Origin: Prevotella sp.
Lineage (GTDB): Bacteria; Bacteroidota; Bacteroidia; Bacteroidales; Bacteroidaceae
Direction of reading: 5' to 3'
NCBI GenBank assembly: GCA_017458125.1
Contig: JAFTGB010000025.1
Location: 1-42,656, forward strand
Length of the DNA: 42,656 nt
This document shows positions 1 to 42,656 of the stretch, one piece after another; the stretch's first letter is position 1; every line of letters begins with the position of its first letter. The notes below the pieces were generated by a model. It was not told where the DNA came from. It ran no database searches and worked only from the letters and a program-made list of their open reading frames with translations. The position numbers and the translations under genes are program-made.

Positions 1-1
1 A

Positions 2-211
2 ACGAACCATGTCAATGGTAACAACAACTACATTGGCAATGTCTCTCTCAGCAACAACCTCCTTATCGAGAATGACTCTCTTCGCAAAGAGGTCGAAAGC
101 CTGAAAGAGACCCTAAAGGCTAAAGACGAAGCCCTAAAGGCGAAGGACGATTTGATACAAGCAAAGACCGACCTCATCGAGGCATTAAAGGCCCAGTCTT
201 CCTCAAAATAA
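2..211 (+). CDS. C-terminal part of a coiled-coil protein, possibly an XRE-type regulator (5' end outside window)
   Basis: An open frame runs in from the left edge to a TAA at 209-211, giving about 69 residues. It begins with an Asn/Gly-rich stretch (VNGNNNYIGNVSLSNN) and continues as a heptad-like coiled coil rich in Lys, Glu, Asp and Leu with repeated LKAKDEALKAKDD units. This architecture, an Asn-rich linker followed by a charged coiled coil, is what I associate with the C-termini of Bacteroidales helix-turn-helix regulators. The DNA-binding part would lie outside the window, so the function is inferred only. It could equally be another coiled-coil tail. Codon use is less A+T-rich than in the next gene. 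Confidence 0.5.
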   Translation, partial: TNHVNGNNNYIGNVSLSNNLLIENDSLRKEVESLKETLKAKDEALKAKDDLIQAKTDLIEALKAQSSSK

Positions 212-226
212 TGAGCAAACAATCAA

Positions 227-787
227 ATGTTATTTCCTCATATGAAAAGTAAACAGCAAGTTTTCTTCTCAACAAGATCGGATCTTATCAAAATGATGTC
301 TATTGTTGAAAAAAGAATTCCAATAGAATATGTTTTGATGGGAACTTTTGAAAGTGAAGTAATAAAAAGAGAAAACACTATTTCAAAATTCTCGCAACTC
401 GGTTATACGAGATATAGAAACTGGATATCATTGGATAATAGATATATGGTTGTTCCATTAAATGAGAATGTAAAATGTAGAACCGTGGTGCAGAGGAATG
501 GCTTATGCCATTACATAATAGATCTTTCATCTAATCCTACAGGCGTTGAACTAAGCACAGGAGGAATATATGAAAATGCTGAAAATGTCCTAATTGCTGG
601 TCGTATTGCTGTTTTCACGGATTTTTCAAGAAACGCGATACAAAACTACAACGAGATATTGAAAGCTATGAAAGAGTGTTTTATTAAAAAAAATGTTTAT
701 GTATCTCAAGAGGCAATGTTATTATTAAACAGAGGATGGCGGTTAACATATAACTATAATGCGTCATGTGAAAATGATTTAAAATGA
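227..787 (+). CDS. Hypothetical protein, A+T-rich, in accessory region
   Basis: A 186-residue open frame; an in-frame Met five codons in (position 242, MKSKQQ) is an equally good start. I do not recognise the family. No signal peptide or membrane segment is visible. The protein is basic at the N-terminus, mixed alpha/beta in appearance, and ends with a segment around EAMLLLNRGWRLT. The gene is clearly A+T-rich compared with the core genes after position 4900, which suits horizontal acquisition. It lies between a coiled-coil protein tail and a chain of toxin-tail/immunity modules, so a role as an immunity or cargo protein is possible but unproven. Confidence 0.55.
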   Translation: MLFPHMKSKQQVFFSTRSDLIKMMSIVEKRIPIEYVLMGTFESEVIKRENTISKFSQLGYTRYRNWISLDNRYMVVPLNENVKCRTVVQRNGLCHYIIDLSSNPTGVELSTGGIYENAENVLIAGRIAVFTDFSRNAIQNYNEILKAMKECFIKKNVYVSQEAMLLLNRGWRLTYNYNASCENDLK

Positions 788-816
788 ATAATTGGAATTT
801 AGCAGAATAAACATAA

Positions 817-984
817 AGTATATTCAGCGAATTAAAACATCAGAAAGGTTCAAATACAAAGCCAGTAAAGCATTCAAGTGATAAGGGGCAGAAAACTCAT
901 TATCATTCTACTCGAGATGGCGAAAAGATGCATGGTGGAAAAAATGTACACTATGTTGACCGTTCAACTAAGGGAAACAAAAAA
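817..984 (+). pseudogene. Severed C-terminal tail of a polymorphic (RHS/CDI-type) toxin
   Basis: After a stop at 814-816 a frame opens without a convincing start codon and encodes a basic, His-rich segment (KHQKGSNTKPVKH, then QKTHYHSTRDGEK and GGKNVHYVD). The composition and the lack of an N-terminus fit the last about 50 residues of a secreted nuclease-like toxin domain. It reads without a stop into the following gene, whose own ATG is at 985. That the fragment is a toxin tail is inferred from the composition, the immunity-like gene that follows, and the RHS fragment at 1983-2117. Precise toxin family not recognised. Confidence 0.45.
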
Positions 985-1350
985 ATGAGAACTAAGAAAA
1001 AATTCAAAAAACTCTGGATTGCCTCTGTTGATATAGAGGCAGCTCCCGGTTATGAATTTAACGATCTAATTGATTGCAGCGAATGTAATGAAACTTTACC
1101 AGCTTATAATGGAGCATGGGCTAATGTTATATTGCAATCCGAGACAATCAAAGAAGCACTCAATCTTATTGAGCAAGGTTTGAATGAAAAGAACTTCATC
1201 GTTAAGTTTATTGATAAAATAGAGAATTTATATTTTCTTGTAGAGGATAATGATGTCAATATTGACATCATTAAAGAGGCAGAATGGCTTTATTCATCAA
1301 AATTTCGTTTTATGATAAGCGATAAACTTTGGCCGTATCTGAACGATTGA
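985..1350 (+). CDS. Probable orphan immunity protein (unknown family)
   Basis: The proposed start is the ATG at 985 (MRTKKKFKK), giving 121 residues. An upstream in-frame ATG at 928 would add 19 residues that belong to the toxin-tail fragment. The protein is small, acidic after its basic start, and without signal peptide or membrane segment. It contains two close cysteines (IDCSECNE). Size, acidity and position directly after a toxin C-terminus fit an immunity protein that neutralises a cytoplasmic toxin domain. No family is recognised, so the role comes from context only. Confidence 0.5.
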   Translation: MRTKKKFKKLWIASVDIEAAPGYEFNDLIDCSECNETLPAYNGAWANVILQSETIKEALNLIEQGLNEKNFIVKFIDKIENLYFLVEDNDVNIDIIKEAEWLYSSKFRFMISDKLWPYLND

Positions 1351-1515
1351 ACGGGGCATAGTTTACAAACTTTAAGAGAGAAGATTGATTCAGAAGCATT
1401 TAGTGGAGAAACCTTAAAAGCTGCGGAATCGTTATATAAAGAAGTGCAAAGCAGGAAAAGTGCTTTGGGCGATATTCTAAATCAAGCGCGTAAAAATGCA
1501 GAAAAACTTGAATAA
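1351..1515 (+). pseudogene. Second severed toxin C-terminus
   Basis: Immediately after the stop at 1348-1350 the same frame continues open to a TAA at 1513-1515. It encodes about 54 residues with a helical, charged pattern (GHSLQTLREKIDSEAF, then AAESLYKEVQSRKS). There is no start codon, so this is a 3' fragment. Its end overlaps the start of the CdiI-like gene at 1496 by 20 bp in a different frame, the overlap expected for a toxin and its translationally coupled immunity gene. I read it as the surviving tail of the toxin for which the next gene is the antidote. Confidence 0.5.
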
Positions 1516-1912
1516 GACAATTTCTCAATTACTTCATCATGAGTGGGTGGGTCCTACTCCCACTCATGATGATTCCTTCATCCAGCAAAATTTGTATCGA
1601 TTATACCATACTATTGTTGCTGATCTTGACATTGAAGATGTAAGATTTCTTATCAATCAAGAAATCTTGCTCGATGATATGATGCCTATTGCTTTGGGAT
1701 ATCTCAGAATGAATATTCTTGCAGAAGGAGATTTTTATGAAGGAGATTTGCTGAATGCAGTATTAAGTGTTAGTAATATTTTCTGGGAGAACCATTTGGA
1801 ATTAAAAATGTCATTAAAAAACATTATTAACGAGAATCTCGGCGTTATTGAATCATCTGACATTCCAAGAAAAGTTATTAGAAATACCGAAAACTTTTTG
1901 TTTGATTCGTAA
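1496..1912 (+). CDS. Contact-dependent growth inhibition immunity protein, CdiI-like
   Basis: 138 residues, start ATG overlapping the preceding toxin tail. The pattern matches what I know of the CdiI immunity family: an N-terminal leucine-rich start, a conserved tryptophan with Gly-Pro (HEWVGPTPT), then a stretch around residues 40-90 with IEDVRFLINQEI, a Leu/Pro-Ile-Ala-Leu segment, and the signature LAEGDFYEGDLLNAVL followed by a Trp (IFWENH). Members bind and block the toxin domain delivered by a neighbouring cell. No full toxin gene is present here, only the last about 54 codons of one, so the gene is an orphan immunity determinant that may protect against kin carrying the complete toxin. 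Confidence 0.75.
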   Translation: MQKNLNKTISQLLHHEWVGPTPTHDDSFIQQNLYRLYHTIVADLDIEDVRFLINQEILLDDMMPIALGYLRMNILAEGDFYEGDLLNAVLSVSNIFWENHLELKMSLKNIINENLGVIESSDIPRKVIRNTENFLFDS

Positions 1913-1982
1913 TGCCATGATTATAATCTGTCAATTGATGGCATATCATATATATTGTTGAAAAAACGGAAGTCTTATATAA

Positions 1983-2117
1983 GTGAATATCAGACGCTTG
2001 ATGAACGATGGGCATAACGAGACCAGCACGGACGAGCGCAAATTGCGCTGGGACGAGGAGAACCGCCTGCTTGCAGTGGACGACAACGGCTTCGTGACGA
2101 ACTACTGGTATGATGCA
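1983..2117 (+). pseudogene. RHS-repeat protein fragment
   Basis: The frame encodes DERKLRWDEENRLLAVDDNG followed by NYWYDA, the hallmark of Bacteroidales RHS/YD repeats (W-D-E-E-N-R-L-L ... Y-W-Y-D-A). Homology stops abruptly after YWYDA at about 2117, where the frame turns into unrelated sequence ending at a stop at 2175-2177. The base composition of this piece is G+C-rich, unlike the flanking immunity genes, which is usual for RHS cores against their swapped tips. It is a remnant of the toxin shell that once carried C-terminal toxin cassettes such as those at 817-1515. Confidence 0.75.
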
Positions 2118-2377
2118 ATATTGATTATCCCCACCACCAAAGTTATAGGCATAGTCTGTGAATCTTTCCCTGTATGATAAGGAACTCTGCAAACTTAATG
2201 ATGATTTTGCTTGTCTTGATTTGCAGCACTAAGGTAAGTGAAAAATCTGACATGACAAAATCCTGAGCCGCTCGGCTCTGCCGCTTGCCCCAGCAAGAAC
2301 TTTTTGTTGCTCAGGAACTTATAAATAATGTTAAACTAAAGTACTGCGGATTTTAGGGCTTAGATAAAACTTAGATT
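2118..2377. other. Non-coding spacer with a small folded element
   Basis: No convincing gene. At 2261-2316 the sequence can fold: TCCTGAG at 2261-2267 pairs with CTCAGGA at 2310-2316, and the interior contains a GAGCC/GGCTC hairpin and an AGCAA/TTGCT pairing. This gives a three-way folded shape of 56 nt. It is not a tRNA. Function unknown; it could be a recombination scar between cassettes. Confidence 0.3.
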
Positions 2378-3045
2378 ATGAGCGCTATACTAAAAAAAAT
2401 TGATTTTCTTGAAGACTTGGTTTTAGAGGACACAAGGCATCCTATTGTCATGTATTTCTCAAAAAGCGAAAGTGATAATGAATTATATCCTTTTAGAACA
2501 ACTTTAGAAAAGCAGTATTGCACTAATGAAGAACAAGCCAATGGAATTTTGGATGTTGAAGTTGAGAATGTATTATTTGATGCAAACAAACAAGTTGGTC
2601 AGAAATTTGATATAAACCTATATAAATTTAAAGTTTCAGAACTTACCGATGGTTTATTTGTTGCTTTAACGCCTTATAATTCTGATTGGAAAATTTATAA
2701 TTATAAACGGGCTTCTTTTATGTCTAGGGAAGATATGTACCTGACGCTAAAATGTAGAATTTGTTTAGAAGGGCTTATGGGAGATATTTTTGGCATTACT
2801 AGTTATGGAAAAGAAAAAAGGATAGATCAAACATTGATTTTTGAAGATTCGTATGATTACATAATTTCTCCTGAACAAAGTTTACGTTATAGAGTTTTGG
2901 GTGAGCATCCTTGGGTAAATAGATTGAAAGAGAAAATTAAAGAAAACGATAGAATATATTCTATCCGTTATAAGGATAAAATAAAAATAAAAACGATATC
3001 TTAATACAATTATTAGTAGTTGTATCTTCTACCCAAAATCCGCAG
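2344..3045. repeat. Short inverted repeat flanking the 2378-3004 gene
   Basis: CTGCGGATTTT at 2344-2354 is the exact reverse complement of AAAATCCGCAG at 3035-3045. The two copies sit 23 bp before the start codon and 30 bp after the stop codon of the enclosed gene. An 11-bp match could be chance, but the symmetric placement suggests cassette boundaries. Confidence 0.35.
2378..3004 (+). CDS. Hypothetical protein, A+T-rich, possible immunity or cargo gene
   Basis: 208 residues, start ATG at 2378. Cytoplasmic by appearance: no signal peptide or membrane segment. It begins MSAILKKIDFLEDLVLEDTR and ends in a Lys-rich tail (RYKDKIKIK). I do not recognise the family. The gene is strongly A+T-rich, like the other small genes of this region, and it is framed by an 11-bp inverted repeat (2344-2354 and 3035-3045). 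Its place next to the RHS remnant and the immunity-like genes makes another immunity gene the natural guess, but nothing in the protein itself proves this. Confidence 0.55.
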   Translation: MSAILKKIDFLEDLVLEDTRHPIVMYFSKSESDNELYPFRTTLEKQYCTNEEQANGILDVEVENVLFDANKQVGQKFDINLYKFKVSELTDGLFVALTPYNSDWKIYNYKRASFMSREDMYLTLKCRICLEGLMGDIFGITSYGKEKRIDQTLIFEDSYDYIISPEQSLRYRVLGEHPWVNRLKEKIKENDRIYSIRYKDKIKIKTIS

Positions 3046-3202
3046 AAGTTTTTTAATGCGTAATATTGGGACATGAACCCAATGGATTGCCCTCATGACC
3101 ACAGCAAGTAATAATGTTTTACAAGACGTCGCACTTGGGCGCACAATTCCCCTTTCCCCAAAATCGCTTTGGCGGCTTGAATGTCCCACGAAGGTGTTTT
3201 TC

Positions 3203-3358
3203 CTATCCGTAAGCCCAGATGAGGTCGTATGGCTTGCCAGAGTAGACGTTGAGTACATTTTGCCTTGCAGTCCTAATCCACTTGGCCGGCACGGCGACGA
3301 ATCGGAACAGGAAGCTCTTGACCCTGTCCGTGGCCTTGATTCCAAAGAGAACAGCCAT
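3203..3358 (-). pseudogene. C-terminal remnant of a DDE transposase (IS4/IS1380-like)
   Basis: On the minus strand a 51-codon frame ends at a stop at 3203-3205. It encodes VKSFLFRFVAVPAKWIRTAR and then QNVLNVYSGKPYDLIW. The phenylalanine-rich strand followed by PAKWIRTARQ-VLN-Y is what I know from the end of DDE transposases common in Bacteroides. Everything upstream of this tail has been replaced by the REP-type element whose left repeat begins at 3358, so the gene is dead. Which IS family it belongs to is uncertain. Confidence 0.6.
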
Positions 3359-4285
3359 AGATCAGGGGACGGTTCTCTGATTTGTTATAAAACACTAAAG
3401 GTTTACGAAGTATGCTGACATATTACAATAATTATGTACCTTTGGTGCAACTTAAAACAATTAATATGCCCAGACAAGCACGCAAGACAAGTGGCACAGG
3501 TATTTACCACGTAATGCTGCGTGGCATTAACCGCCAAGACATCTTTGAGGATGATGAGGACTACATGAAGTTTCTGCAAAGTCTCCATCAGTTGGTCGAA
3601 TGCTATGACGAGCGCGGCTACAGGGTACCGTCATTGTGCCATTTCTACGCCTATTGCCTAATGCCAAACCATGTTCATTTGCTAATTCAGGAAAAGACAG
3701 TAGCCATTGGCGAGATAGTTAAGCGTATCACCATATCGTACGCATACCATTTCAACAAGAAGTATCAGCGCAACGGTCATTTGTTCCAAGACCGATTCCG
3801 AAGTGAGCCGGTGGACGACATCGGCTATTTCAAGACGCTGTTGTGCTATATCCATCAGAACCCTGTTCATGCTGGGTTATCCGTAAACGTTGGCGAGTAC
3901 CCATGGAGCAGTTGGCATGAGTTCGAGAAAAGAGGAGCGGTTATGGATAGACTGTGTGATACGGATGTTGTATTGCGTCGGATTCCCTGGGAGGAACTTT
4001 GGGATTTTGTCCTTGAGCCAACAGATGACGATGGAGGTATCTTGGAAATGGACGATGAACCTCCCCGCTCCATATCAGATGCAGGAATAAAGAATTTATT
4101 GGGATTACAATATGGCATCGTTAATGCAATGGATGTCCAGAACTTAGAAAAGAATCAACGAAACAAAATCATAAAAGAGTTATGCGACCAAGGAGCAGGA
4201 TTCAGACAACTGGCCCGAATAACGGGCATCAGTTACGGGATAATTCAAAGAGTAGCAACAGATCAGAGAACCGTCCCCTGATCTA
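3358..4285 (+). mobile_element. REP-associated tyrosine transposase element with terminal inverted repeats
   Basis: A 24-bp perfect inverted repeat bounds the element: TAGATCAGGGGACGGTTCTC plus TGAT at 3358-3381, mirrored at 4262-4285. It extends to 29 bp with one mismatch (3358-3386 and 4257-4285). The right copy overlaps the last codons and stop of the transposase gene, so the conserved repeat itself encodes the C-terminal RTVP. Such GGGGACGGTTCT ends are typical of RAYT/TnpA-REP units. The element lies between a transposase remnant and a phoH remnant, so its arrival or a later deletion joined unrelated sequences. Confidence 0.8.
3466..4281 (+). CDS. REP-associated tyrosine transposase (Y1/HUH, RAYT)
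   Basis: 271 residues from the ATG at 3466 (MPRQARKTSGTGIYHVMLRG); an ATG at 3412 would add 18 unlikely residues. The family hallmarks are all present: the MLRGINRQDIFEDDEDYMKF start, the HUH metal-binding motif PNHVHLL with His69 and His71, the NGHLFQDRFRS segment, and the catalytic tyrosine region CYIHQNP with Tyr128. The enzyme nicks and joins single-stranded DNA at REP-like hairpins through a phosphotyrosine link. The C-terminal half (residues about 230-265) has a helix-turn-helix-like region (FRQLARITGISYGIIQRV) absent from short RAYTs. A TACCTTTG box lies at 3437-3444. All key residues are intact. Confidence 0.88.
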   Translation: MPRQARKTSGTGIYHVMLRGINRQDIFEDDEDYMKFLQSLHQLVECYDERGYRVPSLCHFYAYCLMPNHVHLLIQEKTVAIGEIVKRITISYAYHFNKKYQRNGHLFQDRFRSEPVDDIGYFKTLLCYIHQNPVHAGLSVNVGEYPWSSWHEFEKRGAVMDRLCDTDVVLRRIPWEELWDFVLEPTDDDGGILEMDDEPPRSISDAGIKNLLGLQYGIVNAMDVQNLEKNQRNKIIKELCDQGAGFRQLARITGISYGIIQRVATDQRTVP

Positions 4286-4439
4286 CTGACATTGTCGCGC
4301 GCCACGATGCGCAGTTTCGGGTACAGTGCCCGCAGCATCTGGAGGTGCTGATTACCAATTGCCGTAGAACACCACGGGGTCTATGTCCTCTAATACGATA
4401 TGCTTCTCTATTACGATTACTTTCCTAATATGCCGCAAA
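4286..4439 (-). pseudogene. phoH: phoH N-terminal remnant (frameshifted)
   Basis: On the minus strand, reading from 4439, the frame gives KVIVIEKHIVLEDIDPVVFY, then Gly-Asn-Trp-stop; one base over it continues as NQHLQMLRALYPKLRIVARD. Together this is the start of PhoH-like ATPases (IVLEDIDPV-FYGVNN-x-HLQ-LRALYPKLRIVARGNV). The gene is broken three ways: the expected start codon is ATT (4437-4439), there is a frameshift with a stop near 4350-4362, and the sequence ends exactly at the boundary of the REP-type element (4285). A TACCTTTG promoter box precedes it (minus strand, near 4440-4447). The ATPase domain is absent from the window; a complete copy may exist elsewhere. Confidence 0.7.
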
Positions 4440-4530
4440 GGTACGATATTTTTTTATACTTCCAAACGATAGGGGCTAAATTTGCGCGAAAACGCTGTTC
4501 ATTACGGACGAAATGTAACACCCGATGCCG

Positions 4531-4567
4531 CGAGCCGTAATCTCCGAGGCAGCGAGATTACGGCTCG
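4531..4567. repeat. Perfect 14-bp-stem hairpin
   Basis: CGAGCCGTAATCTC (4531-4544) and GAGATTACGGCTCG (4554-4567) are exact reverse complements around a 9-nt loop (CGAGGCAGC). There is no following T-run, so it is not a standard terminator. It lies in the gene-free stretch 4440-4916. Confidence 0.85.
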
Positions 4568-4593
4568 TCTATGGCGGGCTGTCTTTACGGAGT

Positions 4594-4757
4594 GTAACAT
4601 TGTAACTTTGTAACAATGTAACATTAAGGATTTTCCATTTTCGTCCCGCTATGCTATCAGAATATATAATAATTATAATTATTATATATTTATAATCATA
4701 GTACGCTGCATGTCGGCATGTGCTTAATGTTACAATGTTACATTGTTACATTGTTAC
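4594..4757. repeat. Long nested inverted repeat with a 30-bp perfect palindrome at its centre
   Basis: The outer arms at 4594-4628 and 4723-4757 match in 31 of 35 positions when one is reverse-complemented. They are built from GTAACATTGTAAC-like units. Between them, 4661-4690 is a perfect A/T-only palindrome of 30 bp. I see no gene in 4440-4916 apart from the phoH promoter remnant and the promoter of the next gene. Such a structure could be a replication-related site, a site for a dimeric DNA-binding protein, or a non-autonomous mobile element; the sequence does not decide. Confidence 0.8.
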
Positions 4758-4843
4758 AATGCGACGATTAAGCGAGTCTCCCAGTCTGGGCTGCAAGCCG
4801 CTATGTGGCGTTTGCGAAAATGGGCGGAATTCGCGCCTGAAAA

Positions 4844-4875
4844 TTTGGCGGTCTCGAAAAATAGCCGTAACTTTG
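4844..4875 (+). promoter_or_regulatory. Bacteroidota-type promoter of the RluA gene
   Basis: TTTG at 4844-4847 and TAACTTTG at 4868-4875 with 20 nt between them fit the Bacteroidota -33/-7 consensus. The ATG at 4917 follows 41 nt after the -7 box. Confidence 0.7.
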
Positions 4876-4916
4876 TGGCAAAATTAAGAGGCAAGAGGTA
4901 AGTCAATGAAAGCAAT

Positions 4917-5810
4917 ATGAGATATAATACGAATGCACAGGGCGATTACGAACATTTGACGGTCAGTGAGGAACAGCCGCTGCTGGAGTTCCTGCTGGCG
5001 AACGTACACCAGACGCGCACCAAGATTAAGCAGACCCTGCAGGGGCAGGGCATCAGGGTGAACGGCAAGACGGTGACGCAGTTTGACTACCCGCTGAAGC
5101 CGGGCATGAAGGTGGCCGTCTCGAAGACGAAGCGCAACCAGCAGCCCTTCCGCTCGCGCTACGTGAAGATAGTGTACGAGGACCGCTGGCTGATAGTGGT
5201 TGAGAAGCAGCCGGGCATCCTCTCGATGGCGGCAGGCCACTCCACGCTGAACGTGAAGCAGGTGCTGGACGACTACTTCAAGAAAAGCCGTCAGAACTGC
5301 ACGGCGCATGTGGTGCACCGTCTGGACAGGGACACGTCAGGGCTGATGGTGTATGCCAAAGACATGGACACCGAGCAGGCACTGGAGCACAACTGGCACG
5401 AGATAGTGTACGACCGCCGCTACGTGGCAGTGCTGTCTGGCGAGATGGAGCAGGACGAGGGTACGATACGGAACTGGCTGAAGGACAACAAGGCCTACGT
5501 GACCTATAGCAGTCCTGTAGATAACGGTGGGAAACTGGCTGTCACTCACTTTTTTACGCTTGACCGCACCACGGAGCATTCGCTGGTGGAGTTCAAGTTG
5601 GAGACGGGGCGTAAGAACCAGATTCGCGTGCATGCTGCCGACATGGGCCATCCTGTTTGCGGCGACACCAAGTACGGCAATGGCGACGACCCGCTGCATC
5701 GGCTTTGCCTGCATGCCTTCCTGCTGTGTTTCTATCATCCCATTACGCGCCAGCCCATGGAGTTTGAGACGCCCATCCCTGCCATGTTCAGGCACTTGTT
5801 TAAGGGTTGA
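4917..5810 (+). CDS. RluA-family 23S rRNA/tRNA pseudouridine synthase
   Basis: 297 residues. An S4-type RNA-binding domain occupies about residues 15-75 (LLEFLLANV ... IRVNGKTV), followed by the catalytic domain. The active-site motif HRLDRDTSG is present, with His134 and the catalytic Asp137, followed by the usual GLMVYAK. The later motifs also occur: KLAVTHFF, LETGRKNQIRVH and the Gly-His-Pro-Val-Cys-Gly-Asp-Thr-Lys-Tyr-Gly motif. The enzyme isomerises uridine to pseudouridine in structured RNA. Which uridine is modified (RluC-, RluD- or another type) cannot be read from sequence alone. It has its own promoter and is followed after 74 bp by a tiny membrane-protein gene. Confidence 0.9.
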   Translation: MRYNTNAQGDYEHLTVSEEQPLLEFLLANVHQTRTKIKQTLQGQGIRVNGKTVTQFDYPLKPGMKVAVSKTKRNQQPFRSRYVKIVYEDRWLIVVEKQPGILSMAAGHSTLNVKQVLDDYFKKSRQNCTAHVVHRLDRDTSGLMVYAKDMDTEQALEHNWHEIVYDRRYVAVLSGEMEQDEGTIRNWLKDNKAYVTYSSPVDNGGKLAVTHFFTLDRTTEHSLVEFKLETGRKNQIRVHAADMGHPVCGDTKYGNGDDPLHRLCLHAFLLCFYHPITRQPMEFETPIPAMFRHLFKG

Positions 5811-5884
5811 AAGTTCTTTGACCTGAAGGTCTAAGCGAGCAGAGCTCGTGGGAGAGTTGACAGTTGACAATTAAATATATAGAA

Positions 5885-6034
5885 ATGGAAAACTTAACCT
5901 CTTATCTGGCCATTCTGGCCTTGATTATCATCGGATTCGTAGTGGTGAAGAAGGTGGCCTCGTGCCTCATCAAGAGCATTGTCACCATCGTGCTCATAGC
6001 GGCAGGCATCGCCATCTACTACTATTACCTGTAG
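5885..6034 (+). CDS. 49-residue membrane protein
   Basis: A short frame from ATG 5885 to TAG 6032-6034 gives MENLTSYLAILALIIIGFVV, then VKKVASCLIKSIVTIVLIAA, and ends GIAIYYYYL. There are two hydrophobic segments (about residues 6-21 and 31-48) joined by a short basic, Cys-containing loop (KKVASCLIKS), consistent with a helical hairpin in the inner membrane. The spacing and codon use look like a real gene. I do not recognise a family. It lies 74 bp downstream of the pseudouridine synthase and may be co-transcribed with it. Confidence 0.7.
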   Translation: MENLTSYLAILALIIIGFVVVKKVASCLIKSIVTIVLIAAGIAIYYYYL

Positions 6035-6088
6035 TGCCGATAAAAATAACTGGGACAAAATTATTTATGTTCAGTAAAAAAATAATGC

Positions 6089-7000
6089 TTAGATAATCAG
6101 CAGACCTATGCTCACCAGGAGCCCGTAGACGAACATGTTGCGGGCCGTCTCGCCTAAGCATTCGTTCAGCCGCCGGTCGTAGTTGATGCGGCGCATCTTA
6201 ATCCACGTGTAGAAGTGCAGCAGCAGATAGAGGAAAGGCAGCACGAAGGCCAGCACATGGCCGTTCAACCAGAACACCACCCCAATGAGGCATGCCGCGA
6301 TGCCCAGCGCGAGATAGAGCCACTCGGTAGCCTCGCTGCCGATGCGCACCACGAGGGTCCGCTTCTCGTCGCGCTCGTCGTTATAGCGGTCGCGGTAGTT
6401 GTTGACGATGAGCAGCCCGTCAATGACGAGGCCGCAAGCCACCGAGGCCAGAAACACTTGCCACGTCAGCGTTTGCAGCTGAACATAATAGGTGCAGCAT
6501 ACGGGCACGATGCCGAAGAACAGCAGCACCAGCAGGTCGCCCAGCCCCAGGTAAGACAGGTGGGTGGTATAGAGGAAGCAGAAGACTACGCACACCAGTC
6601 CTACCAGTATCATCTCCAACCCGCCGTAAAGCACTAACGGCAGTCCTGCCAGACAGGCCACCACCGTGGTTGTCGCTATGGCCTCCTTCATGGCCCCCAC
6701 GCTTACCCATCCCTGTGTGCAAGCCCTCAATGGTCCTAACCGCGTGCTCTCGTCATCGTTGCCGCGGACGTAGTCAAAGAAGTCGTTGACGAAGTTGGCA
6801 TCTATCTGCATGATGAGTGCGAAGAACAGGCACAGCACTGCTGCTGTCCAGCTGAAGACATCGGTGTCCGACAGACGGATATCCGTCCATGCTAATGCAC
6901 AGCCGATCATTACGGGTACGGCAGCTCCGGTGAGCGTCTTGGGGCGGGCAGCCAACAGCCAGGCACGCGGTGAGTTCTTTTTGACAGCGGTAGTAGTCAT
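6089..7000 (-). CDS. menA: 1,4-dihydroxy-2-naphthoate polyprenyltransferase (MenA)
   Basis: 303 residues, UbiA superfamily. The enzyme attaches the polyprenyl chain to 1,4-dihydroxy-2-naphthoate in menaquinone synthesis, in the inner membrane. The start RAWLLAARPKTLTGAAVPV is typical of MenA. The first Asp-rich motif is at residues 72-80 (NDFFDYVRG, then NDDES) and the second near residues 195-215 (VNNYRDRYNDERDEKRT); together they bind the Mg-diphosphate of the prenyl donor. Eight to nine hydrophobic segments are visible. It lies 15 bp downstream of an HD-domain hydrolase gene on the same strand and is probably co-transcribed with it. No other men genes are in the window. Confidence 0.92.
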   Translation of the reverse strand: MTTTAVKKNSPRAWLLAARPKTLTGAAVPVMIGCALAWTDIRLSDTDVFSWTAAVLCLFFALIMQIDANFVNDFFDYVRGNDDESTRLGPLRACTQGWVSVGAMKEAIATTTVVACLAGLPLVLYGGLEMILVGLVCVVFCFLYTTHLSYLGLGDLLVLLFFGIVPVCCTYYVQLQTLTWQVFLASVACGLVIDGLLIVNNYRDRYNDERDEKRTLVVRIGSEATEWLYLALGIAACLIGVVFWLNGHVLAFVLPFLYLLLHFYTWIKMRRINYDRRLNECLGETARNMFVYGLLVSIGLLII

Positions 7001-7015
7001 GGCAGTAAAGGGGTC

Positions 7016-7654
7016 TTATTTCGTGGTTTCCTCCTTGAAAATGCGGGTGAAGACCTCGCGCATCTTCAAGGGCTGGGCTATCAGGCTGCGCAGCGTGTTC
7101 AGGGCACGCTCGTTGTCCGAGCCTTGTATCCAGAGACGGATGTAGCCGTTGACACTGTATTTCTCGTCCATGTGCTGCATGAAGCGTTGCCAGTGTCCCT
7201 CGCTGTTCATTTCGGGGTAGTTGGAGAGTCCGAACTGGATGGTGCGGCGGATGACGGTCTCCGGGTCAAGGTCACGGTCGGCCTCGGCTACTATCTTGCC
7301 GTAGATGCTGCGCGGCACCCGCGATGCCGAGGCACGGTGGTCCTCCACGGCCTCCCTCATCACCTTCAGCTGGTCGGCATTGAACCACCGCTTCAGCCGT
7401 GCGTCCTGTGTCAGTATCTTGCCGCTCGTCAGGTGGTGGATGGCACGGGGGCCTGAGAGTCCTAAGTCGTGGTAGGCGGCAATGGTGTAGGCCATGTTGA
7501 GGTCAGCACCAATCCGGCGTGCCAGGTCCAGCGAGCGCCGTATGACCCGTGTGGCATGCTCCATGTTGTGGGCACGGTCAAACTGGGCATACTGTGGCAG
7601 TATCTGGGTCTCCACAAACTCCACCAGGTCAAGCGAAGGATTCTGCGTCATCAT
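7016..7654 (-). CDS. HD-domain metal-dependent phosphohydrolase
   Basis: 212 residues. The HD-superfamily metal-binding pattern is visible as His29-x3-His33 (AHNMEHATRV), His62-Asp63 (AAYHDLGLSG) and a later Asp in AEADRDLDP. This compact form resembles the small HD hydrolases acting on nucleotides or phosphorylated metabolites. The substrate is not known. The C-terminal region (residues about 140-212) is basic and helical. The gene lies between the porin gene (48 bp upstream) and menA (15 bp downstream) on the same strand, but nothing links its function to either. Confidence 0.8.
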   Translation of the reverse strand: MMTQNPSLDLVEFVETQILPQYAQFDRAHNMEHATRVIRRSLDLARRIGADLNMAYTIAAYHDLGLSGPRAIHHLTSGKILTQDARLKRWFNADQLKVMREAVEDHRASASRVPRSIYGKIVAEADRDLDPETVIRRTIQFGLSNYPEMNSEGHWQRFMQHMDEKYSVNGYIRLWIQGSDNERALNTLRSLIAQPLKMREVFTRIFKEETTK

Positions 7655-7702
7655 AGTTTCTCTTGCTTCTTGTCACTTGGCTTCTTGTCTCTTAAAAATC
7701 TC

Positions 7703-10054
7703 TTAGTTGAAGAAGTTCCACGACACTCCGAAGCGCAGTATGCGGTTGTTCATCGGGTAGTGAGGGGTCAGGAATTGCATTCTGCTGCCCGAACCGGCAT
7801 TGACGTGGCTCATGGCCAGGAAGAAGCGTGCACGCTTCAGGTGCATGTTGGCATAGACGTCCACGAAGGGATATCCGCCCAGCTCAATACGGCTGTCAGC
7901 ATTGCGCTGGACAGCAAACTGGTTGAGCATAGGAACATAGTCGGGAGCTTCGTACTTGGTGAAGAAGGTGACACAGCCACCCAGCTCCACGCTCAGCACG
8001 CGGGCAATCTTGAACTTCAGAAACAGGTTGGAGAACACGTTCAGGGCAGGTAGCGGCAGCACGTTCTTGTTGCTGCTGTTCTGGTAGGTGACGACGTTCT
8101 CCCAGTTGAGAATGCCCAGCTGGAAGGTCTGGAAGAGCTGAGCAGTCAGCACATTGATGTTGCCGCTCTCCTGATAGACGTCAGCCGTCAGACTGCTACG
8201 GTCGTAGCTTTGCTTGTCAACGTCGTAGCTCATGCCGAAGTAGGTGTAGTTCTGTATCTCCTCCACAGCCACACGCAGCCGGGTGTTGGTCTTGCGATAG
8301 CTGAAGATGCCTTCTATGCGCGTGCGTGTCTCCTTGTCCAAGGAGTGACTCCACCAGAGGTGCTTGGAGTGGTAGTTCTCATGGAAATAGCTGGGCACAA
8401 GGCGGTGGAAGAAGGCTTTGGCTGCCAGTTGCACGGTGTCGCCGAAAAGCGGGAAGTTGACGTCGGTGCTGAAGTCGAGCTTGATGCCGCCGGCGGTTAT
8501 TCCTGACAGTCCCACCTCTCCGTAGAGGTTGAAGTGTAGCGTTTTGCCCTGCGTCTTCGTTATCTGTCCGCCTACGGTGAGTCCGTTGCTGGTATACTTG
8601 TTCATGTAGTAGGCTATGGAGTCACCCGTCAGGTCGGGCATCTGGTAGCTGCGGTACTCGTGTGCCACGAATGCTTTCAGCCCCGCTTTCATGTATTTGT
8701 TGAATCCTTCGAGCAGAGCTATGGCAAAGGTGTTCTTGACACTCAGGTACTTGTTCTTGTCGTAGATGGAATCCGCACTGTATGCCTGTTCGTCGTTCAG
8801 TGCATAGTACGTTTTGCCGTAGTAGTCGTAGGGGGCCTCGTAAGCCTGGTAGATGCGGCTGTGGTTGTTGATGTCGAGGGTGTGGATGAAGCTGGTCACG
8901 GGGACATATTCGTTCTTCATCGTGGCGTCAATAGAGTCCTGGCGTGCCTTGTCGGCTATCAGGCTGTCGGCCATTTCATGTGAGCTCACCTTGACTCGGT
9001 TGCCGCCTTCAGCAGTCTGCTCGGAGGCTGGCTCGTCGCCGGCAATCTTAGCATTGTCAGGACGCCCCTTGGGCCCGTCGCCTGCTACGGCTCCGTCTTT
9101 GCGCCCGGAGGGACGCTTGGTGTCAGCATTCTCCTTGGCTGCTTTCTTCTCTGCCGACTTCCGGGCAAACTGGCGGGCTTTGATTTCGTCGTCGCTCATC
9201 TTCACCTTGCGGTAAAACCCTAAGTTGTAGCGCTGGGTGAACAGCAGGTGCTGCGAGTTGTTGCGGTTCCAGTTGTGCGAAAGCACGGTAGGTATCTCGT
9301 TCTCGGTGTACTGCTCATCGGAGGATTCTGGGTGGGTGACGTAGAGGTCGTTGACTATACCTCCGCTCTCGGTGGCTTTCTGGTGGTAGAGTGAGCCGAT
9401 GAAGTGCATCTGGTACTTGTCACCACGGTAGGAGCTGAACAGGGTGGTACGGAAGTTGGAGAAATTCTGGTTGTCATAATAACCCAACGCGTAGTGGTAA
9501 TCCAAATCGAACCCCACGCCAAACCGCTTGTTCACGTTGACGGCGAACTTGGCATCCAGGTGGTCTTCACCGTTCTGCTTGTCGCCGCAAGTCTCGTAAG
9601 TGAGGTGGGTATAGGGCGACAACGTGTTGAGAAACAGGAAGTCGTCCGGTTCCTTGTAAGTGAAGCTGTAAGGCTGCGTGAAGAAGAACTCTGAGTGTTC
9701 AGGGCGGTCGGCAAATATGCGGTTCTCGCGTGCCGTGAAGTTGGTGCCCAACGTGTTGTACTGGCCGTAGATGCCCGTATTGTAGATGGTGTTCTGGTAG
9801 AGGTGCGACACGGTGTCTAATGAGGCAGGGCGGATGTCGCCGAAGCGCCGGTCAATGGTCCATGCCTTGAGTCCTATGGGGACCTCCTTGTTCTCCTTTA
9901 CCGAGTCACGGCGGTTGGGGTTGAAGTTGCCGTTGCTGCCATTCTCGTTGTACTGGCGTATGTTGCCACTGCCGTCCAGTTCGTTGTAGACCTGGGCGTC
10001 AAGTGCAGCTGTGCAGAGGGCGAACAGCAGGAGTACGAGTGGCTTTTTCATCAT
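7703..10054 (-). CDS. Putative outer-membrane porin (Porin_10-like)
   Basis: 783 residues with an N-terminal signal peptide (MMKKPLVLLLFALCTAALDA, then Gln). The body is a long series of amphipathic strands with alternating aromatic residues and ends in an aromatic residue (GVSWNFFN), as expected for an outer-membrane beta-barrel. The order of motifs (LKAWTIDRRFGDIRP, LGTNFTARENRIF, FFTQPYSFTYKEPDDFLFLN) is what I know from the Bacteroidota Porin_10 family. Residues about 285-370 form an odd insertion rich in Lys, Ala, Glu and Gly (KSAEKKAAKENADTKRPSGR), likely a large soluble loop. The start codon overlaps the stop of the upstream 55-residue gene (ATGA at 10051-10054), so the two are translationally coupled. 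Confidence 0.8.
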   Translation of the reverse strand: MMKKPLVLLLFALCTAALDAQVYNELDGSGNIRQYNENGSNGNFNPNRRDSVKENKEVPIGLKAWTIDRRFGDIRPASLDTVSHLYQNTIYNTGIYGQYNTLGTNFTARENRIFADRPEHSEFFFTQPYSFTYKEPDDFLFLNTLSPYTHLTYETCGDKQNGEDHLDAKFAVNVNKRFGVGFDLDYHYALGYYDNQNFSNFRTTLFSSYRGDKYQMHFIGSLYHQKATESGGIVNDLYVTHPESSDEQYTENEIPTVLSHNWNRNNSQHLLFTQRYNLGFYRKVKMSDDEIKARQFARKSAEKKAAKENADTKRPSGRKDGAVAGDGPKGRPDNAKIAGDEPASEQTAEGGNRVKVSSHEMADSLIADKARQDSIDATMKNEYVPVTSFIHTLDINNHSRIYQAYEAPYDYYGKTYYALNDEQAYSADSIYDKNKYLSVKNTFAIALLEGFNKYMKAGLKAFVAHEYRSYQMPDLTGDSIAYYMNKYTSNGLTVGGQITKTQGKTLHFNLYGEVGLSGITAGGIKLDFSTDVNFPLFGDTVQLAAKAFFHRLVPSYFHENYHSKHLWWSHSLDKETRTRIEGIFSYRKTNTRLRVAVEEIQNYTYFGMSYDVDKQSYDRSSLTADVYQESGNINVLTAQLFQTFQLGILNWENVVTYQNSSNKNVLPLPALNVFSNLFLKFKIARVLSVELGGCVTFFTKYEAPDYVPMLNQFAVQRNADSRIELGGYPFVDVYANMHLKRARFFLAMSHVNAGSGSRMQFLTPHYPMNNRILRFGVSWNFFN

Positions 10055-10218
10055 ACCTTGAACATTCTCAATGAGGCCTCGGCAAACTTGACGACCATGG
10101 AGACGAGTATGATGTAGATGCCCGTGTCCTTATGCCCGGTGAAGTAGAAGACAAGCCCGACCACGGCTCCCACCATGAAGATGATGTTCAGCCAGTTGCG
10201 TATCACGTTGACGTTCAT
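10051..10218 (-). CDS. 55-residue membrane protein coupled to the porin gene
   Basis: A short minus-strand frame (ATG at 10216-10218, stop at 10051-10053) encodes MNVNVIRNWLNIIFMVGAVV, then GLVFYFTGHKDTGIYIILVS, and ends in a basic helix (MVVKFAEASLRMFKV). Two membrane segments are visible. Both ends overlap neighbouring genes by 4 nt (ATGA at 10215-10218 with the DUF4468 gene and at 10051-10054 with the porin gene). That is strong evidence that it is a real, translationally coupled gene in a three-gene operon. Function not recognised; it could be a small inner-membrane partner of the envelope proteins around it. Confidence 0.8.
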   Translation of the reverse strand: MNVNVIRNWLNIIFMVGAVVGLVFYFTGHKDTGIYIILVSMVVKFAEASLRMFKV

Positions 10219-10838
10219 TTCAGCAGCATTTCAAACTTGTTGAACAAAAAATCCTTGCGGTCAATAGTCTTGCGGCGGAATTTGCCGGTGAAGGGCAACA
10301 GCCTGGTGTTCTTCTTGTTGACGGCTTCATCGTCGACTATCCACTCCTCAGCCTTCAAGCGCTGCGGAGAGCGGTTCTCCTCGTAAAGGTAGTGGATGCG
10401 GTTCATCATGACGTCCACCTTGCCGTCCTGGCAGTCTGCCTCAATGACGTAGTAGAGGCGCGTGCGGTCTAACACAATGGCGGTCTTTTTGAACACCAGC
10501 CATTCCTCGTAGCTCGCACCTAACTGGTGCTTGTCAGCGTCCGTCTTGACCACCATGCCGCGAATCTGGTTCTTCTCAGTGGTCATCTTCTCCAAATACT
10601 GTTTCAGGATGTCGTATATCTGGGCTGCCGACTTGCCCGGGGCCTCGATGGTCTTGCTGAAGACCACTTTGCCGCCTACTACGGGGACGGCTCCCCTGAG
10701 GTATTTCTGGTCGGGGTTGACCTTTGCTTCCTCTACTGCTTCCTGCTCCTCTTCTTCAGGGCGCTCCCAGGTGTTGTCCTGTGCCCACATCGACAGCGGA
10801 ATAAGAGCCAGAACGGTTATCAGAGTCTTTTTCATCAT
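10215..10838 (-). CDS. Secreted DUF4468-type protein
   Basis: I chose the Met-Met-Lys-Lys start at 10838 (207 residues) because it gives a proper signal peptide (MMKKTLITVLALIPLSMWAQ); an earlier start at 10874 lies on the promoter side and adds 12 polar residues. After an acidic linker (EEEEQEAVEEAKVNP) comes a domain around residues 45-165 with VVFSKTIEAPGKSAAQIYDI, WLVFKKTAIVLDRTRLYYVI and DVMMNRIHYLYEE. I associate this pattern with the DUF4468 (TBP-like fold) envelope proteins of Bacteroidales. The biochemical role is unknown. A CAAAAGTA box (TACTTTTG on the coding strand) at 10872-10879 may be its -7 element. Confidence 0.75.
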   Translation of the reverse strand: MMKKTLITVLALIPLSMWAQDNTWERPEEEEQEAVEEAKVNPDQKYLRGAVPVVGGKVVFSKTIEAPGKSAAQIYDILKQYLEKMTTEKNQIRGMVVKTDADKHQLGASYEEWLVFKKTAIVLDRTRLYYVIEADCQDGKVDVMMNRIHYLYEENRSPQRLKAEEWIVDDEAVNKKNTRLLPFTGKFRRKTIDRKDFLFNKFEMLLK

Positions 10839-10907
10839 GGGTTGTGTCTCTTTATTTGTTGGTTTTTCCTGCAAAAGTACGAATATTATTCGTCATAAGC
10901 ATAGAAT

Positions 10908-10935
10908 TTTAGTCTTTAATCTTTAATTTTTAATT
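10908..10935. repeat. Heptamer-periodic spacer after uvrB
   Basis: Four consecutive 7-mers TTTAGTC, TTTAATC, TTTAATT, TTTAATT end right at the uvrB stop codon. They belong to the same 7-bp periodic style seen in other spacers of this window. Confidence 0.7.
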
Positions 10936-12987
10936 TTATTTAAGTTCCAGCTCTTTCTGCAAGCGCAGTATCTCGTCCCTGTACTGGGCTGCCTGCAGGA
11001 AGTCAAGTTTCTTGGCAGCATCCTTCATCAGGCGTGTGGTCTCGGCAATACTCTTCTCCAGCTGTGGCCGCGTCATGCGCTCAATGATGGGGTCAGCAGC
11101 GAAGGCACCAGCGTCAGTTGAGCGTTGAGCGTTGAGCGTTGAGCGTTGAGTGCCGAAGGTGGCACGCTGCAGTTCCTTGGCATCGCTGGAGTCGCCGATG
11201 GTGAGCGAGGTGTTCAGGGCCTTGACTATCTGCTTCGGAGTGATGCCGTGTTCCTCGTTGTACTTCAGCTGTTTGGTGCGGCGGCGCAAGGTCTCGTCAA
11301 TGGTGAGTTGCATGGAGGCGGTGATGGTGTCGGCATACATGATGACTTTGCCGTTCACATTACGGGCAGCACGGCCTGCCGTCTGCGTCAAGCTGCGGTG
11401 TGAGCGCAGGAAGCCTTCTTTGTCGGCATCGAGGATGGCCACTAACGACACTTCGGGCAAGTCCAGGCCCTCGCGCAGCAGGTTGACACCCACCAGCACG
11501 TCGAAAGTGCCGTTTCTAAGATTCTCCAGTATCTTTACACGCTCCAGCGTGGTCACCTCACTGTGTATGTAAGCCGTCTGCACGCCGTGGTTCAGCAGGT
11601 ATTCCGACAATTCCTCGGCCATGCGCTTGGTCAGCGTGGTTATGAGCACGCGCTCTTTCCGTTCCGTACGCTGCACAATCTCCTCCATCAGGTCGTCTAT
11701 CTGATTTTCCGTAGGGCGTACCTCAATCTCTGGGTCAAGCAGTCCTGTGGGGCGTATGACCTGTTCCACCACGATGCCTTCGGCCTCCTGCAGCTCATAG
11801 TCGGCAGGAGTGGCTGAGACGTAGATGGTCTGATGGGTCATCTGCTTGAATTCATCGAAGGTCAGCGGGCGGTTGTCAAAGGCTGCAGGCAGGCGGAACC
11901 CATATTCCACCAGATTGGTCTTCCTGGCCCTGTCACCACCGTACATGGCACCAATCTGCGGTACTGACACATGGCTCTCATCGATAATCATGAGAAAGTC
12001 GTCGGGGAAGAAGTCAAGCAGGCAGTAAGGCCTTTCGCCTGCTTGCCGCCCGTCAAAGTAGCGTGAGTAGTTTTCTATGCCCGAGCAATGCCCTAACTCC
12101 TTGATCATCTCCATGTCGTACTCCACACGCTCCTTGATGCGCTGGGCTTTGATGCTGTCACCCTGCTCCTCGAAGAAAGCCACCTGTTTCACCAAATCGT
12201 CCTGTATCTGGCGGATGGCCATGTTGGTTTGCTCCTGGGTGGTCATGAAAAGGTTGGCGGGGTACAGCTTGTAGGCATCGTGAGCGGTCACGCGTTGCAG
12301 GGTTATGGCATCCAGTTCCTCAATGGAGTCTATCTCGTCGTCCCAGAACGTTACGCGCAGCACCGTCTCGTTGTAGGCCATGGCAATGTCTACCGTGTCG
12401 CCTTTCACCCTGAATGTGCCCCGTTTCAGTTCAATGTCGTTACGGACGTAAAGAGCAGATACTAATTTTCTTAACAGTACGTTGCGGTCGAGAATTTGTC
12501 CGCGATGTATTTCAATGATGTTCTCATTAAGAGCCATCGGGCTTCCCATGCCGTAGATGCATGAAATGGATGATACAACAACAACGTCCTTCCTCCCTGA
12601 CATCAAACTGCTTACGGCACGCAGACGCAGACGGTCTATCTCTTCGTTGATAGCCAGGTCTTTTTCTATATACGTGTCCGTAGTGGGCAGATAGGCTTCA
12701 GGTTGATAGTAGTCATAATAGCTGACATAATACTCTACGGCGTTTTCGGGAAAGAAACCTTTCATTTCCTCATACAGCTGAGCTGCCAGTGTCTTGTTGT
12801 GCGACAGGATGAGGGTGGGGCGGTTCACGTTGGCAATGACGTTGGCCACGGTGAATGTCTTGCCGGAGCCAGTCACACCTAACAGCACCTGTGCTTTGTC
12901 ACCCCGCAGCAGGCCGTCCGTGAGTTGGCGGATAGCCTCTGGCTGGTCGCCCGTAGGTTTGTATTTTGATGTTAATTTGAAGTTCAT
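10936..12987 (-). CDS. uvrB: UvrABC excinuclease subunit B
   Basis: 683 residues from the ATG at 12987 (MNFKLTSKYKPTGDQPEAIR); an alternative TTG start three codons upstream is unlikely. UvrB is the damage-verifying helicase-like subunit of nucleotide excision repair. Seen here: Walker A GVTGSGKT, the beta-hairpin region with YYDYYQPEAYLP, the DESHVS box, the SATPADYE region, LREGLDLPEVSLVAILDADK with QTAGRAARN, and a C-terminal UVR domain that binds UvrC. Just before the UVR domain a linker reads STLNAQRSTLNAQRST. It is encoded by a 7-bp tandem repeat (11117-11150), an insertion I do not expect in UvrB. Confidence 0.97.
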   Translation of the reverse strand: MNFKLTSKYKPTGDQPEAIRQLTDGLLRGDKAQVLLGVTGSGKTFTVANVIANVNRPTLILSHNKTLAAQLYEEMKGFFPENAVEYYVSYYDYYQPEAYLPTTDTYIEKDLAINEEIDRLRLRAVSSLMSGRKDVVVVSSISCIYGMGSPMALNENIIEIHRGQILDRNVLLRKLVSALYVRNDIELKRGTFRVKGDTVDIAMAYNETVLRVTFWDDEIDSIEELDAITLQRVTAHDAYKLYPANLFMTTQEQTNMAIRQIQDDLVKQVAFFEEQGDSIKAQRIKERVEYDMEMIKELGHCSGIENYSRYFDGRQAGERPYCLLDFFPDDFLMIIDESHVSVPQIGAMYGGDRARKTNLVEYGFRLPAAFDNRPLTFDEFKQMTHQTIYVSATPADYELQEAEGIVVEQVIRPTGLLDPEIEVRPTENQIDDLMEEIVQRTERKERVLITTLTKRMAEELSEYLLNHGVQTAYIHSEVTTLERVKILENLRNGTFDVLVGVNLLREGLDLPEVSLVAILDADKEGFLRSHRSLTQTAGRAARNVNGKVIMYADTITASMQLTIDETLRRRTKQLKYNEEHGITPKQIVKALNTSLTIGDSSDAKELQRATFGTQRSTLNAQRSTDAGAFAADPIIERMTRPQLEKSIAETTRLMKDAAKKLDFLQAAQYRDEILRLQKELELK
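11117..11150. repeat. Heptamer tandem repeat inside uvrB
   Basis: GTTGAGC is repeated four times plus a partial fifth copy. Because 7 is not a multiple of 3, the translation cycles every 21 bp, giving the peptide repeat STLNAQR. The frame is preserved overall. Confidence 0.95.
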
Positions 12988-13052
12988 GGCCTGCAAAAGT
13001 ACAAAATAAATGATAATTGGCCATTGCTAATTGATAATTTTTATAAAAATCC

Positions 13053-13083
13053 TTTGCTTTTCAGTGGAAAATGCGTACTTTTG
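13053..13083 (+). promoter_or_regulatory. Promoter of the bamD-rpoZ operon
   Basis: TTTG at 13053-13056 and TACTTTTG at 13076-13083 are 19 nt apart, a good Bacteroidota promoter. The bamD ATG follows at 13104 (or GTG 13101). Overlapping sequence also contains a CAAAAGTA box for the divergent uvrB gene at 12994-13001. Confidence 0.75.
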
Positions 13084-13100
13084 CACTCCAAAATTAATAT

Positions 13101-13931
13101 GTGATGAATAGAAACTGTGGTTTGGCCCTCTTGTTGGTCATCCTGTTGTCAGGATGTGCCACTCAGTTCAATAATGTTTTCAAGTCGGCTGACAATTCCT
13201 ACAAATACGAATATGCCAAGGAGTGCTTTGCCATGGGCAAGTTCTCGCAGGCCGTCTCGCTGCTCTCAGAACTCGTTACCCTCCAGAAAGGCAGGACGAC
13301 AGCTCAGGAGAGCCTATACATGCTTGGCATGGCGCAATATGGCAACAGAGACTTCGAGGCTGCCAGTGCCACCTTCCGTAAGTATTTCTCCAGCTATCCC
13401 AAGGGCGACTTTGCCGAACAGGCCTCATTCTACGTCGGCCAGTCTCTATTCCAGAGCATGCCTGACCCCCGTTTGGACCAGACGGCCACGGTGGGTGCCA
13501 TCAATGCCTACCAGAACTTTATGGATTTCTATCCCGACTCTCCACTGCGTGAGACGGCCCAACAGCGGTTGTTTATCCTGCAGGACAATCTGGTTATGAA
13601 GGAGTATTTGTCTGCGGAGCTGTATTACCACTTAGGCGGATATTTCGGCAACATCAACGCCAATACGGAGTCGAACTACGAGTCGTGCATCATCACTGCT
13701 CAGAATGCCCTGAAGGCCTATCCCTACACCAGCATGCGTGAAAAATTCTCCATTCTCATCATGAAGAGCAAGTACGAACTGGCCAACAACAGTTCGGAGG
13801 AGAAGCGTGTGGAGCGCTTCCGTGAAGCCGAGGATGAGTGTTACGGTTTTCTGAACGAGTTTCCGGAGTCAAGCGAATGCAAGACGGCAGAAAAGTACAT
13901 AGCCCGCTGCAAGAAGATTACTGGAGACTGA
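13101..13931 (+). CDS. bamD: Outer-membrane assembly lipoprotein BamD
   Basis: 276 residues. The N-terminus is a lipoprotein signal (GLALLLVILLSG then Cys19, lipobox LLSGC), so the protein is anchored in the outer membrane facing the periplasm. The body is a run of TPR-like helical repeats: YAKECFAMGKFSQAVSLLSE, ESLYMLGMAQYGNRDFEAAS, TFRKYFSSYPKGDFAEQASF, and a C-terminal repeat near YGFLNEFPESSECKTAEKYI. This matches BamD (YfiO), the essential partner of BamA in beta-barrel insertion. The gene starts an operon with rpoZ and DUF4293, an order familiar from Bacteroidota. The GTG at 13101 or the ATG at 13104 may be the start. Confidence 0.9.
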   Translation: MMNRNCGLALLLVILLSGCATQFNNVFKSADNSYKYEYAKECFAMGKFSQAVSLLSELVTLQKGRTTAQESLYMLGMAQYGNRDFEAASATFRKYFSSYPKGDFAEQASFYVGQSLFQSMPDPRLDQTATVGAINAYQNFMDFYPDSPLRETAQQRLFILQDNLVMKEYLSAELYYHLGGYFGNINANTESNYESCIITAQNALKAYPYTSMREKFSILIMKSKYELANNSSEEKRVERFREAEDECYGFLNEFPESSECKTAEKYIARCKKITGD

Positions 13932-14012
13932 AGGATTTAAGAATGAAGAGTTAAGATTAGTGTTGTCGCTGCGCGATTAAGAATAGAAGAATTTAGAATT
14001 AACATAAAATAA
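13932..14012. repeat. Heptamer-periodic spacer between bamD and rpoZ
   Basis: Two runs with 7-bp spacing are visible: GATTTAA, GAATGAA, GAGTTAA, GATTAG near 13934-13960, and GATTAAG, AATAGAA, GAATTTA, GAATTAA near 13976-14004. No gene is present. Confidence 0.55.
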
Positions 14013-14354
14013 ATGGATTACAAAAAGTCAAAAGCACCGGTGAATACGGTCACCCGCAACATTATGGACCTGTGTAAGGATACAGGTAACATCTATGAGA
14101 GTGTAGCAATCATCTCGAAGCGCGCCAACCAGATTAGTGTTCAGATTAAAGAAGACCTGAGCAAGAAGCTGGCCGAGTTCGCATCCTACAACGATTCCTT
14201 AGAAGAGGTGTTTGAGAATCGCGAACAGATAGAGATATCCCGCTATTACGAGAAACTGCCCAAACCCTCGCTGCTGGCTACTCAGGAGTTTGTGGAAGAC
14301 AAGATTTATTGGCGTGACCCTCAGTTGGCTCCTGTTGAAGAAGAACATGCCTGA
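14013..14354 (+). CDS. rpoZ: RNA polymerase omega subunit, Bacteroidota form
   Basis: 113 residues. It starts MDYKKSKAPVNTVTRNIMDL and continues with the omega/Rpb6 helix region GNIYESVAIISKRANQISVQ, where the conserved Ala-Asn-Gln-Ile segment is the omega signature. The C-terminal half (SYNDSLEEVFENREQIEISR ... ATQEFVEDKIYWR) is the extension found in Bacteroidota omega proteins. It supports assembly of RNA polymerase by clamping the beta-prime subunit. It follows bamD by 81 bp and is separated from the DUF4293 gene by only 3 bp. Confidence 0.85.
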   Translation: MDYKKSKAPVNTVTRNIMDLCKDTGNIYESVAIISKRANQISVQIKEDLSKKLAEFASYNDSLEEVFENREQIEISRYYEKLPKPSLLATQEFVEDKIYWRDPQLAPVEEEHA

Positions 14355-14357
14355 GCC

Positions 14358-17713
<3,356 letters not shown>

Positions 17714-17726
17714 CAGCTTTCTGCTT

Positions 17727-18719
17727 ATGAACACGCGCTCGCTCGTACTCCTGTCAGTTCTGCTTCTTCTGTCTGCGGCTAACCATGCCCAGCAAGTGAG
17801 GCTTAACCCTCAGCGAGCGTTTCCTAAGACGGTGCCAGCAGGCAATTACAGTGGCATCACGTGGCTGGGCGGTTCCCGCTATGCTGTTGTCAACGACAAG
17901 TCGCTGACAGCAGGATTTATCCCGATGACCATTGACACCGACTCCCTGACGGGTGAAATACTTTCCGTGCGTGCCGATTCGTGCATGACCAGCGGAAAGC
18001 CTAACCGTGACGAGGAGGGCATTTGCTACTTTCCGTCAGCCAATACCGTATTTGTCAGCGGTGAGGCTGACGGACAGATTGTTGAATACACCATGGAAGG
18101 ACAGCTGACAGGAAGGAAACTGGCCATTCCGGAGATTTTCAAGACGGCCTATAGCAATAGCGGTTTCGAGGCACTGACATACGATGCTGTAGCCCATCGT
18201 TTCTGGACAACCTCCGAGAACACGCTGCGGGCTGATGGGCGGAAGCCCACCATACACCGTAAAGTCAAGAACCGTCTGCGCTTGCAGAGCTTCGGCGACG
18301 ACCTGCAACCCCGTGAGCAATACTGGTACGAGACGGACTCCACGGAGGTTAAAGGCGAGAAAGGCATGAGCATGCTCGGGCTCAGCGGCATGGCTGCTTT
18401 GGGCGACGGGCGCATCGTCATGCTGGAACGTGAAGTCAGAAAGCCTGCCAACAACATCGGCTCCTTTGTCCATGTGCGCCTATACCTTGTCAATCCCTCG
18501 CTGCAACAGCCTGGAGAACTGCTTCGCAAGCAGCTGTTGACGGAGTTTCGGACGCGCCTCAATCTGACTGCCCGCAGCTTTGCCAACTATGAAGGCATCT
18601 GCGCCGGTCCCACGTTGACTGACGGAAGCCGTCTGCTTTTGCTGGTTTGCGATTCGCAGAACCAGTTCAAAGGCTACCTGAAGGACTGGTTCAAGTCCAT
18701 CGTGATACGTAAACAATAA
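17727..18719 (+). CDS. Secreted esterase-like / phytase-like beta-propeller protein
   Basis: 330 residues from the ATG at 17727 (MNTRSLVLLSVLLLLSAANH, a clear signal peptide); the longer frame from 17691 overlaps the previous gene and has no signal. The sequence shows the features of the esterase-like activity of phytase family: SGITWLGGSRYAVVNDKS, the RDEEGICYFPSANTVFVSGE repeat, SNSGFEALTYD and NYEGICAGPTLTDGSRLLLL. These proteins form a beta-propeller with conserved Glu/Asp residues that bind metal; true phytase activity has not been shown for most. It is 13 bp downstream of the galactosidase gene and 19 bp upstream of the DPP IV gene, so all three are likely one transcript. Confidence 0.8.
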   Translation: MNTRSLVLLSVLLLLSAANHAQQVRLNPQRAFPKTVPAGNYSGITWLGGSRYAVVNDKSLTAGFIPMTIDTDSLTGEILSVRADSCMTSGKPNRDEEGICYFPSANTVFVSGEADGQIVEYTMEGQLTGRKLAIPEIFKTAYSNSGFEALTYDAVAHRFWTTSENTLRADGRKPTIHRKVKNRLRLQSFGDDLQPREQYWYETDSTEVKGEKGMSMLGLSGMAALGDGRIVMLEREVRKPANNIGSFVHVRLYLVNPSLQQPGELLRKQLLTEFRTRLNLTARSFANYEGICAGPTLTDGSRLLLLVCDSQNQFKGYLKDWFKSIVIRKQ

Positions 18720-18738
18720 ACTATAATCCATTACTAAT

Positions 18739-20940
18739 ATGAAGAGAACAGGACTCGTGGTTGTCTCCTTGCTGCTGGCCTTGGCATCAGTAGCAGGAAA
18801 CAAACTGCAACTGAAACAGATTACAGACGGCACCTTCCGTGCGGCGTCAATGGCTGCAGTCAGGACTATGCCTGACGGTGAGACGTACACACAGCTGAGC
18901 GATGACGGTCGCCGCATTGTGCAATATTCATTTAAAACGGGCAAGGAAGTAGCCGTCCTTTTTGACGTAGCTACGGCCAAGGGCTCACAACTTGACGCTA
19001 TTGACGACTACATGTTGAGCCCTGACGGCAGTCGTCTGCTTGTTCAGACCAATACGCAGCGCATCTACCGTCACTCGCTGACCGCCACCTATTATATATA
19101 TACTATACGCAACAATCGCCTTGTACCCCTGTCTGACCATGGTCCGCAGCAGACTCCTTTGTTCTCGCCCGACGGTTTGCAGATTGCTTTTGTGCGCGAC
19201 AATAACATTTTTATAGTCAAGTTGTTGTACGACAATGCTGAAGTGCAGATTACAAAAGACGGCAAGCGTAACGAAATTATCAACGGCATTCCCGATTGGG
19301 TCAATGAGGAAGAGTTCAGCAATGACCGCGCCATGGTGTTTACCGCCGACAGCAAGCAGTTAGTGTGGGTGCGCTACGATGAGTCCAAGGTGCCCCAGTA
19401 TTCCATGCAACTGTTCAAGGGGCTGGCTCCAGAGCGTACCGAGTATGCAGACTATCCCGGCTTCTACACCTACAAATATCCGATAGCGGGCCAGCAGAAC
19501 GCCCAGGCTACCCTGTGGAGTTTTGACATAGCCAGCAGACAAACCCGCCAGTTGCAGTTGCCGGTCGATGCCGACGGCTACGTGCCACGGTTAGTGATGA
19601 CGAGCGATGCCACTCAGGTGGCAGCCTATACGCTGAACCGCCATCAGGACTGTCTGCGCATCTTTATGTGCAACCCGCTGTCAACGGTGTGCAGACAGGT
19701 GGTAGAGGAGCAAGTAGACAAGTACGTCCGCGAGGAAGCCATGGAAGGCATCGTCATTACCGACCAGCACATCCTTGTACCCAGTGACCGCAGTGGGTGG
19801 ATGCACCTCTATCTGTATAATCATCATGGTCAGCTGTTGCGTCAGGTTGATACCGGCGACTACGAGGTGAGCACCGTCTATGGCTATGATGAAGCCACGG
19901 GCGACACCTATTTCGCCTCCCACGAGAGTGGAGCCACCGAGCAGCGTGTCTATGTTGTCCACGCCAACGGCAAGAAGGAATGCCTGACTCCTAAGGCAGG
20001 ATGGAATACTGCCGTATTCAGTCATAACTACAAGTATTTTATCCGCACATGGAGCGACCTTAACACTCCCCCCGAGTATGCTCTGTGCGACAATAAAGGT
20101 AAGGTGCTGACCACACTGATAGACAACCGTCAGCTCGTCACTACACTGTCAACTTACGACTTAGGCCAGCGCGAGTTGATGCAGTTGACTACGGCCGAGG
20201 GTGTCGTGCTCAACGCATGGGTGGTGAAACCCGCAGGATTTAATGCCTCACGCCGTTACCCTGTTGTGATGTACCAGTACGGAGGCCCGGGCAGCCAGCA
20301 GGTAAAGAATGTCTGGAACATCGGTATGGCCGGTCAGGGAGCCATCCTCGAACAACTGCTGTGCCAGCAGGGTTTTGTCTGCGTCTGCGTGGACAACCGT
20401 GGCACGGGCGGACGCGGTGCTGACTTCGAGAAATGCATTTACCAGAAGTTAGGACAGTTAGAAGCTGCCGACCAAGTGGAGGCAGCCCTGTGGTTAGGCC
20501 GTCAGCCGTGGGTCGACAAGGAGCGCATAGCCATCTGGGGCTGGTCCTTCGGAGGCTTCAACACGCTGATGAGCATGTCGGAGGGCCGTGAAGTCTTCCG
20601 TGCCGGCATTGCCATAGCACCGCCCACGTCCTGGAAGTTCTACGATACCGTCTACACGGAGCGTTTCATGCGCACACCGAAGGAGAACCCCATGGGCTAC
20701 TTCGATAATCCTATCCATCGTGCAGAGAAGTTACATGGCGCCCTGCTGTTGTGTCATGGTCTGGCCGATGACAACGTGCACTTCCGCAATACTGCTGAGT
20801 ACACCGAAGCTCTTGTGCAGGCCGACAAGGACTTCAGCCAGCTGGTCTATACCAACCGCAATCACGGCATCTATGGCGGCAACACGCGTCAGCACCTCTA
20901 CCGCCAGTGCCTCCAGTTCTTCGAGCGTGAACTGAAGTAA
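18739..20940 (+). CDS. Dipeptidyl peptidase IV (S9B serine peptidase)
   Basis: 733 residues with a signal peptide (MKRTGLVVVSLLLALASVAG). It removes Xaa-Pro dipeptides from peptide N-termini in the periplasm. The N-terminal beta-propeller (about 40-480) carries the Glu-Glu motif that holds the substrate amino terminus (PDWVNEEEFSND, Glu190-192). The C-terminal alpha/beta-hydrolase domain carries the triad Ser603 (GWSFGG), Asp677 (LADDNVHF) and His709 (NHGIYGG). The oxyanion region YQYGGPGSQQV and VDNRGTGGRG are also intact. In asaccharolytic or protein-fermenting Bacteroidales this enzyme feeds peptide uptake. Confidence 0.95.
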   Translation: MKRTGLVVVSLLLALASVAGNKLQLKQITDGTFRAASMAAVRTMPDGETYTQLSDDGRRIVQYSFKTGKEVAVLFDVATAKGSQLDAIDDYMLSPDGSRLLVQTNTQRIYRHSLTATYYIYTIRNNRLVPLSDHGPQQTPLFSPDGLQIAFVRDNNIFIVKLLYDNAEVQITKDGKRNEIINGIPDWVNEEEFSNDRAMVFTADSKQLVWVRYDESKVPQYSMQLFKGLAPERTEYADYPGFYTYKYPIAGQQNAQATLWSFDIASRQTRQLQLPVDADGYVPRLVMTSDATQVAAYTLNRHQDCLRIFMCNPLSTVCRQVVEEQVDKYVREEAMEGIVITDQHILVPSDRSGWMHLYLYNHHGQLLRQVDTGDYEVSTVYGYDEATGDTYFASHESGATEQRVYVVHANGKKECLTPKAGWNTAVFSHNYKYFIRTWSDLNTPPEYALCDNKGKVLTTLIDNRQLVTTLSTYDLGQRELMQLTTAEGVVLNAWVVKPAGFNASRRYPVVMYQYGGPGSQQVKNVWNIGMAGQGAILEQLLCQQGFVCVCVDNRGTGGRGADFEKCIYQKLGQLEAADQVEAALWLGRQPWVDKERIAIWGWSFGGFNTLMSMSEGREVFRAGIAIAPPTSWKFYDTVYTERFMRTPKENPMGYFDNPIHRAEKLHGALLLCHGLADDNVHFRNTAEYTEALVQADKDFSQLVYTNRNHGIYGGNTRQHLYRQCLQFFERELK

Positions 20941-21269
20941 AAACGGCATCTTTTCAAGTAAGAATTAAGCCTTTCTAACTATTTGATATTTAAGACGTTG
21001 AAATTTGATATCTGACGCTATCGAATTTGATGCCCCGCGGTACCAAAAAGTATCATCCGTTTTGGTAAATCGGCCAATCAAATTCGGTAGCGTCGGCAAT
21101 GAAATTCGCTACCGCCGCTGATGCTTTTTACCACTGCGGCTAATCTTTTTCCATCGAGTCGCCGATACAATTCCATAGTGCTGTTGAAACATTTTACCAA
21201 GTTTTTCTTTCAAAGCGCATATGAGTATCATTTTTTTTTCATAAATTTGCAACCAAAACCGGAACCGAC
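20941..21269. other. Gene-free spacer with a long imperfect hairpin and a promoter box
   Basis: No gene seen. GACGCTATCGAATTTGA (21014-21030) pairs with TCAAATTCGGTAGCGTC (21078-21094) with one mismatch. Inside, TACCAAAA (21041-21048) pairs with TTTTGGTA (21060-21067), so the whole 81-nt segment can fold as one interrupted hairpin. A second, competing pairing links CGGTAGCG at 21085-21092 to CGCTACCG just downstream. A TAAATTTG box at 21242-21249 precedes the next start codon by 20 bp. Confidence 0.7.
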
Positions 21270-24200
21270 ATGAGAATAGCCATACTAACCTCGGGCATAC
21301 TGCCAGTGCCGGCCGTGCAGGGCGGGGCTGTGGAGACACTGACAGACCACTATCTGGAATACAACAACCGTCACCGGCTGCACGACATCACAGTGTATAG
21401 CGTCTGGCATCCGGGAGTGACGGCGTGCAGTGAGCTGCAGTCGGACGTCAACCACTACCGCTATGTCGACATGTCCAGCCTGTGGGCCAGGGTGCGCAAA
21501 CGCCTGCACGGGTTGCGTTGTCACGACTCTTTCTATCACTACAGTATAGACTATTTTCTGCATGAAGTCCTAAGACAGATGAAGAACGAGCACTACGACC
21601 TCATATTATTAGAGAACAGACCCCATTATGCCCTGCAGTTGAGGGACAGGAGGGAAGAACCGCTGGTCTACCACCTGCACAACGATTTCGTCAATGGCGA
21701 CACCACCGAGGGTCGCGACCTCTACAATATGGCCTCCAGAATTATCACCGTCTCCGACTATATACGCAGTCGTGTGGTAACCTGTACTGACCAGGCTGAC
21801 GCCAAGACCATCACCGTGCATAACGGCATAGACCAGGATGCCTTCGCCCGTCCTGTCTCGCTGACACGCGAGGCCATCGGGTGCCGCCAAAACGACTTCA
21901 TCATGGCGTTCAGCGGGCGTCTGGTGCCCGAAAAAGGCATCATGGAACTGATAGAGGCCATGCGCCGGTTCAGCGATGAGGACAACATCAAGCTCATGGT
22001 CATGGGCAGCTCCTTCTTTGACAATGACAAAGGCGACAACCCCTTTGTGGACCAGTTAAAGAAGCGTGCCAAGGACATGGGCGACCGCATCATCTTTACC
22101 GGCTACGTCCGCCACGAACAGATGGCCGACTACCTGCGCCTGGCCGACGTGGCCGTGATACCCTCCACATGGGAGGACCCCTTTCCCACTACCGTCCTGG
22201 AAGGCATGAGCGCCGGACTGCCGCTGATTACAACCGACCGGGGCGGCATACCGGAAATGGTAGACAGCGAGGTGGCTCTCGTGGTACCCTACAAGAAGGA
22301 GCGCAGGCAGGCGTTCCTGGACGGAATGGCCGATGCCGTCACCATGCTTTACGGCAGCACCGCACTACGCCGACGCATGGGCGAGGCATCGAGGAAACGT
22401 TCGGAGCGCTACTCGAAGGACAACTACGCCCGCCACTTCTTCCAGGCGCTGACAGCCCGTCTGTGCGTAACGGTCATGCTACTGCTGTCGGTGTGCGGCA
22501 TGACGGGGCGCGAGCGGCAGCGCGTCTTCTTTACCTTCGACTCGTCGCACGGACTGGCCGACAACAGTGCGCAGGCCATTAAGTGTACGCGAACGGGACG
22601 CATGGTGGTGTCTACGATAGGTCACATCAACTTCTACGACGGCGATGCCTTCACCCACATAGACCCTCAGAACCGTGACTTCTTCACGCTGCCCAAGTAC
22701 AACGGGCATTACCACCTGTACTTTGACCGCTATCACCACCTGTGGCTCAAGGACAAGAAGAGTGTGACTTGCGTAGACTTGGCCATGGAGCGGTTCGTCA
22801 GCAACGTTGACAGTGTCATCAAGTCTATAGGCATGCGGCACAGGGTGGACGACATGTTCGGCGACCAGACCAACCGGATGTGGTTCCTTTCGGGCAACAA
22901 AATGTATAACGTGGGACAGCGCAAGGTGATGCCCGTACTGCGCAAGGCGGAGCTGCACGATGTCGAGGTCTATAAGGACAGCATCTTCTTCCTGTTCTAT
23001 GCCGACGGCATGGCCGCTGCCTACAGCATGGCCAACTGCCGCCACCTGTACGATGCCGCGGCACTGCAAGGAGCCGACCGCCAGAAATATGCCAGCTCGT
23101 CGGTGCTGCTGCCCGACGGCGACACGTTCTACCAGATACGCAACGGCAAGGAGGAAGCCGTACTGCTGGCTTTCGACGTGCCAAGACAAGAGTGGCGCGA
23201 GCTGATGCGCACGCCATACCACCTGAACAATATGGCCATCCACCAAGGCCTCCTCTATGTGGCTGCTGCCTTCGGCTACTGGACGTTCAACCTGAAGACG
23301 GGCGAGCGCAAGCACTACGAGACGCTGCAACTGACGAGGGACCGCCGCCTGCAGACTGATGTCAACACGATATGTTTCGACCGCCAGGGCGGCATGTGGC
23401 TGGGTACCGAACGCAGGGGACTGCTCTACTCGAAGCCCATCAAGTCGCCCTTTGAGAAATGGACATGGGACGAGGAGGAAGCCCGACAGTACGGAGCCAT
23501 GCTTTACGAGCACTCGCTGAAGCAGACGGAGACCTTGCCCCGCCATGTCAACTGCCGTTTCCGCGACAGCCGCGGATGGGTGTGGACGGGCACCTACAGT
23601 GGGCTGGAGGTGATGAAGCCGGGCAGCAGGCTGCCGCGCGTCTACACCAAGAAGGACGGACTGCAGAACGAAATGGTGCACAGCATCGTCGAGGACAATA
23701 ACCACGACATCTGGATTGGTACCAGTTTCGGCATTTGCCACCTCTTTATACGCAACGGCGAGGTTGCCCATATGGAGACCTACGTAGCCTATGACAATGT
23801 TCCTAACGAGTCGTTCGTCAACGGCCGGGCAATGAAGTTGGCTGACGGCAGCATCGTCATGCAGTCGCTGGACCATGTGGTCAAGTTCAACCCGGGCAAG
23901 TTCAGCATGGACTCCATAGCCAAGTTCGTACTCTATCCGAAACTCATCAGCCTCTCTGTCAACGGGCGTGTGGTGAAACCCGGCGAAGAACACGACGGGA
24001 GGGTGATACTGGAGAAGGCCATCACGCGTACACGGGAATTCAGCATCGACTATGACCAGAACTCGCTGGTGCTGACCTTCTCGGGACTGAACTACTTCCG
24101 TCCGTTGCAGACCTACTACCGCTTCCGGGTGAAAGGCATGTATAACGGCTGGCACACCGTGTCGTACACCAGCGTTGAGGGCATGGTGGACGGCAAGGGA

Positions 24201-24893
24201 CTGCTGCACCTGCCCATGATGGGATTGGGAACAGGACGGTATGAGGTGGAGCTGCAGGCATCCATGTCGCCAGACATCTGGCCGCAGGAGCCTTTTGTGT
24301 GGGTAGTCAACGTGGAGGAGCCGTGGTGGCGTTCTACAGGCATCTACATCCTGCTGACCTCGTTGCTGGCTCTGTTGGCGGCTGCCAATGTCATTTGGTT
24401 CTACCGCAACACACGTCTAAGGATGCTGCGCAACAACGAGGATAACGAGATTCTGAAACGTGTCCGTAGCTTTGCCGACCGTTGCGGGTCGTTGAACGGC
24501 GAGGTGCTAACCCCCTTTACCAGCAACATCAGCAACGGACTGGAAACCAAAAGCGAGGATGAGAAAGCGTTTGAGAACGCGATGGTGAAGATAGTGCCTT
24601 ATATGAACATGAACCAACGAGGCTCCATCACTATGCGACAGCTGGCAGACGTGTCGGGCATGGATGTGCAGACGCTATACCGGCAGCTGTCAACGAACCT
24701 GTATAAGAACCCGCGTCAGTTGGTGGAGCGGCTGAGACTTCAGGAGGCTGCTGCCATGTTGCTGGAGACGACGCTGACCGTGGAGCAGGTGGCCGAGGAG
24801 TGCCGGTTCGTGTCGCCCAACTACTTCATAGCCAGTTTCTACCATCACTACCGGAAGACACCGGCCGACTACCGGAACTCTACGCCACGGTAG
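21270..24893 (+). CDS. Fusion: GT4 glycosyltransferase + propeller/Y_Y_Y sensor + AraC-type regulator
   Basis: 1207 codons without a stop. Residues 1 to about 392 form a complete GT-B glycosyltransferase of GT4 type: MRIAILTSGILPVPAVQGGA, HNDFVNG, the nucleotide-sugar half FSGRLVPEKGIMELIEAMRR, and the Glu/Asp...Glu catalytic region WEDPFPTTVLEGMSAGLP (Glu302, Asp303, Glu311). Residues about 394-412 are hydrophobic (RLCVTVMLLLSVCGMTG) and resemble a signal peptide. Then follow a periplasmic Reg_prop-like propeller (LWLKDKKSVTCVD, GGMWLGTERRGLLYS, DIWIGTSFGICH), a Y_Y_Y domain near 900-1010 (NSLVLTFSGLNY, YRFRVKG), a membrane helix (about 1022-1043) and an AraC helix-turn-helix (1125-1205, ending FYHHYRKTPADYR). 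There is no histidine kinase or receiver. The topology is consistent: GT and AraC parts in the cytoplasm, sensor outside. Alternatively a separate regulator starts internally (for example Met at 22380 or 22476). Confidence 0.8.
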   Translation: MRIAILTSGILPVPAVQGGAVETLTDHYLEYNNRHRLHDITVYSVWHPGVTACSELQSDVNHYRYVDMSSLWARVRKRLHGLRCHDSFYHYSIDYFLHEVLRQMKNEHYDLILLENRPHYALQLRDRREEPLVYHLHNDFVNGDTTEGRDLYNMASRIITVSDYIRSRVVTCTDQADAKTITVHNGIDQDAFARPVSLTREAIGCRQNDFIMAFSGRLVPEKGIMELIEAMRRFSDEDNIKLMVMGSSFFDNDKGDNPFVDQLKKRAKDMGDRIIFTGYVRHEQMADYLRLADVAVIPSTWEDPFPTTVLEGMSAGLPLITTDRGGIPEMVDSEVALVVPYKKERRQAFLDGMADAVTMLYGSTALRRRMGEASRKRSERYSKDNYARHFFQALTARLCVTVMLLLSVCGMTGRERQRVFFTFDSSHGLADNSAQAIKCTRTGRMVVSTIGHINFYDGDAFTHIDPQNRDFFTLPKYNGHYHLYFDRYHHLWLKDKKSVTCVDLAMERFVSNVDSVIKSIGMRHRVDDMFGDQTNRMWFLSGNKMYNVGQRKVMPVLRKAELHDVEVYKDSIFFLFYADGMAAAYSMANCRHLYDAAALQGADRQKYASSSVLLPDGDTFYQIRNGKEEAVLLAFDVPRQEWRELMRTPYHLNNMAIHQGLLYVAAAFGYWTFNLKTGERKHYETLQLTRDRRLQTDVNTICFDRQGGMWLGTERRGLLYSKPIKSPFEKWTWDEEEARQYGAMLYEHSLKQTETLPRHVNCRFRDSRGWVWTGTYSGLEVMKPGSRLPRVYTKKDGLQNEMVHSIVEDNNHDIWIGTSFGICHLFIRNGEVAHMETYVAYDNVPNESFVNGRAMKLADGSIVMQSLDHVVKFNPGKFSMDSIAKFVLYPKLISLSVNGRVVKPGEEHDGRVILEKAITRTREFSIDYDQNSLVLTFSGLNYFRPLQTYYRFRVKGMYNGWHTVSYTSVEGMVDGKGLLHLPMMGLGTGRYEVELQASMSPDIWPQEPFVWVVNVEEPWWRSTGIYILLTSLLALLAAANVIWFYRNTRLRMLRNNEDNEILKRVRSFADRCGSLNGEVLTPFTSNISNGLETKSEDEKAFENAMVKIVPYMNMNQRGSITMRQLADVSGMDVQTLYRQLSTNLYKNPRQLVERLRLQEAAAMLLETTLTVEQVAEECRFVSPNYFIASFYHHYRKTPADYRNSTPR

Positions 24894-26095
24894 CCCACCA
24901 GGCGCCAGGTGCGCTCGCCCGTTCCCTTGTAATAAACCAGAGCCTGATAGCGGTTCTCGGTCTGATAGAAGCTGCCCTCCGACAAGGGTACGCCCCCTTG
25001 TGCTGTAACGTATTGGTAGGAGTAATATCCCTGCTTCTGCATCAGACGGGCATAATAGGTTGAGGTTGTGCCGTCGTATGCCATCAGGTAATGGTCGCGC
25101 TCGCTGTCCGTTGTCCAGTGTCCGTCTATATAGATGTCGCCTTGGTAAGGAGCTTGCAGGGTGTAGTTGACCCAAACGTAGTCGCAGGTATAGTCAATTT
25201 CCGTGTTGTCGCTGTTGCGAATGCAGAAAGCACCGTCAGCATCGACGTCGGTGAGGTAGTTACGACGCACGATGGAGGCAAAAGGATAGACCTCGTAGTG
25301 GGTGCCCGTCCACTCGATGTGGTCAATGCCCATGGTAGGATGGCTCACGTCCAGTATCTCGTATTTGTGGTACTCGTTGCCGGCGTCGAAGATGAACTGG
25401 CGGTTGTGCTCCCAGCTCAGGGCTGTTCCGCTGATAAGATTGGGGCGGACATCGCGGCGAGCCTGGTCCTCGCGCCAGTTTTGCATCACGACGGTCTTCA
25501 CTTGCTCGTCCAGGTCGTTAACGCGCAAGTCGTTGTATTTGACGGTCATCGACAATTGCTGATGACTCATGTTGTGGTCAATGTCGGTATTGGTGGTGAC
25601 GGTAAGCCCGACATCCATCAGGGGCTCCACGACGTAAAACTCCACTTGCAGCACCTCGTCGTTGCCGCAGTCCTCATCGTAGACCGTCAGCCGGTAGTTG
25701 CCGCTCATCTTCAGTCGGCATCGCTCGTTGGGGATGGAGAGTTGGTAGTGGGTGTAGAGCACGGTGGTGTTGATGGAGTTCTGGTAGTCGTCGATAGGAA
25801 TGTCGTTGAACCCAGCCAGCCAGTCACTCTCAAAAAGCTCCTGAGAGACGCTCCAGTCGGCCTCGCAGTGTTCCAGCCGGTAGACAAAACGGTGGTAGTT
25901 GTGCGACAGTTCGTCGAAACCTACAATCAGCCTGTCAGTAGAACCTAAGGCCATGATGGGACGGTTGAGCCAGTCGCCATTGACCGTACTGGTCAGCGAT
26001 TTCACTTGTGGCGTGAAGATGCGGTTGCCTGCCCATACCGTCTTCAGGGTGGTTGCTGCCAACAGCACGATTAGCAATAAGCCTCTTTTCATCAT
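24869..26095 (-). CDS. Type IX secretion plug-like protein (DUF5103)
   Basis: 408 residues from the Met-Met-Lys-Arg start at 26095, which gives a good signal peptide (MMKRGLLLIVLLAATTLKTVWAG, split); an earlier start lies inside prmA. The order of motifs fits DUF5103: IFTPQVKSLTSTVNG, FDELSHNYHRFVYRLEHCEA with DWS, LFESDWLAGFNDIPIDDYQN, YTHYQLSIPNERCRLKMSGN, YRLTVYDE, and the late GYYSYQYV. DUF5103 proteins are known as the plug of the SprA translocon of type IX secretion. Whether the full system is present cannot be told from this window. Its 3' end overlaps the end of the convergent fusion gene by 25 bp, and its start overlaps the prmA stop. Confidence 0.8.
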   Translation of the reverse strand: MMKRGLLLIVLLAATTLKTVWAGNRIFTPQVKSLTSTVNGDWLNRPIMALGSTDRLIVGFDELSHNYHRFVYRLEHCEADWSVSQELFESDWLAGFNDIPIDDYQNSINTTVLYTHYQLSIPNERCRLKMSGNYRLTVYDEDCGNDEVLQVEFYVVEPLMDVGLTVTTNTDIDHNMSHQQLSMTVKYNDLRVNDLDEQVKTVVMQNWREDQARRDVRPNLISGTALSWEHNRQFIFDAGNEYHKYEILDVSHPTMGIDHIEWTGTHYEVYPFASIVRRNYLTDVDADGAFCIRNSDNTEIDYTCDYVWVNYTLQAPYQGDIYIDGHWTTDSERDHYLMAYDGTTSTYYARLMQKQGYYSYQYVTAQGGVPLSEGSFYQTENRYQALVYYKGTGERTWRLVGYRGVEFR

Positions 26096-27003
26096 CGTTG
26101 TAACATCAGACAGGCCCATTCGCCGTCGTTTTTCTTAATGACGAGATGCAATCCCAAGGCCTTTGCCTTATCCAGAAGCAGGGTACAGTCAGCATCGTAG
26201 AAACCGCTGAGGATGAGTGTGGCGGCGGGTTCCATCGTGCTGACAAAGCGCTCCATGTCCTGAAGCAGAATGTTGCGGTTGATGTTGGCCATGACTAACG
26301 CGTAGCGGCCGGTGATGTCATCAAGCAGCGTCGCATTGCCGAGCATGGCGGTGAGGTTGGCGTCAACACCGTTGATGACGGCATTGTGGCGTGTGTTGTC
26401 CACGCTCCACTCGTCAATGTCGTAGGCAGTACATTCGGCGGCTCCCAATTTCAGGGCGCAAATGCCTAAGATGCCGGTGCCGCATCCGCAGTCCAAGACT
26501 CGTTTTCCGGTTAAATCCATGTCGAGCAGCATACTGCAAATCATGCGCGTGGTCTCGTGGGTACCGGTGCCAAAAGCCTGACGGGCATCGATTTCGATGG
26601 AGTTGAGAGTTGAGAGCTGGGAGCTGAGAGATATGTCTTGCGGCAGGTGGCGGCCATCGTGGATGACTATCATACGGTTATTTGGGGTAGTGCGCTCACC
26701 GCTAACTAACCCCTTACCACTGATAACAATGGGCTCGAAACCCTCCTGCTCCCATGGCTCATTCCAGTCGCGGTCTTCTGCTTCACCTATATTATATATA
26801 ATATGTGTAGCCTCAAAAGGGAAACTGGCAATGCAGGAGTCAAGGGCTTGACGGTCGAACAGGCTTTGTTGGACGTAGGCTTTCAGACCCGTGGGGGTGT
26901 CTTCAAAGGTCTCGAAACCTGCTTCTGCCGATAAGGCTGCCAACAGGTCGGCGGCATCGGTAGAGTAGGGCGTCAGGGTGAATGTAACCTCGAAATACTT
27001 CAT
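26092..27003 (-). CDS. prmA: Ribosomal protein L11 methyltransferase
   Basis: 303 residues. The N-terminal substrate-binding part (MKYFEVTFTLTPYSTDAADL, EAGFETFEDTPTGLKAYV) precedes a class I SAM methyltransferase with motif I DCGCGTGILGICALKLGA, YDIDEWSV and the catalytic-site region MANINRNIL. It trimethylates ribosomal protein L11. Directly before the family motif AFGTGTHETTRM sits an insertion SLSSQLSTLNS encoded by a 7-bp repeat (26601-26630). Such insertion was not expected at this conserved point, though the reading frame is intact. The stop overlaps the start of the DUF5103 gene. A CAAAATTA box (TAATTTTG on the coding strand) at 27024-27031 marks a likely promoter. Confidence 0.95.
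   Translation of the reverse strand: MKYFEVTFTLTPYSTDAADLLAALSAEAGFETFEDTPTGLKAYVQQSLFDRQALDSCIASFPFEATHIIYNIGEAEDRDWNEPWEQEGFEPIVISGKGLVSGERTTPNNRMIVIHDGRHLPQDISLSSQLSTLNSIEIDARQAFGTGTHETTRMICSMLLDMDLTGKRVLDCGCGTGILGICALKLGAAECTAYDIDEWSVDNTRHNAVINGVDANLTAMLGNATLLDDITGRYALVMANINRNILLQDMERFVSTMEPAATLILSGFYDADCTLLLDKAKALGLHLVIKKNDGEWACLMLQR
26601..26630. repeat. Heptamer tandem repeat inside prmA
   Basis: Four 7-mers AGTTGAG, AGTTGAG, AGCTGGG, AGCTGAG and a partial fifth. Translated on the minus strand it gives the LSSQLSTLNS insertion. The motif resembles the GTTGAGC repeat inside uvrB. Confidence 0.9.
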
Positions 27004-27023
27004 ATAGTGTTAAATTTTGAGTG

Positions 27024-27031
27024 CAAAATTA
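27024..27031 (-). promoter_or_regulatory. -7 box of prmA
   Basis: TAATTTTG on the minus strand, 20 bp before the prmA ATG. I do not see a clear TTTG at the usual -33 distance. Confidence 0.5.
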
Positions 27032-27073
27032 CAAAAAATAGGGAAAAACCTATCCGTTCTTAGGGTTTTTCCT

Positions 27074-27104
27074 TAAATTTGCAGTAAATTTCGTCGTAAA
27101 TTTG
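27074..27104 (+). promoter_or_regulatory. Two candidate -7 boxes for the Trp/Tyr/Gly-rich protein gene
   Basis: TAAATTTG occurs twice, at 27074-27081 and 27097-27104, upstream of the ATG at 27133. Either may serve as the -7 element. Confidence 0.5.
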
Positions 27105-27132
27105 CAACGTGAACAATTAACATGATACAAAG

Positions 27133-27942
27133 ATGAAGATGAAGAACATGACAATGTCGCTGCTCCTGTTGGCAGCCATGCCACTCCCAATGGCCGCACA
27201 GGACGATTTGTACTTTGTGCCTACCAAGGAAAATGTGGCTAAGGAGGCAGAGACCTGGGGCATGCCCAAGAACACCTATTACGCGGGGAGTTCACGGAAC
27301 GTGGACGAGTACAACCGCCAAGTGTGGTCTAAAGTGACACCCATTGACTCAACGGGCAATGACATCATAGACTTCTCGGCAGTAAGAGGTGTCTATCCTG
27401 ACTCTGCCTATACGACCGTCAACGATAATGACTACAAGTACACAAAGCGGATGAGCCGCTTTGAAGGTTACACTCCGGCCGATGCCTATTGGGAGGGCTA
27501 TCGTGACGGAAGCTGGATGTCGCCATGGCGTTATAGCTACAGTTACTGGTACTGGGATGACCCGTGGTACTGGGATTCACCATGGTACCGCCCGGTCTAC
27601 TACCACACATGGTACTCGCCTTGGCACTATGGTTACTATCGTCCTTGGCACTACCGCGGATGGTACGGGGGCTACTACGGCACCTACTGGCGTGGCGGAG
27701 GGCGCTATGTGGTCTCGCGTCCGATACGCAGGACAACCTATTCGTCAGGACGCACCTTCGGAACCCGCATAGACGGCGGACGCAGTTCGAGTTACAGCAA
27801 CCGCTCGTTTGGCAGCATGCCGTCGACACGTGGCTATTCTGGATCGTCGTTCGGTGGAGGCCGAAGCAGCGGTGGCGGCAGTTTCGGCGGTGGCGGAGGA
27901 CGTTCCGTCTCAGGTGGACGCTCCTTCGGAGGCCGGCGTTAA
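27133..27942 (+). CDS. Secreted Trp/Tyr-rich and Gly/Ser/Arg-rich low-complexity protein
   Basis: 269 residues with a signal peptide (MKMKNMTMSLLLLAAMPLPM, then AAQ). Residues about 25-115 form an ordinary, mixed region (DDLYFVPTKENVAKEAETWG; YTKRMSRFEGYTPADAYWEG). Residues about 120-190 are packed with Trp, Tyr, His and Pro (YSYWYWDDPWYWDSPWYRPV). The C-terminal 70 residues are Gly/Ser/Arg-rich with GGRSFGG-like repeats. The function is unknown. Such aromatic-rich secreted proteins occur in many Bacteroidales genomes. The tail could be disordered and sticky, perhaps surface- or polysaccharide-interacting; this is a guess. Confidence 0.75.
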   Translation: MKMKNMTMSLLLLAAMPLPMAAQDDLYFVPTKENVAKEAETWGMPKNTYYAGSSRNVDEYNRQVWSKVTPIDSTGNDIIDFSAVRGVYPDSAYTTVNDNDYKYTKRMSRFEGYTPADAYWEGYRDGSWMSPWRYSYSYWYWDDPWYWDSPWYRPVYYHTWYSPWHYGYYRPWHYRGWYGGYYGTYWRGGGRYVVSRPIRRTTYSSGRTFGTRIDGGRSSSYSNRSFGSMPSTRGYSGSSFGGGRSSGGGSFGGGGGRSVSGGRSFGGRR

Positions 27943-27983
27943 GTCAAGTATCATCAGATTTCATATAATTCAAGACAAAAACT

Positions 27984-29549
27984 ATGAAGAAAGTATATTT
28001 GTTTGCAGCAATGGCCATGACGGCGGCTACGCTGAAAGCCCAGAGCAATGTCAATCTGGACACCTACATCGGTGCCCAAATGGCCACGGAAGACTTGAAC
28101 GGAACGGCACGCTATGTGGGCATGGGCGGAGCCATGGACGCCTTGGGAGCGGAAATTTCCACAATGAGCACGAACCCTGCAGGTATCGGACTCTTCCGCA
28201 GCAATCAGGTGTCAGCGTCGTTCGGACTGGTATCGCAGGAGGGCGGAAAGGCTTTCCAGGATGGCAGCAAAACCAATGCTTCGTTTGACCAGATAGGTGT
28301 GGTGTTCTCCACAAGGACAGGACAGCAGAGCTTTGTGAACTTTGGCTTCAACTTCCACAAGCACCGTAACTTCAACCATGTGTTGAGCGTGGTCGGTGAA
28401 GCCATCAACGGGTCGTCCCAGAACCGTCAGACCACCATCAAGGGCATACGTGGCGACTTGGACACCCGATGGGGTGAGAGCCAGGTGGACAACCTTTACA
28501 TGGAGTCAGGAATGATTTCCGACAAAGATGGTAACGTCTACACTATCGATGCCTCAGACTATCAGTTCAACCGTGCCCAGACGGGCTATGTCGGTGAATA
28601 TGACTTCAACCTGAGCGGAAATGTCAACGACCGCTTCTACTGGGGCTTGACAGTAGGCATCAAGAATATGCGGTACTACAGCTATACGGAATATAGCGAG
28701 AACCTGCTTTCATCCACCGAGGGGCTGAATTATGTCGGTATGCGCGACGACCACAAGGTTACGGGAACGGGATTTGACGTCAAGGCAGGCATCATCTTCA
28801 GACCCATTGAGGATTCGCCATTCCGCATAGGAGCGTCGGTGGCCACACCCACCTGGTACAGGCTGACCACAGATAACCGCACTGGCATTTACGACGTCTA
28901 TGACATTGTGCGCGAAGTGTCGAGTACGGCAGACTTCCGCTTCAATACGCCATGGAAGTTTGGCGTCAATGCCGGCCACACCATAGGCAACAACATTGCA
29001 CTGGGCATAGGTTATGAGTATGCTGACTATACAACGCTGGACATGCGTGCTGTTACAAGCTACGGATACGACATAGACGGATATAGCTACAGCAACAGCA
29101 GCAGCGATGGTGTGATGAAACGGCTGACTCAGGAGACGCTGAAGGGCGTGTCGACAGTGAAGGTTGGTGTGGAATACAAGCCAGACCCCAACGTGTCGCT
29201 GCGGGCGGGCTACAACTATGTGTCACCGATGTATAAGGAGTCGGGCGTGCGCGACCAGACTCTTTCTTCGCCCGGCACCTATATGGCATCGACCACTGAC
29301 TACACCAACTGGCATGACACCAACAGGTTTACTGTCGGACTGGGCTTTGTCTTTAACAAGTTCAAACTTGATTTTGCCTACCAGTACAGCATGCGCAACG
29401 GTGACTTCTACCCTTACATGAACGGTACATCGGCAGAGTTTATCACCTACGGAGCAGGACAGAGCGTGAAACTTGTCAATGAGTGCAAGGCAGCACGCGT
29501 AAAGGACAACAGGCACCAGGTGCTGTGTTCGTTGACTTACTCGTTCTGA
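27984..29549 (+). CDS. FadL/OmpP1-type outer-membrane transport protein
   Basis: 521 residues with a signal peptide (MKKVYLFAAMAMTAATLKAQ). The N-terminal region has the FadL family hatch-like start (GTARYVGMGGAMDALGAEIS, TMSTNPAGIGLFRSNQ), which matches the OmpP1/FadL/TodX group of hydrophobic-compound channels. The remainder shows barrel strands rich in alternating aromatics (GIGYEYADYTTLDMR, RAGYNYVSPMYKESG, KLDFAYQYSMRNGDFY) and a C-terminal strand ending in Phe (LCSLTYSF). The transported compound is not known; Bacteroides homologues are often labelled hemin receptors, without firm proof. It lies 41 bp after the aromatic-rich protein gene and ends before a strong terminator. Confidence 0.85.
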   Translation: MKKVYLFAAMAMTAATLKAQSNVNLDTYIGAQMATEDLNGTARYVGMGGAMDALGAEISTMSTNPAGIGLFRSNQVSASFGLVSQEGGKAFQDGSKTNASFDQIGVVFSTRTGQQSFVNFGFNFHKHRNFNHVLSVVGEAINGSSQNRQTTIKGIRGDLDTRWGESQVDNLYMESGMISDKDGNVYTIDASDYQFNRAQTGYVGEYDFNLSGNVNDRFYWGLTVGIKNMRYYSYTEYSENLLSSTEGLNYVGMRDDHKVTGTGFDVKAGIIFRPIEDSPFRIGASVATPTWYRLTTDNRTGIYDVYDIVREVSSTADFRFNTPWKFGVNAGHTIGNNIALGIGYEYADYTTLDMRAVTSYGYDIDGYSYSNSSSDGVMKRLTQETLKGVSTVKVGVEYKPDPNVSLRAGYNYVSPMYKESGVRDQTLSSPGTYMASTTDYTNWHDTNRFTVGLGFVFNKFKLDFAYQYSMRNGDFYPYMNGTSAEFITYGAGQSVKLVNECKAARVKDNRHQVLCSLTYSF

Positions 29550-29578
29550 CAGGAAGAAAGTCGGAAGGAAACATCAGC

Positions 29579-29623
29579 AGAACAAAACCAAAAGAATTAT
29601 CGAAATTCTTTTGGTTTTGTTCT
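29579..29623. terminator. Strong bidirectional-looking terminator hairpin
   Basis: A perfect 20-bp stem: the arm at 29579-29598 and its reverse complement at 29604-29623 with a 5-nt loop (ATCGA). The right arm is T-rich and is followed by CTTTTAT. It ends the FadL-like gene transcript. Confidence 0.85.
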
Positions 29624-29641
29624 CTTTTATTTGTACCTTTG
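29610..29641 (+). promoter_or_regulatory. Promoter of the DUF4348-murB operon
   Basis: TTTG at 29610-29613 and TACCTTTG at 29634-29641 are 20 nt apart. The -33 box lies inside the right arm of the terminator hairpin, so termination and initiation sites overlap. The ATG follows at 29664. Confidence 0.65.
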
Positions 29642-29663
29642 CCTCGTTTTGAGAGAATCAACA

Positions 29664-30509
29664 ATGAAACGGTATTTAGCAGCTTTATTCTTTATCAGCC
29701 TGCTGACGGGTTGCGGAGGCAACAAGTCCGGACAGGGTGGGGATGACGTGGCTGCTGACTCGACAGCAACAGCCGACTCGACGGCTGCCGATTCCATCGT
29801 TTCGGCCAATGATCCTTATGCGGACATTCCTATGCCTAAGGCCGCTGACGAACTCTTCGATGACTTCTTCTTCAACTTTGCTGCCAACAAGAACCTGCAA
29901 CGGGAACGCATCATGTTTCCGTTGAAGAAAATCAACGGACAAAAGGTTGAGTTGATAGAAAAAAAACAGTGGAAGACAGAGCGTTACTTCATGAGGCAGG
30001 ACTACTATACGCTGCTTTTCAATAGCGAACGACAGATGGAGGTGGTGAAGGACACCAGCATCAATCATGCCGTGGTGGAAATGATATACTTCAACACGGG
30101 TGCCGTCATCCAGCACATCTTCGACCGTATGAGAGGCACATGGATGCTTACTTCCATCCAGACCATTCCCATCAGCAGCTCTGTCAACTCGTCGTTTTTA
30201 GACTTCTATCACCATTTTGCTACTGACTCCGTCTTCCAGACCGAGAGCCTGTTTGAAAACATACAATTCGTAGGACCTGACCCTGACGATGACTTCTCGC
30301 AGATGGAAGGAGTGATATCGCCAGACACTTGGGAGGCTTTTGCTCCCGAGTTGCCTAAGAAGATGATATACAACATCATCTACGGGCAGCCACGCCGGGA
30401 AGGCAACTCCATGATATTCGTGCTTCGCGGCATTGCTAACGGTATGGAGATGCAGTTGACGTTCAAGCGCTCTGGAGGAAAGTGGAAACTACAGAAAATG
30501 ACAACCTGA
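29664..30509 (+). CDS. DUF4348-type lipoprotein
   Basis: 281 residues from the ATG at 29664 (MKRYLAALFFISLLTGCGGN), which gives a lipoprotein signal peptide with lipobox LTGC. A Gly/Asp/Ser/Thr/Ala-rich linker follows (ADSTATADSTAADS). The folded part begins about residue 55 with ELFDDFFFNFAANKNLQRER and includes FPLKKINGQK, YYTLLFNSERQM and RMRGTWMLTSIQ, ending GGKWKLQKMTT. This matches my recollection of DUF4348 proteins of Bacteroidales. Role unknown; probably an outer-membrane or periplasmic lipoprotein. The stop is 2 bp before the murB start, indicating translation coupling. Confidence 0.75.
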   Translation: MKRYLAALFFISLLTGCGGNKSGQGGDDVAADSTATADSTAADSIVSANDPYADIPMPKAADELFDDFFFNFAANKNLQRERIMFPLKKINGQKVELIEKKQWKTERYFMRQDYYTLLFNSERQMEVVKDTSINHAVVEMIYFNTGAVIQHIFDRMRGTWMLTSIQTIPISSSVNSSFLDFYHHFATDSVFQTESLFENIQFVGPDPDDDFSQMEGVISPDTWEAFAPELPKKMIYNIIYGQPRREGNSMIFVLRGIANGMEMQLTFKRSGGKWKLQKMTT

Positions 30510-30511
30510 CG

Positions 30512-31513
30512 ATGAAAGACAAAAGGAACTACAGTCTGATGGCTCACAACACATTTGGCATTGAGGCCAAGTGTAGTCGTTTCTTGGAGTATGACAACGT
30601 GGAGGAGGCACAGCATGTAGCACGTGTGCTCCACAGGTCCCGTATGCCCATGATGGTCATTGGCAGTGGAAGCAACCTGCTGCTGACACGCGACTTTAAG
30701 GGCATCGTAGTACACTCGGCGATGAAAGACTACAGTCAGCAGGGGTGTCGCTTTACCTGTGGCAGTGGCATGCTTTGGGATGACGTGGTGGACATCAGCA
30801 TAAAGGCAGGGTGCTATGGAGCTGAGAACTTGTCGCTGATACCAGGCGACGTGGGAGCAAGTGCTGTCCAAAACATAGGAGCCTATGGCTCGGAAGTGAA
30901 AGACCTTATAGTTGAAATAGAGGCTGTCGAGATAGCTTCAGCCCGTGTCTGCACCATTAATCCTGTGGATTGTCAGTATGCTTATAGGCAGAGTCGTTTC
31001 AAGGGCGAGTGGAAGAACAAGTATCTTATCACGCGAGTAACCTATGAGTTCTCAAAGGAGTTTGTACCGCGTCTGGAGTATGGCAATATTCTTGCCGAAC
31101 TGAACAGAAGAGGAATAGGGCATCCCACGCCTCAGCAGCTCAGGGAGACTATTATAGACATACGCAACGCCAAACTGCCAGACCCCAAGGTGTTGGGCAA
31201 TGGCGGAAGTTTCTTCATGAACCCCGTGGTAAGCAAAGCAAAGTATATGCTGCTGTCTGCCCAGTATCCTGGTATGCCGCATTATGATGTGGACTCCAGA
31301 CATGTGAAAATTCCGGCAGGATGGATGATAGAGCAATGCGGATGGAAAGGACGTTCGCTCGGAAGGGCTGGCGTGCATGACAAGCAAGCATTGGTTTTGG
31401 TCAACAGGGGTAGTGCTACGGGTACTGAAATCGTGGAACTGTGTCGTGCCATTCAGCATGATGTCAAGGAACGCTTCGGCGTGTGTATCTACCCTGAAGT
31501 TAATATTGTTTAA
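30512..31513 (+). CDS. murB: UDP-N-acetylenolpyruvoylglucosamine reductase
   Basis: 333 residues from the ATG at 30512 (MKDKRNYSLMAHNTFGIEAK); a longer frame from 30482 overlaps the previous gene. MurB is the FAD enzyme that reduces enolpyruvyl-UDP-GlcNAc to UDP-MurNAc in the cytoplasm, an early step of peptidoglycan synthesis. Seen: FAD-binding GSGSNLLLTRDFKG, the IPGDVGASAVQNIGAYGSEV segment, the Tyr-Arg-x-Ser-x-Phe-Lys motif YRQSRFKG that marks type I MurB, the catalytic-serine region GNGGSFFMNPVV, and a C-terminal Glu in YPEVNIV. It lies between the lipoprotein gene and the PhnP-like gene in one compact operon. Confidence 0.95.
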   Translation: MKDKRNYSLMAHNTFGIEAKCSRFLEYDNVEEAQHVARVLHRSRMPMMVIGSGSNLLLTRDFKGIVVHSAMKDYSQQGCRFTCGSGMLWDDVVDISIKAGCYGAENLSLIPGDVGASAVQNIGAYGSEVKDLIVEIEAVEIASARVCTINPVDCQYAYRQSRFKGEWKNKYLITRVTYEFSKEFVPRLEYGNILAELNRRGIGHPTPQQLRETIIDIRNAKLPDPKVLGNGGSFFMNPVVSKAKYMLLSAQYPGMPHYDVDSRHVKIPAGWMIEQCGWKGRSLGRAGVHDKQALVLVNRGSATGTEIVELCRAIQHDVKERFGVCIYPEVNIV

Positions 31514-31520
31514 TCAACCT

Positions 31521-32285
31521 ATGAAACTGACTTTCTTAGGCACAGGAACATCATGTGGCGTACCCACTATCGGATGTAATTGTCATACGTGTATCAGTAC
31601 AGACCCTCACGATAAACGCTTACGTTGTTCGGCACTTGTAGAGACGGAAAACACACGGCTGCTTATAGACTGCGGGCCGGACTTCCGGCAGCAAATCATG
31701 CCACAGCCTTTTCGCAGGATTGACGGCATTCTGATTACTCATGCACACTACGACCACATGGGGGGAATGGACGACATCCGTCCCTATTGTCAGTTTGGAG
31801 AAATCAATGTCTATGCTGACCCCTTGGCACGGCAGGGAATGCTGGAGATGCTTCCGTATTGCTTCGCCGAGCATCGCTATCCGGGGGTGCCTGCCATACA
31901 ACTGCATGAAATACACAAGCACGAGCACTTACACATAGGCGACTTTGACATCGTTCCTTTTGAGGTCATGCATCATGACCTGCCAATTCTGGGTTATCGC
32001 ATCGGACCGTTAGCCTACATTACTGACATGAAGACGATTAATGATGAGGAAGTACCGTATGTAGAGGGTGCAGAAGTGCTGGTCGTTAATGCACTGAGAG
32101 AAAAGCCTCACCATTCGCATCAGACACTTGGTGAGGCAATAGCCTTTGCCCGCAGGATAGGGGCAAAACAGACATGGCTAATCCATTCCAGCCATGACAT
32201 AGGCCGTCATGCTGAGGTAAACGCAAAGCTGCCAGCAGACATTCAGCTGGCCTACGATGGCCAGACGTTGGAAATAGAGGATTAG
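31521..32285 (+). CDS. PhnP-like metallo-beta-lactamase-fold phosphodiesterase
   Basis: 254 residues from the ATG at 31521 ([20 protein letters not shown]). The metal motif HAHYDHMGG (His74, His76, Asp78, His79) binds two catalytic ions, with later histidines in VMHHDLP and IHSSHD. The N-terminal Cys cluster GCNCHTC (Cys19, Cys21, Cys24) is the structural zinc site found in PhnP-type phosphoribosyl cyclic phosphodiesterases. Absence of other phn genes suggests a general cyclic-phosphate hydrolase rather than phosphonate use. It follows murB by 7 bp. Its stop overlaps the end of convergent trmD by 4 bp. Confidence 0.85.
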
Positions 32286-32959
32286 TCTTTCAACAGGTCA
32301 GGGCGCAGACGGCGTGTGCGCTCCAAGGCTTGCTCCAATTCCCACTCACGGATTTTGGCCTCATGGCCGCTTAGCAGCACGTCAGGCACCTTCCATCCCT
32401 TATAGTCGGCAGGACGGGTATAGATAGGGGCAGCCAGCAGGTCATCCTGAAAACAGTCAGACAGCGCACTCTGCTCGTCGCCGATAACTCCAGGCACCAC
32501 GCGCACAATGGCATCAGCTATCATCGCCGCCACCAGTTCGCCACCAGTCAACACGAAGTCTCCGATGGAGATTTCTTTCGTTATCAGATGGTCGCGGACA
32601 CGCTGGTCGATGCCCTTGTAGTGTCCGGCTAAAATAATCAGATTGCCTTTCAGCGACAATTCGTTGGCCATGTGCTGGTCGAAGCGTTCACCGTCTGGTG
32701 AGGTGAAGATGACTTCATCGTAATTACGTTCGGCCTTAAGAGCCGTGATGCAGCGGTCTATGGGCTCGCACTGCATGACCATGCCGGCAGAACCGCCGTA
32801 GGGATAGTCGTCCACTCGACGCCATTTGTCGAGCGTATAGTCGCGCAGGTTATGCAGTTTGATTTCGGCCAACCCTTTCTTCTCTGCGCGGGCCAGTATG
32901 CTCTCGTGCACAAAACCCTCAAGCATTTCGGGCAGCACGGTGATGATGTCAATTCTCAT
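32282..32959 (-). CDS. trmD: tRNA (guanine-N1)-methyltransferase
   Basis: 225 residues, starting [20 protein letters not shown]. TrmD methylates G37 next to the anticodon of tRNAs read with CNN codons, preventing frameshifts. The SAM-binding trefoil knot is visible: [20 protein letters not shown], then [20 protein letters not shown] and [16 protein letters not shown]. The C-terminal helical domain has [20 protein letters not shown], the typical substrate-binding segment. The start lies 11 bp inside the end of the patatin-like gene upstream on the same strand, so the two are coupled. Confidence 0.96.
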
Positions 32960-33800
32960 GATAAAAAGCCTTTATACGTTCAATATTTCGTTCGCCCACC
33001 TTACGCCCCAGTTCATAGACGTGACGCATCTCGTCTGCATTGTGCGAGATGTGACCGATGGGTATCTTCTCTTCAGGACGAATAACCAGACAGCGTCCCT
33101 CCTGTTCTGCGTCGGCAACATATTGCAACTGGCGGTTATACATCAGATGACGCTCATCCAGTGCCTTTAGCATGTTGGGGTATTTGCTCAATGCCATACG
33201 CATCAGTGGCATCAGCCGGTTGTGCTCCTTCTGGTAGCCTTGAGGTTGTGTCAGTATGACGACATTTCGGACATAGCCTGCAGACTCGAAATGTTCCAAA
33301 GGAATGGAGTCGCTGACACCGCCGTCCAGCAAATGGAAGCCCTGAACGTGGACAACCTTAGAAACTAAAGGCATAGATGCCGATGCCCTTAGCCACTCCA
33401 ATTCGTCGTAGTCTACGTGGTTCATGGTGTGATAGACGGCCTGACCTGTCATCACATCAGTGCAGACGACGATGAACTCCATTGGATTGTGCTCGAAAGT
33501 CTGAACATCAAAAATGTCGTACTTGTAGGGGACTACATGATAGCCAAACTGGGCGTTGAAGTAGTCACCGCTGGTTATGAGCGACTTCAGTCCGCTATAG
33601 CGGCTGTCGCGGGCATAGCGGGTATTGTATCTGATGGCACGGCCTGCTTGTCGTGACTTGTAGTTGCAACCGAAGGCTGCACCGGCTGAAACGCCAATCA
33701 GACCGTCAGGCCACACGTCATGCTCCATCATTATGTCGGTAACCCCTGCAGTCCAAAGCCCTCGCATGGCTCCGCCTTCCAAAACCAGTCCTTTCTTCAT
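32949..33800 (-). CDS. Patatin-like phospholipase
   Basis: 283 residues from the ATG at 33800 ([20 protein letters not shown]). The oxyanion segment GGAMRG, the nucleophile elbow GVSAGA with Ser38 and the catalytic Asp in [11 protein letters not shown] form the Ser-Asp dyad of patatins. No signal peptide is seen, so it acts in the cytoplasm or at the inner membrane, like the YjjU/RssA group; the middle ([20 protein letters not shown]) supports this group. The lipid substrate is unknown. The gene is first in a two-gene unit with trmD. Confidence 0.88.
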
Positions 33801-33940
33801 AATCGTCGGCAAAGGTAATGCTATTCAGAAGAAATACAAAATAAATTAGTAAATTTTTGAATATCAACTATCAACTGCCAATTCTCCGACAACTGATGAT
33901 TGCAAAAGTAATTAAATGTGAAAAAAAAACAGAAATGTGT

Positions 33941-33971
33941 TTTGGAAATTAGAAAAAAAATTGTAATTTTG
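33941..33971 (+). promoter_or_regulatory. Promoter of the ATP synthase operon
   Basis: TTTG at 33941-33944 and TAATTTTG at 33964-33971 are separated by 19 nt of mostly A/T. The transcript would have a leader of about 45 nt before the atpD start at 34022. Confidence 0.75.
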
Positions 33972-34015
33972 CGGTCAGCTAAAGTCTAAAACAAATAAAT
34001 TACTTTAAATATTAA

Positions 34016-35548
<1,533 letters not shown>

Positions 35549-35552
35549 ATTG

Positions 35553-35580
35553 TAAACAGTAAACAGTCAAATTGTAAATT
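35553..35580. repeat. Heptamer-periodic spacer between atpD and atpC
   Basis: Consecutive 7-mers TAAACAG, TAAACAG, TCAAATT, GTAAATT fill the gap. Confidence 0.65.
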
Positions 35581-35586
35581 TACAAG

Positions 35587-35832
35587 ATGTTAAAGCTGAA
35601 GATAGTTTCGCCTGAGCGGATAGAGTTTGACGGAGAGGTCGTGAGTGTACTTGTGCCCGGCTCACAGGGGCAGTTTGAGATACTTAAAGATCATGCCCCC
35701 ATCATATCCACTTTAGACAAAGGAGTGGTAGAGTATGGCCTGCCGAAAGGCGAGAAGGTACAACTCCCCGTATTGGGTGGCTTCGTAGAGGTCCAGCAGA
35801 ACGTCGTGTCGCTCTGCGTAGAAGTGAACTGA
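35587..35832 (+). CDS. atpC: F1 ATP synthase epsilon subunit, short form
   Basis: 81 residues containing only the N-terminal beta-sandwich: MLKLKIVSPERIEFDGEVVS, VPGSQGQFEILKDHAPIIST and LPVLGGFVEVQQNVVSL. The C-terminal helical hairpin that in the usual 130-140 residue epsilon inhibits ATP hydrolysis is absent; the stop follows directly. This short form is usual in Bacteroidota as far as I know. The epsilon here can therefore couple gamma and the c-ring but cannot insert an inhibitory helix. The last base of its stop is the first base of the next start codon. Confidence 0.92.
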   Translation: MLKLKIVSPERIEFDGEVVSVLVPGSQGQFEILKDHAPIISTLDKGVVEYGLPKGEKVQLPVLGGFVEVQQNVVSLCVEVN

Positions 35833-36068
35833 TGGACGATAAGAGCCCTATATATAATAATAAGGTAGGCACACTGGCTAAGCTGTTTCTGGCCTCGTCG
35901 GTCTTCCGGCTGTTCATGGCCGCAGCTGCAATGCTTGTGTTTTGTGTTGTCAAGCGCGACGACCTGTCTGCCATTAAGTGGTTCGCCGTCGTTTTTATCG
36001 TCTTCTACCTCGTCACACTCGTGTTCGATGCGTTATTCTTTGCATTCGTAAGTAAAACAAGTAAGTAA
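35832..36068 (+). CDS. Small membrane protein in the ATP synthase operon (AtpI-like position)
   Basis: 78 residues with two strong hydrophobic segments, about residues 20-42 (FLASSVFRLFMAAAAMLVFC) and 48-74. The overlap with atpC (TGATG at 35830-35834) shows translational coupling. Its place just before atpB and its two-helix layout resemble AtpI/UncI, the c-ring assembly factor, but sequence similarity is too weak for me to name it. It could help assemble the membrane sector. Confidence 0.7.
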   Translation: MDDKSPIYNNKVGTLAKLFLASSVFRLFMAAAAMLVFCVVKRDDLSAIKWFAVVFIVFYLVTLVFDALFFAFVSKTSK

Positions 36069-36073
36069 TAAAA

Positions 36074-37171
36074 ATGAGAAAACTAAGATCAATATTCTTC
36101 ATCGCGGCACTGCTCTGCCTCACTCTTCCTGTGCATGCAGAAGAAGAGAAAGGTGGAGTGAACCTGAAGGAGATATTGTTCGGTCATGTTCAGGACAGCT
36201 ACATGTGGCATGTCACCGACATCGGCGGACATCCTCTGATGATTCATCTGCCCATGATTTTCTACTCGGAGCACTCGGGATTCCACGTGCTTTGCTCGTC
36301 ACAGTTCGAGCATGAGCCCAACGCGGAACTGCTGCGTGCCGGTGAGGGTAGTGCGGAAGGATTTTTCATTCAGGGTGCTGCCGACGAGAAAGGTCGCATT
36401 GTGGAGCGTGTAGGCAGCGAGCTGGTGCCCGTATGTTTCGACATCAGTATCACCAAGACGGTGCTGGTGCTCTTCATCAATGCCATTCTGCTGGTATGCT
36501 GCATCCTGACCGCCGCCCGCTGGTGCAAGAAGCACAAGGTGGACGACCCTGCCCCGAGGGGTTTTACGGGGTTCATCCACATGTTCGTGATGTCGGTTTA
36601 TAACGATATGATTAAGCCTTCATTAGGTGACGAGGCACCGAAGTATGCCCCATACCTGATGACGTGCTTTTTCTTTATCTTTATCAGCAACATCATGGGT
36701 GTGATGCCGTTCCCGCCAGGTGGCGGCAACCTGACCGGCAATATTACCTGTACGATGTTCTTGGCACTCTGCACGTTCCTCATTGTGAATGTGACAGGAA
36801 CGAAAGCCTACTGGAAAGAAATTTTCTGGGGCGATGTTCCTATGTGGCTCAAGTTCCCCGTGCCCTTGATGCCCTTCATTGAATTCTTCGGCATCTTCAC
36901 CAAGCCGATAGCCCTGATGATTCGTCTCTTTGCCAATATGTTGGCCGGTCACGTGATAGCTATCTCGCTGTCGTGCATCATCTTTATCATGTTCGCACTC
37001 GGTGGGGTGATGGGTAATGTGCTTGGAGGCATTATGACGCCAGTCAGCGTCTTCTTGAGCATCTTCATGATGTTGCTTGAAGTGCTGGTGTGCTACATTC
37101 AGGCCATGGTGTTCACCATGCTTTCGGCTGTATTCATCTCGATGTCGCACGTCAAGGAGCATCATGCTTAA
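36074..37171 (+). CDS. atpB: Fo ATP synthase subunit a
   Basis: 365 residues, much longer than E. coli subunit a (271). It begins with a cleavable signal peptide (MRKLRSIFFIAALLCLTLPV, then HA) and a periplasmic stretch of about 100 residues (HVQDSYMWHVTDIGGHPLMI ...) before the first of the core membrane helices. The essential Arg is in KPIALMIRLFANMLAGHVI, the helix that faces the c-ring. The C-terminus has the usual MLLEVLVCYIQAMVFTMLSA helix. Together with the c subunit it forms the ion path. It follows the small membrane gene by 5 bp. Confidence 0.97.
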   Translation: MRKLRSIFFIAALLCLTLPVHAEEEKGGVNLKEILFGHVQDSYMWHVTDIGGHPLMIHLPMIFYSEHSGFHVLCSSQFEHEPNAELLRAGEGSAEGFFIQGAADEKGRIVERVGSELVPVCFDISITKTVLVLFINAILLVCCILTAARWCKKHKVDDPAPRGFTGFIHMFVMSVYNDMIKPSLGDEAPKYAPYLMTCFFFIFISNIMGVMPFPPGGGNLTGNITCTMFLALCTFLIVNVTGTKAYWKEIFWGDVPMWLKFPVPLMPFIEFFGIFTKPIALMIRLFANMLAGHVIAISLSCIIFIMFALGGVMGNVLGGIMTPVSVFLSIFMMLLEVLVCYIQAMVFTMLSAVFISMSHVKEHHA

Positions 37172-37226
37172 ATAACAAATAAAAAATAAAAAATAACAAA
37201 TAATAATTAACAAATTAAAAACTTAA
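37171..37226. repeat. Eight-unit heptamer array between atpB and atpE
   Basis: Read in 7s from 37171, right at the atpB stop: AATAACA, AATAAAA, AATAAAA, AATAACA, AATAATA, ATTAACA, AATTAAA, AACTTAA. All are related A/T-rich 7-mers. It fills nearly all of the 60-bp gap. Confidence 0.85.
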
Positions 37227-37231
37227 AGATT

Positions 37232-37474
37232 ATGATTTCATTATTATTAGCAGCAGATGCACTCGCAAAGCTCGGTGCTACTGTAGGTGGTGGTTTGGCA
37301 GTTATCGGTGCCGGTATCGGTATCGGTCGTATTGGTGGACAGGCTATGGACGCTATGGCACGTCAGCCGGAGAAGATGGGTGGTCTGCAGAGTTCGATGA
37401 TTCTGGCTGCCGCCCTCGTCGAGGGTGCTACCTTCCTGGCACTGGTGATTTCTATTCTTGCCCTGTTCGTGTAA
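37232..37474 (+). CDS. atpE: Fo ATP synthase subunit c
   Basis: 80 residues folding as two membrane helices: the Gly-rich first helix (ATVGGGLAVIGAGIGIGRIG) and the second with the ion-binding Glu in AALVEGATFLALVISI, joined by the polar loop ARQPEKMGG. The carboxylate is glutamate. The residues next to it (Glu-Gly-Ala-Thr) differ from the Glu-Ser-Thr signature of Na+-binding c rings, so proton coupling is more likely. The start MISLLLAADALAK is probable, with no cleavable signal. Confidence 0.97.
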   Translation: MISLLLAADALAKLGATVGGGLAVIGAGIGIGRIGGQAMDAMARQPEKMGGLQSSMILAAALVEGATFLALVISILALFV

Positions 37475-37523
37475 CGGGCAAGATGTAGTTTAACTGTATG
37501 TAATCAAGTAATTACACCAGCTT

Positions 37524-38018
37524 ATGTCATTAATCACCCCTGGATTTGGACTATTCTTTTGGATGACCGTTGTCTTCCTCGTAGTCCTCTTCATACTGTG
37601 GAGGTACGGCTTCCCGGTCATAGTGAAGATGGTCGACGAGCGCAAGGCCTTCATCGATGAGTCTTTGAAAAAGGCTCATGAGGCCAACGAGCGACTGGCA
37701 AACATTCAGAAAGAAGGTGAATCCATCTTGCAGGAGGCGCGTGAGAAGCAGGCTCAGATACTGAAGGAGGCTGCCGAGACGCGTGACGCTATCGTGGAGA
37801 AAGCTCAGGACAAGGCAAGGAGCGAGGGTGCCCGCCTGCTTGACGAGGCGAAAGCCGCCATTGACCAGGAGAAGAAGGCTGCCATTGCCGACATCCGCCA
37901 GCAGGTAGCCACGCTGAGTGTCGAGATTGCTGAGAAGGTGCTCAAGGCAAATCTCAAGGACGATAAGTCGCAGATGGATTTGATTGACCGTATGCTGGAT
38001 GATGTTTCGGTGAAGTAA
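37524..38018 (+). CDS. atpF: Fo ATP synthase subunit b
   Basis: 164 residues: an N-terminal membrane helix (LFFWMTVVFLVVLFILWRYG) and a long charged helix, the peripheral stalk (DERKAFIDESLKKAHEANER through EKKAAIADIRQQVATLSVEI). It tethers F1 to the membrane with delta. The typical motif FWMTVVFLVVLFIL-RYGFPVI is intact. It starts 49 bp after atpE. Confidence 0.95.
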   Translation: MSLITPGFGLFFWMTVVFLVVLFILWRYGFPVIVKMVDERKAFIDESLKKAHEANERLANIQKEGESILQEAREKQAQILKEAAETRDAIVEKAQDKARSEGARLLDEAKAAIDQEKKAAIADIRQQVATLSVEIAEKVLKANLKDDKSQMDLIDRMLDDVSVK

Positions 38019-38034
38019 CAAATAGGAGTTGCTT

Positions 38035-38571
38035 ATGGATATTGGAGTAATATCTGTCAGATATGCGCGGGCTCTGCTGAAGAGTGCTACCGACAGCCGG
38101 CTTGAGGACACCGTCTATCAGGACATGATGACGCTGGCCAAGAGCTACGTCGACGTACCCGCATTGCGCCAGACGATAGACAATCCCATGCTCTCGAAGG
38201 ACAAGAAGGAGGCGCTGCTGACCGTCGCTGCCGGCGACAAGGCCTGTGCGCTGACCCGGTCCTTTATAGCGCTTGTGCTAAGGGAAGACCGCGAGAACAT
38301 GATACAGTTTATGGCCAACTCGTATGTCACGCTTTACCGCAAGCAGAAGAACGTCATCCGTGGCAAGCTCACTACCGCTGCGCGCGTCTCTGCCGCAACC
38401 GAGCAGAAGATGCGCCAGATGGTGGAGAGTAAGACTAATGGAACTGTGGAGTTTGAGACCGAGGTGAACCCCGACATCATCGGTGGCTTCATTCTTGAGT
38501 ATGACACTTTCCGTATGGACGCCAGTGTCAGGTCGAAGCTCAACAACATTCTAAACACCCTTAAAAAGTAA
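38035..38571 (+). CDS. atpH: F1 ATP synthase delta subunit
   Basis: 178 residues from the ATG at 38035 (MDIGVISVRYARALLKSATD); a TTG at 38029 is a less likely start. The N-terminal helical domain binds alpha; the C-terminal part has VIRGKLTTAARVSAATEQKM and the typical end EVNPDIIGGFILEYDTFRMD followed by VRSKLNNILNTLKK. It links the b stalk to the top of F1. It starts 16 bp after atpF and ends 9 bp before atpA. Confidence 0.93.
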   Translation: MDIGVISVRYARALLKSATDSRLEDTVYQDMMTLAKSYVDVPALRQTIDNPMLSKDKKEALLTVAAGDKACALTRSFIALVLREDRENMIQFMANSYVTLYRKQKNVIRGKLTTAARVSAATEQKMRQMVESKTNGTVEFETEVNPDIIGGFILEYDTFRMDASVRSKLNNILNTLKK

Positions 38572-38580
38572 TAAAACAAT

Positions 38581-40164
38581 ATGAGTGATAAAATTAAACC
38601 AAGCGAAGTATCCCAGGTGCTGCTGGAACAGCTGAAAGGCATTCAGAATGCGGAGCAGTTCGACGAGGTGGGAACGGTGCTTACCGTCAGCGACGGTGTA
38701 GCCCGCATCTACGGTCTGCGCAACGCCGAGGCCAACGAACTGCTGGAGTTCGAGAACGGCACCATGGCCATCGTGATGAATCTGGAGGAGGACAACGTCG
38801 GTTGTGTGCTTCTGGGCACCACGTCGGGCATCAAGGAGGGTATGGTTGTCAAGCGTACAAAGCGCATTGCGTCGATTCGTGTCAACGACAACATGCTGGG
38901 TCGTGTCATCAATCCGCTGGGCCAGGCCGTCGACGGCAAGGGTGACATCGACCTTACGGGAGCCTTTGAGATGCCGCTGGACCGCAAGGCGCCTGGCGTC
39001 ATCTATCGCCAGCCCGTTAAGGAGCCCCTGCAGACGGGCTTGAAGGCCATTGACTCGATGATACCCATCGGCCGTGGCCAGCGCGAGCTCATCATCGGCG
39101 ACCGTCAGACGGGTAAGACGGCTATTGCTGTGGATACCATCATCAACCAGAAAAGTTTCTATGAGGCTGGAAAGCCAGTATATTGCATTTACGTAGCCAT
39201 CGGTCAGAAGGCATCTACCGTGGCCACACTGGTGCAGACGCTGAAGGAACATGGTGCCATGCCTTACACCATCGTGGTAGCTGCAACAGCTGCCGACCCT
39301 GCTGCCATGCAATACTATGCACCGTTCGCCGGTGCTGCCATCGGCGAGTATTTCCGTGACCGTGGTCTGCCAGCACTGGTAGTCTACGATGACCTGTCGA
39401 AGCAGGCCGTAGCCTATCGTGAAGTATCGCTGATTCTGCGCCGTCCCTCGGGACGTGAGGCTTACCCCGGCGATGTTTTCTACCTGCACTCCCGTCTTCT
39501 GGAGCGTGCAGCCAAGATGAACGAGCAGCAGGAGGTGGCCGAGCAGATGAACGACCTGCCTGAGTGCATGAAGGGTCATGTCAGGGGTGGCGGTTCGCTC
39601 ACGGCACTGCCTATCATCGAGACGCAGGCAGGCGACGTTTCAGCCTATATCCCCACAAACGTCATCTCCATCACCGACGGACAGATATTCCTTGAGAGTG
39701 ACCTCTTCAACCAGGGCTTCCGTCCTGCCATCAACGTTGGCATCTCGGTGAGCCGTGTGGGTGGTTCCGCACAGATTAAGTCGATGAAGAAGGTGGCCGG
39801 TACACTGAAGATTGACCAGGCACAGTATCGTGAGTTGGAGGCCTTCTCGAAGTTCTCCAGCGACATGGACGCCGTGACGGCCATGACGCTGGACCGAGGC
39901 CGTAAGAACAACCAGCTGCTCATCCAGCCGCAGTACAGTCCCATGCCCGTAGGCGAGCAGGTGGCTATCCTCTACTGTGGTGTTCACGGACTGATGCGCG
40001 ACGTTCCCATCGACCGGGTTCGTGAGTGCCAGACACAGTTCCTCGACAAGTTGCGCACCACGGCTCCCGATGTCATCGAAACCTTGGCTGCCGGCAAAAT
40101 TGACGACGGTGTGACGGCAAAGATTGAAGCCATCATGGCCGACATCGCCGGAACCTATAAGTAA
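38581..40164 (+). CDS. atpA: F1 ATP synthase alpha subunit
   Basis: 527 residues. Walker A is in [20 protein letters not shown]; the arginine-finger region is [40 protein letters not shown] carries the Walker B Asp. The start [20 protein letters not shown] and the beta-barrel domain ([20 protein letters not shown]-like: [10 protein letters not shown]) are standard. The C-terminus ends in [10 protein letters not shown]. It lies late in this operon, followed by atpG after a 90-bp spacer with an inverted repeat. Confidence 0.99.
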
Positions 40165-40254
40165 TTGACAATTTGACTATTTCACAATTTGACTATTGCC
40201 ATCGGCATATAGCAATTGTGAAATAGTGAAATGGTAAAACAGTCAAATAGAACC
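40165..40254. repeat. Heptamer-like spacer with an inverted repeat between atpA and atpG
   Basis: ACTATTTCACAATT near 40176-40189 is the reverse complement of AATTGTGAAATAGT near 40213-40226, a 14-bp stem around about 23 nt. The arms also show rough 7-bp spacing of related A/T-rich words. It could attenuate or stabilise the transcript before atpG. Confidence 0.65.
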
Positions 40255-41229
40255 ATGCCAAGTTTAAAAGAGATCAAAGGCCGTATTGCCTCAGTCAACA
40301 GCACGCGAAAGATAACCTCTGCCATGAAGATGGTGGCCAGTTCGAAGCTGCACCATGCCCAGGTGGCCATCCAGAACATGCTGCCCTACGAGACACTGCT
40401 TGAGCACATCCTCAAGTCGTTCCTCGCTGCAGAGGCCGAGGCACAGACCATCTTCGACCAGGAGCGTCCAGTCAAGCGCGTGGCGTTGGTGGTGTTCTCC
40501 AGCAACTCGTCGCTTTGCGGAGGTTTCAACGCCAACATCATCAAGACGATGATGCGCACGTACGATGCCTACACGGAGCAGTTAGGGCCGGGCAGCGTCG
40601 AGATTTACCCCGTAGGTCGCAAGGTGGCCGAGAAAGCCCGCAAGTTGGGCTATGACGTCAAGGGCGATTATGCCTCGCTCGTCGACCATCCCAACGTGCG
40701 TGAGTGCATCGACATAGCCATGGAGTTGGGCGGTAAGTTTGCTGACGGCGCAGTGGACCGTGTGGAGCTCATCTACCACCACTTCAAGTCGGCAGGCTCA
40801 CAGGTGCTCACCCGAAAGCAGTTCCTACCCATCGACTTGGAGAGCGAGTTGGAACGCGACCACGAGCGCGACCTCACCTCCGTCATAGCCACCAAGGAGT
40901 CGCAGGAGTACCTCAAACGCAACCGCCGGAAGAAGACCGTCAATGCTCAGGGCGAGGAGGTGGAGCCGCTGAACGACAACTTCCTCGTGGAGCCCGACAT
41001 GAACACTGTGCTCTCGCAGCTGATGCCGAAGATGGCGCACCTGATGCTCTACACGGCGCTGCTGGACAGCGTGGCCTCCGAGCATGCCGCCCGCATGGTG
41101 GCCATGCAGACGGCTACCGACAATGCCGACGAGCTGCTGAGACAGCTGAACCTGCAGTACAACAAGTCCCGCCAGCAGGCCATCACCAGTGAGCTGCTCG
41201 ACATCGTTGGAGGTTCGGTGAACAATTAG
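40255..41229 (+). CDS. atpG: F1 ATP synthase gamma subunit
   Basis: 324 residues from the ATG at 40255 (MPSLKEIKGRIASVNSTRKI), the conserved gamma start; an ATG eight codons earlier lies in the repeat spacer. The N-terminal and C-terminal helices form the rotating shaft: TSAMKMVASSKLHHAQ and the C-terminal MQTATDNADELLRQLNLQYN then KSRQQAITSELLDIVGG. The region SSNSSLCGGFNANI is the conserved SDRGLCG-like element. A Lys/Arg-rich linker (LKRNRRKKTVNAQGEEVEPL) around residue 225-245 makes it somewhat longer than E. coli gamma (287). Last gene of the operon. Confidence 0.97.
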   Translation: MPSLKEIKGRIASVNSTRKITSAMKMVASSKLHHAQVAIQNMLPYETLLEHILKSFLAAEAEAQTIFDQERPVKRVALVVFSSNSSLCGGFNANIIKTMMRTYDAYTEQLGPGSVEIYPVGRKVAEKARKLGYDVKGDYASLVDHPNVRECIDIAMELGGKFADGAVDRVELIYHHFKSAGSQVLTRKQFLPIDLESELERDHERDLTSVIATKESQEYLKRNRRKKTVNAQGEEVEPLNDNFLVEPDMNTVLSQLMPKMAHLMLYTALLDSVASEHAARMVAMQTATDNADELLRQLNLQYNKSRQQAITSELLDIVGGSVNN

Positions 41230-41257
41230 CAAACATTTACTCCCTCTTACACAACAG

Positions 41258-41292
41258 GACGAGGCTTGGGTATGCAGACCCCAAGCCTCGTC
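41258..41292. terminator. Bidirectional terminator after atpG
   Basis: GACGAGGCTTGGG (41258-41270) and CCCAAGCCTCGTC (41280-41292) form a perfect 13-bp stem with a 9-nt loop, followed by TTTCCTT. It sits between the convergent atpG and acetyltransferase genes and can serve both. Confidence 0.9.
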
Positions 41293-41297
41293 TTTCC

Positions 41298-42266
41298 TTA
41301 TTCCCTCCACAGCCACGAAGCCAGACGGTTGACCCAGCGGATGGAAATACGGAACCACCGGTAGGTGCTGACCTCCTTGCCGCCAAAGCGCAGGATGAAC
41401 TCCCGATAAGGGTTTCTGCGGAAGGGCAGTCCAACGTCCACAAAGCGGATGTGGGCACACCCGCGGGCGTGGGCATCCTTGATGGCATGCCAGAAGGTGA
41501 CAGCGTTGGGGTGGAAGGGCGCGTAGCTCTTACGGCGGGACGCCGAGAACCACAGGTAGGCGTCGCTGCCCGAATAGACACAGGCGCAGCAGCCTATGAC
41601 GCGCTGGTGGACGGTGGTGATGAAGAGCTGGCAGTGACCTTCCTGCATCATCTCGCGGAAGAAGCCGTCGGCAGGTACGAACCGTCGCGGCTTCAGCCAG
41701 TAGTGCCTGCGCAGCAGCTTAGAGAAGTCGCCGAACTCCTGTTCCGTCTCCACCGTCTTGGTCACCGCCCCGCGTTGCACGGCCAGCTCAATGCGCCGTA
41801 GCTGCCGTTCGCCGATGCGCTCCTCGGGCGTCCGCGAGTGCAGCGAGTTATGAATGCTCATCCACCGCACCGGAAAAAAACCCAGCCGTCGCAGCTCCCT
41901 GTATCCGAACATCTTCTCCGACAGGTGGCTGATCTCCACATACAGCGTCCGCCACTGAAAACGCGCCGTCACCGTCTCCACCATCAGTCCGAACACCTCC
42001 TGCCGGTTCAGGTCCGCTGCATGATACTCCCCCTCACCCATCATCCGCAGATGCATGTAGAACGAGGGCGGGAGCCACGAGTGCCGGTACCTCATGATGG
42101 CCAGCATGTGGGCAGCCACCGTCCCGTCGTCCGCCGTCACCACCACCATGTAAGGCTTGTGGCGCGGCGTGTGCTCGCAGACCGCCATCAGCGCTGCGCT
42201 GTGGAAGAAGCTCCCCGCAGGCAGTGGCGGCAGCTCCGTTGCGTGTTCGTAGACAGTGACATTCAT
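41298..42266 (-). CDS. GNAT/FemAB-like acyltransferase (BioF2-like acetyltransferase domain)
   Basis: 322 residues from the ATG at 42266 (MNVTVYEHATELPPLPAGSF), which follows a good promoter; the longer frame upstream runs through the promoter and repeat array. The first half contains FFHSAALMAVCEHTPRHKPY and AHMLAIMRYRHSWLPPSFYM; the second half contains LFITTVHQRVIGCCACVYSG, DAYLWFSASRRKSY and FHPNAVTFWHAIKDAHARGC then HIRFVDVGLPF. This two-lobed layout, with a soluble GNAT-like core, resembles the FemAB/BioF2-like acyltransferases that attach acyl or aminoacyl groups to cell-envelope glycans or lipids. The substrate is unknown. Confidence 0.65.
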   Translation of the reverse strand: MNVTVYEHATELPPLPAGSFFHSAALMAVCEHTPRHKPYMVVVTADDGTVAAHMLAIMRYRHSWLPPSFYMHLRMMGEGEYHAADLNRQEVFGLMVETVTARFQWRTLYVEISHLSEKMFGYRELRRLGFFPVRWMSIHNSLHSRTPEERIGERQLRRIELAVQRGAVTKTVETEQEFGDFSKLLRRHYWLKPRRFVPADGFFREMMQEGHCQLFITTVHQRVIGCCACVYSGSDAYLWFSASRRKSYAPFHPNAVTFWHAIKDAHARGCAHIRFVDVGLPFRRNPYREFILRFGGKEVSTYRWFRISIRWVNRLASWLWRE

Positions 42267-42293
42267 TTCCGGACGACAGTAGTTTTCACCGGG

Positions 42294-42325
42294 CAAAAAT
42301 ACGAAAAGAATTGGAAAAACGCAAA
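42294..42325 (-). promoter_or_regulatory. Promoter of the acyltransferase gene
   Basis: On the minus strand TTTG (42322-42325) and TATTTTTG (42294-42301) are 20 nt apart. The ATG follows 27 nt after the -7 box at 42266. Confidence 0.7.
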
Positions 42326-42390
42326 TAAAATTTGCTTTTTCCGTCACTTCTTCGTACCTTTGCAGCCGCAAAAGAAAAGTGAAGAGTGAA

Positions 42391-42656
42391 TAAAAACGAA
42401 AACGAAGACGAAAACGAAAACAAAGTAACAAATCGAAAATCGAAAATTCGTAAATCGAAAATCAAAATAAACGAAAACGAATACGAAAACGAAAACAAAG
42501 TAACAAATCGAAAATCGAAAATTCGTAAATCGAAAATCAAAATAAACGAAAACGAAGACGAAAACGAAAACAAAGTAACAAATCGAAAATCGAAAATTCG
42601 TAAATCGAAAATCAACATAAACGAAAACGAAGACGAAAACGAAAACAAAGTAACAA
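42391..42656. repeat. 75-bp tandem repeat array (continues past window end)
   Basis: The marker CAAAGTAACA starts at 42421, 42496 and 42571, and CAAAGTAACA begins again at 42646, an exact period of 75 bp. Each unit has a hexamer part (CGAAAA / CGAAGA words) and a part with AAATCGA-like 7-mers. Copies differ by only a few bases (GAAGACG against GAATACG; ATCAAAAT against ATCAACAT). Since 75 is a multiple of 3, the minus strand appears open as a Phe/Ser-rich 25-residue repeat, which I consider an artefact. Confidence 0.92.

Follow-up and report, generated by a model that had tools for sequence, protein, structure and literature searches.

A predicted GT4 glycosyltransferase in frame with a predicted one-component membrane regulator, joined at the regulator's signal peptide, in a Prevotella genome

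Introduction

Cytochrome b/c1 (fbcH) of Bradyrhizobium is made as a polyprotein that is split at an internal signal sequence, and the cleavage has been shown. The protein described here resembles it in that a single frame holds two proteins and, between the two, a signal peptide. On the sensory side, the closest described systems are the Bacteroides HTCS (3v9f, 4a2l), which likewise carry a propeller ectodomain and an AraC-type domain on one inner-membrane protein. A second group are the SusR-type one-component regulators, membrane proteins which, according to PMC3878776, also combine a periplasmic sensor with a cytoplasmic DNA-binding domain; the same paper states that the DNA-binding domain of SusR is not significantly similar to that of any other known factor.

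Here, we describe a gene of Prevotella sp. in which a sensor of this general kind follows a glycosyltransferase without an intervening stop codon. The gene lies on contig JAFTGB010000025.1, of which a stretch of 42,656 nucleotides (the window) was analysed.

Results

The frame starts with the ATG at 21270 and reads through 1207 codons without internal stop to the stop codon that ends at 24893, as had been claimed in the original prediction; the calculated mass of the product is 139 kDa instead of the approximately 135 kDa given there. A Pfam scan of the 1207-residue protein revealed Glycos_transf_1 (PF00534, residues 200-377, E 3.6e-30), Reg_prop and HTH_18. It detected no histidine kinase and no receiver, which agrees with the sensor without kinase and receiver that had been proposed before. 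The assignment of signal peptides and membrane helices relied on simple hydrophobicity, on residue patterns and on inspection by eye. The features are listed in Table 1.

Table 1 Features of the fused gene and its surroundings in the window.
Feature	Position	Strand	Remark
TAnnTTTG box TAAATTTG	21242..21249	+	20 bases 5' of the ATG
Fused open reading frame	21270..24893	+	1207 codons; predicted GT4 glycosyltransferase and one-component membrane regulator
GT4 glycosyltransferase half	21270..22451	+	residues 1-394; Pfam and alignment with relatives
TGA in the next (+1) frame	22450..22452	+	exactly at the joint
Joint helix TARLCVTVMLLLSVCGMTG	22452..22508	+	residues 395-413; putative sensor signal peptide that has become internal
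Periplasmic ectodomain (predicted)	22509..24332	+	residues 414-1021; propeller repeats of two-component-regulator type, HTCS-ectodomain-like
Second membrane helix (predicted)	24333..24404	+	residues 1022-1045; hydrophobicity
AraC-type DNA-binding domain (HTH_18)	24642..24878	+	residues 1125-1203; Pfam and profile
Type IX secretion plug protein (NF052315)	24869..26119	-	convergent; overlaps the fused frame by 25 bases

The N-terminal half could be aligned over its full length with nine stand-alone relatives (36-62% identity, E311 invariant), which stop within about 10 residues of the joint. By domain and full-length alignment it is a complete GT4 glycosyltransferase, and in this the original prediction was right; the end of the enzyme, put at about residue 392 there, is here placed at residues 394/395 (22451/22452 of the window). 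The stand-alone GT4 relatives of the genus resemble the window copy in their complete GT4 region, with up to 62% identity, but those listed are free-standing with frames of 396-415 codons, whereas the window copy is fused to a sensor. The second-best glycosyltransferase match in the window genome had 28% identity over residues 153-333, and the fused copy is thus the only one of its family to turn up in the draft, which is 88% complete.

For the sensor half, 28 relatives were selected for alignment (29-57% identity). A profile of these 29 sensors matched the solved HTCS ectodomains 3v9f and 4a2l, in three stretches each, and also AraC-type domains. The Y_Y_Y domain that had been assigned to the ectodomain was found, at E 0.01, in 12 of the 29 aligned sensors and not in that of the window. 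The second helix and the HTH domain are separated by only 79 residues. From its sequence, this half is a one-component membrane regulator in which a sensor and a predicted DNA-binding domain are connected by a helix, with no phosphorelay. The type IX secretion plug gene is convergent with the sensor gene in 17 of the 18 longer sensor loci. Unlike this conserved gene, the upstream neighbours of the sensor gene vary between loci; in four genomes (L005, L109, L110, L112) a tRNA-Pro (TGG) gene lies directly 5' of it, which is perhaps a sign of rearrangement on the upstream side.

The border between the two halves coincides exactly with the sensor's signal peptide, as predicted originally: FFQAL, with which the part characteristic of the glycosyltransferase ends, runs directly into TARLCVTVMLLLSVCGMTG. 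ATG, GTG and TTG were searched from residue 370 to the start of the hydrophobic core at residue 399, and none was found. An ATG at residue 403 lies inside the core and CTG codons are present at 394 and 398; any of these is a possible, though unusual, separate start of the sensor, but most simply the sensor half would be made through the fusion. For comparison, sensor start codons were counted in 52 loci, of which two without the anchor motif were dropped. In 48 of the remaining 50, at least one ATG (44) or GTG (4) is found within 21 residues before the core. The two exceptions are the window and a locus of another genome (L087 of G143), in which the nearest ATG, GTG or TTG is 29 and 30 residues before the core, respectively, and thus inside the partner protein; both also have an ATG within the core. 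Between 20901 and 22520 there is a single exact TAnnTTTG box, which we take to be a -7 element of the Bacteroidetes type. It is located at 21242, 5' of the glycosyltransferase, and the sensor half is therefore without a visible promoter of its own. In a set of 39 sensor loci (L002-L012, L052-L078 and L087) a TA(2-4)TTTG box is absent from the 150 bases before the match in seven, L087 included.

The TGA in the next frame at the joint is possibly a trace of overlapping genes. Overlaps do occur in the family: in four of the 39 loci (L063, L065, L066, L067) the start of the sensor overlaps an upstream gene of 362-363 codons by 4 bases, which suggests that an overlapping pair may have preceded the fusion, and these overlaps are possible intermediates on the way to it. 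By eye, the upstream gene of these four loci is transporter-like. In L009 the sensor start overlaps a doubtful frame of 126 codons.

The whole protein was searched against 60 relatives and then against 398 genomes, a sample of the larger genus, with the top two candidates scored per genome. Among the matches listed for the 398 genus genomes, the sensor half gave at least 140 further rows from 140 genomes, and in none of the 140 was this glycosyltransferase in frame with the sensor. The listed sensor frames have 648-890 codons, with the exception of that in G143 (1070). Both halves were listed for 15 genomes: 14 of these have them on separate contigs, and in the remaining one (G384) a distance of about 125 kb lies between them. 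A match to this glycosyltransferase (E 0.001) was found in none of the sensor loci, many of which had flanks of only 1.5 kb. A sensor search in 399 genomes of the family yielded no fusion besides the window, and a second search of 398 genomes of the genus, drawn from another centre and overlapping almost completely with the first 398, gave no further one; a scan of named genomes returned only eight distant sensors with 25-29% identity. In G488 and G506 long frames were checked, and what precedes the ordinary ATG start there proved to be noise. None of the other genomes searched showed the fusion: wherever both halves were listed they are separate, and the two are fused in the window only. An arrangement that had been considered for close relatives, two distinct but overlapping genes with a stop codon close to residue 392, was seen in none of the relatives searched.

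The exceptional frame of G143 (L087, 2295-5507 on contig C86) encodes 1070 residues with sigma-70 regions 1.2, 2 and 4 followed by a sensor of the same family. Here, a sigma-70 factor meets the sensor at the signal peptide, at the same point as the glycosyltransferase does in the window, in an independent joint. The sigma factor is stand-alone in G246, G376, G304 and G013. In G106 (L121, 809-2305, minus strand) a sigma-like protein is joined to an SGNH-like exported protein that has no ATG before its hydrophobic core; the same pair occurs in G007 (L125), but with a stop between. In G348 (L120, minus strand) a sigma factor is joined to a peptidase-like exported protein that has an ATG of its own, and the frame is open to the contig end. 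The joints in G106 and G348, too, lie at the signal peptide. The SGNH-like and peptidase-like partners were named by eye, without a family search.

To gauge the frequency of such joints, about 1.42 Mb outside the window were scanned unselected in four genomes (G000, G370, G141, G290), with a hydrophobicity filter at slightly different thresholds and candidates judged by eye. One similar joint was found; similar joints are rare. It is located in G370, a single-contig genome, where CoaBC, an enzyme needed for coenzyme A synthesis, runs in one frame into the signal peptide of PorD (L163, 7281-9365; G370:C1:1597281-1599365). The parts cover positions 1-391 of 392 of the CoaBC model TIGR00521 and 4-295 of 295 of the model for the type IX secretion protein PorD (NF052317), and the fusion is the sole CoaBC match in the genome at E 1e-5. 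Of 32 further CoaBC loci that were read, 6 contain CoaBC alone and 26 both genes; among the latter, one (L168 of G124) is fused and retains an ATG at the joint, and in the other 25, which include the window's own genome, a stop separates the genes. The loci were partly picked for long frames, and the fused 2 of 27 is not a rate. CoaBC/PorD fusions that had seemed to exist in G111, G027, G120 and G017 were rejected on direct reading of the long frames; the listed length of an open frame by itself is therefore no evidence of fusion.

Discussion

Taken together, the data argue that the gene is probably the product of a recent, lineage-specific, in-frame fusion at a signal peptide, in which a stand-alone GT4 gene and a one-component regulator came to encode one chain. 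A stand-alone glycosyltransferase gene would have come to lie directly 5' of a stand-alone regulator gene, and loss of the regulator's promoter and start codon and of the glycosyltransferase's stop codon would then have produced one frame. The original prediction had suggested that the fusion could have arisen by loss of a stop codon between adjacent genes. For this, a rearrangement would have been needed first: the glycosyltransferase adjoins the sensor in no locus examined, many of which had flanks of only 1.5 kb. With no second genome that carries the fusion, selection for it cannot be shown, and with the closest sensor relative at 57% identity the history of the joint cannot be traced.

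Could the fusion be an artefact, either of misjoining two genes of one or two genomes or of a small indel error at the joint? The window genome is a draft of 86 contigs with 88% completeness, the fusion turned up in a single genome, the joint has a TGA in the next frame, and the pair is adjacent in no relative examined, all of which would fit an artefact. However, the join keeps the frame and hits both gene borders, which is not expected of a chimera; furthermore, the 221-base stretch around the joint has one match in the genome, the third-position G+C content is continuous across it, the joint contains no long homopolymer, the sensor is without a usual separate start codon, and a similar joint (CoaBC::PorD) exists in the single-contig genome G370. 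The nearest genus relatives of the two halves are similarly distant (62% for the glycosyltransferase, 57% for the sensor). Downstream, synteny with several relatives extends over several genes; upstream, the neighbouring gene at 18739-20940 (DPP4-like by eye) has neither half within flanks of at most about 1.5 kb in 12 relatives. An assembly error behind the fusion is unlikely, and we give the artefact only a slight chance.

A functional sensor-enzyme, with control between the glycan-sensing ectodomain and the attached glycosyltransferase in one direction or the other, appears improbable to us. Both halves are complete, and they would remain together in the window because its signal peptidase site at the usual place is altered; yet the fusion recurs in none of the 140 other sensor rows among the matches listed, in G143 a sigma factor is attached to this sensor instead, and the conserved neighbour of the sensor gene is the plug gene of type IX secretion and not a gene of glycan synthesis. 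The sigma factor as partner in G143 makes the glycosyltransferase look incidental, and this and the neighbour are the grounds on which functional coupling is given a low probability. The tie between glycan synthesis and sensing that had been suggested originally thus finds no backing, with the halves apart in the 15 genomes in which both are listed and the G143 sensor attached to another protein.

If, as we prefer, the gene is a true fusion, the chain would be translated whole and the glycosyltransferase would fold in the cytoplasm, while the old signal peptide, now internal, would send the propeller ectodomain to the periplasm and the second helix would return the AraC domain to the cytoplasm; the glycosyltransferase would thereby be tethered to the inner membrane. 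A branch of this explanation, compatible with it, is a signal-peptide polyprotein: the chain would normally be cut by signal peptidase I, and the fusion would only couple expression and leave a membrane tail on the glycosyltransferase. We rate this at somewhat under an even chance. At 16, the helix at the joint has the same uncharged length as the median signal peptide in the family (29 sensors), but this length hardly discriminates, the second helix having 18 in the window and a median of 18. Candidate cleavage sites are VCG↓M in the window and ATA↓D in G143, and HA↓QE in G370 fits the rule that signal peptidase I of Bacteroidetes usually exposes a glutamine, as stated in PMC5837995. A point against cleavage in the window is that 26 out of the 27 other sensors counted (without L087) carry a small-x-small site 12-15 residues before a conserved motif and the window does not. 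At the usual place the window has MTG↓R, and the nearest acceptable site, VCG↓M, follows two residues after the core. Given the altered site in the window and the sites kept in G143 and G370, the window protein may stay whole and the other two look cuttable. The chances for a cut, giving a membrane-tailed glycosyltransferase and an ordinary sensor, and for a two-pass protein appear about even.

Taken alone, the protein is a curiosity whose domain order was found in no other genome searched, and among the publications listed in searches for this layout, for split or overlapping-gene fusions or for internal signal peptides we recognised none that describes it, although a description may exist in print. 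Together with the other joints at signal peptides, it raises the question of whether bacteria tolerate, or even use, internal signal peptides by which cytoplasmic enzymes or sigma factors are placed on the membrane. Tentatively, and with some reserve, we suggest that in-frame fusions of a complete cytoplasmic gene to the signal peptide of the exported protein behind it have arisen repeatedly in this genus, and that the export machinery may handle the internal signal peptide, giving either membrane-tailed enzymes and transcription factors or polyproteins that signal peptidase I splits. The best test case is G370, since its sole CoaBC match is the fusion and CoaBC is needed for coenzyme A synthesis. 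A fusion by itself need not mean functional coupling.

In comparison with the known systems, the fused protein differs from fbcH in that it has a candidate site, whereas for fbcH the cleavage has been shown. The likeness to SusR is one of description, as given in PMC3878776, and the fused protein is set apart from SusR by an AraC-type domain and a Reg_prop ectodomain. From the HTCS of Bacteroides it differs in having no histidine kinase and no receiver and in carrying a glycosyltransferase at its N-terminus.
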